Both the position numbers and the translations under genes were made by a program. The notes beneath the pieces were generated by a model, which saw only the letters and a program-made list of their open reading frames with translations, made no database searches and was not told the DNA's origin. DNA of 64,000 nucleotides from Lysobacter capsici (GTDB lineage: Bacteria > Pseudomonadota > Gammaproteobacteria > Xanthomonadales > Xanthomonadaceae), in assembly GCF_014779555.2 (NCBI RefSeq), contig NZ_CP094357.1:4340001-4404000 (forward strand). Direction: 5' to 3'. This document shows positions 1-64,000 of the stretch, piece after piece (the stretch's first letter is position 1; each line of letters starts with the position of its first letter).

Positions 1-1
1 C

Positions 2-622
2 TATGTCGGGCACATGCGGCATGCGCTGTCTGAACTGCAGCGCCGCAATCTGGCGGGCGACCGGGAGATCAAGGAGATGTATGGCGCTCTCATCGCCGCG
101 AGAATGTTCGAAGAAGCGTCCGCCATTGCAAAACGCTCGCCGACGCTCGACTTGCCACAACCGCCATCAATCGATACGCCAGCGGGTTTCGATCAAGGCA
201 GGCCGGCTTATTTCGAAATTGAAGGCGCAACTGGACAGCTGAAACTCAAGAATGATGCGCAGACCCGGGGAGTCCGGATCATCGTGGTCGCGGGCTGCCA
301 TGTCTCGCTAGACGCCGCGAACGCCATAGCCTCCGACAAGGAATTGCAGGGGGCATTCCACAAGGCCAATACCCTATGGCTGACACCGGCGGAACGGACT
401 TTGGACATTGCGGAGATTTCGGAGTGGAACCGGAAATTTCCGCAGAGTCCGATGCGGATCGCCTATACGAATAGATCCTGGCAAGGTCTGGACTTCTCCA
501 ATAAACCCACGTTCTATTTCTACAAAGACGGAGTACTGCTCAGCAAACATGTCGGCTGGAGCAGGGGCGGCGTCCCCGCTCCAATTCTCACAGCGCTCCG
601 TGAGGCGCGACTGATCCGGTAA
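2..622 (+). CDS. Thioredoxin-fold protein, 5' end outside window
   Basis: The reading frame is open to the left edge of the window, so the true start probably lies upstream; the first in-window ATG is at 14. The visible part is about 200 residues. Its C-terminal half reads like a thioredoxin fold: a hydrophobic strand (RIIVVAGCHVS), later a strand plus cis-Pro-like turn (NKPTFYFYKDG) and a final amphipathic helix. Only one Cys sits in the expected redox region, followed by HVS rather than a CxxC motif, so disulfide reductase activity is doubtful. Function is not recognised. The downstream gene lies on the opposite strand, so there is no operon partner in view. Confidence 0.6.
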   Translation, partial: YVGHMRHALSELQRRNLAGDREIKEMYGALIAARMFEEASAIAKRSPTLDLPQPPSIDTPAGFDQGRPAYFEIEGATGQLKLKNDAQTRGVRIIVVAGCHVSLDAANAIASDKELQGAFHKANTLWLTPAERTLDIAEISEWNRKFPQSPMRIAYTNRSWQGLDFSNKPTFYFYKDGVLLSKHVGWSRGGVPAPILTALREARLIR

Positions 623-716
623 GCAACCTTCAAATACCGTACGACGGGTGCCGCTGACCTGGCGGCAAAGCCGCCCCCAGACCAGCACGCGCCGCTCATG
701 TGCATCATTTGCCGAA

Positions 717-1361
717 CTACAACGCCCGATGCACCGCCTCCCCAAACAACGCCGTGTGATGGCTGCAATCGTTGAGCCGCAACACTTCCAGACGATCGAC
801 ATCATCACCCTCGAGCAGATTCAACGTCGTCGGCGCCTGTCGGAACGTCCACAGCTTCGACAGCGGAATGCCCAGCACCTTGCACAGCAACACCCGGTTG
901 ACCGCATCGTGCGCGACCACCAGCAAGGTGTCGTCGTCGCGCAGGCCATCGCAAGCGCGCGCGAACGCCGGCCAGGCGCGGTCGAGCACGTGCACGATCG
1001 ATTCGCCGCCGGGCATCAGCACTTCATGCGGGGTGTCGCGCCAAGCGCGCAGGCGGTCGCCGTCGCGCTCGCGGATTTCGCTGGCGAGCAGGCCTTCCCA
1101 GGTGCCGTGGGCGATTTCCATCAGGCCCGGATCGAGCTTGAGCATCGACGCGCGCTCCTCGCCAAGCGCGAGCTGCGCGGTGTAGCGCGCGCGCGACAGC
1201 GGCGAGGCCACCGCGCGGGTGATCGACACTTCGCGCAGGCGCGCGCCGAGCGCGCGCGCCTGGGTTTCGCCGACCGGCGACAGCGCGATGTCTTCCTGGC
1301 CCTGGTAGCGGCCTTCGGCATTCCACGGGGTTTCGCCGTGGCGGGCTAGCAAGATGCGCAT
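717..1361 (-). CDS. Histidine phosphatase superfamily protein (phosphoglycerate mutase-like)
   Basis: This 214-residue protein begins MRILLARHGETPWN, with the RHG phosphohistidine motif at residues 7-9. It keeps the other family residues: an Arg in SPLSRARYT, a Glu in EIAHGTWEG and the second His in LLVVAHDAVN. The family transfers phosphate through the first His and includes phosphoglycerate mutases, CobC-type phosphatases and metal-independent phosphoserine phosphatases. The start is fixed by the upstream serA stop codon, which ends only two bases before this ATG, so the two genes are probably co-transcribed and translationally coupled. That context makes a phosphoserine phosphatase role attractive, but it is inference. 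Substrate cannot be read from the sequence. Confidence 0.85.
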   Translation of the reverse strand: MRILLARHGETPWNAEGRYQGQEDIALSPVGETQARALGARLREVSITRAVASPLSRARYTAQLALGEERASMLKLDPGLMEIAHGTWEGLLASEIRERDGDRLRAWRDTPHEVLMPGGESIVHVLDRAWPAFARACDGLRDDDTLLVVAHDAVNRVLLCKVLGIPLSKLWTFRQAPTTLNLLEGDDVDRLEVLRLNDCSHHTALFGEAVHRAL

Positions 1362-1363
1362 GC

Positions 1364-2926
1364 TTACACCTGCGCCAGCGAAAGGATGCCGGGGGTCGCG
1401 CGCAAGGCGGCGAGTTGCTCGTCGTTGACCGGACGATCGACCGTGATCGCCGCGCGCGCCTGGCCGTCGCCGGCCGCGCCAAGAGCGAAATTCACGATGT
1501 TGACGCCGGCCGCGCCGAGGGTCGAACCGACCACGCCGATCATGCCGGGACGGTCTTCGTTGCGCAGCAGCAGCACATGCGCCTGCGGATCGAATTCGAT
1601 TTCCACGCCGTCCAAACGCACCACGCGCGGACCACGGTGCAAGGTCGCCTCGATCTCGCGGGTGCGGTTCTCGCCGACCACGCGCAGTTTGAGCAGACGA
1701 TCGAAACCGTCGCCGTCGCCGCCGAGGGTTTCCGACACCACCAGGCCGCGCGCCGCCGCTTCCTGCAACGCGTTCACCGGCGTGACCCGACCCGAGGCGG
1801 TGCCGAGCAACGCGGCGACGAGCAGGCGCGACAACGGCCGCGTATCCAGCGCCTCGGTACGCCCGGCGTAAGTGATTTCCAGACGCGTCGGCGCCGGCAC
1901 CAGGCGCGCGGCGAGGCGGCCGAGCGAGGACATCAGCGGCATCCACGGGCCGACTTCGCGCGCGGCTTCGGCGGTCAGCGGCGGCAGATTGACGCAGCCG
2001 GCGACCGCGCCGGTGGCGACGAAATCGATGATCTGGCGGGCGAGGATCGTGCTGACCGCCTGCTGCGCTTCGCTGGTGGACGCGCCCAGATGCGGGGTCA
2101 GGATCAGTTTCGGATTGGCGCGCAGCGCGGAATCGGCCGGCAACGGCTCGGTGACGAAAGTATCGAGCGCGGCGCCGGCGATATGGCCTTCTTCGATCAA
2201 CGTCAGCAGCGCGGCTTCGTCGACCAGTCCGCCGCGCGCGGCGTTGATCAGGTAGGCGCCCTTCTTCATCGTGCGCATGCTGGTTTCGGACAGCAGGTTG
2301 GTGGTTTCCTTGGTGCGCGGGATATGCAGCGTCACCACGTCGGCCCAGGCCAGCAGTTCCTCGAGCGTCTTCAGCGGCACGCTGCCCTTGCCGGCCGCCG
2401 AGGCGGGCAAGAAGGGGTCGTGCGCGGCGACTTCCATGCCGATGCCCTGCGCCTTGCGCGCGACCGTGCCGCCGATCCGGCCCAGGCCGATCACGCCCAG
2501 GCGCTTGCCTTCGAGTTCGAACCCGGTGAGCCCGGCTTTGGGCCATTCGCCGGCCTTCATGCCGGCGTCGGCACGCGGGATGTGGCGGGCCAGCGCGAAC
2601 AGCAGCGAGATCGCGTGTTCGGCCGCGGCCAGGGTGTTGCCATCGGGCGCGTTCATCACCGCGATGCCGCGCTCGGTCGCCGCGTCCACGTCGATGGTGT
2701 CGACGCCGGCGCCGGCGCGGCCGATCACCCGCAGCTGGCCGGCATCGGCCAGGGCTTCGGCCGGGACCTTGGTCGCCGAACGCACCAGGATCGCGTCAAC
2801 GCCCTTGAGCGCGGCGGCCAACGCGGCGGGTTCCTTGATCGGATCGGACACCACGACATCCCAGCCCGCATCGCGGAATAGGGCCAGACCGTCTTCATGA
2901 ATGCCATCGCAGGCCAGTACTTTCAT
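1364..2926 (-). CDS. serA: D-3-phosphoglycerate dehydrogenase (long form with ACT domain)
   Basis: It oxidises 3-phosphoglycerate to 3-phosphohydroxypyruvate, the first step of serine synthesis, with NAD. The protein has 520 residues from the MKVLACDG start; a TTG or ATG a few codons upstream would add MELA. Features in order: substrate-binding domain, Rossmann motif GLGRIGG at about 147-153, catalytic Arg at about 231 (NAARGG), Glu at about 260 and His at about 279 (PHLGAS), an intervening domain, and a C-terminal ACT domain with RNEDRPGMIG, the usual site of serine feedback. Length fits the long bacterial type. It is followed by the histidine phosphatase gene two bases after the stop. Confidence 0.95.
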   Translation of the reverse strand: MKVLACDGIHEDGLALFRDAGWDVVVSDPIKEPAALAAALKGVDAILVRSATKVPAEALADAGQLRVIGRAGAGVDTIDVDAATERGIAVMNAPDGNTLAAAEHAISLLFALARHIPRADAGMKAGEWPKAGLTGFELEGKRLGVIGLGRIGGTVARKAQGIGMEVAAHDPFLPASAAGKGSVPLKTLEELLAWADVVTLHIPRTKETTNLLSETSMRTMKKGAYLINAARGGLVDEAALLTLIEEGHIAGAALDTFVTEPLPADSALRANPKLILTPHLGASTSEAQQAVSTILARQIIDFVATGAVAGCVNLPPLTAEAAREVGPWMPLMSSLGRLAARLVPAPTRLEITYAGRTEALDTRPLSRLLVAALLGTASGRVTPVNALQEAAARGLVVSETLGGDGDGFDRLLKLRVVGENRTREIEATLHRGPRVVRLDGVEIEFDPQAHVLLLRNEDRPGMIGVVGSTLGAAGVNIVNFALGAAGDGQARAAITVDRPVNDEQLAALRATPGILSLAQV

Positions 2927-2938
2927 CGCAAGCTCCAA

Positions 2939-3405
2939 GTCGTGAGGGACAGACGGGAGACACTGCGAGCCGGCACTACGGGTAGATGGATCGCCTCGGA
3001 TTCCGGATCAGCCCCCTGAACAGGGAACGATCCGCCGAAAGCGGCGCCGCGTGGAGCGGCATCTGACACGGGTCGGGAGACGGGGCCGGCTGGCATGGGA
3101 ATCCGCGACTGCCCGCGCAGCCTAAGGCAGCGGGTGCGTGCTTTGCAAGCGCCCGCGGGAATGGGGAGTCGGGAATGGGGAATCGGTTCAAGAGCAAAGG
3201 CGAGCGGACGAAGCAATCGCGCCGCTCATCAATTCCGTGTGCCCGCTTCAACGATTCCCCATTCCCGATTCCCAATTCCCGAAACCAAAACGACTCCCAT
3301 CACAAAGCTACACAAAGGTGTTACTTGTCACGTTGAGTAATCGCGAACCGCGTCCTAGCTTCGATGCGCCGGCACTGTGCCGGCACACGAAGAGAGAACC
3401 TCATC
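2939..3405. repeat. Intergenic region with GGGAATGGGG-type inverted repeat
   Basis: This 467-bp gene-free stretch separates serA (leftward) from a small secreted protein gene (rightward). It holds a left arm of tandem GGGAATGGGGA(G/A)TCGG at about 3157-3192 and the complementary right arm CGATTCCCCATTCCCG at about 3252-3281, so the transcript could fold into a long hairpin. The same repeat family recurs at many other sites in this window. No further gene was seen. Confidence 0.7.
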
Positions 3406-3633
3406 ATGCGCAAGAAACTCGCTCTGGCGCTCGGCTTCGCGGCGCTCGCCGCGGTCGGCGCCGCGGTCGCCGCGATCGGTCCCACCGGTCCGGGCCAGAT
3501 CTACACCTACTACGACGCCAACGGCACGGTGGTCGGCCAGTCCTCGATCCATTGCGACGGCACGCCCGAGTTCTGGGGCAAGGCCACCAAGAACTACGGC
3601 GTGGGTTACTACATCTGCGATCCGGAGCCGTGA
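3406..3633 (+). CDS. Small secreted protein, DUF6289-like
   Basis: This 75-residue protein begins MRKKLALALGFAALAAVGAA, a clear Sec signal peptide, with cleavage likely near residue 21. The mature part contains IYTYYDANGTVVGQ and two cysteines (HCDG and YICD) that could form a disulfide. An upstream ATG exists, but the start at 3406 is chosen because it gives a clean signal peptide after an AGAGAG ribosome-binding site at 3391-3396. It is paralogous to the gene at 3935 (shared YFDANG/YYDANG and two Cys). The family resembles DUF6289 from memory. The role is unknown; export to the periplasm or beyond is inferred. Confidence 0.8.
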   Translation: MRKKLALALGFAALAAVGAAVAAIGPTGPGQIYTYYDANGTVVGQSSIHCDGTPEFWGKATKNYGVGYYICDPEP

Positions 3634-3934
3634 TCGACGCGGATCGGCGCGCGCGCTGGCCTCGTGAGTGAGCGCAGGCTCCGCCGATCCGATCGTGCAA
3701 TTGCTTGGCGTGCGATCGCCGGACCGATCCATTCGCGTCGTCCGCGCGCAGCACCGTCAGCAACGCGTTATCCGCAGTACCGATCCCAGCGATCGGCGCA
3801 TGGCACGGCCCGCCTGACGTGAGCGACGTCAACGGCGAATCGCGCCGCGTCTTCGAGGGATCCACCACCGTCCGCGCGGCGACTCGCATCGCGGCGGACG
3901 TCCATCCTTCGCTTCGCCACACCAGGAGTTCGTC
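3634..3934. other. Spacer between DUF6289-like paralogues
   Basis: About 300 bp lie between the two paralogous small-protein genes. I see no convincing open frame, terminator or repeat. An AGGAG motif ending near 3929 serves as the ribosome-binding site of the second gene. Confidence 0.5.
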
Positions 3935-4168
3935 ATGCGTAAATCCCTTGCCCTCGGCTTCGGCCTCGCCGCCGCCCTCGTCGCCACCGTCGCCCTCGCC
4001 CGCCCGCCGGGTCCGGACGAAATCGGCGAGTTCTATTTCTACTTCGACGCCAACGGCAACGAAGTCGGCCACGCCGAGCTGAGCTGCTCGGGCGTGTACA
4101 CCGAGTCGGGCGTGCGCACCGCCAACTACAGCGCCGGCCATATGATCTGCCCGCCGCCGCGCGATTGA
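3935..4168 (+). CDS. Small secreted protein, DUF6289-like (second copy)
   Basis: This 77-residue protein has a signal peptide (MRKSLALGFGLAAALVATVA) followed by RPPGPDEIGEFYFYFDANGNEVGHAELSC. It shares the signal-peptide style, the aromatic Y-x-Y-x-DANG core and the two-cysteine layout with the gene at 3406, so the pair arose by tandem duplication followed by strong divergence. The start is supported by AGGAG a few bases upstream. Function is unknown; secretion is inferred. An intrinsic terminator follows directly. Confidence 0.8.
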   Translation: MRKSLALGFGLAAALVATVALARPPGPDEIGEFYFYFDANGNEVGHAELSCSGVYTESGVRTANYSAGHMICPPPRD

Positions 4169-4209
4169 TGCGGTGTTCGGCGCGGCGTGATGCGCCGATG
4201 CAATAAGCG

Positions 4210-4240
4210 ACGGGCCGGCATTGCCGGCCCGTTGTTTTTC
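4210..4240 (+). terminator. Intrinsic terminator after second DUF6289-like gene
   Basis: A 10-bp GC stem (ACGGGCCGGC, loop ATT, GCCGGCCCGT) is followed by TGTTTTTC. It lies about 40 bp after the stop at 4168 and works in the plus direction. Confidence 0.85.
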
Positions 4241-4342
4241 GCCGCGAAATACAACGCAACACCCTCAGCGCTTCACGCAAAACCTCGCGGCCCGCATCGG
4301 CGACGGATGCTCACGCCAGATCGTTTGGCGACACCAAGACGA

Positions 4343-6553
4343 TTACTTGCCCGACGCCGGCACGCCCATCTCGGCCAACAGGCGCGGCGCCGGAAACACT
4401 TCCTGCAAGATCCAGCGCATGTAGCGTTGATCCACCGAGATCGTCCGCGTCAACGCCGGATCGAACAGCCAGCTCGCGCTCACCGATTCCCAGTTGCTGT
4501 CGAACACCAGACCGGCCAGCTTGCCCTGCGCGTCGAGCACCGGCGAGCCGGAATTGCCGCCGCTGATGTCCAGGTCCGACAGGAAATTCACCGGCACCGA
4601 TTCCAGTCGCTTGTCCACCAGCGCGCCGCCGTACCGCTTGGCCGACACCGCATTGAGCAGCGCCGGCGGCGCGTTGAACGGCGCGGCGCCGCTGTTGCGC
4701 GCGACGATTTCCTCCACCCGCGTGAACGGCAATTGCCGCGCGCCGTTGTCCTTGGTGTAAGGCGTGACCGTGCCGTAACCGACCCGCAGCGAGCCGTTGG
4801 CGTCGGGGTACGCGACCTGCCCCACGCTCTTGCGGTAATCGGCCAGCGCCTTGAGATACACCGGCCGCACCGTCAGCGTTTCGCCGGCGCGGCTGCGGAT
4901 TTCCTGCTCCATCCGCAACACGGTCGGCATCACCGCGACCGCGAAGCCGATCGCGCCGTCCTTGGCGCCGTCCTTGCCTTGCTCGAAGGCGAGGCGATCG
5001 GCGCGCAGCCAGTTGGTGCGTTGATCGGGATTGTTCAAGCGCGACTTGGCGATGCGGTCGAGCGCGCGCTTGATGTATTTGTCGTCGTCGCCTTCCAGCC
5101 AGCGGTCCAGCGCCTCGACCCGGTGTTCCTTCGGCAGCTTGATGTATTCGCGCAGCCAATAGTTCTGCAATTGCCGGTCCATGCGCGGATCCGAGCGCCG
5201 GTCCATCTGCCGCAGCTGATTTTCGAACGCGGCCTGATCGCGCTGGCGATAGCCGTTTTCGCGCAGGCTGTCGGGCTTGGCGCGTTCGATCGCCGAACGG
5301 TACAACTGCATCGCGGTGGCCAGCGAACCGGTCGCGTACAATTGGCCGATCACCAGGTCGCGATCGCGCTGCGCGCGCGCCTGCTGGCCCAGTTCGACCA
5401 GGCGCGCATGCGCCGACACCGCGGCGCTGCCGGCCGCGCCCTTCTTGCCCAGCCATTCGAGCAAGGCGGTTTCCTCGTCGCGCTTGATCTGCGCGGTGTT
5501 GGCGCGGCGGAAGCTGTCGACCTGGCCCTCGTAGCTCTTGGCCGCGCCCTGCCAGCCGCGCAAGGTGCCGGCGTACTTGCTGGCGATCTCGGGATTCTTG
5601 CGGCCTTCGGCTTCGATCAACGCCGCCAGCTTGCGGTAATGCGCGGCGACGGTCGGATAGGTCCAGTCGGCATTGGCCTGGAAATCGTCGGCCATCGCGT
5701 AGCGGTTGGTCAGCGCCGGAAAGCCGGCGAGCATGACGAAATCGCCGGCGCCCAGCGGCTTGTCGGCGATCTTGAGCCAGCGCTTGGGTTGATATGGCAC
5801 GTTGTCGATCGCGTACGCCGCCGGCTTGCCGTCCTTGCCGACATAGGCGCGGTAGAAGGCGAAATCGCCGCTGTGGCGCGGCCACATCCAATTGTCGTTG
5901 TCGCCGCCGAAGTTGCCGATGCTGTCGGGTGGCGAATACACCAGGCGCAGGTCGCGAATCTCGATGCTGCGCTGCAGTTGGTAGCTGTTGCCGCCGGAAA
6001 AACTATAGAGGCGGCAGCCGTATCCGGGCGTTTTCTCGCAGTCGGCGACCAGCTGCTTTTCCAGCGCGTCGAGCGCTTCGATGCGCGCGAGCGGGTCGCT
6101 GGCCGCGGCCAGCGCGGATTGCACCTTCGCGGTCACGTCCTGGACCGAGTCGAGCACGTAGATGCGCGCATTCGGCCCGGCCGACACTTCTTCGTTGTTG
6201 GTGCCGGTCTTGAAGCCGTCGCGCAGCAGATTGCGTTGCGGCGTGGAGTTGAGATTGATCGCGCCGAGCGCGCAGTGCTGATTGGTCAGCAGCAGCCCCT
6301 TGGACGAGACGAAGCTCGCGGTGCAGCCGCCCAGCGGCACCACCGCGCCGAGCGGATCGCCCTTGGGGTCGGCCCATTGGCCGAGTTGCTTGGGCGTGGC
6401 GCGCAGGCCGGCTTGCTTGAGTTGCGAGGCGAGTTCGGGCAATTGCGGCGGCGTCCATAGCCCCTCGACCGCTTGCGCGGCATCGACCCAGACCGCGCCG
6501 CACACCAACGTCCCTGTCATGGCCATCGCTCTGGCCAGCGCCGTATATCGCAT
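4343..6553 (-). CDS. S46 family dipeptidyl-peptidase (DPP7/DPP11-like), copy 1
   Basis: This is an exported serine exopeptidase that would release dipeptides from oligopeptides in the periplasm. The 736-residue protein starts at MRYTALARAM, giving a signal peptide that ends near AAQA; longer starts were rejected because they lack this. The chymotrypsin-like triad is visible: His about 93 (LLTNQHCALG), Asp about 230 (WMWPRHSGDF) and Ser about 668 (GGNSGSPVLD). The residue that sets P1 preference in the family (Gly in DPP7, Arg in DPP11) is Ser here (FDSNWE, about 686), so specificity is unclear. Cys 77 and Cys 94 are kept. It lies in tandem, same strand, with the paralogue at 7136. Confidence 0.93.
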   Translation of the reverse strand: MRYTALARAMAMTGTLVCGAVWVDAAQAVEGLWTPPQLPELASQLKQAGLRATPKQLGQWADPKGDPLGAVVPLGGCTASFVSSKGLLLTNQHCALGAINLNSTPQRNLLRDGFKTGTNNEEVSAGPNARIYVLDSVQDVTAKVQSALAAASDPLARIEALDALEKQLVADCEKTPGYGCRLYSFSGGNSYQLQRSIEIRDLRLVYSPPDSIGNFGGDNDNWMWPRHSGDFAFYRAYVGKDGKPAAYAIDNVPYQPKRWLKIADKPLGAGDFVMLAGFPALTNRYAMADDFQANADWTYPTVAAHYRKLAALIEAEGRKNPEIASKYAGTLRGWQGAAKSYEGQVDSFRRANTAQIKRDEETALLEWLGKKGAAGSAAVSAHARLVELGQQARAQRDRDLVIGQLYATGSLATAMQLYRSAIERAKPDSLRENGYRQRDQAAFENQLRQMDRRSDPRMDRQLQNYWLREYIKLPKEHRVEALDRWLEGDDDKYIKRALDRIAKSRLNNPDQRTNWLRADRLAFEQGKDGAKDGAIGFAVAVMPTVLRMEQEIRSRAGETLTVRPVYLKALADYRKSVGQVAYPDANGSLRVGYGTVTPYTKDNGARQLPFTRVEEIVARNSGAAPFNAPPALLNAVSAKRYGGALVDKRLESVPVNFLSDLDISGGNSGSPVLDAQGKLAGLVFDSNWESVSASWLFDPALTRTISVDQRYMRWILQEVFPAPRLLAEMGVPASGK

Positions 6554-7071
6554 CAAAAACGTCCTGGGTCCGCGGGAGGTCGAGTCTAGCCCGGGGAAAA
6601 CTGTGAACGCCATGGCGGAAGCGGCATACGACCGGATCGGCATGCGGATGGGGCGTGGAGTTTTAGCTTGCGCTCAGTTTTGCTTGGGGTTTTCGGGGTA
6701 ACGCTAAAATTTCGTTAGTGTTTTGGGGCAAAAGCGAATCCCCCCTGCCCCCCTTTTCCAAAGGGGGGGAAAGCACGGGTTTCAAGTGGGATAGCACGAG
6801 TTTCGATGCGGTGGCGCGGTTTGTTGTGGTCCATGGTCCTTGCCAGCGCTCGTGCTCGGCGCTCTGCGCTTTCTTACTCACTCCTCATTCTTCTCCACTC
6901 TTTTTTCGCCCCCACACCTACCGCAGCGCAACTGCTTGCCCCCTTTGCAAAAGGGGGCCGCGCCCGCGCAACCATCCGCAGCCGAAACAACCATCGCGGG
7001 GGATTCGCTTTCAGCTCTTAGCTCTTAGCTTTTCGCCCTCGCCCTCGCCTTTCGCCACAACCACACCACCC
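6554..7071. repeat. Intergenic region with AAAAGCGAATCCCCC module
   Basis: This gene-free stretch lies between two S46 peptidase genes. At 6729-6772 it carries GCAAAAGCGAATCCCCCC, CTGCCCCCC and a short palindrome of C and G runs around CCAAA. This is the same module found near 34.98, 35.41 and 63.02 kb. A weaker copy (CCCCCTTTGCAAAAGGGGG) lies at about 6940-6958. No gene was recognised. Confidence 0.6.
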
Positions 7072-7110
7072 CCTAAAACAAAACGCCAGCCGGTTCCCCG
7101 ACTGGCGTTT
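7072..7110 (-). terminator. Intrinsic terminator after S46 peptidase copy 2
   Basis: The stem AAACGCCAG / CTGGCGTTT (7081-7089 with 7102-7110) is followed, reading the minus strand, by a T-rich run complementary to AAAACAAA. It lies about 25 bp beyond the stop of the gene that ends at 7136. Confidence 0.8.
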
Positions 7111-7135
7111 CGCATATCCGACGATACAACCGCGA

Positions 7136-9310
7136 TTACTTCTTCGCAGGCACGCCCAGCTCGACCAGCAACTGCGGCGCCGGATACACCTCCTGCATGA
7201 TCCAGCGCATATAGCGCTGATCGACCGCGATCATCCGGGTCATGGTCGGATCGAACAGCCAGTTCGAACTCACCGATTCCCAGTTGCCGTCGAACGCCAG
7301 GCCGACCAGCTTGCCTTCGCCGTCGAGCACCGGCGAGCCGGAATTGCCGCCGGTGATGTCCAGGTCGGACAGGAAATTCACCGGCACCGACTTCAGGCGC
7401 TTGTCGACCAGACCGCCGAAACGCTTGTCGGCGATCGCTTCGAGCAAGCTGTCGGGCGCGTCGAACGGGTCCTGGCCGGTGGCCTTGGCCGCGACTTCTT
7501 CGAGCTTGGTGAACGCCGCCTGCTTGCTGCCGTCGAGCTTGGTGTAGGCCTTGACGTTGCCGAAGGTGATGCGCAGGGTCGAGTTCGCGTCCGGATACAC
7601 CGACTGCTTCTTGCTCTTGCGGTAGTCGATCACGCCCTGCAGATACACCGGACGCGCCGCCAACGACTCGCCGTCGCGGGTCTTGGCTTCCTGCTCGATG
7701 CGCAGCACTGCCGGCAGCAGCGCCTTGGCCAGCTGGATCGCCGGATCCTTGCTCTTGTCCATGCTCGCGCGATCGTCGTCGATCAGCGCCAGGCGTTCCT
7801 TGGTGTTGCCCAGCTTGGTCTTGGCCAGCTTGTCGAGACCGCGCTTGATCGCCTTCTCATCGGAGCCGCCGAGCCAGCGGTCGAGTTCGGCGATGCGCTC
7901 GCCGGCCGGCAGCTTGACGTATTCGCGCAGCCAATAGGCCTGCAGCTCGCGGTCCATGCGCGGGTCGTAACGGCGTTCCATCTGCTCCAGCGCGCCCTTG
8001 ATGCTCGGCAGATCGCGCTGCTGATAACCGACCTCGCGCTCGGCATCGGGCTTGGCGCGCTCGACCGACAGACGGTACAACGTGCCCGCCGCCGAGATCA
8101 CGCCGAGGCGGCGCATCTGGCTGAAGACCAGATCGCGCTGACGATGCGCGACCGCGCTCTGGTTGACCTCGACCAGCTTGTCGTGCGCGGCCAGCGCCGC
8201 GGCGCCCTGCGCGCCGCGTTTGCGCAGCCAGTCGAGCACGGCCGCTTCGTCGGCGTCCTTCTTCTGCGCCGCGCCGATGCGCTCGAAGCCTTCCAGCTGG
8301 CCGTCGTAGTTCTTCGAGGTGTTCTGCCAGCCGCGCACGGTGCTGGCGTATTTCACCGCGATTTCCGGGTCTTTCTTCGCGGTTTCGCCGACCAGTTCGA
8401 TCAGCGCCTTGTAGTGCCCGGCGATGGTCGGATAGGTCCAGCCGGCGGTGGAATCGAACTCGCTGGCCAGCGCGTAACGATTGGTGCGGCCCGGGTAACC
8501 GGCGACCATGACGAAATCGCCTTCGCCCAGCGGCTTGTCGGCGAGTTTCAGATAGCGCTTGGGCTGATACGGGACGTTGTCCTTGGAGTACTCGGCCGGC
8601 TTGCCGTCCTTGCCTACGTACGCGCGGTAGAACGAGAAGTCGCCGGTGTGGCGCGGCCACATCCAGTTGTCGACTTCGCCGCCGTAGTTGCCGACGCTGC
8701 CCGGAGGCGCGTACACCAGACGCACGTCCTTGATCTCGACCGTGCGGAACAGGCGATAGGTGCCGCCGCCGAAGAAGCTGTACAGCTCGCAGCTGTAACC
8801 GGCTTCGGCTTCGCACGAGGCGATCAGTTTCTTTTCGATCGCTTCCAGCGCATGGGTGCGATCGATCGGCTCGACCGCGTCGTCGATCACGGCCTTGACC
8901 TGCGCGGTCACGTCCTGGATCGAGTCGAGCACGTAGATGCGCGAGGACGGACCGGCGGAGACTTCCTGCTCCATCGTCGCGGCGTTGAAACCGTCGCGCA
9001 TCAGGTTCTTCTGCGCGGTCGAATTCAACTGGATCGCGCCGTAGGCGCAGTGGTGATTGGTCACCACCAGGCCGCGCGGGGCGACGAAACTCGCGGTGCA
9101 ACCGCCCAGCGACACCACCGCGCCCATCGGGTCGCCGGTGAGGTCGGCCAGCTGCTTGGCATTGAGCTTGAGCCCGGCCTTCTTCAGCGCCACGGAGATT
9201 TCCGGCAACTGCTGCGGCACCCACATGCCCTCCACCGCGCCCGCCGGAGCGGCCAGTCCCAAACCCAGCGTCCCGACCGCGACAGCCGCGGCCAATACCG
9301 TGTAGCGCAT
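7136..9310 (-). CDS. S46 family dipeptidyl-peptidase, DPP7-like, copy 2
   Basis: This 724-residue exported peptidase begins MRYTVLAAAVAVGTLGLGLA, a signal peptide cleaved near PAGA. Triad: His about 87 (VTNHHCAYG), the Asp in WMWPRHTGDF, and Ser about 657 (GGNSGSPVLD). The P1-determining position is Gly (FDGNWE, about 675), as in DPP7, which prefers hydrophobic or aliphatic P1 residues; this is the most DPP7-like of the three copies here. Cys 71 and Cys 88 are kept. Long upstream extensions of the frame lack a signal peptide and were not used. It has its own terminator, so it is probably not in an operon with copy 1. Confidence 0.94.
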   Translation of the reverse strand: MRYTVLAAAVAVGTLGLGLAAPAGAVEGMWVPQQLPEISVALKKAGLKLNAKQLADLTGDPMGAVVSLGGCTASFVAPRGLVVTNHHCAYGAIQLNSTAQKNLMRDGFNAATMEQEVSAGPSSRIYVLDSIQDVTAQVKAVIDDAVEPIDRTHALEAIEKKLIASCEAEAGYSCELYSFFGGGTYRLFRTVEIKDVRLVYAPPGSVGNYGGEVDNWMWPRHTGDFSFYRAYVGKDGKPAEYSKDNVPYQPKRYLKLADKPLGEGDFVMVAGYPGRTNRYALASEFDSTAGWTYPTIAGHYKALIELVGETAKKDPEIAVKYASTVRGWQNTSKNYDGQLEGFERIGAAQKKDADEAAVLDWLRKRGAQGAAALAAHDKLVEVNQSAVAHRQRDLVFSQMRRLGVISAAGTLYRLSVERAKPDAEREVGYQQRDLPSIKGALEQMERRYDPRMDRELQAYWLREYVKLPAGERIAELDRWLGGSDEKAIKRGLDKLAKTKLGNTKERLALIDDDRASMDKSKDPAIQLAKALLPAVLRIEQEAKTRDGESLAARPVYLQGVIDYRKSKKQSVYPDANSTLRITFGNVKAYTKLDGSKQAAFTKLEEVAAKATGQDPFDAPDSLLEAIADKRFGGLVDKRLKSVPVNFLSDLDITGGNSGSPVLDGEGKLVGLAFDGNWESVSSNWLFDPTMTRMIAVDQRYMRWIMQEVYPAPQLLVELGVPAKK

Positions 9311-9644
9311 GCGTATACCCCTGATCTGTACGGAAAAATTCACGCGCCAGTCTAGCCGGCCCGGCCGACCGCTGCCACACGCGGCGCCGGGACCGGGCGC
9401 AGACCGAGTCGTCGCGGATGCGCGCGCCACATGCGCGCCGAGCGCCATCGCCGCCGCGCGTGCGCGGTCTTGCGCCCGACCGGTTGCCGCGCCTTCGCTT
9501 GTTCGCGGACCTGTCGACCGCCACCGCGTTCGAATCGTCAATCGCAACGCAATCACAATCGCGCCGCTTTCTTACCAATCCTAAAGATCGCGTGCGGCGA
9601 GGTTGCTACCAAGGCGTGCTCCATCCTCCCCCTCAGGATCCCCA
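9311..9644. other. Divergent intergenic region, S46 copy 2 / metalloprotease
   Basis: This 334-bp stretch separates two divergent exported-protease genes and must hold both promoters. I see no repeat-family copy in it. AGGA at 9635-9638 is the likely ribosome-binding site of the lipoprotein gene. Confidence 0.5.
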
Positions 9645-12359
9645 ATGTCCGTCTGCCACCGTATTCCGCCTTCGCGGCTGATCGCCGCATCCCTGCTCAC
9701 CTGCGCACTGACCGGTTGTCCGCTCGACCGACAATCTTCCTCCGTCGACGATACCCAAGCCCCGTCACAAGGCGCCGCGGCAACCTTCGCGACCGCCCCG
9801 CAGGCGGCGTCGACAGCGACCGCAATGGCCGTCGACACCGACGCCATCGGTTTCTACGACCGCATCGCCGACGGCAGCGAGCGTCCGATCCGCAACGATC
9901 TCACCGGAACGCTGCAAGGCATGGTCCAGTTCGTACAGAGCCACTCGGTCGACCCCTCCGGCAATGCCGCCAAGCGGATGCCGCGACTGACCAGCGAACG
10001 CGAGGCGTTGCTGCTGGTGACGCCCACCAGCGCCTTCGCCGACGCCACGTCGCTGACCCTCACCGCCACGCTCGACGGCGTGCAGCTGCCGCCGGTCACG
10101 CTCAATCGCCCGGAGGCCCTGCCCAAGGCCGATAACCCGGGTGCGAGCGAACCGGAGATCGTGTATTCGCGCCGGGCCTGGTCGACGGTGCTGCCATGGC
10201 ATTGGGTCAAGCCGGGGCTGGCCCTGAACATCGTCGACGATCGCGGCCGCGCCGGCACGCTGGCCGCGACATCGATCGAATTCGGCGCTCCCGCCGAACT
10301 GATCGTGCACAACATCCGCATCGGCATGCTGACCGATCCGCCCGATCGCCCGGAAGATCACTACATGCTGCGCGAACCCGCCAAGGCCGCGGCCGACTAC
10401 TTCCAGACCATTCCCGCGGCGCAGCTGACCGTCAGTTCCTACGAGGACCTCAAGCTGACCCGGGCGATGGTGGCCAGCGGCGTCATCTACGACACGGCCA
10501 GCGCGACCGAGGGCGGCGATTACATCGGAGACATGCGCGAGGACATCGCCAAGGACACTGTCAGCGTCGGCATCAACCTCGCCAACTGGGGCATCACCAG
10601 TTCCTCGATGGGCAGCCAACAGCAGCCGCAGTTGACCCAGACCGTCGTCGCCCATCATGTGCTGGGCAATTACAAGAACGGAGTGATGGGACACGGCCTG
10701 AGCGGCGGCAACGGCATGCTCACTCTCTACCAGTCCCATGGCAACGAGTTCAGCCATGAGATCGGCCACCATTTCGGCCTGGGCCACCATCCGGGCGCGG
10801 AACTGGAGCCGAAGAATTTCTGGAACGGACATCACGCCGACAGCGGCTGGGGCTATATCGCTTACCGCAAGCGCATGCGCGCCAATCTGGCCTGGCATCG
10901 CCCCTATTCCGCCGATACCGGCACCGCCGCCAACAGCTTCGCCCAGCGCTACTTCTACAACCTCGATGCGATGTCCGGCGGCGAAGCCGTCAGCGAGTTG
11001 TCGCGTTACACCCATTACACCGGCTACAGCACATTCGTCAGGATACAGCGCAGTCTGAGCCGCTTCATGTTCGATCCCGCCGCCCCCTCGGGTTACAAGC
11101 ACTGGAATACGAGCACGCGCAAGATGGAAGCGATCGCCACGCCCGCTGCCGTGCCCGACAACATGCCGGCGGTCTGGTTCAACGGCGGCACCTACCGGCC
11201 GGCGCGGCGTCACGGCATACCGGTGTTCACCGTACTGGGCGGCTACGATCCCGACAACGGCCAAGCCGTGCTCTATCCCGCCGCGCGCGGCAACTGGGGC
11301 AACGTCTTCGACCTGCCCGCGCCCAGCGCCAACGCCAGCGCAAGGCAGTGCTGGTTGCAGGTGAATTTCGGTTCGCGGCCGGCCAGGTCCATCGCCTTGG
11401 CCCCGCAGCGTCTGCGCAGCGCCACGGTCAACAAGCTGCACATCCAGATCGCCCAGGACGAAGCGCCGACCTCGGCGAGCCTGCAATGCCAGGATCCGGG
11501 CGCGCAACCGCGGGAACTGGCGAGCATGCAATTCCCGCAGAACCTCGCGGCGATGCCCGCGCCGGTGGTGATCGGCCGCGACAAAGGCTACGACGCCTTG
11601 ACCAAGGTCGAATGGCCCGAGCTGGAAGCCGGCCTGCTGGCGCTGGCAGGCAAACCGGCGCCCTGGCCGGACAATAAGACGGCGCTGTTGATCGAGAGCT
11701 ACTCCGACAAGATCGGACAACTGTCGTCGGCGGCGCGCGCGCAATACGACCGCCACCTCGCCCTGCGCCAGAAGGGGGCGCAACTCACCCAGTGGATCGA
11801 GCAGAACCGCATCGCGCTGGATGCGGGCGAACAGCAGGCCTGGCTCAATCTGGACCGGCAGATCGAAAGCACCCTGGGCCTGCAGGCGCCGGGCGAGAAA
11901 CTGCCCGACGGCGGGCTGATCGTCTTCCGCGATGCCTGCCTGAAGATGGAGCAGACGGCCACCGGTCCGAATGCCTACTTCGCGGCCGCCTCCACCTGCA
12001 GCATCGCCAACGACGCCTGGATCATCGACGCGTCCGGCCGCATCCGGCCCCGCGCCCGCCTGGACTTGTGCATTTCCGATAGCGGTAACCGCGTCGCCAA
12101 GCTCAGCACCTGCGATACCGGCCGCGCGTATCAATCCTGGGACCTGACCACGTTCGCGCCCAAGGCTTCACGCCATGGCCGCTGTCTGTCCTTGTTCCAA
12201 GGTTTCCTCACCGATGGGCGCGGCTTGCTGGACATCTGGGTGAATTGCCATCAGGTCCCCGACGGCTGGCAACTGCCGGCCGTCAGCCAGAACCCGATGC
12301 TGCCGATCACCCGTTCGGACCACTGGCAGTACATCGAACGCTGGAGCCGCAACAACTGA
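9645..12359 (+). CDS. Lipoprotein zinc metalloprotease, M66 (StcE/TagA)-like
   Basis: This 904-residue protein has a lipoprotein signal: MSVCHRIPPSRLIAASLLTC followed by ALTGC, so Cys about 25 would be lipidated. The zinc site is HEIGHHFGLGH at about 371-381, the HExxHxxGxxH signature with the extra glycines seen in M66 proteases that cut mucin-type glycoproteins. Tyr- and Trp-rich segments follow. The last ~130 residues contain several Cys and repeated Q/W motifs (ACLKMEQ, AYQSWDL, GRCLSLF), resembling a ricin-type lectin fold. The start at 9645 is preferred over 9603 because it yields the lipobox signal after AGGA. Its location among three S46 peptidases suggests a protein-degradation locus. 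Substrate is inferred only. Confidence 0.8.
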   Translation: MSVCHRIPPSRLIAASLLTCALTGCPLDRQSSSVDDTQAPSQGAAATFATAPQAASTATAMAVDTDAIGFYDRIADGSERPIRNDLTGTLQGMVQFVQSHSVDPSGNAAKRMPRLTSEREALLLVTPTSAFADATSLTLTATLDGVQLPPVTLNRPEALPKADNPGASEPEIVYSRRAWSTVLPWHWVKPGLALNIVDDRGRAGTLAATSIEFGAPAELIVHNIRIGMLTDPPDRPEDHYMLREPAKAAADYFQTIPAAQLTVSSYEDLKLTRAMVASGVIYDTASATEGGDYIGDMREDIAKDTVSVGINLANWGITSSSMGSQQQPQLTQTVVAHHVLGNYKNGVMGHGLSGGNGMLTLYQSHGNEFSHEIGHHFGLGHHPGAELEPKNFWNGHHADSGWGYIAYRKRMRANLAWHRPYSADTGTAANSFAQRYFYNLDAMSGGEAVSELSRYTHYTGYSTFVRIQRSLSRFMFDPAAPSGYKHWNTSTRKMEAIATPAAVPDNMPAVWFNGGTYRPARRHGIPVFTVLGGYDPDNGQAVLYPAARGNWGNVFDLPAPSANASARQCWLQVNFGSRPARSIALAPQRLRSATVNKLHIQIAQDEAPTSASLQCQDPGAQPRELASMQFPQNLAAMPAPVVIGRDKGYDALTKVEWPELEAGLLALAGKPAPWPDNKTALLIESYSDKIGQLSSAARAQYDRHLALRQKGAQLTQWIEQNRIALDAGEQQAWLNLDRQIESTLGLQAPGEKLPDGGLIVFRDACLKMEQTATGPNAYFAAASTCSIANDAWIIDASGRIRPRARLDLCISDSGNRVAKLSTCDTGRAYQSWDLTTFAPKASRHGRCLSLFQGFLTDGRGLLDIWVNCHQVPDGWQLPAVSQNPMLPITRSDHWQYIERWSRNN

Positions 12360-12367
12360 TCCGCATC

Positions 12368-12402
12368 GTGCGCCGGCTGGTTTCCAGCCGGCGCGCGCTT
12401 TC
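12368..12402. terminator. Hairpin between convergent protease genes
   Basis: A perfect 11-bp stem (GCGCCGGCTGG, loop TTT, CCAGCCGGCGC; 12370-12394) lies between the metalloprotease stop and the S46 copy 3 stop. The following T run is weak, so it may act as a bidirectional terminator or an mRNA-end stabiliser. Confidence 0.6.
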
Positions 12403-14554
12403 ACTCCGCCGGCAGCTTCATTTCCTTGAGCAGATGCGGCGCCGGATACACCTTGGCCAGCAACCAGCGCATATAGCGCATGTCGACATGGATCGCGCGC
12501 TTGTAGCGCGGATCGAACATCCAGCTGGCGCTGACCGCTTCCCAGTTGCTGTCGAAGTTCAATCCGATCAACTTGCCGTTGGCGTCGAGCACCGGCGAGC
12601 CGGAATTGCCGCCGGTGGTGTCGAGGTTGGTCAGAAAATCCACGGTCTGGGTCTTGAGCTCGGGATCGACCGTGCTGCCGAAATCGCCCTTGGCGATCGC
12701 GTCGCGCAAGGCCTGTGGCGCGTCGAACGGCTTGACCCCGGTGTGTTTCTCGACGATGCCCTGAACCGTGGTCAGCGGCCGGTAGCGCACGCCATCGCGC
12801 GGGTCCATCGTGCTGACCTTGCCGTAGCTCACCCGCAGGGTCGAGTTCGCATCCGGATAGACCGCCCGGCCCTGCGAATGACGATACGCGATCAAAGCGC
12901 GCATATAGGCCGGACGCAAGCGCAGCAATTCGCCTTCGCGCGCCTTGGTTTCCTGCTCGATGCGCAGCACCGCCGGCAGCAGCGCGGCCGCGGCCTTGAG
13001 CAGGCTGTCGTCGCTGGCCTGCAACTGCCTGGCGTCGCTGTTCATCGCCTGCAGGCGCGCGGCTTCCTCGCCCAGGCGGGTGCCCGCGTACAAGCCATCG
13101 AGCGTGCGCTGCAGCGCGGCGCGGTCCTCGCCGGCGAATACCTGATCGAACTCGGCCACGCGCGCGGCCTTCGGCAAGGCCTTGTACTGACCCAGCAGAT
13201 CCAGCAACAACGCCTTTTCGACTTGCGGCGCGTAACGGCGCTGCACCTGCTTGAAGCGACCGGCGATCAGCGCGTCGTCGCGCTGCTGATAGCCGCTTTC
13301 GCGCTGCGCATCGGGCTTGGCGCGCTCCAGCGCGAGGCGCTGCACGGTCAGCGCGGTGTTGAGCAACTGGGTCTGGGTGCGGATCGCGGTCAACAGCTGA
13401 TCGCGCTCGCGCATCGCCGCGCCCGCGTCGAGCACGCGCTGCGCGGCGTCGATATCGGCGCGGATCGCCTTGGCGTCGGGCTGCTTGTCCAGCCACGCGA
13501 GCATCGCCGCCTCGTCGTCGCCGCGCACCTTGACCGCATCGCTGCGACGCAGGCCGTCGAGTTCGCCCTGCGCGCGCTTGAGGGTGTTCTTGAAGCCGGC
13601 GACCTGCGCGGCGTAACGCACCTTCGCCTCGGCGTCGTTGGCGCCGGCCGCTTCGACGGTCTTGATCAGACCGCCGTACAAGGCCACCCGCGACGGCAGT
13701 TGCCACTCGATCTGCTGGACGAATTCGGAGGCCATGCGGTGACGGAAGGTCACGCCCGGGTAACCGGCGAGCATCGCGTAATCGCCTTCGCGCACCGGGT
13801 CGGTGGACACCTGCAGATGCCCGGGCGGCGCGTACGGCACGTTGTCGGGCGAATAGTCGGCCGGCTTGCCGTCCTTGCCGACGTAGGCGCGCAGCAAGGT
13901 GAAATCGCCGCTGTGGCGCGGCCATACGAAGTTGTCGACCTCGTCGCCGTAATTGCCGATGCTGTCGGGCGGCGCGTACACCAGACGGATGTCGCGCAAT
14001 TCCAGCTGGCGGATCAGATAGAAGTCGGTGCCGTAGTACATGTTGGCGACGCTGCAACGGGTGCCGGCGTCGCGTTCGCATTCGGCGACCACCGCCTTGC
14101 TCGCGCTGTCGATCGCGTCGTAGTAATCGCGGCCGTGCTTGCCGCGCGCGCCGGCGAGGATGCGCTCGGTGACCTTGTCGAAACCGGTCGTGACCAGCAC
14201 CCGGAAATCCGGATTGGCCGGCAACTCGGCGGCGCGGTCGGCGGCGACGAAGCCGTTGCCGATCAGGTCGCGATCGGGCTTGGCGTTGTACTGGATCACG
14301 CCGAAGGCGACGTGGTGATTGGTCAGCACCAGGCCGTCGGGGGAAACGAAGGCGCCGGTGGCGCCGCCGACCTTCACCACCGCGTTCATCGGCGCGCGGG
14401 TGAGTTCGGCCAAATCGCTCGGATTGCCCTTGAATCCGGCCGCGCGCAGTTGGCGCGCGAGGTCGGGCAGTTGCGAGGGCATCCACATGCCTTCATCGGC
14501 CTGGGCGGCGGTGGCGCACAGCGCCAGGGACAGGGCTAACACACGGGGGCGCAT
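12401..14554 (-). CDS. S46 family dipeptidyl-peptidase, divergent copy 3
   Basis: This 717-residue exported peptidase has a short signal (MRPRVLALSLALCATAAQA). Triad: His about 81 (LTNHHVAFG), the Asp in VWPRHSGDFT, and Ser about 651 (GGNSGSPVLD). The P1 position is Ser (FDSNWE, about 669). Unlike copies 1 and 2 it has Ala and Val where they carry Cys (GGATGAF, HHVAFG), so the disulfide expected near the active-site His is missing. It is the most diverged of the three. It converges with the metalloprotease gene; the stops are about 40 bp apart. Activity is likely retained because the triad is intact. Confidence 0.92.
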   Translation of the reverse strand: MRPRVLALSLALCATAAQADEGMWMPSQLPDLARQLRAAGFKGNPSDLAELTRAPMNAVVKVGGATGAFVSPDGLVLTNHHVAFGVIQYNAKPDRDLIGNGFVAADRAAELPANPDFRVLVTTGFDKVTERILAGARGKHGRDYYDAIDSASKAVVAECERDAGTRCSVANMYYGTDFYLIRQLELRDIRLVYAPPDSIGNYGDEVDNFVWPRHSGDFTLLRAYVGKDGKPADYSPDNVPYAPPGHLQVSTDPVREGDYAMLAGYPGVTFRHRMASEFVQQIEWQLPSRVALYGGLIKTVEAAGANDAEAKVRYAAQVAGFKNTLKRAQGELDGLRRSDAVKVRGDDEAAMLAWLDKQPDAKAIRADIDAAQRVLDAGAAMRERDQLLTAIRTQTQLLNTALTVQRLALERAKPDAQRESGYQQRDDALIAGRFKQVQRRYAPQVEKALLLDLLGQYKALPKAARVAEFDQVFAGEDRAALQRTLDGLYAGTRLGEEAARLQAMNSDARQLQASDDSLLKAAAALLPAVLRIEQETKAREGELLRLRPAYMRALIAYRHSQGRAVYPDANSTLRVSYGKVSTMDPRDGVRYRPLTTVQGIVEKHTGVKPFDAPQALRDAIAKGDFGSTVDPELKTQTVDFLTNLDTTGGNSGSPVLDANGKLIGLNFDSNWEAVSASWMFDPRYKRAIHVDMRYMRWLLAKVYPAPHLLKEMKLPAE

Positions 14555-14633
14555 GGATTTTCCGGGACGGCGAGGAAGTCGCGACGATAGGCCAAGCCGC
14601 CCGCCGCGGGCAAACCCGGCCGGGGTCGCGGCG

Positions 14634-14639
14634 TATAAT
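14634..14639 (+). promoter_or_regulatory. Candidate -10 box for tdh-kbl
   Basis: A perfect TATAAT lies about 50 bp before the tdh start in an otherwise very GC-rich stretch. No good -35 element was seen at the usual distance, so this is a candidate only. Confidence 0.5.
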
Positions 14640-14690
14640 TCGCGCTTCTCTCCTGCCCGGCCTGGCCGTGGCCCCTAGGTATCGACTCCA

Positions 14691-15725
14691 ATGACGCAAA
14701 CGATGAAGGCGCTGGTCAAGCGCGAAGCCGGCAAGGGCATCTGGCTGGAAGAAGTGCCGGTGCCCGTGCCCGGTCCGAACGAGGTCCTGATCAAGCTCGA
14801 GAAGACCGCCATCTGCGGCACCGACCTGCACATCTATCTGTGGGACGAGTGGAGCCAGCGCACGATCAAGCCCGGCCTGGTGATCGGCCATGAATTCGTC
14901 GGCCGCGTGGTCGACCTCGGCCCCGGCGTGGTCGGCTACCGTCCCGGCCAGCGCGTTTCCGCCGAAGGCCACATCGTCTGCGGCCACTGCCGCAACTGCC
15001 GCGGCGGCCGTCAGCATCTTTGCCCCAACACGGTCGGCATCGGCGTGAACCGCAACGGCGCGTTCGCCGAATACATCGTGATGCCGGCCAGCAACCTGTG
15101 GCCGATCCCCGACCAGATCCCCAGCGAACTGGCCGCGTTCTTCGACCCCTACGGCAACGCCGCGCATTGCGCGCTGGAATTCGACGTGGTCGGCGAGGAC
15201 GTGCTGATCACCGGCGCCGGTCCGATCGGCATCATCGCCGCCGGCATCTGCAAGCACATCGGCGCGCGCAACGTGGTCGTCACCGACGTCAACGATTTCC
15301 GCCTCAAGCTGGCCGCCGACATGGGCGCCACGCGCGTGGTCAACGTCGCCAATCAGTCGCTCAAGGACGTGATGGCCGACCTGCACATGGAAGGTTTCGA
15401 CGTCGGTTTGGAGATGAGCGGCAACCCGCGCGCGTTCAACGACATGCTCGACTGCATGTACCACGGCGGCAAGATCGCGATGCTCGGCATCATGCCCAAG
15501 GGCGCGGGCGCGGACTGGGACAAGATCATCTTCAAGGGCCTGACCCTGCACGGCATGTACGGCCGCAAGATGTACGAGACCTGGTACAAGATGACCCAAC
15601 TGGTGCTCGGCGGTTTCCCGCTCGGCAAGGTGCTCACCCACCAGCTGCCGATCGACGAATTCCAGAAGGGTTTCGATCTGATGGAAGCGGGTAAGGCGGG
15701 TAAGGTTGTGCTCAGTTGGAACTGA
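14691..15725 (+). CDS. tdh: L-threonine 3-dehydrogenase
   Basis: It oxidises L-threonine with NAD to 2-amino-3-oxobutyrate, the substrate of the next gene. The 344-residue medium-chain dehydrogenase shows the catalytic zinc ligands Cys42, His67 and Glu68 (ICGTDLH, GHEF) and four structural-zinc cysteines at about 97, 100, 103 and 111 ([10 protein letters not shown] then HLC). The Rossmann motif GAGPIG follows. The start [10 protein letters not shown] is used; the inner ATG four codons on matches the usual TDH N terminus (MKAL) and could be the real one. kbl follows 110 bp downstream, separated by an inverted repeat. Confidence 0.96.
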
Positions 15726-15728
15726 GCG

Positions 15729-15826
15729 GAGATTCGGGATTGGGGATTTGGGATTCGCAAAACATCCCGCCCCATCTCGATCCGCACCGCTCTACCAATC
15801 TCGAATCCCCAATCACGAATCCCGGC
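15729..15826. repeat. Inverted repeat (GGGATTCGGGATT family) between tdh and kbl
   Basis: The left arm GATTCGGGATTGGGGATTTG and right arm CGAATCCCCAATCACGAATC can pair across a ~40-bp loop. It fills almost the whole tdh-kbl gap and may stabilise or attenuate the two-gene transcript. Confidence 0.75.
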
Positions 15827-15835
15827 CTCTAACCA

Positions 15836-17029
15836 ATGTCCCTGACCCAACACTACGCCGACACCCTCGACGAAATCCGCGCGCAGGGGCTGTTCAAGTC
15901 CGAGCGCGTGATCACCAGCCCGCAGTCGGCCGAGATCGTGCTCGAGGACGGGCGCACGGTGCTGAACTTCTGCGCCAATAATTATCTGGGCCTGGCCGAT
16001 CACCCGCAGGTGATCCAGGCGGCGAAGGACGCGCTCGACACGCACGGCTTCGGCATGGCCTCGGTGCGCTTCATCTGCGGCACCCAGGACCTGCACAAGC
16101 AGCTGGAAAAGACCATCGCCGATTTCTTCGGCACCGAAGACACGATCCTGTACGCGGCCTGCTTCGATGCGAACGGCGGCTTGTTCGAACCGCTGCTCGG
16201 CGAGAGCGACGCGATCATCTCCGATGCGCTCAATCATGCTTCGATCATCGACGGCGTGCGCCTGTGCAAGGCCAAGCGCTTCCGCTACGCCAACTGCGAC
16301 ATGGCCGACCTGGAAAAGCAGCTGCAGGCCGCCGATGCCGCCGGTTGCAAGACCAAACTGATCACCAGCGACGGCGTGTTCTCGATGGACGGCTTCATCG
16401 CCCCGCTCGATGAAATCACCGCGCTGGCGAAAAAGTACGGCGCGCTGGTGCATATCGACGAATGCCACGCGACCGGTTTCCTCGGCGCGAGCGGCCGCGG
16501 CTCGGCCGAAGTCAAGGGCGTGATGGACAAGATCGACATCTTCACCGGCACCCTCGGCAAGGCCATGGGCGGCGCGCTCGGCGGTTTCACCACCGCCAAG
16601 AAGGAAGTGGTCGAACTGCTGCGTCAGCGTTCGCGTCCGTACCTGTTCTCGAACTCGCTGCCGCCGCATGTGGTGGCCGCGGGCATCAAGGCCTTCGAGA
16701 TGTTGTCGGCGGCCGGCGATCTGCGCGATCGTTTGGCGCAGAACACCGCGTACTTTCGCGAACAGATGACCCAACTGGGTTTCGACGTGAAGCCCGGCGT
16801 GCATCCGATCAGCCCGGTGATGCTGTATGACGCGCCGCTGGCGCAGAAGTTCGCCTCGCGCCTGCTCGAAGAAGGCATCTACGCGATCGGCTTCTTCTTC
16901 CCGGTGGTGCCGCAGGGCCAAGCGCGCATCCGCACCCAGATGTCGGCCGCGCATACGCGCGAACATCTGGACCGCGCGATCGCCGCCTTCGCCAAGATCG
17001 GCCGCGAACTCGGGGTCATCCAGGCTTGA
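15836..17029 (+). CDS. kbl: Glycine C-acetyltransferase (2-amino-3-ketobutyrate CoA ligase)
   Basis: This PLP enzyme cleaves 2-amino-3-oxobutyrate with CoA to glycine and acetyl-CoA, completing the threonine pathway begun by tdh. The 397-residue protein matches the family length. The PLP lysine is about Lys242 in [10 protein letters not shown]; upstream lie [10 protein letters not shown] (the Asp and His that contact the cofactor) and the Gly-rich SVRFICGTQ. The start has no close alternative. It probably shares the tdh promoter. Confidence 0.97.
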
Positions 17030-17140
17030 GCCGAATGCCGCGATCGCAACGCAGCGCCGGCCTCGCCGGTGTTGCGCCGCGTCGCGGCGGTTTCGACGAG
17101 GCCCGCGCCGCGGGCCTCGTGTCCGCATCGCGATAAGCCC

Positions 17141-17530
17141 ATGCGCGCCGCGCTGCGTCGCCGCTTGTTGCAGGCCGTGCATACCGACGCGCTGGCCGTG
17201 TTCGACGGCGGCGTGTGGCAAACCCGTTGCCTGCATTGCCGGCGCGCGCTGAGCCTGCGCGAGGACGGTGAAGCCCTGGGCACGACCTCGCTGGAGCATG
17301 TCGTCCCCAGCGCCTGGTTCGGCAAACGCGCGGCCGCCGCGTTCACCGCGCGCGTCGGCGACGATGCCGACGACCCGCGCAACCTCGCCCTGGCCTGCGC
17401 CGCCTGCAATCACGGCAAAGGCTGCAGCCACGACGCTCGCGGGCCGGGCGACGAACGCGCGCGCGAGGTGGTGTCGGCCTTGCTCGATGCGCGGCTGGCG
17501 CGCTGGCGCGACGCCGGGCCGCGCGACTGA
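17141..17530 (+). CDS. Small HNH endonuclease-domain protein
   Basis: This 129-residue protein carries an HNH fold: a Cys pair (RCLHCRR), the first His in SLEHVVPSAWFG, the Asn in DPRNLALACAACNHGKG and a second Cys pair that would bind structural zinc. Such stand-alone HNH proteins are common in this group, with mostly unknown targets. The start at 17141 is chosen as the first ATG giving a compact domain. No toxin, restriction or phage neighbour is present. Confidence 0.8.
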   Translation: MRAALRRRLLQAVHTDALAVFDGGVWQTRCLHCRRALSLREDGEALGTTSLEHVVPSAWFGKRAAAAFTARVGDDADDPRNLALACAACNHGKGCSHDARGPGDERAREVVSALLDARLARWRDAGPRD

Positions 17531-17861
17531 CCCGTTCGCCGCGACGCGACGCTTACTGCTGCGCAGCGAGCATCGCCTGTTCGAGCTGGGTCATATGCAA
17601 GGCCAACTGCGCCAGCGCCGCATCGGTCAGCGCCAGTTCGGTCTGCGAGGTCGGCTGCATCACCAGCGTGGCGGATATCCAAGCCGGACTTCGAGCCTTG
17701 TGACGTGGCGTCGTAACGCCAACCCCCATGGGCGATCGCTGCAGTCGCGGTCTTGTGGCGAGGCTGCAACCCCGACGCGGTGCTTTCATTGACTGCGGAT
17801 CTTCCCAACCGCCTGATCGGAACGCATCAAGGCTGCAGCCGCGCCGACAACAGACCGCGCT

Positions 17862-18614
17862 TCAGTCGCCAGCCACCAAGGCGGCGACTTCGGTCCCGCT
17901 CAGCTCACGCCATTGGCCCTTGCCCAACTCGCCGAGCGCCAATCCGCCGATGCCTACCCGCACCAGCCGCAGCACGCCGATATCGAACGCGGCCAGCAAA
18001 CGACGAATCTGCCGGTTACGGCCTTCGTCGAGCACGATCTGCAGCCACGCGTTCTTCTCGCCGCTGCGCAGCAAGCGCGCGGATTTCGCGCGCAGCAGTT
18101 CGCCGTCGAGGCTCACGCCGGCGTGCAGCGCGGCCAGTTGCGCGGCATCGGGGATCGCGTCGATCTGTACGTGATAGGTCTTGTCCGGCCCGCGGTCCGG
18201 ATCGGTGATGCGCGCGGCCCATTGCGGGTCGTTGCAGAACAGCAGCAGGCCTTCGCTGGCCTTGTCGAGGCGGCCGACCGGCGCCAGCCACGGCAACGGC
18301 GCGTCGTGCAGCCGCGCGCCGTCGAGGCAGCGGTACACGGTGTCGCGGCCGCGTTCGTCCTGGGCGGTGGTCACCAGGCCGCGCGGCTTGTTGAGCATCA
18401 GGTACAGGCGCGGCGCCGCGTCGGCGGCGTTGCCGTCGATTTCGATCCGCTGCCGGCCCTGCACGATCGGAAACTCGGGATCGCGCACGATCCGGCCGTC
18501 GACCGACACGCGCCCGGCGGCGATCCATTTCGCCGCTTCGCTGCGCGAGCACAGCCCTTGCTTGGACAGCACGCGGGCCAGGCCGTGTCGGGGCGATGAG
18601 GATGAGGTACTCAA
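17862..18614 (-). CDS. Pseudouridine synthase, RsuA/RluB/E/F family
   Basis: This enzyme isomerises a uridine in rRNA. An N-terminal S4 RNA-binding domain (HGLARVLSKQGLCSRSEAAKW) is followed by the catalytic domain with GRLDKASEGLLLF, whose Asp is the nucleophile, and the family motif EGRNRQIRRL near the end. No ATG lies close to the S4 domain; a TTG at 18614 with AGGA six bases upstream gives a 250-residue protein and is taken as the start, whereas the next in-frame ATG (18782) adds low-complexity sequence. The exact target uridine, and so the rsuA, rluB, rluE or rluF name, cannot be decided here. Confidence 0.88.
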   Translation of the reverse strand: MSTSSSSPRHGLARVLSKQGLCSRSEAAKWIAAGRVSVDGRIVRDPEFPIVQGRQRIEIDGNAADAAPRLYLMLNKPRGLVTTAQDERGRDTVYRCLDGARLHDAPLPWLAPVGRLDKASEGLLLFCNDPQWAARITDPDRGPDKTYHVQIDAIPDAAQLAALHAGVSLDGELLRAKSARLLRSGEKNAWLQIVLDEGRNRQIRRLLAAFDIGVLRLVRVGIGGLALGELGKGQWRELSGTEVAALVAGD

Positions 18615-18860
18615 GCGCGGTCCTGGAAGCTGTGGAACGGATGCGGCGTGGCGATGGGGACGAACCCGACAGCGATCGGGTCGACGCGATCCGGACGCAT
18701 CGCCTTGATCAAGCGCGAGCGCGGAGCGAACGCGGATCCGCCGCACGATACGAGCCGCTCGCGAAGTCCGCCAGGCGACCATCCGGTCTCGCCACGAGCA
18801 TGAGCCGAAAGCCCGCGCATCGCTTCAAGCCACTCATCGCGGCGAGATCACGCCGCGCGG
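18615..18860. other. Gene-free spacer
   Basis: About 250 bp lie upstream of the pseudouridine synthase and downstream of the secreted protein at 18924. I see no gene or repeat apart from the terminator that follows at 18861. Confidence 0.4.
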
Positions 18861-18896
18861 GTCAAAACGAAACGGCCGCGGGCAATGCCCGCGGCC
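18861..18896 (-). terminator. Intrinsic terminator after Ala/Pro-rich secreted protein
   Basis: An 11-bp perfect stem (CGGCCGCGGGC, loop AAT, GCCCGCGGCCG; 18872-18896) is followed on the minus strand by GTTTCGTTTTGA. Confidence 0.85.
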
Positions 18897-18923
18897 GCTG
18901 GAGTCGCGTCGCCGCGGCGAGGC

Positions 18924-19448
18924 TTACTTCTTTTTCTTCTTCTCGTCGGCCGGAGCCGGCGCCGGTGCGGGATCGACAACCGGAGCCGGCGCCGCCGCGG
19001 GCGCGCCGTTGCCCTTGGCCACGCGCACGCCCTTGGCCTTCATCCAGGCGCTGAATTCGTCGGCGGTCATGCGCTTGCCGCCCTGGCTCATGTCGAAGCG
19101 CCACGGCGTGTTGTCGTATTGGGTCTGCGGCTTGTACGCGGCCGGATCGTTGGCCGACGGCATGCCGGTCGAGGCCGGCGTAGCCTTGGCGACGTTGCAG
19201 CCGTCCAGGCGGATGCGCAGCAGCACCTGATCGACCGACAGCGCTTCGTCCAGCGCCTGCGACAGCACGCCGGTGGGCGCGCCGAGCTGATGCGAGGGCG
19301 CGACCAGTTCCGGCGCGATCGGCGCGATCAGGGTCGGCTGCACGGGCTGCGCGCGCGACGCGGTCAGGGCCGCGCAATTGGCCGCGCTCTGCGCTTGCGA
19401 GGCGCCGGCAATCAAGAGCAACGACAGTCCGGCAATAACTCGGCGCAT
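18924..19448 (-). CDS. Secreted Ala/Pro-rich protein with Lys tail, unknown function
   Basis: This 174-residue protein has a signal peptide (MRRVIAGLSLLLIAGASQAQ). Two cysteines sit in the mature part (NCAALT, DGCNV). The segment from about 95 to 140 (TPWRFDMSQGGKRMTADEFSAW) looks folded; the C terminus is a disordered Ala/Pro stretch ending in DEKKKKK. The family is not recognised. A terminator follows, so it is probably a monocistronic unit. Periplasmic location is inferred from the signal peptide. Confidence 0.75.
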   Translation of the reverse strand: MRRVIAGLSLLLIAGASQAQSAANCAALTASRAQPVQPTLIAPIAPELVAPSHQLGAPTGVLSQALDEALSVDQVLLRIRLDGCNVAKATPASTGMPSANDPAAYKPQTQYDNTPWRFDMSQGGKRMTADEFSAWMKAKGVRVAKGNGAPAAAPAPVVDPAPAPAPADEKKKKK

Positions 19449-19542
19449 GATTTTCTCCTGGATTCGGCGCGAAGACGATTCCTACGCCGTTTGAACAGTG
19501 CGCGCCAGTGTAGGCGCCGGGGCGGGATCGGACAAGATTTTT

Positions 19543-19640
19543 GGCCGGGATTGGGGATTCGGGATTAGGGATTCGCAAAAGCGAGACATCGCCGCTTTGG
19601 CTTTTGCCAATCCCGAATCCCGAATCCCCAATCCCGGCCA
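19543..19640. repeat. Inverted repeat (GGGATTCGGG family) downstream of ompA copy 1
   Basis: The left arm GGGATTGGGGATTCGGGATT and right arm AATCCCGAATCCCGAATCCC flank CGCAAAAGCGAG...GCTTTTGCC, which extends the stem. The same repeat sits at the same place downstream of ompA copy 2, so it was duplicated with the gene or homogenised. Confidence 0.75.
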
Positions 19641-19668
19641 AAAAGAAGCCCGGCACAAGGCCGGGCTT
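19638..19668 (-). terminator. Intrinsic terminator of ompA copy 1
   Basis: A 9-bp stem (AAGCCCGGC, loop of five, GCCGGGCTT; 19646-19668) is followed on the minus strand by CTTTTTGG. Confidence 0.88.
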
Positions 19669-19710
19669 CGGGTGTCGCGGTGCGGGTTCCGAGGAACCCG
19701 CGGGTGTCGC

Positions 19711-20790
19711 TTAGTTCTGAACGTTCAACTCGGTGCGGCGGTTCTTCTCGCTCTTGCACGCCGGCATGGTCTGCGCGGTCGGCTCCAGCGGACGGCTTTC
19801 GCCGTACCCCACCGGCCCGATCAGACGGCCCGCGTCCACACCGTTGCTGGTCAGGTAGTCGTACGCAGCCTTCGCGCGACGCTCCGACAGCTTCTGGTTG
19901 TAGTCGTCCTTGCCGCACAGGTCGGTGTGACCGGCGACTTCGACCTTCAGGTCGGGGTAACGCTTCAGGATTTCGCTCGCTTCGCTCAGGATCGCCACCG
20001 CGTCAGGACGCAGGGTCGCCTTGTCGAAGTCGAAGTTCACGCCCTTCAGGTCGATGGTGACCGGCACCGGGCAGCCGTCCGGACCGATGGTCTGGCCAGC
20101 CTGCGAACCGGGGCACTTGTCGTCGCAGTTGTTCACGCCGTCGCCGTCGTCGTCCTTGTCCGCGCAGCCCGGCTGCACTTCCGGAGCCACCGCGACCGGA
20201 GCGGTCGGTTCCGGACCCAGCGGGACGATGATGCCGACCGAAGCCAGCACGTCGCCGAACCAGTCTTCCTGCGGCGCATTCACGCTCTGGTCGTCGAAGT
20301 CGGCGCGGTACGCCAGCTCGGTGCGGATGCCGACGCGGCCCAGGTCACCCTGCACGCCCAGACCGACCTTGGCGGCGAAGTTGCCGTCCTTGCGGTTGGC
20401 CGGCGACAGCGGCGACGGAATGGTGTACTCCTCTTCCGAGCGCTGGTAGCCCAGGCCCATCAGCAGGTACGGATTCCAGTTGCGGCCTTCGGTGACGAAG
20501 TGGCGGCGCAGGTCCAGCGAGATGCCGTACTGGCTCCAGTTCTGGTTCTGGTTGGCGTCGAACTTCGGGTTCTGATAGTTCAGTTCACCGTCGAGCGACC
20601 AGTTCTTGCTCAGGAACTTGCCCAGGCCGATCGCGCCGAACGGAGCGTTGCGGGTGCCGCGGTCGTTGTCCTGGATGTTCATGCCGGCCGAGCCGGTCAG
20701 GTACCAGCGGTCGTCGAAATCCTGGGCGCTAGCCACCTGCGAAAAAGCCAAGCCCGCCAGCAGTGCGGTGCTCAACATACGGATCTTCAT
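19711..20790 (-). CDS. OmpA family outer-membrane protein, copy 1
   Basis: This 359-residue protein has a signal peptide (about 1-22, ending VASA), an N-terminal eight-strand beta-barrel (about 23-195, repeated aromatic strand ends), and a linker with an Asp-rich, Cys-containing calcium-site-like segment (DKDDDGDGVNNCDDKCPG, 211-228). The C-terminal OmpA peptidoglycan-binding domain follows (about 250-355), with HTD at 288-290 and LSERRAKAA. It anchors the outer membrane to the cell wall. Residues from about 205 to the end are identical to copy 2 at 21257; differences concentrate in the signal peptide and a few barrel and linker positions. AAGGAG precedes the ATG. Confidence 0.95.
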   Translation of the reverse strand: MKIRMLSTALLAGLAFSQVASAQDFDDRWYLTGSAGMNIQDNDRGTRNAPFGAIGLGKFLSKNWSLDGELNYQNPKFDANQNQNWSQYGISLDLRRHFVTEGRNWNPYLLMGLGYQRSEEEYTIPSPLSPANRKDGNFAAKVGLGVQGDLGRVGIRTELAYRADFDDQSVNAPQEDWFGDVLASVGIIVPLGPEPTAPVAVAPEVQPGCADKDDDGDGVNNCDDKCPGSQAGQTIGPDGCPVPVTIDLKGVNFDFDKATLRPDAVAILSEASEILKRYPDLKVEVAGHTDLCGKDDYNQKLSERRAKAAYDYLTSNGVDAGRLIGPVGYGESRPLEPTAQTMPACKSEKNRRTELNVQN

Positions 20791-21184
20791 TCTGTAACTC
20801 CTTCAGATCGATCGGAACGGGGGGTGATCGGGACTGTGTGATCGGGACAGTCTTTTGCGGCGCTGACTCTATGACAGAGACACTTTCAGCACTGGCAAGG
20901 CCTAGCACCGCGGTCACTGGCGGGGGGATCATACACGGTCAAGATGATTGTTAATACCACTTAACGTGGTTCAGTCGGAGGTCGAACCGGTTTGTGTGTA
21001 ACGCGTCCGCAAGCAATACGCCCACTGGGCTGAGGCCGCGCCGACGAACGGTCGATATTCGGGCAATGAAATGAGTTGTTGGTCTTAGTTTCGGGATTCG
21101 GGATTCGGGATTCGGGATTCGCAAAAGCCAAAGCGGTGACGTTCCGCTTTTGCCAATCCCGAATCCCGAATCCCCAATCCCGGC
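20791..21184. repeat. ompA copy 1 upstream region with inverted repeat
   Basis: This stretch between the ompA copies carries the promoter and 5' leader of copy 1 (AAGGAG at its start codon) and, at 21090-21184, an inverted repeat of tandem TTCGGGATTCGGGATTCGGG with right arm AATCCCGAATCCCGAATCCC. It is moderately AT-rich around 20860-21000. No gene was seen. Confidence 0.6.
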
Positions 21185-21214
21185 CAAAAAGAAGCCCGGC
21201 ACAAGGCCGGGCTT
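21185..21214 (-). terminator. Intrinsic terminator of ompA copy 2
   Basis: It has the same 9-bp stem and CTTTTTGG tail as the copy 1 terminator (stem 21192-21214), which shows that the duplicated unit includes the 3' end. Confidence 0.88.
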
Positions 21215-21256
21215 CGGGTGTCGCGGTGCGGGTTCCGAAGAACCCGCGGGTGTCGC

Positions 21257-22336
21257 TTAGTTCTGAACGTTCAACTCGGTGCGGCGGTTCTTCTCGCTCT
21301 TGCACGCCGGCATGGTCTGCGCGGTCGGCTCCAGCGGACGGCTTTCGCCGTAGCCCACCGGCCCGATCAGACGGCCCGCGTCCACACCGTTGCTGGTCAG
21401 GTAGTCGTACGCAGCCTTCGCGCGACGCTCCGACAGCTTCTGGTTGTAGTCGTCCTTGCCGCACAGGTCGGTGTGACCGGCGACTTCGACCTTCAGGTCG
21501 GGGTAACGCTTCAGGATTTCGCTCGCTTCGCTCAGGATCGCCACCGCGTCAGGACGCAGGGTCGCCTTGTCGAAGTCGAAGTTCACGCCCTTCAGGTCGA
21601 TGGTGACCGGCACCGGGCAGCCGTCCGGACCGATGGTCTGGCCAGCCTGCGAACCGGGGCACTTGTCGTCGCAGTTGTTCACGCCGTCGCCGTCGTCGTC
21701 CTTGTCCGCGCAGCCCGGCTGCACTTCCGGGGCCGGAGCCACGGCAGCGACGGGTTCCGGACCCAGCGGGACGATGATGCCGACCGAGGCCAGCACGTCG
21801 CCGAACCAGTCTTCCTGCGGCGCGTTCTTGCTGCTGTCGTCGAAGTCGGCGCGGTACGCCAGCTCGGTGCGGATGCCGACGCGGCCCAGGTCACCCTGCA
21901 CGCCCAGACCGACCTTGGCGGCGAAGTTGCCGTCCTTGCGGTTGGCCGGCGACAGCGGCGACGGAATGAAGTACTCCTCTTCCGAGCGCTGGTAGCCCAG
22001 GCCCATCAGCAGGTACGGGTTCCAGTTGCGGCCTTCGGTGACGAAGTGGCGGCGCAGGTCCAGCGAGATGCCGTACTGGCTCCAGTTGGCGTCCTGGTTG
22101 GCGTCGAACTTCGGGTTCTGATAGTTCAGCTCACCGTCGAGCGACCAGTTCTTGTTCAGGAACTTGCCCAGGCCGATCGCGCCGAACGGAGCATTGCGGG
22201 TGCCGCGGTCGTTGTCCTGGATGTTCATGCCGGCCGAGCCGGTCAGGTACCAACGGTCGTCGAAGTCCTGGGCGCTGGCGACCTGCGCGAGGCTCAGGCC
22301 ACCCAGCAGGGCGGCGCAGAGGAGTTTCTTATTCAT
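21257..22336 (-). CDS. OmpA family outer-membrane protein, copy 2
   Basis: This 359-residue paralogue of the gene at 19711 has the same architecture: signal peptide (MNKKLLCAALLGGLSLAQVASA), beta-barrel, Asp/Cys-rich linker and OmpA C-terminal domain. The signal peptide differs strongly from copy 1, and the linker reads EPVAAVAPAPEV instead of EPTAPVAVAPEV, while the C-terminal ~155 residues are identical and nearly free of synonymous differences. It is separately terminated, so each copy is probably its own transcription unit. AGGAGC precedes the ATG. Confidence 0.95.
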   Translation of the reverse strand: MNKKLLCAALLGGLSLAQVASAQDFDDRWYLTGSAGMNIQDNDRGTRNAPFGAIGLGKFLNKNWSLDGELNYQNPKFDANQDANWSQYGISLDLRRHFVTEGRNWNPYLLMGLGYQRSEEEYFIPSPLSPANRKDGNFAAKVGLGVQGDLGRVGIRTELAYRADFDDSSKNAPQEDWFGDVLASVGIIVPLGPEPVAAVAPAPEVQPGCADKDDDGDGVNNCDDKCPGSQAGQTIGPDGCPVPVTIDLKGVNFDFDKATLRPDAVAILSEASEILKRYPDLKVEVAGHTDLCGKDDYNQKLSERRAKAAYDYLTSNGVDAGRLIGPVGYGESRPLEPTAQTMPACKSEKNRRTELNVQN

Positions 22337-22595
22337 TGTTGTAGCTCCTGGTTCTAAAAATTATGGAAACCGCGTCTGCGAGGTTTCTACCGTTCAGGAC
22401 GGTCGCCTGGACGACGCCATCCCGCGCAGAGTAGGTTTGCCAACGTGAAAGCGGTGTTAACAAGCGTCTAACATTCGACCGAGTTCCGTGAATTCTGAGA
22501 CTGGGTCGCCCTGCGTTCAGTTTCGCGAGGGCGACCCGTTCAGCGCGGAACTGCACTTATAAGGTGTGCAATCGGCCGGGATCGGCGCTGGCAGC
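22337..22595. other. Spacer between ompA copy 2 and prpD
   Basis: This carries the ompA copy 2 promoter region. On the minus strand it contains TTGTTAACACC and TACTCT, which could be promoter elements but are not ideally spaced. It also lies downstream of prpD, where no terminator was seen. Confidence 0.4.
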
Positions 22596-24053
22596 TTACT
22601 TGCCGGCCTGGCTGAACAGCGCCATGAACTCGGTCACCGGCAAGGCTTCGAGCTCGGCCGGGTTGTTGGCCAGGGCCAGCAGGCGGTCGGCCTGGGCGGC
22701 CGGCAGCTTGGCGCGGACGGCGGCTTCGAACTTGGCCATCAGCACCGGGATGCCCTCGGCGCGGCGCTTGCGGTGGCCGATCGGGAAGTCGATCGAGACC
22801 TTGTCGGTGGACGTGCCGTCCTTGAAGAACACCTGCACCGAGTTGCCGATGTAGCGCTTGTCGGGGTCGAAGTAGTCCTTGGTGAACTGCTCGTTCTCCT
22901 TGACCGTCATCTTGTCGCGCAGCGCGTCGATGCGCGGGTCGGCGGCGATTGCGTCGACGTAATCATCGGCGGTCAGGCGGCCGAAGATCAGCGGCACGGC
23001 GACCATGTACTGCAGGCAGTGGTCGCGGTCGGCGTAGTTGGCCAGCGGGCCGGTCTTGTCGATGATGCGCACGCCGGCTTCCTGGGTCTCCAGCTCGACG
23101 CGTTCGATCTGGTCGAGACGGTCCTTGACCTGGTCGTGCAGCTTCATCGCGCACTCGACCGCGGTCTGGGCGTGGAACTCGGCCGGGAAGCTGATCTTGA
23201 ACAGCACGTTCTCCATCACGTAGCTGCCGAACGGGCGCTCGAACTCGAACTGCTTGCCCTTGAAGGCGATGTCGTAGAAGCCCCAGGTCTTGACCGACAG
23301 CGCGCTCGGGTAACCGACCACGCCCTTGACGGCGTTCAAGGCATGCGTGACGGCGCGGCGGCAGGCGTCGCCGGCGGCCCAGCTCTTGCGCGGGCCGGTG
23401 TTCGGCGCGTGGCGGTAGGTGCGCAGCACGCCGTTGTCGATCCACGAGTGCGATACGGCGGTCACGATCGCGTCCTTGTTGCCGCCCAGCATCTGGGTGG
23501 TGACGGCGGTCGAGGCCAGACGCACCAGGATCACGTGATCCAGGCCGACCCGGTTGAACGAATTCTTGAGCGCGTAGCCGCCCTGGATTTCGTGGGCCTT
23601 GATCGCGTGGCCGAGCACGTCGCGTACGGTCATCGCCTTGCCGCCTTCGGCCTCGGCCTTGCGGCCCAGGTAGTCGGCGACGCCGAGGATGGCGCCGAGG
23701 TTGTCGGACGGGTGACCCCATTCGGCCGCGAGCCAAGTGTCGTTGAAGTCGAGCCAGCGGATCTGCACGCCGATGTTGTAGGCGGCCTGGACCGGGTCGA
23801 GCTCGTGCGCGGTGTACGGCACGCGCGCGCCGCCGCTCATGCCGGCGCCGGGGACCAGCGGGCCGAGGTGCTTGACGCACTCGGGGTGGTCCATCGCCAT
23901 CGCCGCGCAGGCCAGCGAGTCGAGCAGCATGTAGCGCGCGGTATCAAAGGCTTCCTTCGAATCGATCTGGTAATCGGCGACGTAGTCGGCGATGTCGACC
24001 ATCGGCTTGTCGGGATCGGGGCGGACGGTCGAACGGATGTCGAAGTGGCTCAT
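22596..24053 (-). CDS. prpD: 2-methylcitrate dehydratase (PrpD / MmgE family)
   Basis: This enzyme dehydrates 2-methylcitrate in propionate breakdown. The 485-residue protein matches PrpD in length and motifs: ARYMLLDSLACAAMA near the start, RWLDFNDTWLAAEWGHPSDN around 100-120, and GHRKRRAEG near the end. It stands alone here, 22 kb from prpC and prpB and with a porin gene downstream, so the methylcitrate genes are not in one operon. No acnD or prpF is present in the window, consistent with use of the PrpD-type enzyme. Confidence 0.93.
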   Translation of the reverse strand: MSHFDIRSTVRPDPDKPMVDIADYVADYQIDSKEAFDTARYMLLDSLACAAMAMDHPECVKHLGPLVPGAGMSGGARVPYTAHELDPVQAAYNIGVQIRWLDFNDTWLAAEWGHPSDNLGAILGVADYLGRKAEAEGGKAMTVRDVLGHAIKAHEIQGGYALKNSFNRVGLDHVILVRLASTAVTTQMLGGNKDAIVTAVSHSWIDNGVLRTYRHAPNTGPRKSWAAGDACRRAVTHALNAVKGVVGYPSALSVKTWGFYDIAFKGKQFEFERPFGSYVMENVLFKISFPAEFHAQTAVECAMKLHDQVKDRLDQIERVELETQEAGVRIIDKTGPLANYADRDHCLQYMVAVPLIFGRLTADDYVDAIAADPRIDALRDKMTVKENEQFTKDYFDPDKRYIGNSVQVFFKDGTSTDKVSIDFPIGHRKRRAEGIPVLMAKFEAAVRAKLPAAQADRLLALANNPAELEALPVTEFMALFSQAGK

Positions 24054-24285
24054 GGGTACGGGGGCCTGCGGACGGGTGAGTTAGCCCGCTATTTTGCCAG
24101 ACTCGGGCGACGCGGGGCGGCGGCGGAGCCGGCGCGGTCGTGGCGCGGGCCGATCGCGCATCGTTTGCGCACCGGTTCGGGCTTCAACAATCAGCGCGCT
24201 TGATGCGAATTGATCGCAATTACAGAACGATCAGGCACAGCCGTCCAACTTGGAAATCGCCCCGGCGAGGATCACCCTGAGGGGC

Positions 24286-25077
24286 ATGGACATCCCTACT
24301 CGCCTGCCGACGCTGTTTCTTTCCCATGGTTCGCCGATGCTCGCGCTGGAGGATTCGCCGGCCGGGCGCTTCCTCGATCAGCTCGGCCAGCAACTGCCGT
24401 GGCCGCGCGCGATCGTGATCGCCTCGGCCCATTTCATGACCGACCGGCCGATGGTCGGCGGTCACGACCGGCCGCACACCGTGCATGACTTCGGCGGCTT
24501 TCCGCAGCCGCTGTATCAGATCCAGTACCCGGCGCCGGGGCATGCGCGCCTGGCCGAGCAGATTACTCAACGCCTGATCGACGCCGGCCTCAACGCCAAG
24601 TTGCGCGACAACCACGGTCTCGACCACGGTGTGTGGGTGCCGCTGCGGCGCATGTACCCGCAGGCCGATATTCCGGTGGTGCCGGTGTCGGTCATGCCGC
24701 ATGGGACGGCGGCGCAGCACTATGCGGTCGGGCAGGCCTTGGCGGCGTTGCGGGACGAAGGGGTGTTGGTGATCGGCTCGGGCGGGTTCGTGCATAACCT
24801 GGGCGATCTGGACTGGCAGCACCGCGATGCGCCGATGCCGGCATGGGCGGCGGAGTTCAGCGAATGGATGCATCGCAAGTTGGCGGCGCGCGATCATGCG
24901 GCGCTATTGGATTGGCAGGCGCAGGCGCCCAATGCGCGGCATGCGCATCCGACCGTGGAGCATCTGATGCCGTTATTCGTGGCGATGGGCGCGGCCGGCG
25001 AGGTGCCCGGGGTGCGGACGATTCATCGGTCGCATGAGATGGGGTCGTTGGCGTTGGATGCGTTTGCGTTTGATTGA
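24286..25077 (+). CDS. Class III extradiol ring-cleavage dioxygenase (LigB/YgiD family)
   Basis: This 263-residue protein begins MDIPTRLPTLFLSHGSPML; the metal-binding His in SHGSP is typical of the LigB fold, with further ligands in NHGLDHGVW, the SAHF strand and HPTVEHLMPL. The E. coli relative YgiD is a zinc-dependent DOPA 4,5-dioxygenase; the native substrate here is unknown. The start at 24286 is chosen because GAGGGGC lies just upstream and because it matches family length. It diverges from prpD, with about 230 bp between the start codons. The 3' end abuts a long palindromic repeat region. Confidence 0.88.
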   Translation: MDIPTRLPTLFLSHGSPMLALEDSPAGRFLDQLGQQLPWPRAIVIASAHFMTDRPMVGGHDRPHTVHDFGGFPQPLYQIQYPAPGHARLAEQITQRLIDAGLNAKLRDNHGLDHGVWVPLRRMYPQADIPVVPVSVMPHGTAAQHYAVGQALAALRDEGVLVIGSGGFVHNLGDLDWQHRDAPMPAWAAEFSEWMHRKLAARDHAALLDWQAQAPNARHAHPTVEHLMPLFVAMGAAGEVPGVRTIHRSHEMGSLALDAFAFD

Positions 25078-25131
25078 TGGGTGGTGATGGGTTCGCATCG
25101 GTTGCGGATGTTCGACGCGATGCGTGGGTTC

Positions 25132-25802
25132 GCGGTCGCGGCTTGCGCCGCTCCTACAGGTAGGCCATGCAGGTTCGGCTCGTGCCTGAAGCCGCGCAGT
25201 CCATCCAGCGCTGCGACGCCTGGAACTCGCGAGAACAAAAGCACACCCGTAGGGCGGCGCACATGGATGTGCGCCGTGCGCCACCGAGACAGGATGTCTC
25301 GTGTGGCGCATGCCTGCGTCTGCTCCGCACGCGCGGGCACTTGATTCACAAAAAGCATTTTTCTTTGGTTACCTTTCTTTTGTTGCTTTAGACAAAAGAA
25401 AGTGACCCGCCGCTTCAGCGGCGGAACGCTTTTGATCCTGCTTGCAGCTTTAAAGACTTCAAAGCTTTGAAGCTCTAGAGCTTTTGAAGCCAAAGACAAG
25501 ATCAACAGCTTTCGTCCGCAAGCGGCCGAGTTACTTTCTTTTGTCTAAAGCGACAAAAGAAAGGTAACCAAAGAAAAACGCTTTTCTTTGAATCAAGTGC
25601 CCGCAAGTTCGGAGCAGACGCAGGCATGCGCCACACGGGACATCCGTGTCCCGGTGGCGCACGGCGTGCATCCTGCACGCCGCCCTTCGGGTGTGCTTTT
25701 GCTAACGCGAGTTACAGGCCTCGCAGCGCTGGATGAGCTGCGCGCCTTCAAGCCCGAGCAAAAGCTAAATGGCCTACCTGTAGGAGCGGCGCGAGCCGCG
25801 AC
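25132..25802. repeat. 671-bp near-palindromic repeat element, copy A
   Basis: Both ends carry the REP-like sequence CTGTAGGAGCGGCG(C/T)(G/A)AGCCGCGACC in inverted orientation. Inward lie inverted arms with GTGTGGCGCATG, CGGCGCACATGGATGTGCGCC, and CTTTGGTTACCTTTCTTTTG, converging on an asymmetric core around AGCTCTAGAGCT (25471-25482). The core runs in the opposite direction in copy B at 52462, so it is a discrete oriented unit. Open frames of ~80 codons in the arms arise from the repeat and are not called genes. No transposase is present. Confidence 0.8.
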
Positions 25803-26030
25803 CAGGAACCCGGCTACGGCGCAGGTTGCGAGGTTGTCGTCATGACGCGGTCGCGGCTCGCGCCGCTCCTACAGGCAGGCCATGAGGATCGCGACTCGCT
25901 CAGGCGGGACAGGTGGCGATTCCAGCCGCATGGATGCAACTTCAGGTTTCGATCCGAAGAAAACGCAATTCAAAAACGCCATCCGATCTTCCACGCCGAT
26001 GCCGCCGGGCAAGCGGGACGGCATCCCCCC
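25803..26030. repeat. Spacer with extra REP copy downstream of LysR gene
   Basis: A further REP copy (CGCGGTCGCGGCTCGCGCCG then CTCCTACAGG, about 25848-25880) lies just outside the palindromic element. The rest, down to the LysR stop at 26031, shows no gene. Confidence 0.6.
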
Positions 26031-26945
26031 TCACCCACCCCGCTCCCACGGCGGCACCTCGCCGAACGACTCGGCCACGAAATCCACGAACGCCCGCACC
26101 CGCGACGGGACGAACCGGCGCTGCGGCATCACCGCGTGGATCGCGGTGTCGGGCAGTTCGTAACCGGGCAGCACCTGCACCAGACGCCCGGCGCGCAGGT
26201 CTTCGTGGACGTGCCAGGTCGAGAAATGGGCGATGCCCAGGCCGGCGATCGCGGCGTCGCGCAGGACTTCGCCGAAATTGCTCTCCAACCGGCCGTTGAC
26301 CCGCACCGTGCTGGCGTGGCCGTCGCGGTCGAGGAAACGCCAGTACTCCATCCGCCCCTGCGCGCCGACCAGCAGCAGGCATTCGTGCTCGATCAGGTCC
26401 TGCGGCACCCGCGGCGCGACGCGCTGGCGCAGGTACTCGGGCGAGGCGGCCAGCACGCGCCGGTTGTGGGCGAGTTTGCGCGCGACCAGGGTCGAGTCGT
26501 CGAGCGCGCCGATCCGGATCGCCAGGTCCATGCCCGAGGCGATCAGGTCCAGGCGTTCGTCGTTGAGGTTCACGCTCAGCCGCACCAGCGGGTAACGACG
26601 CTGGAATTCGGGCAGCAGCGGCGAGATGTACTGGCGGCCGAACGAGGCCGAGGTGGTGACCCGCAGCAGGCCGGAGGGTTCGCTGCCGGCCTGGCGCAGG
26701 TCCGAGGTCAGCGCGTCGAGGTCTTCGATCAGGGCGCGGCCGCGTTCGGCCAGGGCCATGCCCTCGGCGGTGGGGTGCAGTTGCCGGGTGGTCCGGTGCA
26801 GCAGGCGCACGCCGAGGTCGCGCTCCAGCCGCTTGAGCCGCTGGCTGGCGACCGCGACCGACAGGTCCAGGCTGCGCGCGGCGGCGCTGATCGAGCCCAG
26901 GTCGAGCACGCGCAGGAACAGGTTGAGGTCGTCGACGCGGTCCAT
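26031..26945 (-). CDS. LysR-type transcriptional regulator
   Basis: This 304-residue regulator has an N-terminal winged helix-turn-helix (about 1-60: DDLNLFLRVLDLGSISAAARSL followed by SVAVASQRLKRLERDLGVRL) and a C-terminal periplasmic-binding-like effector domain (GLLRVTTSASFGRQYISP onward). It diverges from the MFS transporter gene at 27046 with only 100 bp between them, the classic arrangement in which a LysR protein controls its neighbour. The effector is unknown. Confidence 0.93.
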   Translation of the reverse strand: MDRVDDLNLFLRVLDLGSISAAARSLDLSVAVASQRLKRLERDLGVRLLHRTTRQLHPTAEGMALAERGRALIEDLDALTSDLRQAGSEPSGLLRVTTSASFGRQYISPLLPEFQRRYPLVRLSVNLNDERLDLIASGMDLAIRIGALDDSTLVARKLAHNRRVLAASPEYLRQRVAPRVPQDLIEHECLLLVGAQGRMEYWRFLDRDGHASTVRVNGRLESNFGEVLRDAAIAGLGIAHFSTWHVHEDLRAGRLVQVLPGYELPDTAIHAVMPQRRFVPSRVRAFVDFVAESFGEVPPWERGG

Positions 26946-27045
26946 GGACTTTCAACGATTCGTTGATAGTGATTCCGCATACTGGCGGTTTTTCTACAAG
27001 ATGCAACGGACCACACTGCCGCATCGTTTCCACGGATGCGCCCGC
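26946..27045. promoter_or_regulatory. Divergent LysR/MFS regulatory region
   Basis: This 100-bp gap between the LysR and MFS start codons should hold both promoters and the regulator's binding site. It is locally AT-richer (TTTCAACGATTCGTTGATAGTGA). ACGATTCGTT is a short inverted repeat that could be part of an operator. Confidence 0.5.
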
Positions 27046-28302
27046 ATGCACGCTTCATCGCCCGCTCCCGCCGCCCGCAAGGGGCTGCCCGTCGCGCTGT
27101 ACGCGCTGACCGTCGGCGCTTTCGGCATCGGCACCACCGAGTTCGTGATCATGGGCCTGCTGCTGCAGGTCGCCGCCGACTTGCAGGTTGGGCTGGCCGC
27201 GGCCGGCCTGCTGATCTCCGGTTACGCGCTGGGCGTGTTCGTCGGCGCGCCGGTGCTGACCATCGCCACCGGGCGCATGCCGCGCAAGGCGGTGCTGGTC
27301 GCGCTGATGGTGATCTTCACCCTCGGCAACATCGTCTGCGCGATCGCGCCGAACTACACCGTGCTGATGATCGCGCGGGTGATCACCTCGCTCGCGCACG
27401 GCACTTTCTTCGGGGTCGGCGCGGTGGTCGCGACCGGCTTGGTGCCGGCCGACAAGAAAGCTTCGGCAATCTCGATCATGTTCACCGGCCTGACCGTGGC
27501 GACCTTGCTCGGCGTGCCGGCCGGGGCGTGGCTGGGCCTGCATTACGGCTGGCGTTCGACCTTCTGGGCGGTGTCGGTGATCGGCGTGATCGCGACGATC
27601 GTCATCGCCACCTTGGTGCCGAAGGACAAGACAAAACCTGAGCCGGTCGCGCTGCGCCGCGAGGTCAAGGCGGTGGTGCATCCGCAGGTGCTGCTCGGGC
27701 TGGCGATGACGGTGCTCGGCTTCGCCGGCGTGTTCACCGTTTACACCTTCATCCAGCCGATCCTGACCCGCATCAGCGGTTTCAGCGAGGCGGCGGTGTC
27801 GCCGATCCTGCTGGTGTTCGGCGTCGGCATGATCCTGGGCAACATCGTCGGCGGTCGCCTGGCCGACAAGCGTTTGACGCCGGCCTTGATCGGTACGTTG
27901 ATCGCGCTGGCGGTGGTGTTGGGGGTGATGACGTTCGCCTTGCACAACCCGATCGCTGCGATTGCGTTTGTCGGTTTGCTCGGCGTGGCCGCGTTCGCGA
28001 CGGTGCCGCCGCTGCAATTGTGGGTGCTGCAGAAGACCGATCCGGCCGGGCAGAACCTGGCTTCGAGTTTGAACATCGGCGCGTTCAATCTGGGCAATGC
28101 GCTGGGCGCGTGGCTCGGCGGCGCGGTGATCGAGCACGGGCCTGGGTTGGGCGCGGTGACTTGGGTGGCGGCGTTGGTGACGCTCTCAGGTTTAGCGCTG
28201 GCGGTGTGGGCGGCGCGGTTGGATCGGCCGGCGCGGTTGTCGACGCATGGCGGTGCGGATGCGTCGAACGAGGACGATGCGGCGGCGTGCGCGGCGGTTT
28301 GA
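27046..28302 (+). CDS. MFS transporter, sugar/drug efflux type (DHA1-like)
   Basis: This 418-residue membrane protein has about 12 hydrophobic segments. The first helix motif GAFGIGTTEFVIMGLLLQVA is typical of the arabinose/purine-nucleoside efflux branch of DHA1 transporters. The helix 2-3 loop has GRMPRKAVL, and helix 5 has LGVPAGAWLG. The start MHASSPAPAARKG at 27046 is used; longer in-frame starts overlap the divergent LysR gene. The C terminus is a soluble acidic tail. It is probably controlled by the adjacent LysR regulator; the substrate is unknown. Confidence 0.9.
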   Translation: MHASSPAPAARKGLPVALYALTVGAFGIGTTEFVIMGLLLQVAADLQVGLAAAGLLISGYALGVFVGAPVLTIATGRMPRKAVLVALMVIFTLGNIVCAIAPNYTVLMIARVITSLAHGTFFGVGAVVATGLVPADKKASAISIMFTGLTVATLLGVPAGAWLGLHYGWRSTFWAVSVIGVIATIVIATLVPKDKTKPEPVALRREVKAVVHPQVLLGLAMTVLGFAGVFTVYTFIQPILTRISGFSEAAVSPILLVFGVGMILGNIVGGRLADKRLTPALIGTLIALAVVLGVMTFALHNPIAAIAFVGLLGVAAFATVPPLQLWVLQKTDPAGQNLASSLNIGAFNLGNALGAWLGGAVIEHGPGLGAVTWVAALVTLSGLALAVWAARLDRPARLSTHGGADASNEDDAAACAAV

Positions 28303-28388
28303 GTCGTTGAGTCGACGACTCGCTTACGACCTGCACAGACTTGCGCACTAAACAGACATCTGCACGCATGCACGCCTTAGCTCTTGCT

Positions 28389-28474
28389 CGTCATCCCCGC
28401 GAAGGCGGGGATCCAGAGACTTCAGAGTCATGTCGCGATGGAGCCCTGGATTCCCGCCTTCGCGGGAATGACGG
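28389..28474. repeat. Palindromic repeat (CGTCATCCCCGCGAAGGCGG type)
   Basis: The left arm CGTCATCCCCGCGAAGGCGG and right arm CCGCCTTCGCGGGAATGACG are inverted around about 40 bp. This is a dispersed intergenic repeat of a kind common in proteobacteria. It lies between the MFS gene and the 3' end of the LysR gene, which face each other, so it may function as a terminator. Confidence 0.75.
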
Positions 28475-28490
28475 ATGGAAGATTTTCGGC

Positions 28491-29402
28491 CTACGCGTTT
28501 TCCACATCGAAAAACCCCGGCAACTCCAGCAACCGCTCGCGCAAGAACTCCAGAAACACCCGCGTGCGCAACGGCAGATACCGCCGCGCCGGATACAGCA
28601 GATACACCTCATGCGCCGATGCCCGCCATTGCGGCAACACCCAGCTCAGTTCGCCGCTGTCGATCAGGTCCTGCACCAACCACGCCGGCGCCAAGCCCAC
28701 GCCCGCGCCGATCAAGAAACTTTCGCGTATCCCCAGCGAGTTGTTGATCCGATAGCGGCCGTTCGCCTGCAAGCGCTGCACTTCGCCATCCGGTCCCTGC
28801 AGTTCGACACTCTCGCTGGCCCAGGCGAAGCGCAGGTAGTTGTGGTTCAGCACGTCCTGCGGCGCGTCGATCGGCGGATGCGCGCGCAGGTAGGCCTGCG
28901 AGGCGACCAGCCCGCGCGGCGACAGCGCGATCCGGCGCGCGACCGCGTTCGGCGGCAGGTTCGCGCCGAGCCGCAGCGCCGCGTCCATGCCCTCTTCGAC
29001 CAGATCGACATAACGATCGTTGAGGATCAACTCGATCTCGATCTGCGGATACAGGGCGAGAAATTCCTGCACCAGGCGATTGAGCCGCAGCACGCCGATG
29101 CTGACCGGCGCGCTGACCCGCAACAGCCCGGCCGGGGTTTCGGTCAGACCGCGCGCATCGGCGACGGCTTCGCCGTATTCCTCCAGCACCCGCCGCGCGC
29201 GTTCGTAGAAACGCCGGCCTTGCTCGGTCGGCGCGAGGTGGGTGGTGCTGCGATTAAGCAGGCGCACGCCCAGTTCCTGTTCGAGCGCGGCGACGGTCTT
29301 GCTGACGGTCGGCTGGGTGGTCTGCAGTTCGCGCGCGACCGCCGACAGGCTGCCGAGTTCGACCGCGCGCACGAAGGTGCGCATGCCGCGAAGGGTGTCC
29401 AT
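28491..29402 (-). CDS. LysR-type transcriptional regulator
   Basis: This 303-residue LysR protein has a winged HTH at about 1-60 (MDTLRGMRTFVRAVELGSLS, then TTQPTVSKTVAALEQ) and a substrate-binding domain starting GLLRVSAPVSIG. This branch (CrgA/DhcR-like) often acts on small oxidoreductase or efflux genes. It diverges from the SGNH hydrolase gene at 29525 across 122 bp, so that gene is the likeliest target. The spacer contains ATTCCATTTCGGAATGGGAT (minus-strand complement ATTCCGAAATGGAAT), a good inverted repeat near the regulator start. Confidence 0.93.
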   Translation of the reverse strand: MDTLRGMRTFVRAVELGSLSAVARELQTTQPTVSKTVAALEQELGVRLLNRSTTHLAPTEQGRRFYERARRVLEEYGEAVADARGLTETPAGLLRVSAPVSIGVLRLNRLVQEFLALYPQIEIELILNDRYVDLVEEGMDAALRLGANLPPNAVARRIALSPRGLVASQAYLRAHPPIDAPQDVLNHNYLRFAWASESVELQGPDGEVQRLQANGRYRINNSLGIRESFLIGAGVGLAPAWLVQDLIDSGELSWVLPQWRASAHEVYLLYPARRYLPLRTRVFLEFLRERLLELPGFFDVENA

Positions 29403-29424
29403 GGGGCTCCCACGATCCCATTCC

Positions 29425-29440
29425 GAAATGGAATGAAGCC
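29425..29440. promoter_or_regulatory. Candidate LysR operator (inverted repeat)
   Basis: ATTCCGAAATGGAAT contains the imperfect inverted halves ATTCC and GGAAT in the 122-bp gap between the LysR gene and the SGNH hydrolase gene. It is about 25 bp from the regulator start codon, suitable for autoregulation and control of the divergent gene. Proposed from pattern only. Confidence 0.4.
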
Positions 29441-29524
29441 TATGCGATCTTGCCTGCTACCACCCGATAGCGGAAGAACCGATGGTGCCCTGGTCGAATC
29501 CCCGACGCTTCCCGATCCCTGCCC

Positions 29525-30772
29525 ATGAACGCTTCCGCCCTGCTCAAACCCCTCGCCGCCGCCGCGCTCGCCGTGGCCCTGTCGGCCCCCGCCTCGGCGG
29601 CCGACAAGCACTGGGTCGGCACCTGGAGCGCCAGCCCCCAAGCCACCTGGGGCACGGACTTCGTGCTGCCCACCGGCACCCCGCCGCGCCTGCGCGACCA
29701 GACCCTGCGCCAGGTCGCGCGGGTCAGCGTCGGCGGCGGACGAGTGCGCATCGCCTTGTCGAATGCCTACGGCGCGCAGCCGGTGACGATCGGCGCGGCG
29801 CGGATCGCGCTCAGCACCGGCGGTTCGCGCATCGACCCGGCCAGCGATCGCGTGCTGAGCTTCGGCGGCCAACCCGGCGTGACCCTGCCTCCGGGCGCGC
29901 CGATGCTCAGCGATCCGGTCGATCTGGACGTCGCCGCGCTCGGCGAAGTCGCGGTCAGCCTGTATCTGCCCCGCGACACCGCGGTGCAGACCTTCCATTG
30001 GGAAGGCCGCCAGGACGCCTATCTGGTCGGCGGCGATCGCACCGCCGACGCGCAGCTCGCGCGCGCCGACACGCTGCAGACGCGGCCGTTCCTCAGCGGC
30101 GTGTATGTCGAATCCGCCCGGCCGACCCGCAGCGTGGTGGTCCTCGGCGATTCGATCACCGACGGCGCCGCGTCCACGCCGAACCGCTACCAACGCTGGC
30201 CCGACCTGCTCGCTCAGCGCCTGGCCAAGCGCGACATCGCCGTGCTCAACGCCGGCATTTCCGGCGGCCAGGTGTTGCACGACGGCATGGGCGTAAGCGC
30301 ACTGGCGCGGTTCGAACGCGATGTGTTGAGCCTGAAACCCGACACGGTGTTCGTGCTGCTCGGCATCAACGACATCGGCTGGCCCGGCAGCAGTTTCGAA
30401 CCCACGCGCGAAGCGATGAGCGCGCCGCGCCTGATCGCCGGTTACCGCCAGTTGATCGCGCGCGCGCACTCGCACGGCGTGCGCATCGTCGGCGCGACCC
30501 TGACCCCGTTCGAGGGCGCGTTGCCGGATGCGCCGATCCACGATTACTACAACGCCGACAAGGACAAGGTGCGCCAGGCCGTCAACGCCTGGATCCGCGA
30601 CAGCGGCGAGTTCGATGCGGTGGTCGATTTCGACGCGATCACGCGCGACCCGGCCCACCGGCAACGCTTCCTGCCGGCCTACGACTCCGGCGACCGCCTG
30701 CATCCGGGCGACGCGGGCTATCGGGCGATGGCCGCGGCGGTCGACGAGGCCGCGCTGTTCGGCCCGCGCTGA
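29525..30772 (+). CDS. Secreted SGNH/GDSL hydrolase
   Basis: This 415-residue esterase-type enzyme has a signal peptide (MNASALLKPLAAAALAVALS, cleaved near ASAA). The N-terminal domain starts WVGTWSASPQ. The four SGNH blocks are present: GDSITDG with nucleophile Ser about 210, the Gly in NAGISGG, LLGINDIG, and the catalytic Asp/His in DRLHPGDAGY. The family deacetylates or hydrolyses lipid and carbohydrate esters; the substrate is unknown. It is probably periplasmic or secreted. Confidence 0.92.
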   Translation: MNASALLKPLAAAALAVALSAPASAADKHWVGTWSASPQATWGTDFVLPTGTPPRLRDQTLRQVARVSVGGGRVRIALSNAYGAQPVTIGAARIALSTGGSRIDPASDRVLSFGGQPGVTLPPGAPMLSDPVDLDVAALGEVAVSLYLPRDTAVQTFHWEGRQDAYLVGGDRTADAQLARADTLQTRPFLSGVYVESARPTRSVVVLGDSITDGAASTPNRYQRWPDLLAQRLAKRDIAVLNAGISGGQVLHDGMGVSALARFERDVLSLKPDTVFVLLGINDIGWPGSSFEPTREAMSAPRLIAGYRQLIARAHSHGVRIVGATLTPFEGALPDAPIHDYYNADKDKVRQAVNAWIRDSGEFDAVVDFDAITRDPAHRQRFLPAYDSGDRLHPGDAGYRAMAAAVDEAALFGPR

Positions 30773-30899
30773 TTCTCATGAACCGCATCGCATCGCCCCG
30801 ATGCAACCGTCTTCGCGCCATCGTTCGATGATTTTTCGCACAATCCGGCCTCGTCGCCACGACGCCGGCCTCACCTCCCCAAGCACTCTGGAGTTCGCA

Positions 30900-31916
30900 A
30901 TGAAAGCCGTAGCCCTCACCCGTTATCTGCCGATCGACGACCCGCAATCGCTGCTCGATGTCGACCTGCCCGCGCCGGTCGCCAGCGGCCACGACCTGCT
31001 CGTGCGGGTGGAAGCGATCTCGGTCAATCCGGTCGACACCAAGGTGCGTTCGCCCAAGCCGCAGGTCGAAGCGCAGCCGCGCGTGCTCGGCTACGACGCC
31101 GCCGGCACGGTCGAAGCGGTCGGCGAAAGCGTCACCCGCTTCAAGGTCGGCGATCGCGTCTATTACGCCGGCGACATCACCCGTCCGGGCAGCAACAGCG
31201 AACTGCAGTTGGTCGACGAACGCATCGTCGGCGCCGCGCCGACATCGCTGAGCGCGGCGCAGGCCGCGGCGTTGCCGCTGACCGCGATCACCGCGTGGGA
31301 ACTGCTGTTCCAGCGCATGCCGTTCGATGCGGAAACCGGCGGCCGGGGCAAGTCGCTGCTGATCCTCGCCGGCGCCGGCGGCGTGGGCTCGATCGCGATC
31401 CAGCTCGCCAAGCGCGCGGGCTTCACCGTGATCGCCACCGCCTCGCGCGGCGAGAGCATCGACTGGAGCAAGCAGATGGGCGCCGATCACGTGATCGACC
31501 ACCGTCAGCCGCTGGCGCCGCAGCTCAAGGCGCTGGGTTTCGACCACGTCGACGCCGCGTTGAACCTGGCCGACACCGATCGCTACTGGGACGTGCTGGG
31601 CGAATTGCTCGCGCCGCAGGGCCATGTCGGCCTGATCGTGGAGCCGTCGGGCACGCTCAAGATCGGCGACCCGTACAAGGCCAAGTGCATCGGGATCCAC
31701 TGGGAAATGATGTTCGCCCGTCCGCGCTTCCAGACCCCCGACATGATCGAACAAGGCCGCATCCTCGATCGCGTCGCCCAGTTGATCGACGCCGGCGAAC
31801 TCAAGGGCACCCACAGCGCGACCATCGGCACGATCAACGCGGCGAACCTGCGCGAAACCCATCGCCGGCTGGAGTCGGGCGCGACGATCGGGAAGTTGGT
31901 ATTGGCGGGCTGGTGA
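30900..31916 (+). CDS. Zinc-type alcohol dehydrogenase family protein (quinone oxidoreductase-like MDR)
   Basis: This 338-residue medium-chain reductase begins MKAVALTRYLPIDDP. It has the NPVDTKVR motif of the zinc-free YhdH/quinone oxidoreductase group, and the nucleotide-binding motif LILAGAGGVGSIAIQLAK. The Cys ligands of zinc enzymes are absent, so it is probably an NADPH-dependent enone or quinone reductase despite the family name. Gap to the SGNH gene is about 130 bp. The start at 30900 is the first ATG matching family N termini. Confidence 0.88.
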   Translation: MKAVALTRYLPIDDPQSLLDVDLPAPVASGHDLLVRVEAISVNPVDTKVRSPKPQVEAQPRVLGYDAAGTVEAVGESVTRFKVGDRVYYAGDITRPGSNSELQLVDERIVGAAPTSLSAAQAAALPLTAITAWELLFQRMPFDAETGGRGKSLLILAGAGGVGSIAIQLAKRAGFTVIATASRGESIDWSKQMGADHVIDHRQPLAPQLKALGFDHVDAALNLADTDRYWDVLGELLAPQGHVGLIVEPSGTLKIGDPYKAKCIGIHWEMMFARPRFQTPDMIEQGRILDRVAQLIDAGELKGTHSATIGTINAANLRETHRRLESGATIGKLVLAGW

Positions 31917-32177
31917 ACAGCGGGGTGATGCACCGGTAAAAGGTGGGCTCAAGTCGCTGCAATCACGCGTTCGCGGGACTGACGAGCCACCGCGATCGAC
32001 GCCTCGGCTCATCCATCGTTCCCGCTAAAACGGGCTGCGCTTCTACTTCGGCCTGGCCGAATATCCAGCGACGTTCACCCGTGAAGCGGAGAAGCCGCGG
32101 CGCCTGGCCGCTGCGGGAGCGACGACTCCGAGCACCGCAAGGGCGATCCGAAAGAACCCACCCAACCCGGGAACGCG
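31917..32177. other. Convergent spacer, no gene seen
   Basis: This 260-bp stretch between the MDR gene and the terminator of the EF-G paralogue shows no convincing frame or repeat family. Confidence 0.4.
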
Positions 32178-32209
32178 AAAAAAAAGAGGGGTCGGCATGC
32201 CGACCCCTC
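32178..32209 (-). terminator. Intrinsic terminator of EF-G paralogue
   Basis: A perfect 24-bp palindrome (GAGGGGTCGGCA and its complement, 32186-32209) is followed on the minus strand by eight T. It is a strong terminator about 35 bp beyond the gene's stop. Confidence 0.92.
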
Positions 32210-32243
32210 CCGTTCTTGCCTACTACGGTGTCGCACTACTTGC

Positions 32244-34313
32244 TTACACGGCATTGGATGCAGGACGCGCCTGCTCGTAGCCGTTGAACACCACCGACGC
32301 CGAGGCCCGTCCCTGGGTCAGCGAGCGCAGCGCGGTCGCGTAACCCGACAACGCGGCCAACGGCGCGCGCGCGGTCACGTCCGTGCGGCTGCCCTTGTCC
32401 TCGATGCCGAGCACCCGGCCCGAGCGGCGTTGCAGATCGCCGACCACATCGCCGACGTTGCCGGCGGGGGTGTCGATGACCAGCGCCATCACCGGTTCGA
32501 GCAAGGTCGTGCCGGTCACCGCCAACGCCGCCTTCAAGGCTTCGCTCGCGGCGCGCTGGAACGCCAGCTCGCTGGAGTCCACCGCGTGGGTCTCGCCGTC
32601 GGTGAGGCTGACGGTGAGGCCAACCAGCGGATAACCGCGCGGACCTTCGCTCAACGCCGCGCGCAGGCCCTTCTCCGTCGCATTGACGAAGTTCTTGGGC
32701 ACCACGCCGCCGCTGGTGCGATCGACGAACTCGAACTGCCCGTCCTCGCGCGGCGCGACATCGATCGTCACCCGCGCGAATTGGCCCTGCCCGCCGTTGC
32801 GCTTGACCAGCTTGCCCTCGATGCCCGCGACCGCGGCGCTCGGGGTTTCCTGGTAGGCCACGCGCGGCGAACCGGTGCGCACGTCCACGCCCCAGCCTTC
32901 GCGCAGGCGCTCGACCATGACGTCCAGATGCAGCTCGCCCATGCCCCAGACCAGGGTTTCGCCGGTTTCCGGATCGGTGCCGACCCGGAACGACGGATCT
33001 TCCTGAGCCAGGCTGGCCAGGCCCTGGCCCAGACGGATCAGGTCGCTGGCCTTGGCCGCGGTCAGACGCCACGACAACACCGCCGGTTGCGCCTGGATCG
33101 TGTCGAGCACGAGCTTGCGTTCGACGCCGCTGAGGGTTTCGCCGCTGACCGCGTCCTTCCATCCCTGGATCGCGACGATCTCGCCGGCATACGCCACCTC
33201 GACATCGCGGCCGTGATCGGCCTGCACCACCACCAGTCGACCGACCCGTTGCGCGCGCTCGCGACGCGAGGCCCACACCGTGTCGCCGACCCGCAGCGTG
33301 CCCGAGTACAAACGCACGAACGACAGCGCACCGTGTTCCTGATGCACGATCTTGAACACCAGACCGCCCAGCGGACCGGAGGCATCCGGCGCCAGCGCCA
33401 CTTCGCCGTCTTCACTTTGCGCCGTCACCATTGGACGATCCAGCGGCGACGGCAGGTAGTCGACGATGGCGTCGAGCAGGGTTTCCACGCCCTTGTTCTT
33501 GAACGCGGAACCGCCCAGCACCGGCGTGCCGGCGCCTTTCAGGGTGCCGCGACGCAGCGCCGCCTTGAGCAGCTCGCTGTCGATCGCGCGCGCGTCCAGG
33601 AAAGCCTGCGCGAGCTCGTCGTCGTGATCGGCGACGGCCTCGATCAGGCGCTCGCGCAGCGGTTCGTGCTCGCGCGTTTCCGCCTCGTTCCAGGGGCGCC
33701 GGGCGATGCCGCCCGTCTCGTCCCACAGCACGAGTTCGCGCGCGACCAGGTCGACCCAACCGCGCAGATCGCTTTCCGCGCCCAGCGGCCGGCCGATCGC
33801 CCACGGCGTCGCATCGAGCTTGTCGCGCATCTGCGCGAGGGTTTGCTCGAACGACGCGCCGACGCGGTCCATCTTGTTGACGAACGCGATCAGCGGCACG
33901 CCGTGCCGGCGCGCCTGACGCCACACGCTTTCCGATTGCGGCTGCACGCCGTCGACCGCGCTGAACACGGCGACCGCGCCGTCGAGCACGCGCAGCGAAC
34001 GCTCGACTTCGATCGCGAAGTCGATGTGGCCGGGGGTGTCGATGATGGTCAACCGATGCTCGGCCAGGCCTTGCGGGGTCCAGTGCGTCTGCACCGCGGC
34101 CGCGCCGATGGTGATGCCGCGGCGTTGTTCGATCGGATCGAAGTCGGTGGTGGCGGCGCCGTCGTGGACTTCGCCGACGCGATGGATCGCGCCGGTTTTC
34201 CACAGCAGCCGTTCGGTCAGCGTGGTCTTGCCGGCGTCGACGTGGGCGATGATGCCCAGATTGCGCCAGCGCGAGGGGTTGAGGTTGAGAGTGCGGGTGT
34301 TCGTGGTGTTCAT
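32244..34313 (-). CDS. EF-G-like translational GTPase (stand-alone paralogue)
   Basis: This 689-residue GTPase has all five EF-G domains. G1 is AHVDAGKTTLTER, switch I ends in RRGITIG, G3 is DTPGHIDF and G4 is NKMD. Domain IV carries HAVDSSELAFQ with the His that EF-G inserts into the decoding site. The C terminus reads GYATALRSLTQGRAS as in EF-G. Compared with canonical FusA it is a little short, has AHVDAGKTTLTE (as in TetM-type ribosomal protection proteins) instead of AHIDAGKTTTTE, and is not next to rpsL, rpsG or tuf. It is therefore probably a second EF-G with a conditional role. The leader upstream suggests induction by slowed translation. Confidence 0.88.
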   Translation of the reverse strand: MNTTNTRTLNLNPSRWRNLGIIAHVDAGKTTLTERLLWKTGAIHRVGEVHDGAATTDFDPIEQRRGITIGAAAVQTHWTPQGLAEHRLTIIDTPGHIDFAIEVERSLRVLDGAVAVFSAVDGVQPQSESVWRQARRHGVPLIAFVNKMDRVGASFEQTLAQMRDKLDATPWAIGRPLGAESDLRGWVDLVARELVLWDETGGIARRPWNEAETREHEPLRERLIEAVADHDDELAQAFLDARAIDSELLKAALRRGTLKGAGTPVLGGSAFKNKGVETLLDAIVDYLPSPLDRPMVTAQSEDGEVALAPDASGPLGGLVFKIVHQEHGALSFVRLYSGTLRVGDTVWASRRERAQRVGRLVVVQADHGRDVEVAYAGEIVAIQGWKDAVSGETLSGVERKLVLDTIQAQPAVLSWRLTAAKASDLIRLGQGLASLAQEDPSFRVGTDPETGETLVWGMGELHLDVMVERLREGWGVDVRTGSPRVAYQETPSAAVAGIEGKLVKRNGGQGQFARVTIDVAPREDGQFEFVDRTSGGVVPKNFVNATEKGLRAALSEGPRGYPLVGLTVSLTDGETHAVDSSELAFQRAASEALKAALAVTGTTLLEPVMALVIDTPAGNVGDVVGDLQRRSGRVLGIEDKGSRTDVTARAPLAALSGYATALRSLTQGRASASVVFNGYEQARPASNAV

Positions 34314-34320
34314 GACGATG

Positions 34321-34324
34321 CCTT
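34321..34324 (-). promoter_or_regulatory. Ribosome-binding site of EF-G paralogue
   Basis: AAGG lies seven bases before the ATG at 34313 and three bases after the 3' arm of an inverted repeat (34328-34334), so access to it could depend on how the leader folds. Confidence 0.6.
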
Positions 34325-34327
34325 AAT

Positions 34328-34374
34328 GCCAACACGGGAGGCCGCGCGCCCCTGTTGGCTGCAAGGCGCGCGGC
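34328..34374 (-). promoter_or_regulatory. Competing hairpins between leader frame 2 and EF-G start
   Basis: Two inverted repeats interlock. Hairpin A pairs 34365-34374 with 34341-34350 (10-bp GCCGCGCGCC / GGCGCGCGGC) and begins at the last base of the 9-codon frame's stop. Hairpin B pairs 34353-34359 (GCCAACA on the minus strand) with 34328-34334 (TGTTGGC). The arms alternate, so they form either a pseudoknot or exclusive structures. A ribosome ending on the short frame would open hairpin A. A translational-control role is inferred. Confidence 0.6.
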
Positions 34375-34403
34375 TAGGTTTGGGTTTCGGCCGTGGAATT
34401 CAT
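34374..34403 (-). CDS. Nine-codon leader open frame upstream of EF-G paralogue
   Basis: The frame MNSTAETQT is preceded by AAGGAG eight bases before its ATG, one of the best ribosome-binding sites in the window, and ends in TAG 60 bp before the EF-G start. The strong site ahead of such a short frame, with hairpins starting right at its stop codon, suggests it is translated for regulation, not for its product. Whether the peptide is made is untested. Confidence 0.55.
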   Translation of the reverse strand: MNSTAETQT

Positions 34404-34505
34404 GGCACGTTCTCCTTGGTTTTCAGGGGTTTCGGTGAAGGAATTGCGCTTGTTCGGCGGGTCGCGCGGATCGTTTTCGACGGATGTCTTCGACAAATTC
34501 CGGGC

Positions 34506-34531
34506 AATAAAAAAGCACCCTTGCGGGTGCT
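34506..34531 (-). terminator. Intrinsic terminator/attenuator in EF-G leader
   Basis: On the minus strand AGCACCC, a GCAA tetraloop and GGGTGCT are followed by TTTTTATT. It lies 28 nt after the stop of the 32-codon leader frame and about 190 bp before the EF-G start. No recognisable gene upstream needs it: the SMC gene ends 1.1 kb away. Its 5' arm can instead pair with 34597-34603 inside the leader frame, making it a probable attenuator. Confidence 0.8.
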
Positions 34532-34558
34532 CTGTTCTGGTGTGGCTTCGCGCGGTCG

Positions 34559-34657
34559 TTACATCGACGCAGCGGCGAAAATCACAGGAGGCAGGCGCAC
34601 CCGGCCCGCGCTCACGCGCTGGGCTTGCAGCGATATCAGTAGCGGGAACTGCTTCAT
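34559..34657 (-). CDS. 32-codon leader open frame upstream of EF-G paralogue
   Basis: The frame begins MKQFPLLISL and ends AAASM with stop TAA. It overlaps the RNA segments that decide the attenuator's fold: segment 1 (34616-34624, GCCCAGCGC), segment 2a (34604-34611, GCGCGGGC, pairs with 1) and segment 2b (34597-34603, CGGGTGC, pairs with the terminator's 5' arm). No strong Shine-Dalgarno is seen; an in-frame ATG at 34690 lies too close to the -10 box to be used from this promoter. It contains R-V-R followed by L-P-P, a combination that can slow ribosomes. Translation is inferred from layout. Confidence 0.55.
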   Translation of the reverse strand: MKQFPLLISLQAQRVSAGRVRLPPVIFAAASM

Positions 34658-34690
34658 GGGTGCGGTACGACTGCGGTTTTGGGTGTGCAT

Positions 34691-34718
34691 AGAGTAAGGG
34701 CGGCGCGGCGGGAGTCAA
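34691..34718 (-). promoter_or_regulatory. Promoter of the EF-G leader
   Basis: The -35 box is TTGACT (34713-34718) and the -10 box TACTCT (34691-34696), with a 16-bp spacer. Expected start is about 34684, some 27 nt before the leader frame's ATG. Confidence 0.65.
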
Positions 34719-35630
34719 TGGGCGCGGGGTGTGGGTGGCTGGGATGTATCGTTCCATCGGCTGGATGGAGATCGGGCGGATGGGGAAATCGGGCGGTGGG
34801 GCGTCTTTGTTTGAGCCGGCAAGGCGTGCCATGAATTACAGCGTGTTTGCACGAAGTCGCGGCTGAAATCGGCGCCCGCTTTGGAAAAGGGGGCGAGCGC
34901 CCGGCAGGGTTCGATCCTGAGGGGCGATCGGTGCGCGGGGGATTCGCTTTTGGGCGGTCGGCGCTGCGATGGAGCGAGAGCAAAAGCGAATCCCCCCTGC
35001 CCCCCTTTTACAAAGGGGGGAACAGCAACAGCAACGACGACGGCACGGCGACTGTAACTGTAATAACAACGCCAGAGCAGCGGCGGTGGCGGCGCCGACG
35101 ACACCAACACCAACACCAACGGCCACGACCACAACCGCGGCTGTAGCCACGGCTACTGCTACTGCTACTGCTACGGCTACGGAGACGGCGAAGGCGAAGG
35201 TGAAGGTGAAGGTGAAAGCGAAGGCTCTACGATTGCCTAAACACAAATGCTCCGGGTAAATCACGGAGCAGCCCATTTTCCGCACGAAGCCGCGGCTGAA
35301 ATCGGCGCCCACTTTGGAAAAGGGGGCGAGCGCCCAGTGTGGTTCGATCCTGAGGGGCGATCGATGCGCGGGGGATTCGCTTTTGGGTGGTCGGCGCTGC
35401 GATGGAGCGAAAGCAAAAGCGAATCCCCCTGCCCCCCCTTTTACAAAGGGGGGGAACAGCAACAGCAACGACAACAGCAACGACAACAGCAACAGCAACG
35501 ACAACGGCAACGACAACAGCAAAGGGAATTCGATTGTAGAAAAACGCTTATGTCGAGCGAGCCGCGGGCTCCGGATGTATCACGGAGCCACTTGCAGCAA
35601 TCAGGCTGAATCACCTCCAGCCACACCCCC
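34719..35630. repeat. Gene-free region with two modular repeat copies and short tandem repeats
   Basis: Two direct copies (about 34852-35035 and 35280-35465) share modules in order: CGAAG(T/C)CGCGGCTGAAATCG; TTTGGAAAAGGGGGCGAGCG; CGCGGGGGATTCGCTTTTGG; AAAAGCGAATCCCCC; and a CCCCCCTTTTACAAAGGGGG hairpin ending in AACAGCAACAG. The second and fourth modules can pair. Copy 1 continues into degenerate trinucleotide-like runs (ACCAACACCAAC, GCTACTGCTACTG, GGTGAAGGTGAAG; to about 35222). Copy 2 continues into CAACAG/CAACGA hexanucleotide repeats (35457-35520). No real gene was found. Confidence 0.75.
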
Positions 35631-38435
35631 TCACGCCGCCTTGTTGTCCTCGCACTTGCGCTTGAGCACCGCCACCGCTTCCGCCCATGGGTTGCCGCCG
35701 CGGCGTTTGCTGGTCGCCAGCACCAGGTCGGAGGGTTCGAATACGTTGAGGTTGTGGGTGATCGGCGTGGTCAGGATGTACTGCGCGTCGGTGGCGCGCA
35801 GGAAGCGGCCCACCTTCTCGATGTTGAACACGTCCAGATGCGCGAACGGTTCGTCGATGAAGACGAAGCCGCCCGGCTGATCCTCGTCGCGCAGCAAGGC
35901 CACCAGCAGCAGCAGCGACTTCATCACCTGCTGACCGCCCGAGGCCTCGCCATCGTCCAGGCCGATCCAGCCCTTGCGGTCGAAATCGAAGCGCACCGAC
36001 AACCCGGCCTGGGCCAGGGTCACGTCGTCATTGGCCAGTTCCGGCATATCGGCGTCGACGCCGATGCCGGCCAGGTCGCCGAGCGCGGCGAGGTTCTTCT
36101 TGTAACGGCGCACAGTCGCGCGCAGCACGTTGATGTAGGCGCCACGCGCTTCTTCGGTGAGGCGCTTGGCGCGGTCCAGATGCGCTTCGCGGCGGCCAAT
36201 CGAACTTTCCAGCTCGTCGTGGTCGGCGCCGATCTTGTCGCGCAACGGAACGCAGGATTCGTCGGAGACGAAACCGCCGCGCTCCAACCGATCGTCCATG
36301 CGCTCGATCTCGCGACGCACCGCCGAAGTGCTTTCGTACTCGGCGCGCGCGGCCGCGAGCGCGGCGGGGCTGCGCCAGGCATCGGGCATCAGCGCGCGCT
36401 TGCGGCGGTAGTCGAGGATGCGCTGGATCAGGCTCTGGCGTTCGCCGTGGATCTGCTGCCCGCGTTCGCGCAACTCGCGCGCGAGCGCGTCGATCTGGCC
36501 CTGACGCTTGGCCGCGGCGATGCCTTCGGCCTTGTCCTGCTCGGCGGCCTCGTCGATCTTGGCGCGCGCCTGGGCCAACGCGGCCGCGGCTTCGGCGGCG
36601 GCTTCGGCCAGTTCCGGCAGACGCGCCTGCGCGTCGGCGAATTCGTTGGCGCGGGTGACCAGTTCCTGCGCCGCGTCCAGGCCCATCAGACGCGACTGAT
36701 CGGCGTCGACGCGCTGGCTCAGCTCGTGCAACTCGGCCTCGCGCGATTGCGCGCGCTGGGTGATCGTCGCCAGTTCCGCGCGCAGTTCGGCCAGATGCGA
36801 CTGCCGCGCGCCGCTGCCGAAATGATGCTGGTTGCCGCCGATATGGCGGCCGCCGCGGCTTTCGCGCAGATAGCCCTTCTGGGTGATCCAGTCCTGCCCG
36901 GCCGGCAGGCGCGCGCCGTGTTCGATATCGGTGACGCGGCGGATGCGATCGAGCTGACGCGGCAACCACGCCGGCGGATCGGCCGAGAAACGCACCACTT
37001 CCAGCAAGGAACCGGCGCTGGCCTTGGGCACCGGCGCGCGTTCGGCGACGATGAAATGACGGTACTGCTGACTCTCGCCGAGCTTCCACGCGATCCGCGC
37101 GTCCTTGGGATTTTCCAGCACCAGCAGATGCCGGTACGGCGCCAGCACCGCCTCGACCGCGACCGACCACTGCGGATCGGCGATCTCGACCAGTTCGGTC
37201 AGCACCTGATGCTTGATGCCGGCCTGTTCGAGCCCGGCGCGGAAGTCGCGTTCGAACGGCTCGACGATGCGCCCGCCGCCGCTGAGCGCGGCGGTCTGCG
37301 CGGAAATCTCGCCGCTACGCTTGCGGTCGCGCTCGGCTTCCAGCTTCAACTCGGCCTGGCGGCGGCGTCCGCTTTCGACGCTGGCGCTGAGCGCCTCGAC
37401 GTCGATCGCGCCGCGCTGAGCCTGCAGGCGCGCCAGTTCGTCGCGACGCTTGACCAGCATCTCGGCATCGCGCGCAGCGTCGCGCGCCTGGGTGAAGGCC
37501 TGCTCGCTCGCGGTCACCTGACGGCGCGCTTCGCGCATCGCTTCTTGCAGCACGTCGCGGCCGGTCGCGGCGATCGCGTCGTCGGCGCGCATCTCCTCGA
37601 GGATCCGCTCGCGTTCGCGCAGCGCGCGGCGCAGCCCGGTCAGACGCGGCTTGGCGCCTTCGATCGCCACGCGCTGATCGGCCAGTTCGACCTTCGGCGC
37701 GATTTCGCTTTCCAGGCGATGGCGCTGATTGCGCAGCGCATTGCCTTCCTCGAACGAACGCACGTCGGCCTTGGCCGATTCCAGGCGCAGGTGCAGGCCG
37801 GCTAGGTCCTGGCCGAGCTGCTGTAATTCCTTTTCGACATCGAACTGCTCGGTGCGCGCGCGCTGGTAGTCGTCGAGCACCGCCTTGTCTTCGAACACGT
37901 CGAAGATCAGTTGCAGCAGATCGCGCGGCGAGTACTGGCAGAGTTTGTCGGTCGCGCCTTGCTCGAGGGTGAGCACGCGGCAGATCGCGCGGGTCAGCCC
38001 GGCGCCGGCCAGACGCACGCGGTAATCGCGCACGCCGAGCCAATCACCGCCTTGTTCGAGCGTTTCCACCGGGGTGTCGCCGGCGACGATCTGGTAATCG
38101 CGGCTCCAGTCGCCGCCGCGCTTGCGGATGCGGCAGGCCAGCGTGACCACGTCGTCCTTGATCGGGAAGAACGGCCGGCCGCCGCGTTTGTCAGGGCGGT
38201 TGCTGACCACCGCGCGCAGCCATGCGTACGGCTTGCCGTTGTGGCGCAGATAGGTCTTGTAGTCGCGCGCGGTGTCGCGGTCTTCGATCGCCAGCAAGGT
38301 GCGCAGCGCGTCGAGCAACGTCGTCTTGCCCGAGCCGTTGGGACCGACCACGGTGACGATGGACGCGTCCAGCGGCAACTGGAAACGCTGCCAGTAATCC
38401 CAGTGGACGACTTCGAGGGAGCGGAACTCAAACAT
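35631..38435 (-). CDS. SMC-like ATPase of MksB/JetC (MukB-type) family
   Basis: This 934-residue coiled-coil ATPase binds DNA and would extrude or entrap it together with the two genes upstream. Walker A is GPNGSGKTT at 31-39. Long coiled coils run to about 395 and resume after about 555, separated by a globular hinge. The signature SGGQQVMKS starts at about 832 and Walker B is GFVFIDEPFAHLD with Asp861 and Glu862. Size and companions fit the MksB/JetC group, not classical Smc. It overlaps the preceding gene by eight bases, so the three genes form an operon. No JetD-type nuclease gene follows. Confidence 0.88.
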   Translation of the reverse strand: MFEFRSLEVVHWDYWQRFQLPLDASIVTVVGPNGSGKTTLLDALRTLLAIEDRDTARDYKTYLRHNGKPYAWLRAVVSNRPDKRGGRPFFPIKDDVVTLACRIRKRGGDWSRDYQIVAGDTPVETLEQGGDWLGVRDYRVRLAGAGLTRAICRVLTLEQGATDKLCQYSPRDLLQLIFDVFEDKAVLDDYQRARTEQFDVEKELQQLGQDLAGLHLRLESAKADVRSFEEGNALRNQRHRLESEIAPKVELADQRVAIEGAKPRLTGLRRALRERERILEEMRADDAIAATGRDVLQEAMREARRQVTASEQAFTQARDAARDAEMLVKRRDELARLQAQRGAIDVEALSASVESGRRRQAELKLEAERDRKRSGEISAQTAALSGGGRIVEPFERDFRAGLEQAGIKHQVLTELVEIADPQWSVAVEAVLAPYRHLLVLENPKDARIAWKLGESQQYRHFIVAERAPVPKASAGSLLEVVRFSADPPAWLPRQLDRIRRVTDIEHGARLPAGQDWITQKGYLRESRGGRHIGGNQHHFGSGARQSHLAELRAELATITQRAQSREAELHELSQRVDADQSRLMGLDAAQELVTRANEFADAQARLPELAEAAAEAAAALAQARAKIDEAAEQDKAEGIAAAKRQGQIDALARELRERGQQIHGERQSLIQRILDYRRKRALMPDAWRSPAALAAARAEYESTSAVRREIERMDDRLERGGFVSDESCVPLRDKIGADHDELESSIGRREAHLDRAKRLTEEARGAYINVLRATVRRYKKNLAALGDLAGIGVDADMPELANDDVTLAQAGLSVRFDFDRKGWIGLDDGEASGGQQVMKSLLLLVALLRDEDQPGGFVFIDEPFAHLDVFNIEKVGRFLRATDAQYILTTPITHNLNVFEPSDLVLATSKRRGGNPWAEAVAVLKRKCEDNKAA

Positions 38436-39426
38436 CGGCCGCGGCCTCCTGGTTTTGCTTGGATGGGGTGTCGGGGTTTGCGTCGGTCGCGTCGGTGTCG
38501 TCGCTTACCGCGATCGCTTCGGCGTCGCCGCTTTCGGCGGCGAAAGCCCCGACTTCGTCGTCGGCGATCTCATCGGCCTGCAACGGCGGCAACGGATCCA
38601 TCGCATCGCCGTCGCCGTCGTCGAACACCGCGCCGATTCCCGATTCCCCACTCCCGATTCCCGGCTCCCCATGCGTCTGCGCATACGTATCCAGGTCGGA
38701 ATAAATCCCCGCCTCGATATCCGCCAGCAACGCCGCATCGGCCTGCGCCTCGGCCTCGGTCTCGCCTTCGAGTTCGGGATTGTCGGCGCTGTAATGGCGC
38801 GCTTCGGCGACCACGAACGACAGCGCGCCGTCCATCACCCGGCCGGCGATGCGTTCGTAATCCAGGGCCAGGTCGAGCAACGGGCCTTCGTGGATGCGTT
38901 CCTTGCGCCGCACGATGAAGCCCTGCCGCGCCAGCGAGCCCAGGTTGAACTGGATGCGGGTCTTGCCGCCGAGTTTCTCGGCGAAATCGGCGAGCAAGGT
39001 GCGCTCGTTGATCGGCTCGACCACTTCGGCGCCGACCGGCACCGGCTTGAGTTCGGCGAACATCTGCTCCTGGTCCTGATCGCGGTCGGCCTGCTGGCGC
39101 GCGATCTGGCGTTGGCGCTTGGGCAGCACCAGCAGCGCCCACAGCACCACCAGCAGCGCGATCGCGTCGCGGTCGAGTTGCAGGTTGGTCGACGACCACG
39201 CCTTGGCGCTGCCGAACACCGCCGATTCCTGCGGGCGGGCGATGCCGACGGCGATATTGGCGGCGTAAGGATGTTCGAGCAGGCGCATGCCGGCCGCGGC
39301 GAGGCGGCGGTCGAGGTCGTTGCGCAGTTCGGCGTCGGTCAGCAGATCGCGGACCGCGACGTCGTCGCGCGGCAGCCAGCGTTCGGCCAGCAGGCGCGCG
39401 ATCAGGGAAGCGATGGGGTCGTTCAT
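38428..39426 (-). CDS. MksE/JetB-like condensin subunit
   Basis: This 332-residue protein sits between the kleisin-like and SMC genes; its ATG shares a base with the stop of the gene before. The N-terminal ~230 residues look like tandem winged helices (ASLIARLLAERWLPRDDVAV; RTLLADFAEKLGGKTRIQFN; LGSLARQGFIVRRKERIHEG) as in MksE. The last ~95 residues are acidic and disordered. Here a copy of the genome-wide GATTCCCGATTCCC repeat (38637-38672) is translated as EPGIGSGESGIGA, an apparent in-frame repeat insertion. Confidence 0.8.
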   Translation of the reverse strand: MNDPIASLIARLLAERWLPRDDVAVRDLLTDAELRNDLDRRLAAAGMRLLEHPYAANIAVGIARPQESAVFGSAKAWSSTNLQLDRDAIALLVVLWALLVLPKRQRQIARQQADRDQDQEQMFAELKPVPVGAEVVEPINERTLLADFAEKLGGKTRIQFNLGSLARQGFIVRRKERIHEGPLLDLALDYERIAGRVMDGALSFVVAEARHYSADNPELEGETEAEAQADAALLADIEAGIYSDLDTYAQTHGEPGIGSGESGIGAVFDDGDGDAMDPLPPLQADEIADDEVGAFAAESGDAEAIAVSDDTDATDANPDTPSKQNQEAAADV

Positions 39427-40907
39427 CAGGTGTCCGCGGTGTCCTTGGTCGCTTTGACGCGCTTGCCGGCGGGTGCGGCGGCGGGCGTGGCGGCGCTCTT
39501 CTTCTTGGGTTTGCGTTTGGGTGTCGCAGCAGTCTCGGCGTCGGGCGCGGTCGCGTCCTCGACGTCATCGCGCGCTTCGGCGCGTCTGCGCGGGGGCTTG
39601 CCGTGCAACGTGGTGTAGTCCGGCGCTTCCAGACGGCCGCGGCTCATGTAGGCCACGCCGGCGCGATCGATGGTTTCGAATTCGGTATCGACGCGCCACG
39701 CCAGCGGCAGCCGCGCCATCGAGGCGCTGACGCCGTTGCGGTTTTCCGCGCCGGGATCGCCGATCAGGCCGAGCAAGGACAAGCGGTACGCGCTGAGCGC
39801 GAAGCTGTCCTGCGGCACGACTTCGCTCAACTGCGCCGGCGTGTCCGTGGACGCGGCGGCGACATCGGCCAACGCGGTCAACTGATCCAGCCAATTCTCG
39901 GCGAACTGGAAATCGGTGGCCGCGGCCGGCGAAGCCTCGGTGTCGGGCGCGGCCTGCGCGGGCGGCAGCGACTGGTCTTCGTGCGCCTCGCGTTCGCGTT
40001 CGACCAGTTCGTACTCGGCCACGTCGAGCGCGATCGGCGACAGCATGAACGCCGGGATCGCCGAACGCGCGAGCACGTCGTCGGCCAGCGCGGCCAGCGC
40101 CTTCGCATCGAGTCCGCGCAGATAGCGGTTGACGTCCGACGAGGACAACCCGCTCGCGCCCAGATGCACGCGATGGCGATCGAGCTGGCTCAGCGCGCGC
40201 TGGAACACCGAGGCCTGGCGCAGCATCGCGCTCTGGGCGCGGCCGATCTGCTGGGCGACGCGGTGGGTGTGGCTGTCGAGTTCCAGGTCCGAGGAAATTT
40301 CCTCGACGATCTGGGTGCCCTTCTCGATCCAGCGCCAGGCCTGCTGCAAGGTGCCCGCGGCGCGCAGGATGCGATGCTCCGAGCCGCTGAGCACGGCCTG
40401 GTCGAAGTCCTCGCGCAGTTCGTTGAGCCGCGACAGCAGATGCTGCAGATCGTCCGGGCGCACCCGTCCGACCGCCTGGCCGGCGGCGATCTGCGCGGTG
40501 ACGTAAGCCAGTTCGTCGCCTTCGCGATTGAACTGCAGCAGCAGGCCGATCGCCGACAAGGCCTGGCGGCCGACCGGGCTGATCCGGTAGCGCTGAGTCT
40601 GCGCGTCCCATAGCAGCAAATCGTTTTCGCGCAGGCGGCCGATCACGGTGTCGAACTTGACCGGATCGAGGTAGCCGAAGTGTTCGCGCAGTTCCTGCGG
40701 GGTCCAGTCCGGGGCCTGACCGCGTTCGCCGATCGCGCGCAGCACCAGCAGCCGCACCATCACCGACTCTTCGCCGCCATGGAACAAGGTGGAGAACGCG
40801 CGCAGCAGATCGCGCGCGCCCAGCAGGGGCTGCAGGTCGGGCAGGTCGGCGGCGACGATGTCGGCGCGCAGATAATCCTGGAGGCTGTTTTCTGGGGCGG
40901 CGTCCAT
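39426..40907 (-). CDS. MksF/JetA-like kleisin subunit
   Basis: First gene of the three-gene SMC operon; 493 residues from MDAAPENSLQ. A start nine codons upstream (40934) is equally possible; neither has a clear ribosome-binding site. The N terminus shows winged-helix-like segments (VMVRLLVLRAIGERG, WTPQELREHFGYLD, YRISPVGRQALSAIG) followed by a helical bundle, as in kleisins of the MukF/MksF group. The C-terminal ~60 residues are Lys/Ala-rich and disordered (KRKPKKKS), possibly DNA-binding. It would bridge the SMC heads together with the MksE-like protein. It diverges from fadH. Confidence 0.8.
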   Translation of the reverse strand: MDAAPENSLQDYLRADIVAADLPDLQPLLGARDLLRAFSTLFHGGEESVMVRLLVLRAIGERGQAPDWTPQELREHFGYLDPVKFDTVIGRLRENDLLLWDAQTQRYRISPVGRQALSAIGLLLQFNREGDELAYVTAQIAAGQAVGRVRPDDLQHLLSRLNELREDFDQAVLSGSEHRILRAAGTLQQAWRWIEKGTQIVEEISSDLELDSHTHRVAQQIGRAQSAMLRQASVFQRALSQLDRHRVHLGASGLSSSDVNRYLRGLDAKALAALADDVLARSAIPAFMLSPIALDVAEYELVEREREAHEDQSLPPAQAAPDTEASPAAATDFQFAENWLDQLTALADVAAASTDTPAQLSEVVPQDSFALSAYRLSLLGLIGDPGAENRNGVSASMARLPLAWRVDTEFETIDRAGVAYMSRGRLEAPDYTTLHGKPPRRRAEARDDVEDATAPDAETAATPKRKPKKKSAATPAAAPAGKRVKATKDTADT

Positions 40908-41063
40908 GGAGGCGGGGCTACGGGGGTCGGGCATGTTCGGCGATGCGCCGCGTCCGTGACAACCGTTGCATTCGCGCGCGTTCGGTGCCTGTCTTCGCCC
41001 GGCCTTGACCTGGGACCGCGACGGCCCGCCCCGAAACCCGCTCCGATCGCCGATTCCGCTTGA

Positions 41064-43184
<2,121 letters not shown>

Positions 43185-43825
43185 GGCCGGGATTCGGGAA
43201 TGGGGATTCGGGATTCGGAACGGCAAGAGCGGTTCAACCGCTTTTCCGATTCCCGATTTCCCATTCTCGATTCCCAGCACTACCTGTAGGAGCGGCGCAA
43301 GCCGCGACCACGACATCCGGTGACCGGCGAAACCTTCCGCCGCCGGCCCGGTCACGGCCCGATCCGCCCAAACCCCCATTCAGACTTGCCGAACCCGCCG
43401 CAAATCCCACCTCGGGCCGAGTCCACCCCGCCCCGGAGACGCCAATTCGCGCACTCGCGAATGCGGCTCACGACCACGTGAGACACGCCCGGCACGCTTC
43501 CTGCCGGCACAAAGCCCTGTAGAACCAACGACCTACCACCTGTTCAGAATAAAAACTCCAACTAAATTAGAAACTTGGAAATAGACGTTCAGGTTTTGTT
43601 TGGCTGGCCGTCGCTACCGTTCGCCAACTTTTCCGCCGCCCCCTGCAGAGGCGGCACCCACCATCGCTCCGGGCGCCCATTCGCCCCCGGCCCGATGACG
43701 GGGCAAAAGCGCGCCGCTAGAGCCGCTGCCCTCCCCAGTACGCCATGTCAGCTCACGGCTGTCCCGCTCTCCCGTTGGGGAGATCGAAGACCCCGTGCGG
43801 CCGACGCAACGGAGCAAGGAGTCAT
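43185..43825. repeat. Spacer with inverted repeat, REP copy and AT-rich tract
   Basis: An inverted repeat of the GGGATTCGGGAATGGGG family lies at 43189-43279. A REP copy (CTGTAGGAGCGGCGCAAGCC) follows at 43283-43311. Around 43535-43605 the sequence becomes distinctly AT-rich (AGAATAAAAACTCCAACTAA), unusual here and suggestive of a promoter region or a foreign remnant. No gene was recognised. Confidence 0.6.
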
Positions 43826-44284
43826 ATGAAACTGGCTTGGATCCTGTGGTTGGCATCTGTGTTGCCGCCGCAAACCGCCGATTCGCTGTGTTTGAGCACC
43901 ACCGTGTACCTGGAAGCCCGCGACCAGTCCCTGCGCGGCCAGCAAGCCGTCGCCGAGGTCGCCCTGCGCCGCCGCGACAGCGGCCTGTGGGGCGATACCG
44001 TCTGCTCGGTGGTGACCGCCAACAAGCAGTTCGCCCCGACCCTGGTGTCGCCGGGCACCCGCCTGAGCAACAGCGAAGCGTGGACCGAATCGGTCAACGT
44101 CGCGCTGGCGGCCGAACGCAACTGGGCGCTGCCCGAGGGCAAGCGCAAGGAAATCGTGCCGGGTGCGAGTCACTTCGCCGCCCACGCGATCGCCAGCCCG
44201 TCGTGGCGCAACGCGTACCAGGTCGCGACCATCGGCGATCACACCTTCTATAAGGTGCAGAAGCTCAAGTCGCGGCGGGGTTGA
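43826..44284 (+). CDS. Cell wall hydrolase, SleB-like
   Basis: This 152-residue protein begins MKLAWILWLASVLPPQ, a short signal peptide. The hydrolase core is CLSTTVYLEARDQSLRGQQA followed by VAEVALRRRDS, matching the SleB family pattern with catalytic Glu in YLEAR, and DTVCSVV downstream. SleB-type enzymes cleave peptidoglycan as lytic transglycosylase or amidase-like enzymes; which applies here is unknown. AAGGAG lies just before the ATG, fixing the start. Two Cys could pair in the periplasm. Confidence 0.85.
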   Translation: MKLAWILWLASVLPPQTADSLCLSTTVYLEARDQSLRGQQAVAEVALRRRDSGLWGDTVCSVVTANKQFAPTLVSPGTRLSNSEAWTESVNVALAAERNWALPEGKRKEIVPGASHFAAHAIASPSWRNAYQVATIGDHTFYKVQKLKSRRG

Positions 44285-44286
44285 TC

Positions 44287-44380
44287 GGGCCGGGAATCGG
44301 GAATCGAGAGTCGGGAATCGTAGAAGCAGTCAAACCGCTCTTGCTGTTGCGATTCCCAAGTCCCTATTTCCTATTCCGTC
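44287..44380. repeat. Inverted repeat (GGGAATCGGGAATCG family)
   Basis: The left arm CCGGGAATCGGGAATCGAGA and a degenerate right arm CGATTCCCAAGTCCC flank a ~30-bp loop between the SleB-like and GST genes. Confidence 0.65.
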
Positions 44381-44468
44381 GAGCCGTAACGCATCGTTGC
44401 ACCCGATTGCTTGAGCATAGCCCCGAAGCCGGCGATAGTCGGCGGCTTTCCTACCAAAGGGGCAACAC

Positions 44469-45080
44469 ATGAAGCTCTACAGCAAGCCCGGCGCGTGTTC
44501 GACCGCCGACCATATCGCGTTGCAGTGGACCGGCGGCGCGTTTGAAGTCGAAGTGATGGACAAGGACACGATGAAGGCCCCGGCCTACCTCGCGATCAAC
44601 CCAACCGGCGCGGTGCCGGCGGTGGTCGACGGCGATTTCGTGTTGAATCAGAACAGCGCGATCATGGGCTACATCGCGGACAAGTTTCCGCACGCGCATC
44701 TGAGCGGCGACGGCAGCGCGCAACAGCACGCCGAAGCCGCGCGCTGGCTCGCCTTCGTCAATTCCGATCTGCATCCGGCGTTCAAGCCGATCTTCGGACC
44801 CGGCGCATTCCATCCCGATCCCGCCCAGGCCGACACCGTGCGCCAGCACGCGCGCGAACGCGTGCGCGCGCTGTACGCCACGGCCGATCAGCGTCTGGCC
44901 GATCGCGAATGGCTCGCCGGTTTCCGCAGTTACGCCGATCCGTATCTCTACATCACCCTGCGCTGGGCCGACGCGGTCGGCGTCGACATGTCGGGCTACG
45001 AACACCTGGCCGCGTTCAAGCGCCGCATGGAAGCCGATGCCGGCGTGCAAGCGGCGTTGAAGGCCGAAGGCCTGCAGTAA
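44469..45080 (+). CDS. Glutathione S-transferase, beta class (GstA-like)
   Basis: This 203-residue cytosolic enzyme conjugates glutathione to electrophiles. The thioredoxin-like N domain begins MKLYSKPGACSTADHIAL with the beta-class catalytic Cys10; the cis-Pro is in GAVPAVV and the glutathione-contacting QNSAI follows. The helical C domain ends RMEADAGVQAALKAEGL, typical of GstA. A strong AAGGGG lies just upstream. It appears monocistronic. Confidence 0.93.
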   Translation: MKLYSKPGACSTADHIALQWTGGAFEVEVMDKDTMKAPAYLAINPTGAVPAVVDGDFVLNQNSAIMGYIADKFPHAHLSGDGSAQQHAEAARWLAFVNSDLHPAFKPIFGPGAFHPDPAQADTVRQHARERVRALYATADQRLADREWLAGFRSYADPYLYITLRWADAVGVDMSGYEHLAAFKRRMEADAGVQAALKAEGLQ

Positions 45081-45403
45081 GCGCGAACAGCACGATCGCT
45101 ACGGGGCGCGACGTTCGCCGCCTCGTAGCACGCGTCATCGCATCGGGCGGACGCTCGATGCGATGCCAAGACTTCTAGTACGAACTGCGCACGCCACATC
45201 GCATAGCGTCGTCAGTCGCGGCTCACAAGTCCGCGACAAACAAGCCGCGCTCGATCAAGCCGCTACGCAAGCAGCGCATTCTTCAGACAGAGCGAAACAT
45301 CGACAGCCCCCAGTAGGAGCTGCGTAAGCTGCGACCGCGCAACCTGACCCACCGCGCCGGTCTCACTGACTGGATCGAAGCCCCAAGACACAACCCCGCA
45401 AGC
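45081..45403. other. Gene-free spacer with a degenerate REP
   Basis: This contains a degenerate REP (GTAGGAGCTGCGTAAGCTGC, about 45313-45340). No gene or terminator with a clear T run was seen between these convergent genes. Confidence 0.5.
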
Positions 45404-45910
45404 TCAAGTCCCGGCGGAAAACCGAGCCTCGATCTCCGCGGCAATATCGTCCTTGCGCGCCTTCGCCAGCGCCGCGCTCAACTCCGGCAACACCTCGCCG
45501 AGTTCCTCGCTGTTCGAACAACGCTCGATCTTGAGCTGCAGAAAATACCCGCGCAGCCCCAGATGCTCGCGCACGGTTTCGCTCATCAGCGTGTACAGGG
45601 TCTGATACCGCTGCGCGGTATCCACCGGCGCGGCGACCGGCAACGCGAACGCCATGCCCGGCGTCGGCGCATGCGCGCTCACCGTGGCCGCGACCGCCGC
45701 CGAGGACGCGATCAAGCCCAAGCTTTCGAGCTGCTCCAGCGCATCGGCCGGCCCATGCAGGCTGGCGATCAGATCGCGCAGATGACGCACGCTGCGCTCG
45801 CCGTCGACGATCAACAGGATCGAACGCAGGACCGGCGGCAATTTGCGCGAGCGGTGCTGGATCTCATCGCGGCCGTCGTTCGTTTTGACCGGCAGATCGC
45901 TGTCGCGCAT
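45404..45910 (-). CDS. Uncharacterised cytosolic protein
   Basis: This 168-residue protein starts MRDSDLPVKTNDGR (a start ten codons upstream is possible). The segment RSRKLPPVLRSILLIVDGER followed by SVRHLRDLIASLHG resembles a winged-helix N domain found in several Xanthomonadaceae proteins. The C-terminal half (about 95-168) is predicted helical, with a single Cys in ERCSNSEELGE. It has no signal peptide or membrane segment. I do not recognise the family or a function; neighbours give no clue. Confidence 0.7.
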   Translation of the reverse strand: MRDSDLPVKTNDGRDEIQHRSRKLPPVLRSILLIVDGERSVRHLRDLIASLHGPADALEQLESLGLIASSAAVAATVSAHAPTPGMAFALPVAAPVDTAQRYQTLYTLMSETVREHLGLRGYFLQLKIERCSNSEELGEVLPELSAALAKARKDDIAAEIEARFSAGT

Positions 45911-46128
45911 GGCTATCCCTCGTAGTGAATCCGACCGCACTGCGAACGTCGCGGACCGCAGGCATCGGCTGCGTTGACTGCAGACTTCGCTACGCTCGCG
46001 CGCTCGGCCAGCGCCGTCGTTCTCCCGGCTGGCAGCGGATCATGACATGTGACTCCATGACGTTTCTGTGTCGTATTCGACGTTAGTCGTAAACGGAAAT
46101 ACGTCAACCTGCAAAGGTCGGATGCACG
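45911..46128. other. Spacer upstream of the unknown gene
   Basis: About 220 bp hold the promoter region of the gene at 45404 and the 3' flank of prpC. The stretch near 46050-46110 is AT-richer (TTCTGTGTCGTATTCGACGT, TAAACGGAAATACGTCAACC). No gene was seen. Confidence 0.4.
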
Positions 46129-46158
46129 AAAAAGGCCAGGCGATCGCCTGGCCTTTTT
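46129..46158. terminator. Bidirectional intrinsic terminator after prpC
   Basis: A perfect 30-bp palindrome (AAAAAGGCCAGGCGA and its complement) has five A on one side and five T on the other. It ends prpC transcription on the minus strand, 63 bp past the stop. Confidence 0.93.
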
Positions 46159-46220
46159 GCCTTGCTTCCTGCGTTTTACCGCCGCGCCGCATCGCGCGTG
46201 GCGATGCGGCCGGCGCGCCG

Positions 46221-47372
46221 TCAGCGCTGCTCGATCGGCACGTAGGCGCGATCTTCCGGCCCGGTGTAGTTCGCGCTCGGGCGGATGATCTTGCCGTCCT
46301 CGCGCTGCTCGATCACGTGCGCGCTCCAGCCGGTGGTGCGCGCGATCACGAACAGCGGGGTGAACATCGGGGTCGGGATGCCCATCATGTGATAGGCCGA
46401 CGCCGAGTACCAATCCAGGTTCGGGAACATCTTCTTGCTGTCCCACATCAAGGTCTCGATGCGTTCGCTGACGTCGAACAGGACCTGATTGCCGCCATCC
46501 TTGCACAGCGCGCGCGAGATTTCCTTGATGATCGGATTGCGCGGATCGCCGGTGGTGTAGACCGGGTGGCCGAAGCCGATCACGATTTCCTTGCGCTCCA
46601 CGCGCGCGCGGATGTCGGCCTCGGCCTCATCGGCGCTGTTGTAGCGCGAGATGATGTCCATGGCGACTTCGTTGGCGCCGCCGTGCTTGGGACCGCGCAG
46701 CGCGCCGATCGCGCCGGTGATGCACGAATGCAGGTCCGAGCCGGTGCCGGCGATGACGCGCGCGGTGAACGTGCTCGCGTTGAACTCGTGCTCGGCGTAG
46801 AGGATCAACGACTTGTCCAGCGAATCGGCCAGCAGCTGGCTCGGCGGTTCGCCGTGCAGCAGGTGCAGGAAGTGCGCGGCGACCGAGTCGTCGTCGGTTT
46901 CGCAATCGATGCGGCGGCCGTTGCGGGTGAAATGCCACCAGTACAGCAGCATGGAACCGAAGCTGGCGATCAGGCGGTCGGCGATGTCGCGCGCTTCGCT
47001 GGCCGGATGGCCTTCGCGTTCGGGCAGCACGGTGCCGAGCACCGAACAGCCGGTGCGCAGCACGTCCATCGGATGCGCGTTGGCGGGGACGAGTTCGAGC
47101 GCGTCGGTGACGATCGCCGGCAGGCCGCGCAGGCGCTTGAGCTTGGTCTTGTACGCCTTGAGCTGCGAGGCGGTCGGCAGCACGCCGTGGACCAACAGGT
47201 GCGAGACTTCCTCGAAGGTCGACTTGGTCGCCAGATCGTGGATGTCGTAGCCGCGGTAATGCAGATCGTTGCCGCTGCGGCCGACGGTGCACAGCGCGGT
47301 ATTGCCCGCGGCGGTGCCGCTCAGGGCGACGGATTTCTTGGGCTTGGGCAGGGTCTGTTGCGTGTCGCTCAT
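46221..47372 (-). CDS. prpC: 2-methylcitrate synthase
   Basis: It condenses propionyl-CoA with oxaloacetate to 2-methylcitrate. The 383-residue protein is the right size for PrpC (citrate synthases are larger). Active-site motifs: [15 protein letters not shown] (first His), [13 protein letters not shown] and IGFGHPVY (second His), then the catalytic Asp in the C-terminal region. GAGGAAGG precedes the ATG. It follows prpB on the same strand, but a 524-bp repeat-filled gap separates them. Confidence 0.94.
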
Positions 47373-47403
47373 GGTCCTTCCTCAATAAAGTTGTCTTTTA
47401 TTC

Positions 47404-47896
47404 CTATTTCCCTCTCCCGCCTGCGGGAGAGGGCAAGGGCGAGGGCGCGCGAATTCCGGCTTGCATCGCTGGCATGAAGTTTCGTGCGCCCTCATCCGGC
47501 CTGTCGGCCACCTTCTCCCGCAAGCGGAAGAAGGAAAATCTCAAGCGTTCAAACAAATTCCTTCGTTCCATTCCCTCTCCCGCTTGCGGGAGAGGGCAAG
47601 GGTGAGGGCGCGCGACTTCTGGCTACGTCGATGGCTTGAAGTTTCACCTGCCCTCATCCGGCCTGTCGGCCACCTTCTCCCGCAAGCGGGAGAAGGAAAA
47701 TCTCGAGCGTTCAAACAAATTCCTTCGTTCCATTCCCTCTCCCGCGTGTGGGAGAGGGCGAGGGTGAGGGCACGCGACTTCTGGCTACGTCGATGGCTTG
47801 AAGTTTCAAATGCCCTCACACCCTAAGGGTGCGTCCTTCGGAGCGCCCGGCCCTTCAGGCCACCTTCCACGCCACGCGGAAGAAGGAAAAATCAGA
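47404..47896. repeat. Three tandem ~162-bp repeat units between prpB and prpC
   Basis: The units start at about 47410, 47573 and 47735 with CCCTCTCCCGCNTGNGGGAG, continue through GAGGGCGCGCGACTTCTGG and GCCCTCATCCGGCCTGTCGG, and end CCACCTTCTCCCGCAAGCGG then AGAAGGAAAATCTC. Each unit holds at least two hairpins. Unit 3 is diverged at its 3' end and abuts the prpB stop. They lie between two genes of one pathway and could uncouple their expression. Confidence 0.85.
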
Positions 47897-48784
47897 TCAC
47901 CCGCTTTTCTTGGCGAACAACGCGTCCAGTTTTCCCTCGAACGCGTGATACCCAATGCGGTCGTACAACTCCTCGCGCGTCTGCATCGTGTCGACCACGT
48001 TCTTCTGATGGCCATCGCGACGGATCGACTGGTACACGTTCTCGGCGGCCTTGTTCATCGCGCGGAACGCCGACAGCGGGAACAGCTGGATCGCCACGCC
48101 GGCCGAGGCCAGTTCGTCGCGGGTGAACAACGGGGTCTGGCCGAATTCGGTGATGTTGGCCAGCACCGGCACCTTCACCGCATCGACGAAGCGGCGGTAG
48201 GTCGGCAGGTCGTAAGCGGCCTCGGCGAAGATGCCGTCGGCGCCGGCTTCCACGCAGGCGATGGCGCGTTCGATCGCGGCGTCCACGCCGTCGACCGCGA
48301 TCGCGTCGGTGCGCGCGATCAGGAAGAAGTCCGGATCGGTCTTGGCGTCGGCCGCGGCTTTAACGCGATCGGCCATTTCGCCGGCGCTGACGATTTCCTT
48401 GCCCGGACGATGGCCGCAGCGCTTGGCGCCGACCTGATCCTCGATGTGGCAGGCGGCCGCGCCGGCCTTGATCAGCGACTTGACCGTGCGCTCGATGTTG
48501 AACGCGCTCGGGCCGAAGCCGGTGTCGATGTCGACCAGCAACGGCAGGTCGCACACGTCGGTGATGCGGCGCACGTCGACCAGCACGTCCTCGAGCGTGT
48601 TGATGCCCAGGTCCGGCAGCCCCAGCGAGCCCGCGGCGACGCCGCCGCCGGACAGGTAGATGGCGCGGTAACCGGCGCGCTTGGCCAGCAGCGCGTGATT
48701 GGCGTTGATCGCGCCGATGACCTGCAGCGGCGATTCTTCGGCGAGCGCGGCGCGGAACTTCGCGCCGGCGGAGTGGTGGCTCAT
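47897..48784 (-). CDS. prpB: Methylisocitrate lyase
   Basis: It cleaves 2-methylisocitrate to pyruvate and succinate, the last step of the methylcitrate cycle. The 295-residue protein has the lyase signature [17 protein letters not shown] with catalytic Cys, and the magnesium-binding DIDTGFG and HIEDQVGAK. The start [10 protein letters not shown] is set by GGAG seven bases upstream; a TTG two codons earlier is less likely. No prpR-type activator is adjacent. Confidence 0.95.
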
Positions 48785-49120
48785 CTTCAAGCTCCGGGGG
48801 CCCGGTCGGGGGCGATCCAGATATTTTAACCCGCGGCGCGGACCGGCCGATGACGTCGCGGGCGGCTGAACGCGACCGGTCCGGAAGCGAACAGCGACCG
48901 GGTCGGCGAAACGGTCGGCGAATCAGCCGATCAGGCACAACGCCGCGGTTCCAGCCGCGAACCATCGGGTGGAGTATCGAGCGCTCGCCAGCAAGCCCAT
49001 GGCGGGCCGGGGGCCGATCCCTGCCCTGCCCGCGCCGTCGCATCGCGGCGATGCAGTCGGCGACACCGACACCGCGCGCCGTCGCATGCGCGGCTTAGCG
49101 CGCCGGTTCAACCGGCCGAT
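48785..49120. other. Spacer upstream of prpB
   Basis: This should contain the prpB promoter and the 3' flank of the SUFU gene. I see no gene, repeat family or clear terminator. Hairpin-forming GC tracts (CGTCGCATCGCGGCGATG) are present. Confidence 0.4.
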
Positions 49121-50188
49121 TCAGCCGATGGTGCGAACGATATTGCCGTCCTGGTCGCGGATATGCGTTTGCTTGACCTCGACCTGCAAGGCCGGAAAGC
49201 CTTCGATCTCGTAGCTGCCGGCCTGCGCGCGCAGGCGCGAGACCAGGCTGCGCAAGGCCTGATCGTTGAGCCGCAGATGCAAGGATTCCTCGATCGCTTC
49301 CGCGCTGCAGCGCTGCGCGGGCTCGAACACGATGCGCTGTTCCTTGCCGATGAAGTAGAAATCCGCACCGAAGCGCAGCCGCAACGGCAACAGCGCGAGC
49401 AGTTCGCCGACCTGATTAGCGCCGAGGGTGATCTGCGTGGTCGGCGAGCGCAGCAAACGCTTGTGCTGCTCCCAGCCGAGCTGATCGGTGAACAGCATGC
49501 CGGTCGACGAACCCTCGCGCGCCGATCCCTCGGCCAGCCGCGCCGCCACGTCTTCGTCGGCCAGCAGCGAACCGCGCTCGATGTCGGTGACCCACAAAGG
49601 CAGGAAGTCCCGGAAGACCTCCAGCACCTTCAAGGTCGACCATCGCTTGAGCGCGAATTCCTCTTCGTTGGTCAGGCCGACCACCTGCAGGAAATCCACG
49701 CGCCCGTTGAGCGTGTCGATCGGCGGCAATTCCGGATCTTCGACGAAGGCCACCGCGCGGATCGCGCTGTCGGTGTCGGCGGCGATCGGGCCGTTGGCGT
49801 TGAGGTAATGCCCGGACTCGAAGGCGTTGCCGGTCTTGAACACGTAACGCGCCAGGTTCTGCAGGAAGTTGAGCACCCAGGTCGGCGGATCCTCGCTGTC
49901 CTCCGGATCGGCCAGGCGGAAGGTCAGTTCGAAACCGTAACCGCTGCGTTCGGGATCGTCGGATTCCTTCGCATACAGCTCGCTGAAACCATAGGTGATG
50001 AAATGCCAGTGCGGCACCGGAGCGATGCGCTTGTAGGCGCTGATGCCCGACAAGGGATCGTTGCCGCCGAGCGCGAAACCGATCACGGTGCCGTAGTGCT
50101 TGGGCTCCTGGCGCGAATAGATCCGGTTGAGCGCGCGATCGATCGCGCTCCAGCCCGGTGCTTCGTCGTCCTGTGTGTCGTGCTGCAT
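49121..50188 (-). CDS. Suppressor of fused (SUFU) domain protein
   Basis: This 355-residue cytosolic protein begins with a segment typical of bacterial SUFU domains: GWSAIDRALNRIYSRQEPKH, then DPLSGISAYKR and HWHFITYGFSELY, followed by YGFELTFRLA. The family is named after the eukaryotic Hedgehog regulator; in bacteria it appears as a stand-alone protein of unknown role and as an immunity partner of polymorphic toxins. No toxin-like gene is adjacent; the neighbours are propionate genes. The C-terminal ~130 residues lie beyond the core domain. Start is the first ATG matching the family. Confidence 0.85.
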   Translation of the reverse strand: MQHDTQDDEAPGWSAIDRALNRIYSRQEPKHYGTVIGFALGGNDPLSGISAYKRIAPVPHWHFITYGFSELYAKESDDPERSGYGFELTFRLADPEDSEDPPTWVLNFLQNLARYVFKTGNAFESGHYLNANGPIAADTDSAIRAVAFVEDPELPPIDTLNGRVDFLQVVGLTNEEEFALKRWSTLKVLEVFRDFLPLWVTDIERGSLLADEDVAARLAEGSAREGSSTGMLFTDQLGWEQHKRLLRSPTTQITLGANQVGELLALLPLRLRFGADFYFIGKEQRIVFEPAQRCSAEAIEESLHLRLNDQALRSLVSRLRAQAGSYEIEGFPALQVEVKQTHIRDQDGNIVRTIG

Positions 50189-50315
50189 AGCGTGTTCGCC
50201 TGCCGTTTCACCGCGGGCCGCGCCCGCATGCCGTGGACGATGCTAACGCGATCACGGGAAAATTTCGTCAATGCGCACATTTGGTGATCGGGCGTGAGTC
50301 AGCTGCCGGCGCGGC

Positions 50316-52220
50316 TCAGCTGCCCGCGTCGGCGCCGCGATCGAGCGCGCGGCGGACTTCGTCCAGCGCGGCCGGATCGTCGAGGGTGGACAGATCACCC
50401 GGGTCGCGGTCTTCGGCCAGGGCCTGGATCGAGCGCCGCAGCAACTTGCCCGAGCGGGTCTTGGGCAGCGCGTTGACCACATACACCCGCGCCGGCCGCG
50501 CCAGCGCACCCAGCTGTTGCACCACGCATTGCTGCATCGCCGCGGCGGCCAGCGCCGGGTTCTGCTCGCCGCTGGGCTTGAGCGTGGCGAACACCACCGG
50601 CACCTGGCCCTTGAGTTCGTCGTGAACGCCGATCACCGCCGCTTCGGCGACGCCGCTGTAACTGGCCACCGATTCCTCGATCTCGCGCGTGCCCAGGCGA
50701 TGGCCGGCGACGTTGATCACGTCGTCGGTGCGACCGAGGATGAAGGTGTAGCCGTCGTCGTCGCGGATCGCCCAGTCCAGCGAGCTGTACAGCAGTTCCT
50801 TGAAATGGCTGAAATAGCTCGACAGGAAGCGCGCGTCGTCGTTCCACACCGTGGTCATGCAGCCCGGCGGCAGCGGCGGCACGATCACCAGCACGCCCTT
50901 CTCGTTCGGTCCGGCGTCCAGGCCGGTGGCTTCGTCGATCACCCGCAGGTGATAGCCCGGCGTGGGCAGGCCGGGCGAACCGAATTTCACCGGTTGCAGG
51001 TCCAGGCCCGGCATCAGCGACAGCACCGGCCATCCGGTTTCGGTCTGCCAGTAGTTGTCGATGATGGTCTTGCCGATGCCGTCGGTGATCCAGTGCGCGG
51101 TCGGTTCGTCGAGCGGCTCGCCGGCCAGGAACAACCAGCGCAGTTGCGACAGGTCGTGTTTCTTCAACCACGCGGTGTCCTGCTTCTTCAGCACGCGGAT
51201 GCCGGTCGGCGAGGAAAACATCGTGCGCACGCCGTATTGCTCGCAGATGCGCCACCAGATGCCGGGGTCGGGATTCGTCGGCAGGCCTTCGTACAACACC
51301 GAGGTGGCGCCGGCGATCAGCGGCCCGTAGACGTTGTAGGAATGGCCGACCGCCCAGCCCACGTCGGAAGTCGAGAACATCACTTGTCCTGCGCGAATGT
51401 CGTAGATCGACCACATCGACAGCGCCAGCGCCACCGCGTAGCCGCCGACATCGCGCTGCACGCCCTTGGGTTTGCCGGTGGTGCCGGAGGTGTACAGCAG
51501 GTAGCTGGGTTCGTTGGATTCGAGCCATTCGACCGCGACTTGCTCGCCGTCGTGGCGCGCGCGCAAGGTCGCGTAATCGAGATCTCGACCGGCGACGATG
51601 GCGTGATCGGGGTCGAGGCCGCGGCCGACGACCAGCACGTGCGGCGGCGGCGATTGCGCTTCCTCGCAGGCCGCATCGACCAGCGGCTTGTAAGCGATGA
51701 CCTTGCCGCCGCGCATGCCCGCATCGGCGCAGATCAGCAGTTTGGGCGTGGCATCCTCGATGCGCAGCGCCAGGTTATGCGCGGCGAACCCGCCGAACAC
51801 CACCGAATGCACCGCGCCGATGCGCGCGCAGGCCAGCATCGCGAACACCGCCTCGGCCATGTTCGGCATGTAGATCACCACCCGATCGCCGCGACCCACG
51901 TCCAGCGACTTGAGCACGGCGGCGAAGGTGTTCACCTCGCGGTGCAGTTCGCGATAGCTCAGCTCGACGGTCTGGCCGGTCTCGCTGGAAATCGCCACCA
52001 GCGCGAGCTGATCGCCGCGCTCGTCCAGATGGCGGTCGATCGCGTTGTAGCAAAGATTGGTTTCGCCGCCGGCGAACCATTTGCGGAACGGCGGACGGGA
52101 GTAATCGAGAATGGTCCGCGGCGGCTTATGCCAGTGGATCGCCTGCGCCTGCTCGGCCCAGAACGCTTCGGGCTGCTCGATCGAGCGGCGATGGAAGGCT
52201 TGGTAGGACTCGTCACGCAT
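50316..52220 (-). CDS. prpE: Propionyl-CoA synthetase
   Basis: This ATP-dependent ligase activates propionate (and possibly acetate) to the CoA thioester that prpC uses. The 634-residue protein has the adenylate-forming motifs YTSGTTGKPKG, SDVGWAVGHSYNVYGPL, YWQTETGWP and the catalytic, acetylation-prone Lys in PKTRSGKLLRR. The DRDPGD region near the end also fits PrpE. It is on the same strand as prpB and prpC but separated from them by the SUFU gene. Acs is the main alternative; length and the GWAVGHSYNVYGPL motif favour PrpE. Confidence 0.87.
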   Translation of the reverse strand: MRDESYQAFHRRSIEQPEAFWAEQAQAIHWHKPPRTILDYSRPPFRKWFAGGETNLCYNAIDRHLDERGDQLALVAISSETGQTVELSYRELHREVNTFAAVLKSLDVGRGDRVVIYMPNMAEAVFAMLACARIGAVHSVVFGGFAAHNLALRIEDATPKLLICADAGMRGGKVIAYKPLVDAACEEAQSPPPHVLVVGRGLDPDHAIVAGRDLDYATLRARHDGEQVAVEWLESNEPSYLLYTSGTTGKPKGVQRDVGGYAVALALSMWSIYDIRAGQVMFSTSDVGWAVGHSYNVYGPLIAGATSVLYEGLPTNPDPGIWWRICEQYGVRTMFSSPTGIRVLKKQDTAWLKKHDLSQLRWLFLAGEPLDEPTAHWITDGIGKTIIDNYWQTETGWPVLSLMPGLDLQPVKFGSPGLPTPGYHLRVIDEATGLDAGPNEKGVLVIVPPLPPGCMTTVWNDDARFLSSYFSHFKELLYSSLDWAIRDDDGYTFILGRTDDVINVAGHRLGTREIEESVASYSGVAEAAVIGVHDELKGQVPVVFATLKPSGEQNPALAAAAMQQCVVQQLGALARPARVYVVNALPKTRSGKLLRRSIQALAEDRDPGDLSTLDDPAALDEVRRALDRGADAGS

Positions 52221-52328
52221 GCGGCTGCCTCGCAGGACCGGTGGGCTACCGTCGGCAGGCTAGACCAGCCTTCGGCGGGATGCGTTACGACCATGGTCTA
52301 GAGGCTGGGGTGTTGGCAAGGTGTGAGG

Positions 52329-52392
52329 GGATGGGATTGGGGATTGGGGATTGGGGATTGGGGATTGGGAACCGGGAATTCGGGAGTCGCGG
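52329..52392. repeat. Tandem GGGGATTGGGGATTG array
   Basis: Five tandem copies of GGGGATT and variants lie without an opposite arm, the only one-sided member of this family in the window. Confidence 0.7.
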
Positions 52393-52461
52393 CCCCAGGG
52401 CAAGCGAAAATCATCGCCCCTTTGCAAAAGGGGGTGCGCCTTGCGCCGTAATTGGGTTGGC

Positions 52462-53123
52462 GCGGTCGCGGCTCGCGCCGCTCCTACAGGTAGGCCATGC
52501 GGCTTTTGCTTGAAGTCGCGCAGTTCATCCAGCGCTGCGAGGCTCGGAACTCGCGAGAACAAGAGGACACCCGAAGGGCGGCGCACATGGATGTGCGCCG
52601 TGCGCCACCGGGACAGGATGTCCCGTGTGGCGCATGCCCGCGGAAGCACCGATCGCGCGGGCCCTTGATTCACAGAAAAGCGTTTTTCTTTGGTTACCTT
52701 TCTTTTGTCGCTTTTGACAAAAGAAAGTAACTCGGCCGCTTGCGGACGAAAGCTGTTGATCTTGCCTTTGGCTTCAAAGCTCTGGAGCTTCAGTGCTTTA
52801 AAGCCTTTAAAGCTGCAAGCAGGATCAAAAGCTTCCGCCGCTAAAGCGGCGGGTCACTTTCTTTTGTCTAAAGCAACAAAAGAAAGGTAACCAAAGAAAA
52901 ATGCTTTTCTTTGAATCAAGTGCCCGCAAGTTCGGAGCAGACGCAGGCACGCGCCACACGGGACATCCATGTCCCGGTGGCGCGCGACGCGCATCCATGC
53001 GCGTCGCCCTTCGGGTGTGCTGTTGCTATCGCGAGTCAGTGGCTTCGCAGCGCTGGATGAACTGCGCGGCTTCAAGCCCAAGCCACATGGCCTACCTGTA
53101 GGAGCGGCGCGAGCCGCGACCGC
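52462..53123. repeat. 662-bp near-palindromic repeat element, copy B
   Basis: It has the same structure as copy A at 25132: inverted REP ends, arms with GGCGCACATGGATGTGCGCC and GGTTACCTTTCTTTTGTC, and an asymmetric core. The core (AAGTAACTCGGCCGCTTGCG leading to AAAGCGGCGGGTCACTTTC) is the reverse complement of copy A's core, so the two copies are in opposite orientation. It lies between prpE and the TonB receptor gene and carries no transposase. Confidence 0.8.
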
Positions 53124-53206
53124 GCCACCCCGCCCACGCCGCAGGTCGCGACACATTCGTAACCCCACGCAATCAGCCAGCATCCTTCAGCCAATCACCC
53201 GACCAA

Positions 53207-55573
53207 TCAAAACTGCGCATCAATCGTCAAAAACACCTGTCGCGGCGCATTGGCATGAAACGCAAACGTCTTCCCCTGCGGATCCGAGGCGCTGAACGCC
53301 GTCAGATTGCTGGCCGTACGCTTGTCGGTGAGATTGCTGCCATTAAGCGCAATCGACCACTGCCGCAACGGCCCCACCGGTTCGAAGGTGTAACGCAAGG
53401 CCGCGTCGAACTGAGTCGAACCACCGAACCCATTGTCGTTGGTGTAGGTGTAATAACGCTTGCCGGTGTACTTGCCGCTCACACTCGCCAGCCACGGCCC
53501 GCTGCGATAGCTCAACTCGCTCGACAGCATCTTGTCCGGCACATCGACCACGCGCTTGTCGCGGGTCTGCACGACCTTGCCGCTGTCGATGTAATTGTCC
53601 TGATAAGTCGACTTGTTCCACGACAGCGCGTTGTACCACTCGAACTGCGCATTAGGCTTCCAGATGAAGACCAGCTCGCTGCCGAAACTGTCGACCGAAC
53701 CGACGTTGAAGAACTGGGTGACGCACTCCGGCCGCGTGCCGGCTTCGATGCTCGAACACGGGTTCAGCGACAGCAGGCGGTTGTCGAACTTGACCTTGTA
53801 GACGCTGAAAGAGGCCTGATAGGTCTCGCCCACGCGGCGATAGCCCGCTTCCAGGGTCTTGGACGATTCGGGCTTGAGGCTGGCCTTCTGCACGTCGAAC
53901 GCGGCCTGACCGATCGCCAGCGGGCCGCCGGCGCCGCCGCCGACGAAGGCCGCGACGTTTTCGGTGTAGGCGGCGAACAGCTCCTGCCCTTCGCTGAGTT
54001 TGTAGCCGACGCCGAGCTGCGGCAGGAAACTGTCCTTGGTTTCCAGACGCCCGCTCGCGTTAGGCACTTCCATCGCGCGCGGATCGACCTGGCGCGCGCG
54101 CATGTCGACCTGGGTGCTCTTGGCGCCGACGTCCACGGTCATGCGGCCGTCGAGCAGGCTGATGGTGTCCTGCAGATAGGCTTGGCGGGTGTTGATGCGG
54201 TACTTCTGGAAGAACAGGCGGCGGTCGGGATCGTTGAGGAAACGGTCGTCGTTGACCGGGCCTTCGATGAAATAGAAATTGCGCTGCACGTCGTGGTGGT
54301 TGCTCTCGTACCAGAACCCGCCTTCGATGCGGTGATTGCCGATTTCCCAGGCCAGCGAGCTCATCGCGCCATAGCGGTTGATGCCGTAGTTGGTGCTGCG
54401 GATCGAGATCGGGATCGCCTTGGGCGTGTTCGGATACGAGTAATTGCCCGGCGACCACCAATGGCCCTGGCCGCGGTCGTCGTGGTAATAGGCCTGCGAT
54501 TTCAGCGTCAGGCCTTCGCCGAGATTGAACTCGCCGGCCAGCGCGGCCAGATGGTCGGTGCGCAGCGCGCGGCTGGCGTAGTAGGCATCGTCGATGGTCG
54601 CCGCGGGGCCGCTGAAGCCGCAGCGCGGATCGCCGGCGCGGTGCTGGTTCGCCGGCCACGGCTTGGGCGCGCAGTACGCCGCGGCGAGCGCGCGCTGCCA
54701 GTCGGGCTTGTACAGATTCCAGTCCCAGCCCGAGCCGCGCGACAGCAGACCCTTGGACAGGTAGGCGAAGTTGGCTTGGCTGGTTTCCGCGCTCGACACG
54801 AACGCGCTGATCCGGTTGCCGTCGCCGAACTGATACAGCGCCTTGAGGTTGACCTGGTTCTGATCCTGGTTGTCGCCGGGCTTGGACCACATGTCGGCGC
54901 TGAGCAGCGAACCGGACAGATACATCGAGAAACCGCCGTGATCGCCAGTGTCCATGCGCGCATAGGTGCGGCGGGTGCTGTCGCTGCCGAAGGTCTGGGC
55001 AAGGCGCAGGCCGAATTCGCTGTGCGGATCGGAGGAGAAATACTGCAAGGTGCCGCCGAGGTTGCTGGTCGAGGCGGTGCCGAGCGAGCCGATGCCCGCG
55101 GCCAGTTCCGCGCCGGCCAGGTTCTCGCCGATCAAGGCGCGGCTGATGCCCAGGCCGTTGTAGTTGCCGTAGCTGTTGTCGCCGAGCGGAATGCCGTCGA
55201 GGGTGTAGCCGAGCAGGCGCTGGTTGAAGCCGCGCAGGCTGATGGTCTGCGATTCCTCGTTGGCGCCGTAGGCGTCGTTGGACTGCACCGAGATGCCCGG
55301 CAGCTTGTTGAGGATCTTCTGCGGGCTGGTGCCCGGCGCGCGCTTTTCGATATCCGCCAGCTTGATCCGCTGCACCTGGCGGGTCTCGCCCATGCCGATC
55401 ACCGACACCGCGTCGAGCGTGGTCGCATCGCGGCCCGCCGCTTCACCCGCGGCGCCGTCGAGCGCGGTCTCGGGCGCGGGCGCGGCCTCGCGCGGATCGG
55501 CATGAACGGGCGCGGTCGCCAGCGCGGTCCAGATCGCCAGCACGAGCGCGGGCGTGGCAAGGGGGTACTTCAT
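53207..55573 (-). CDS. TonB-dependent outer-membrane receptor
   Basis: This 788-residue receptor imports a ligand across the outer membrane with energy from TonB. The signal peptide is MKYPLATPALVLAIWTALAT (cleaved near VHA). A TonB-box-like LDAVSVIG precedes the plug domain (KILNKLPGISVQSNDAYGAN; SLRGFNQRLLGYTLDGIPLG; LGGTLQYFSSDP). The long beta-barrel ends in Phe (VFLTIDAQF) as required for outer-membrane assembly. GGAG lies before the ATG. It diverges from the kgtP-dctA-porin genes, so a dicarboxylate or tricarboxylate chelate is a possible ligand; this is inference from context. Confidence 0.93.
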   Translation of the reverse strand: MKYPLATPALVLAIWTALATAPVHADPREAAPAPETALDGAAGEAAGRDATTLDAVSVIGMGETRQVQRIKLADIEKRAPGTSPQKILNKLPGISVQSNDAYGANEESQTISLRGFNQRLLGYTLDGIPLGDNSYGNYNGLGISRALIGENLAGAELAAGIGSLGTASTSNLGGTLQYFSSDPHSEFGLRLAQTFGSDSTRRTYARMDTGDHGGFSMYLSGSLLSADMWSKPGDNQDQNQVNLKALYQFGDGNRISAFVSSAETSQANFAYLSKGLLSRGSGWDWNLYKPDWQRALAAAYCAPKPWPANQHRAGDPRCGFSGPAATIDDAYYASRALRTDHLAALAGEFNLGEGLTLKSQAYYHDDRGQGHWWSPGNYSYPNTPKAIPISIRSTNYGINRYGAMSSLAWEIGNHRIEGGFWYESNHHDVQRNFYFIEGPVNDDRFLNDPDRRLFFQKYRINTRQAYLQDTISLLDGRMTVDVGAKSTQVDMRARQVDPRAMEVPNASGRLETKDSFLPQLGVGYKLSEGQELFAAYTENVAAFVGGGAGGPLAIGQAAFDVQKASLKPESSKTLEAGYRRVGETYQASFSVYKVKFDNRLLSLNPCSSIEAGTRPECVTQFFNVGSVDSFGSELVFIWKPNAQFEWYNALSWNKSTYQDNYIDSGKVVQTRDKRVVDVPDKMLSSELSYRSGPWLASVSGKYTGKRYYTYTNDNGFGGSTQFDAALRYTFEPVGPLRQWSIALNGSNLTDKRTASNLTAFSASDPQGKTFAFHANAPRQVFLTIDAQF

Positions 55574-55868
55574 TGCAATCTCCGGGGGAAGTTCGGGCAA
55601 AAATCCGGAGAAGCATGGGCGGCGCAGATGACGCGCTGATGGCGGACCGGCGCGGATGAACGGCCCCCCTAACCCTAAGGTGGTATTGGTCGCCGCCGCG
55701 GTCGGGACCACTATCGGCGGCGACCGCGGGGACGCGCGCTCGCCTTGCCGTCGCCCGCGTCTGCCGCGAGCCATTCGCGCAAAGCGTTCACGGGCATTGC
55801 GGTCGCACGGCCAGCGCGACCACCGCCTTCGCATCGTCAGTATTCGCTTTTCCAGGAGCCGCCATAAC
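55574..55868. promoter_or_regulatory. Divergent regulatory region, TonB receptor / kgtP
   Basis: A strong hairpin pairs GGTCGCCGCCG (55688-55698) with CGGCGGCGACC (55715-55725) around a 16-nt loop that itself contains GGTCGGGACC. Next to it, TGGTATTGGT (55681-55690) and CCCTAACCCTAAGG stand out. TGGTATT resembles one half of the TGGTATT-N4-AATACCA operator reported for NagQ in Xanthomonas, but the second half is missing. AGGAG lies upstream of the kgtP GTG. Confidence 0.4.
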
Positions 55869-57197
55869 GTGAGCGCCGTCACCCTCGCCGACACCGTGCC
55901 CAGCGCCCCGAGCGTGAGCCCCGGGCAACGTCTGAAATCGATCTTCTCCGGCTCGGTCGGCAACCTGGTCGAGTACTACGACTGGTACGTCTACACCTCG
56001 TTCTCGCTGTACTTCTCCCACGTGTTCTTCCCCAGCGGCGACAAGCTCAGCCAGAACCTCAAGACCGCGGCGATCTTCGCGGTGGGTTTTCTGATGCGGC
56101 CGATCGGCGGCTGGGTGTTCGGCCGCTACGCCGACCGCCACGGCCGCAAGGCTTCGCTGATGCTGTCGGTGCAGTTGATGTGTCTGGGCTCGCTGATCAT
56201 CACCCTGACCCCGGGTTACGAAACCATCGGCCTGTTCGCGCCGATCCTGCTGCTGGCCGCGCGCCTGATGCAGGGCCTGAGCGTGGGCGGCGAATACGGC
56301 AGTTCGGCCACGTATCTGAGCGAAATGGCGTCGAGCAAGCACCGCGGCTTCTGGTCGAGCTTCCTCTACGTCACCTTGATCATGGGCCAGCTGCTGGCGG
56401 TGCTGGTGCTGGTGGTGCTGCAGCAGTTCGTGCTGACCGACGAGCAATTGCGCTCGTGGGGCTGGCGCATTCCGTTCGCGATCGGCGCGATCGCCGCGGT
56501 GGTCGCGCTGTACCTGCGCCGCAACATGCACGAGACCGAGTCGTTCACCAAGCTCAAGGCCAGCGACACGCCGCAGCGCAAGGAAGGCTCGCTGCGCACC
56601 TTGATGCAGCACCCGCGCGCGGTGCTGACCGTGATCGGCCTGACCATGGGCGGCACGCTGGCGTTCTACACCTATTCCAACTACATGCTGAAGTTCCTCA
56701 GCCTGAGCGCGGGCTTCAGCGAATCGACCGCGACCTTGATCAACGCCTCGACCCTGTTCGTGTACATGCTGCTGCAGCCGCTGATCGGCGCGCTGTCGGA
56801 CCGGATCGGCCGGCGCCCGCTGCTGATCGCGTTCGGCGTGCTCGGCGCGGTGCTCACCGTGCCGGTGATGCACTGGATCCGCGACGCGCAGACGCCGCTG
56901 GAAGCGTTCTTCCTGATCATGGTGCTGCTCGGCGCGGTCAGCGGCTACACCGCGATCAACGCGGTGGTGAAGGCCGAACTGTTCCCGGTCGAAGTGCGCG
57001 CGCTCGGCGTCGGCCTGCCGTATGCGCTGACCGTCGCCCTGTTCGGCGGCACCGCCGAGATCATCGCCCTGCAGTTCAAGCAACACGGCATGGAGAGCGG
57101 TTTCTTCTGGTACGTCAGCGCCTGCATCGCCTGCTCGCTGCTGGTCTATTTCTTCATGCCCGACACGCGCAAGCACTCGACCATCGATCGCGACTGA
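55869..57197 (+). CDS. kgtP: Alpha-ketoglutarate/dicarboxylate:H+ symporter (MHS family MFS, KgtP-like)
   Basis: This 442-residue inner-membrane transporter has 12 hydrophobic segments. It follows E. coli KgtP closely in motifs: [71 protein letters not shown] and [12 protein letters not shown]. The family brings in alpha-ketoglutarate or related acids with protons. The start is GTG at 55869, preceded by AGGAG; no better ATG exists in frame near the first helix. dctA follows 76 bp downstream, probably in the same transcript. Confidence 0.88.
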
Positions 57198-57273
57198 TGC
57201 CCGCCGTCGCGCGCGCGAACCCAGCTCCCGTCCCCACCCTTTCCGCCGTCGCTCCAGTACAGGAATCCCGCCC

Positions 57274-58596
<1,323 letters not shown>

Positions 58597-58731
58597 CCTA
58601 GCGCCGCGGAAGTTTCGCCGGGCCGTTCAAGCAGCCCGGCTCATCCAACCCAATCACCACGAGCCGGACGCGCTGCGCCCGGCGCGGTTTCCTGCTGCCA
58701 GGACGGCGGTCACGACCTGGAGTTCCGACCG

Positions 58732-59937
58732 ATGATCCGTATCGACCGCCTCGCCCTCGCGCTGTCCGCCGCGATCCTCGCCGCCGCGCTGCCGTGCGGC
58801 GCGCGCGCCGCCAACTTCGACGATTGGCCGACCAAGTACAGCTTCGCCGACGGCACCGAGATTTCCGGCACCGCCAACGTCGCCTACGACGTGGTCGATT
58901 TCTCCGGCGACAACGGCTACGGCACCGCCGCGACCGCGTTGTCCGACGACGGCCACTTCCGCCGCCGCGAGTTCGGCGTGAACCTGAAGAAGAAGGATGT
59001 GTACGACTTCACCGCGGTGTTCGATTTCGAAGCCAAGGTCTGGCTCGACGTCGCCCTGCGCATGGAGACCAAGGCCTTGTTCGGCGCCGACTACGGCAAG
59101 CTGCGCGTGGGTTACTTCAAGACCCCGGTCAGCATGGAGAGCGTGGCGGCGTCGCGCAGCGGCAGCATGATCGAATTGTCGGCGGCGTCGCAGGCGATCT
59201 ACCAGGCCCGCCGCACCGGCGTGGAATGGTCGATGGAGCGGCCGCGTTACGCGGTGAGCGCTGCGTATTTCTTCGGCCACGACCTGCAGGGCGACAACCC
59301 CGGCACCACCGCGGCCGGCCGCGCGGTGTGGACGCCGGTCAAGGACAAGGACCATGTCGTGCATCTGGGCCTGACCGCGTCGGTCGAGAACCCGCACGGT
59401 TTCACCGATGGACGCGGCGCGTACTTCGGCCCGTCGACCCGCTTCCGCGCGCGGCCGATGAGCGGCCTGACCGCGGTGCGGCTGGTCGATTCGGGCAGCC
59501 TGCGCAACACCGACAAGGTGCTGCGCAACGGCCTGGAAGCGTTGTGGATCGACGGCCCGTGGTCGGTGCAGGCCGAGTACCTGCGCGCCACCGCGCAGCG
59601 CGAAAACGGCGCGCGCGATTTCACCGCCGACGGTTACTACGTAACCGGCAGCTGGGTGCTGACCGGCGAAACCCGGCCTTACACCGGCAACAACGTCGCC
59701 AACATCAAGCCGGCGCATGGCTATGGCGCGGTCGAACTGCTCGCGCGCTATGGCGAACTCGATCTCGACGACGGCGGCATCGCCGGCGGCCGCCAGCGCG
59801 ATCTGACCCTGGGCGTGAACTGGTATCTGACCACGCACTTCAAATTCCAGGCCAACTGGGTGCAGGTCAAGGCGGACAAGGGGCTGTTGTCGGGGGATCC
59901 GGATGTGATGGAGGTTCGGGCGCAGTTGCAGTTTTAA
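58732..59937 (+). CDS. Outer-membrane porin, OprO/OprP family
   Basis: This 401-residue porin has a signal peptide (MIRIDRLALALSAAILAAAL, cleaved near ARAA) and then alternating beta strands. Motifs include FRRREFGVNLKKKDVYDFTA, LRVGYFKTPVSME and RRTGVEW, typical of the OprO/OprP polyphosphate-porin family. The last residue is Phe (RAQLQF). In Xanthomonads such porins can serve organic-acid uptake; its location after dctA suggests passage of dicarboxylates. The gap to dctA is 135 bp, with a 7-bp hairpin (GCCGGGC / GCCCGGC) that may tune expression. Confidence 0.88.
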   Translation: MIRIDRLALALSAAILAAALPCGARAANFDDWPTKYSFADGTEISGTANVAYDVVDFSGDNGYGTAATALSDDGHFRRREFGVNLKKKDVYDFTAVFDFEAKVWLDVALRMETKALFGADYGKLRVGYFKTPVSMESVAASRSGSMIELSAASQAIYQARRTGVEWSMERPRYAVSAAYFFGHDLQGDNPGTTAAGRAVWTPVKDKDHVVHLGLTASVENPHGFTDGRGAYFGPSTRFRARPMSGLTAVRLVDSGSLRNTDKVLRNGLEALWIDGPWSVQAEYLRATAQRENGARDFTADGYYVTGSWVLTGETRPYTGNNVANIKPAHGYGAVELLARYGELDLDDGGIAGGRQRDLTLGVNWYLTTHFKFQANWVQVKADKGLLSGDPDVMEVRAQLQF

Positions 59938-59938
59938 C

Positions 59939-60197
59939 GGCCGGGATTCGGGAATGGGGAATCGGGAATCGTGAAAAGCCGGGATTCGCAGGCGCTTTGA
60001 CTTTGCCGCAGCGGATGGCGACGATGGATTGCGCACTGCGTTGATCCAGACGATGCAACGTCGGGCTCGGTCACCGCCGCCGGAGAACACGATGCTTGCA
60101 CCCCGCTCAACTCATTCACGTCCTTCTCAGCGTGTCCGCGAGATCGCGTCGCACGCGCTTTTCCGACTCCCGACTCTCGATTCCCGATTCCCGTCCC
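59939..60197. repeat. Inverted repeat (GGGATTCGGGAATGGGG family) before the hybrid kinase gene
   Basis: The left arm (59939-59987, CCGGGATTCGGGAATGGGGA) follows the porin stop. The right arm (60159-60197, CGACTCTCGATTCCCGATTC) ends only five bases before the kinase GTG codon, with about 170 bp between arms. It may isolate the kinase gene from the porin transcript. Confidence 0.7.
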
Positions 60198-60201
60198 ACC
60201 C

Positions 60202-62871
60202 GTGATCCCCCACCGCCGCCAGCTGCAAACCGCCCTGTGGATCGCCCTGATCGCGATCGGCGTGGCGCTGTCGATGCTGATCGCCGGACGCATCGCCTAT
60301 TCGCAGGCGCTGCAACGCCAGGCCGGCGAAGCGCGCGCGCTGCTGGCCCAGCGCGCGCAGGTGATCGAGCAGCACATCGACCGTTACCGGATCATGCCGG
60401 CGGTGCTGTCGCTGGATCCGCAACTGCGCGCCACGCTCGCCAATCCCGACGATCGCACTCAGCGCCAGCGCGCCAACGAGCGCCTGGTCCAGCTCAATTT
60501 CGCCAACCGCACCAGCACCCTGACCCTGATCGACAGCAAGGGCATCGGCATCGCCGCGAGCAACTGGGACCTGCCCAACAGCAACGTCGGACAGTCGTAT
60601 GCGTTCCGTCCGTATTTCCAGAAGGCGATGACCGACGGCGCCGGCGAGTTCTACGCGATCGGCGTGACCACGCATGTGCCGGGCCATTTCATCGCCCGCG
60701 CGATCCACGACGAACGCGGCGGCGCGGTCGGCGCGGTCGCGGTCAAGGTCGAACTCGAGGACATCCGCTCGGACTGGAGCGAACGCGGCGATCTGGTCCT
60801 GCTCAGCGACGCCAGCGGCGTGGTGTTCCTGACCGCGCAGCCGCAATGGCGCTATCGCCTGCTGCGGGCGCCGACACCGGCGCAGAACCTGCAATTGCAG
60901 CGCACCCGGCAGTATCAGGGGCAGACCCTGCGGCCGGCCACGATCCGGGTCGAGCGCGAAGTCGGCGACGGCGCGCGCGTGGTGCGCCTGCGCGATCCGC
61001 TGATGCGCGAACCGATGCTGTGGCAATCGCTGCATCTGCCGCGCGAGGACTGGACCTTGCATCTGCTGCGCGATACCACGCCGAGCATTCGCACCGCGTG
61101 GATCGCGCGCGCGGTCGCGGCCGGCGCGTGGCTGCTGCTGGTCTCGGTCGTGCTGCTGCTGATGCAGCGCAACCGCATCGCCGCGCTGCGACTGCGCAGC
61201 CGGCAGGAACTGGAGAAGATGGTCGAGCATCACGCCGAAGCCTTGCGCAACGCGCAGGACGGCGTGGTCCAGGCCGCGCGGCAGGCGAGCCTGGGCGAAG
61301 GCCACAGCCTGGAGCATCTGCCGCAAGGCGTCAGCGTGGTCGACGCGGAACTGCGTCTGGTCGCGTGGAATCAGCGCTATGCCGAACTGTTCCGTTACCC
61401 GCCCGACCTGCTGCAGGTCGGCCGTCCGATCGAAGACCTGATCCGCTACAACGCGCGCCGCGGCCTGCTCGGCGCTGATCCGGAAGACGCGATCCGCCGC
61501 CGCCTGGATCACCTGCAGCGTGGCCAGCCGTACCTGCACGAACGCGAGCGGCCCGACGGCACGGTGATCGAGATCCGCGGCAATCCCATGCCCGACGGCG
61601 GCTTCGTCACCAGTTACGCCGACATCACCGCGTACAAGCAGGCCGCGCGCGATCTGCGCACGCTCGCCGACAGCCTGGAACGCGGCATCGAGCAACGCAC
61701 CAGCGACCTGCAAAGCGCCAAGGGCGAAGCCGAACGCGCCAACCGGTCCAAGACCCGCTTCGTCGCCGCCGCGGTCCACGATCTGCTGCAGCCGTTGAAT
61801 GCGGCGCGCATGTATCTGTCGTCGCTGCGTCGGCGCGTCGATGCCGAAGGCCGCGAGCTGACCGATCACATCGAGGCCGCGCTGGCCGCGCAGGACGACA
61901 TCCTGTCGAGCCTGCTGGATATTTCGCGGCTGGAATCGGGCGCGCTGGAAGTCAAACGCGGCGCATTGCCGCTGGCGCGCGTGCTGAGCGCGATCGAAAG
62001 CCAGTTCCGCATCCTGGCCGAATCGCGCGGCCTGCATCTGCATTGCCTGCCGTGCAGCGCGATCGTCGACAGCGACGAAGTGTTGCTGCGCCGGATCGTG
62101 CAGAACTTCCTGTCCAACGCGATGCAGTTCACCCCGCGCGACGGCCGCATCGTGCTCGGCGCGCGGCGCTTGCGCGATGGCGTGCGCATTGAGGTGTGGG
62201 ACACCGGGCCGGGCATCGCGCCGAACAAGCGCGAGCTGATCTTCGAGGAATTCCAGCGCCTGGACACCGGCGTGGAAGCGCCGCAGCGCGGCGCCGGGCT
62301 GGGACTGGCGATCGTGCGCCGAGTCGCGCTGTTGCTCGACCATCGCATCGGTCTGCGTTCGTGGCCGGGACGCGGCAGCGTGTTCTCGGTCGAGGTGCCG
62401 TATGCGAGCGCGGCGGTCGACGATGCCGCGCCGAGCCCGGCATCGGCGACGCCGGACGGTCCCTTGACCGCTCTCGATCGCGAAGAAGACTCGCCGCTGT
62501 ATGAGCGTCAGGTGTGGGTGGTCGACGACGACCCGCATTCGCGCCAGGCCGCGCAACATCTGCTCGAAGATTGGGGCTGCCGGGTCGAGACCGCCGCCAC
62601 CGCGGCTTGCGCGCTGACCCATGCCGATCATCTGCCGATGCCGGAGCTGTTGCTGCTCGATTACCGGCTGGGCGAAAGCACCGGCTTCGAACTGGGCACC
62701 CAGTTGGAAGCCAAATGGAAACGCATGCCGCCGGTGGTGCTGATGTCGGCCGATGCCGATCCCGGGCTACGCACGCGCGCGGGCGAGCGTGGGTGGAGTT
62801 TTCTGCCCAAGCCGCTGAAACCGGCGGCGCTGCGGGCGTTGGTTACGCGGATGGTGATGCGGGGCGGTTGA
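60202..62871 (+). CDS. Hybrid sensor histidine kinase with DctB-like sensor, PAS and receiver domains
   Basis: This 889-residue membrane kinase has a first membrane helix (about 8-28). A periplasmic double-Cache sensor follows, with the DctB-like signature IAASNWDLPNSNVGQSYAFR then GEFYAIGVTTHVPGHF. A second membrane helix lies at about 300-320, then a PAS domain (EHLPQGVSVVDAELRLVAWN), HisKA with phospho-acceptor His526 in FVAAAVHDLLQPLN, an ATPase domain (NFLSNAMQFTP, DTGPGIA, GAGLGLAIV) and a C-terminal receiver with Asp820 (LLLLDYRLG). It probably senses C4-dicarboxylates and passes phosphate to the NarL-type regulator nearby. GTG start; no ribosome-binding site, because a repeat arm lies directly upstream. 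Confidence 0.92.
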   Translation: MIPHRRQLQTALWIALIAIGVALSMLIAGRIAYSQALQRQAGEARALLAQRAQVIEQHIDRYRIMPAVLSLDPQLRATLANPDDRTQRQRANERLVQLNFANRTSTLTLIDSKGIGIAASNWDLPNSNVGQSYAFRPYFQKAMTDGAGEFYAIGVTTHVPGHFIARAIHDERGGAVGAVAVKVELEDIRSDWSERGDLVLLSDASGVVFLTAQPQWRYRLLRAPTPAQNLQLQRTRQYQGQTLRPATIRVEREVGDGARVVRLRDPLMREPMLWQSLHLPREDWTLHLLRDTTPSIRTAWIARAVAAGAWLLLVSVVLLLMQRNRIAALRLRSRQELEKMVEHHAEALRNAQDGVVQAARQASLGEGHSLEHLPQGVSVVDAELRLVAWNQRYAELFRYPPDLLQVGRPIEDLIRYNARRGLLGADPEDAIRRRLDHLQRGQPYLHERERPDGTVIEIRGNPMPDGGFVTSYADITAYKQAARDLRTLADSLERGIEQRTSDLQSAKGEAERANRSKTRFVAAAVHDLLQPLNAARMYLSSLRRRVDAEGRELTDHIEAALAAQDDILSSLLDISRLESGALEVKRGALPLARVLSAIESQFRILAESRGLHLHCLPCSAIVDSDEVLLRRIVQNFLSNAMQFTPRDGRIVLGARRLRDGVRIEVWDTGPGIAPNKRELIFEEFQRLDTGVEAPQRGAGLGLAIVRRVALLLDHRIGLRSWPGRGSVFSVEVPYASAAVDDAAPSPASATPDGPLTALDREEDSPLYERQVWVVDDDPHSRQAAQHLLEDWGCRVETAATAACALTHADHLPMPELLLLDYRLGESTGFELGTQLEAKWKRMPPVVLMSADADPGLRTRAGERGWSFLPKPLKPAALRALVTRMVMRGG

Positions 62872-63437
62872 GGGTTAGGCGGGTTGGGTTTGTGTGCGTT
62901 GCGATTGCGCGATGCGCGATGCGCGTTGCGCGTTGCGCGTTGCGCGGATGCGCGGATGCGCGGATGCGATGTTGATGCGCAGTCGGCTGGCGCGGCAGGT
63001 TTTTCGCGTTGTGTTGAAGCAAAAGCGAATCCCCCCTGCCCCCCTTTTACAAAGGGGGGAACAGCAACAGCAACGGCTACGGCTACGGCAACAGCTACGG
63101 CAACAGCGACGACAACGACAACGACAACGGCCATAGCGTGGGGAAATCGCCAGCGCTCGGGATACGTATTGTCGACAAGCACATGTATCTAAGGAAGCGC
63201 GGGTTCCGGCCGAATCGCGCGTGCGTGCATTTGTTCGCACGAAGCCTCGGCTGAAACCGGCGCCCACTTTGGAAAAGGGGGCGAGCGCCCGGCGGGGTTC
63301 GATCCTGGGTGGCGTTCGGTGCGCGGGGGATTCGCTTTTCGTGTCAGCCAGCGCAAACGCCGCGCCCTGAACTGTCTTCAGCGAAAGCGCCGATTGCGAG
63401 CGCGCCGACAGCGGCCTCGACCACCGCGCAGCGAGCC
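62872..63437. repeat. Gene-free region with modular repeat and short tandem repeats
   Basis: From 62895 a run of GCGATGCGCGATGCGCGTTG and GCGCGGATGCGCGGATGCG repeats extends to about 62970. At 63017-63068 lies the AAAAGCGAATCCCCC plus CCTTTTACAAAGG module with an AACAGCAACAG tail that degenerates into CGGCTACGGCTACGGC and ACGACAACGACAACG. The partner modules (CGAAGCCTCGGCTGAAACCG; TTTGGAAAAGGGGGCGAGCG; GCGGGGGATTCGCTTTT) follow at 63237-63342. Compared with the 35-kb copies the module order is rearranged. No gene was seen. Confidence 0.7.
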
Positions 63438-64000
63438 CTAGTCGTGCAACCCCGCCGCGTCGTCTTCCAACGACAGCCCCTTCACCAACACCGCCGCCTG
63501 CGTGCGCGAATGGCAACCGAGTTTGCGCAGGATCGCGGTGACGTGGATCTTGACCGTGTTCTCCGCCAGCGACAGCTCGTAGGCGATCTGCTTGTTGAGC
63601 AGGCCGTCGGCCAGTCGCAACAGCACCCGCATCTGCTGCGGAGTGAGCTGGGCCAGGCGATCGGCGAGTTGCGCGTCGCCCTCGTCGCGCTCGACCTGCT
63701 GCGGCGGAAACCAGATCTTGCCGGCGAGCACCGCCTCGACCGCTTCGGCCAGTACCGTCGATGGCGCCGACTTGGGCACGAAGCCCGATGCGCCGAACTG
63801 CTGGGCGCGGCGGATCGTGCGCGGATGTTCGTTCGAGGAAATGATCACCACCGGCAGCTCGGGACGTTCGCCGCGCGCGTATACCAACGAGGAGAAGCCC
63901 ATCGCGCCGGGCATCATCAGGTCGAGCATGGCCAGGTCGAATTCCTCGCCGCTGGCGATCGCCGCCTCCAGCGCGCTCTGGCTGGACACCTCGACCATCG
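63438..64000 (-). CDS. NarL/LuxR-type response regulator, 5' end outside window
   Basis: The frame runs to the right edge, so the start and the first part of the receiver domain are missing. Visible: the receiver with phospho-acceptor Asp in DLAMLDLMMPG, conserved Ser and Lys (VVIISSN; GFVPKSA), then a LuxR-type helix-turn-helix (LTPQQMRVLLRLADGLLNKQ, NTVKIHVTAILRKLGC). It converges with the DctB-like hybrid kinase gene across a repeat-rich gap and is its likely output partner, acting on dctA, kgtP, the porin or the TonB receptor; this is inference. Confidence 0.88.
   Translation of the reverse strand, partial: MVEVSSQSALEAAIASGEEFDLAMLDLMMPGAMGFSSLVYARGERPELPVVIISSNEHPRTIRRAQQFGASGFVPKSAPSTVLAEAVEAVLAGKIWFPPQQVERDEGDAQLADRLAQLTPQQMRVLLRLADGLLNKQIAYELSLAENTVKIHVTAILRKLGCHSRTQAAVLVKGLSLEDDAAGLHD

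Follow-up and report, generated by a model that had tools for sequence, protein, structure and literature searches.

Organization of the locus

The window analysed here is a stretch of 64,000 nucleotides from Lysobacter capsici (contig NZ_CP094357.1, positions 4,340,001 to 4,404,000). Its minus strand carries a gene for a paralogue of elongation factor EF-G, preceded by a leader which includes a putative promoter, two short upstream reading frames (uORF1 and uORF2), an intrinsic terminator and a pseudoknot-like fold (Table 1). The leader is real and conserved. Among the titles and abstracts listed in searches of the open-licence PMC literature, none described such a leader before an EF-G paralogue for Lysobacter, Stenotrophomonas or Xanthomonas, which is weak evidence of absence.

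Table 1. Features of the EF-G paralogue locus, with positions in the window
Feature	Positions	Strand	Basis
Putative promoter TTGACT-N16-TACTCT (TTGACT 34718-34713, 16-nt spacer, TACTCT 34696-34691)	34691..34718	-	Letters read; boxes kept in Lysobacter rows
uORF1, 32 codons, MKQFPLLISLQAQRVSAGRVRLPPVIFAAASM (ATG 34657 to TAA 34559)	34559..34657	-	Frame at near-fixed distance from 2b; without Shine-Dalgarno
Rare ATA codon 8 of uORF1, proposed pause site	34634..34636	-	Codon conservation and rarity
P1 hairpin (segments 1 and 2a)	34604..34624	-	Conserved core; compatible with antiterminator; possible pause hairpin
Segment 2b, CGGGTGC, 5' arm of antiterminator base	34597..34603	-	Pairing with segment 3
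Antiterminator, long helix from 2b to segment 3	34524..34603	-	z -3.49; includes UGUG:CACA (34586-34583 with 34544-34541)
P3 hairpin GTCG-ATGTAA-CGAC at uORF1 stop codon	34555..34568	-	Antiterminator apex; single-sequence folds
Intrinsic terminator (segments 3 and 4) and U-run	34509..34531	-	Terminator scan (9 pairs, GCAA loop); z -5.33
uORF2 Shine-Dalgarno, AAGGAGA	34411..34417	-	Context GGAGAACGTG conserved in 56/57 non-g88 rows
uORF2, MNSTAETQT and stop, 9 codons	34374..34403	-	Conservation of frame length
Helix A, GCCGCGCGCC (34374-34365) with GGCGCGCGGC (34350-34341)	34341..34374	-	Covariation
Helix B, GCCAAC (34359-34354) with GTTGGC (34333-34328)	34328..34359	-	Present in 57/57 non-g88 rows; interleaved with helix A
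EF-G paralogue, 689 aa	32244..34313	-	TIGR00484; match to solved EF-G; identity to the genome's EF-G

The protein is an EF-G over its full length: it scores 722 bits against TIGR00484 (cut-off 659.4) over residues 13-682 and matches a solved EF-G across residues 14-682. Its identity is 45% to the EF-G encoded at 4437526 in the same genome and 33% to another EF-G-like protein, and it misses the NCBIfam cut-off for tetracycline ribosomal protection proteins (NF012153, 364.1 of 775 bits).

The gap of approximately 1.3 kb upstream of the EF-G gene also includes a 172-nt direct repeat (34849-35020 and 35282-35453), whose copies share 93% identity and are separated by 433 nt; the second is followed by short tandem repeats of the AACAGC type (35455-35522). 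The upstream gene (35631-38435, minus strand) encodes a 934-aa SMC/RecF-like ATPase, all 20 NCBIfam matches of which lie under the curated cut-offs.

Distribution of the paralogue and its leader

In a sample of 397 genomes of the order, the paralogue was found at E <= 1e-190 in 56 genomes belonging to 8 of 98 genera; outside the order, a search of 252 genomes of the class at the same threshold returned only the window's own genome and one 48% match. Both gene and leader are present in all 20 genomes examined of the window's genus. We assembled 77 upstream regions (rows of the alignment), from the 56 genomes of the order sample, 15 other genomes of the genus and 5 named records. One region (L056) lies on the same contig as another (L013) and its removal leaves 76, and in all 76 the leader precedes the EF-G paralogue. 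They come from three families of the order. The genera are labelled g1 (that of the window), g7, g19, g28, g47, g48, g76 and g88, the last being a genus of another family. Among the matches listed, relatives with the leader include Lysobacter enzymogenes, Tahibacter soli, Stenotrophomonas rhizophila, S. maltophilia (one isolate and one MAG) and a Lysobacterales MAG; by likeness, the Stenotrophomonas records were provisionally grouped with g48 and Tahibacter with g28.

Two exact leader patterns occurred in 21/60 and 27/299 genomes; each of these genomes had a single match, always immediately upstream of the paralogue. The reversed control patterns gave zero matches anywhere. Such exact patterns would miss diverged copies, and the first indeed misses two genomes (G013 and G037) which both have the leader. 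Searching 274 genomes of the class with the uORF1 peptide (E <= 10) matched the window's own genome and, weakly, 30 others. Ten loci among these weak matches were inspected by eye and the leader layout was seen in none. Rfam gave no matches over the window and, over 34250-34760, seven at E 1 to 5, all far under the gathering score.

Promoter and uORF1

An earlier reading, made from the sequence only, had proposed a promoter and a 32-codon leader frame upstream of the terminator, and both can be read at the places proposed. For the promoter this concerns the letters: a strict sigma-70 scan found no promoter in 33500-35500, and the call therefore relies on conservation of the boxes, TTGACTC and TACTCT or TACGAT being kept across the Lysobacter rows (two rows end short of the boxes).

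The frame has a constrained geometry. It is 29-36 codons long in 77/77 rows, with 55-67 nt from its start to segment 2b and 28-39 nt from its stop to the terminator (in L172 the start-to-2b distance was printed as 49 nt, the other 2b copy having been picked; the copy at -71 was used instead). Over 45 distinct rows the diversity of the Leu-6 codon is 0.67 at position 3 and 0.04 at positions 1-2, the pattern expected of a translated frame. A Shine-Dalgarno-like motif precedes uORF1 in none of the 56 non-g88 rows and in 5 of the 20 g88 rows; given this lack of a recognisable ribosome-binding motif outside g88, its translation is putative. In two regions (L060 and L061) uORF1 starts 8 nt past a TAGAAT box and the mRNA may be leaderless.

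The Arg-Val-Arg (R-V-R) codons which lie on segment 2b in the window are replaced in other rows by RAR, RAC, RAY, RGR, RVC or MVR, and in g88 (20 rows) the uORF1 peptide is unrelated and 2b falls in another reading frame. As judged from the aligned regions, it is the nucleotides rather than the peptide that are conserved at this place.

Terminator and antiterminator

Segment 1 (GCCCAGCGC, 34624-34616), segment 2a (GCGCGGGC, 34611-34604; GTGA loop), segment 2b, segment 3 (GCACCCG, 34530-34524) and the terminator (AGCACCC-GCAA-GGGTGCT, its T run ending at 34509) were all found where the sequence-only reading had located them. Segment 3 can pair with either 2b or segment 4, and thus antiterminator and terminator are mutually exclusive structures with a common strand. 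The terminator hairpin is more stable than expected by chance (z -5.33; none of 200 shuffles as good), the whole attenuator less so (z -2.17; 6/200). Over the 52 distinct non-g88 rows, 99.7% of terminator cells are paired, one pair having changed from A-U to G-C in 18 rows.

The 2b:3 pairing is possible over six bases, with G-U allowed, in 76/77 rows and over five in L137, and 93.4% of its cells are paired over the same 52 rows. At one pair C-G has replaced U-A in 16 rows, which all belong to g48, and L162 has the U-G intermediate. The matching changes in 2b:3 and in the terminator appear as a three-way compensatory change at a single position, which probably represents one or two events on one branch. 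Shuffles match the number of double-changed 2b:3 pairs (500/500 reach it) but fall short of the number of cells (16 against 5.5; 0/500). The alignment of the g88 attenuator was judged by eye only.

What the earlier reading had missed is the body of the antiterminator. In the window, 2b to segment 3 forms one long helix of -32.9 kcal/mol (1 of 200 shuffles as good). Among 17 distinct Lysobacter rows, 97.1% of the cells of 16 chosen pairs are paired, and four of these pairs have changed on both sides, in 17 cells; 0 of 500 shuffles reach this cell count or the covariation score and 48 of 500 the pair count. The consensus folds of g7, g48 and g88 contain no double changes in the antiterminator, and that of g88 recovers only 2b:3. 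The helix is capped by a second overlooked element, the hairpin P3 at the uORF1 stop codon. When each 2b-3 stretch was folded alone, the stop codon lay in a terminal hairpin in 68/76 regions and in its loop in 58/76, against a background of 29.6% of all positions; P3 is absent from the consensus folds of g1, g48 and g88.

The role given earlier to the upstream hairpin did not hold. Pairing 1:2a together with 3:4 had been taken as the alternative to 2b:3, with a ribosome stalled over segment 1 as what sets 2b free. The 1:2a and 2b:3 pairings have no base in common and stand together in the minimum-energy fold of the L001 region. P1 is thus not an off-state competitor, and the proposal that blocking segment 1 frees 2b is unsupported. 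Its 4-bp core is paired in 88.9% of cells, with two of the four pairs changed on both sides; columns slid by 2 as a control still pair in 79.3% of cells. P1 may possibly be a pause hairpin. Another arrangement, considered by eye, would have 2a pair with the 3' flank of 2b as well.

Ribosome position and a rare early codon

To see which ribosome positions allow the antiterminator to form ahead of segment 4 synthesis, we masked the RNA from 14 nt upstream to 16 nt downstream of the first P-site base. Antiterminator probability exceeds 0.5 in 69/76 regions with the ribosome at codon 4, in 71/76 at codon 6 and in 67/76 at codon 8. It does so in 54/76 at codon 10; near the end of the frame, six, four and two codons short of the last one, the counts are 17, 23 and 27 of 76. 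A ribosome on 2b makes the antiterminator impossible by construction, which among nine sequences concerns codons 14-25 in five and codons 16-28 in four. Exceptions are g88, which fails at codon 10 in 15/20 regions, L175, which fails at codons 10-15, and L023, where the antiterminator works only at codons 6-11. These results predict that early arrest should mean read-through. They place the robust window at about codons 4-8; the productive stall suggested earlier, "near codons 8-13", is close to what the scan and the ATA codon 8 indicate. They also agree with the proposal that a stall on the R-V-R codons would favour termination, as a ribosome there covers 2b.

The two ends of the series are less simple. 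The antiterminator still exceeds 0.5 in 43/76 regions (19 of the 20 from Lysobacter among them) with the ribosome at the last codon, and in 51/76 with no ribosome. These two results leave the off state unexplained, and it must come from passage over 2b timed with RNA polymerase; the ribosome-free result implies, moreover, that poor translation of uORF1 would keep the gene switched on. Folded at full length with no ribosome on it, the RNA prefers the terminator by 0.2-10.3 kcal/mol (nine sequences), and timing must therefore decide.

A candidate for such timing is codon 8 of uORF1 (numbered with the Pro of Pro-Leu-Leu as codon 5). Of the 37 leaders that belong neither to g48 nor to g88, 34 have ATA here, although this codon makes up 4 of 24,897 codons in the EF-G genes at these loci and 4 of 13,407 in 25 long ORFs of the window. 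In g48, codon 9 is TTT in 17/19 rows, and TTT is there the minority Phe codon (13/209 in their EF-G genes). The test is unusable in g88, where the reference comprises 860 codons. A rare codon in the early window is likely to be a timing device.

A second stage: uORF2 and a pseudoknot-like fold

Between the terminator and the EF-G gene lies a second stage, positions 34417-34328, which the earlier reading had missed. It begins with a strong Shine-Dalgarno sequence and uORF2, which in the 56 non-g88 rows has 9 codons in 46, 10 in 3, 14 in 5 and 22 in 2. A counterpart of 7-9 codons (MKNCRDPRS and variants) is present in 19/20 g88 rows, two of them read by eye. The stop codon of uORF2 has been lost in L058, L061, L141-L144 and L146, where the frame extends to 14-22 codons, into the fold.

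Helix A of the fold is well supported by covariation: over 50 distinct rows, 96.4% of its cells are paired and 6 of its 10 pairs have changed on both sides, in 37 cells, and none of 500 shuffles reaches the covariation score of the whole structure. Helix B is invariant in these rows and therefore provides no covariation, which makes the joint formation of A and B putative. In g88 the letters of the fold are different but the strands follow one another in the same A-B-A'-B' order, with 94.2% of cells paired over 18 rows, four double-changed pairs and a helix B which is invariant or nearly so. The same layout thus occurs with unrelated sequence in a genus of another family, and this recurrence is our strongest argument for the importance of the layout.

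The 3' end of the fold usually lies 14-21 nt before the EF-G ATG (in seven rows an earlier in-frame start was taken). By eye, the gene's own ribosome-binding signal looks weak in Lysobacter, and less so in g48 and L023. In one g88 genome (L166, G272), uORF2 and the fold have been lost or were never present, and the attenuator leads straight into EF-G, a natural one-stage version of the leader.

A two-stage model

The anatomy of the leader, its conservation, compensatory changes, geometry and codon bias are directly observed; translation of both uORFs, the direction of the response, its inducer, pausing at P1 and the coupling of the second stage to EF-G are inferred. Our preferred reading, which we consider probable, is that the leader is a two-stage, ribosome-operated switch placed before a spare EF-G gene.

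For stage 1 the best explanation is transcription attenuation mediated by the ribosome. As RNA polymerase transcribes uORF1, a ribosome held early (about codons 4-8), with the rare AUA after Pro-Leu-Leu as the likely timing point, would leave 2b and the following stretch free. The free 2b would meet the emerging segment 3 to give the long antiterminator helix, capped at the uORF1 stop, and transcription would run on. Ribosomes passing fast onto codons of about 14-28 would instead cover 2b, the 3:4 terminator would form and transcription would stop. Stress which slows elongation early in uORF1 would therefore yield more mRNA for the EF-G paralogue. In stage 2, the read-through mRNA would load ribosomes at the 9-codon uORF2. 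With the uORF2 stop placed at the 5' strand of the pseudoknot-like fold, the terminating ribosome would melt the fold and allow EF-G to be translated.

An extension of this model, speculative and in our view rather unlikely, is that the two stages gauge the two jobs of EF-G, the slow AUA of uORF1 timing translocation and the stop of uORF2 timing termination and recycling, and that the spare EF-G is called up accordingly. If true, the leader would be a dedicated gauge of EF-G activity, calling a spare and possibly drug-tolerant EF-G when the housekeeping EF-G is blocked or short.

Alternative readings

Other explanations could be given for the leader. The terminator might simply end a small RNA or the small-protein gene uORF1, in which case a separate promoter below 34508 would drive EF-G. 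The terminator is strong by itself (z -5.33), an attenuated transcript would itself resemble a small RNA, the strict promoter scan is negative on both sides of the terminator, and in the window the gap between terminator and uORF2 is long enough to hold a promoter. In 75 regions, however, the U-run is separated from the Shine-Dalgarno region of uORF2 by 10-121 nt (median 40), and L166 has its EF-G ATG 19 nt past the U-run; in the short cases this leaves little room for such a promoter; the spacer is, in addition, poorly conserved in sequence. A stray terminator would not account for the compensatory changes in 2b:3 and the antiterminator, nor for the fact that all exact-pattern matches lie at the paralogue. 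All 77 rows have a short ORF (of putative translation) before the terminator together with the overlapping switch. We thus find this explanation improbable and side with the attenuator logic of the sequence-only reading: the frame conservation and the compensatory changes on which that reading had staked the idea are both seen, together with the often short gap to uORF2, and the idea is not refuted. As for the second element, it might be a ligand- or protein-binding RNA, a riboswitch-like pseudoknot beside which uORF2 is incidental. Interleaved helices next to the EF-G start, a helix B invariant in 50 rows and the seven g48 rows in which the uORF2 stop is lost would fit such a role. The strong Shine-Dalgarno sequence of uORF2 in 56/57 rows and the lack of an Rfam match speak against it, as does the short frame which ends at the fold in two groups whose folds have no common sequence, something unexpected for a single ligand pocket; we give this reading, too, little credence.

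Two further possibilities concern what uORF1 would sense. The R-V-R motif, of the type known as +X+, might arrest drug-bound ribosomes, as RLR does in the hflXr leader, and the present leader would then be a macrolide sensor. GRVR stands at codons 18-21 in the Lysobacter rows, and the hflXr leader has an RLR peptide before a ribosome factor, according to the part of PMC6310831 used here. In other groups R-V-R is lost or out of frame, so that the leaders as a set do not share a +X+ motif, and a ribosome arrested there would cover 2b and favour termination, the opposite of induction; we regard this as very unlikely. That uORF1 should be an amino-acid attenuator, sensing charged tRNA for AUA (Ile) or the supply of leucine, is hardly credible: Leu-Leu-Ile(AUA) is conserved, but g48 has mostly ACG or AAG followed by TTT, the g88 peptide is unrelated, and the downstream gene is EF-G rather than a biosynthetic gene.

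Significance

For additional copies of EF-G the function is often unclear. A conserved attenuator suggests that this copy is made when translation is in trouble, giving it a direct and testable role as a ribosome-stress factor alongside HflXr, ABC-F proteins and TetM. In the portion of PMC12572303 consulted, variants of EF-G are described which slow drug-bound ribosomes and can thereby increase resistance to aminoglycosides, which makes an inducible EF-G paralogue a plausible tolerance factor. The switch proposed here would also add a leader with two serial reading frames, whose layout is kept while the peptides change entirely.

Comparison with known systems

The window's genome includes two RtcB-family genes (G000:C1:5016263-5017390 and 800619-801737), a family which we take to be that of ArmZ. 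The PA5471.1 leader of armZ in Pseudomonas aeruginosa resembles the present leader in the logic described for it. In the published passages on which we draw, full translation leads to the 3:4 terminator and arrest to read-through, and the downstream gene responds to translation stress (PMC13041342, PMC12057347, PMC3516279); armZ is expressed when the ribosome arrests on PA5471.1 or meets an early amber codon in it, and complete translation yields the terminator (PMC13041342). The differences are that the gene downstream is that of the ArmZ anti-repressor and not of EF-G, that the peptide is shorter (13 aa) and that those passages report no second uORF.

The hflXr/rli80 system of Listeria places a housekeeping ribosome-factor homologue under a drug-induced transcription attenuator with a leader ORF. 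This ORF has 14 aa, with an RLR motif in the region of the anti-antiterminator (PMC6310831, in part). In the present leader it is segment 2b that carries the RVR codons, which are not conserved, and a second stage is reported nowhere in the hflXr account to the extent cited. Relatives of EF-G include the ribosomal protection genes tetM of Enterococcus and tetQ of Bacteroides, which are listed as attenuated, tetM at the level of transcription and tetQ at that of translation (PMC5418344, in the portion used). The window's protein, in contrast, is under the tetracycline-protection cut-off and over that for EF-G.

In the canonical operon which includes the housekeeping fusA, predicted attenuators of the rpsL-leader family stand before rpsL, in Xanthomonas among others, with no leader peptide mentioned in the section of PMC2965389 cited. 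The toiL uORF of E. coli topAI, finally, is a short uORF which answers several classes of ribosome-targeting drugs; it differs in acting on translation with Rho-dependent termination and has no intrinsic terminator in the part of PMC12121999 considered.
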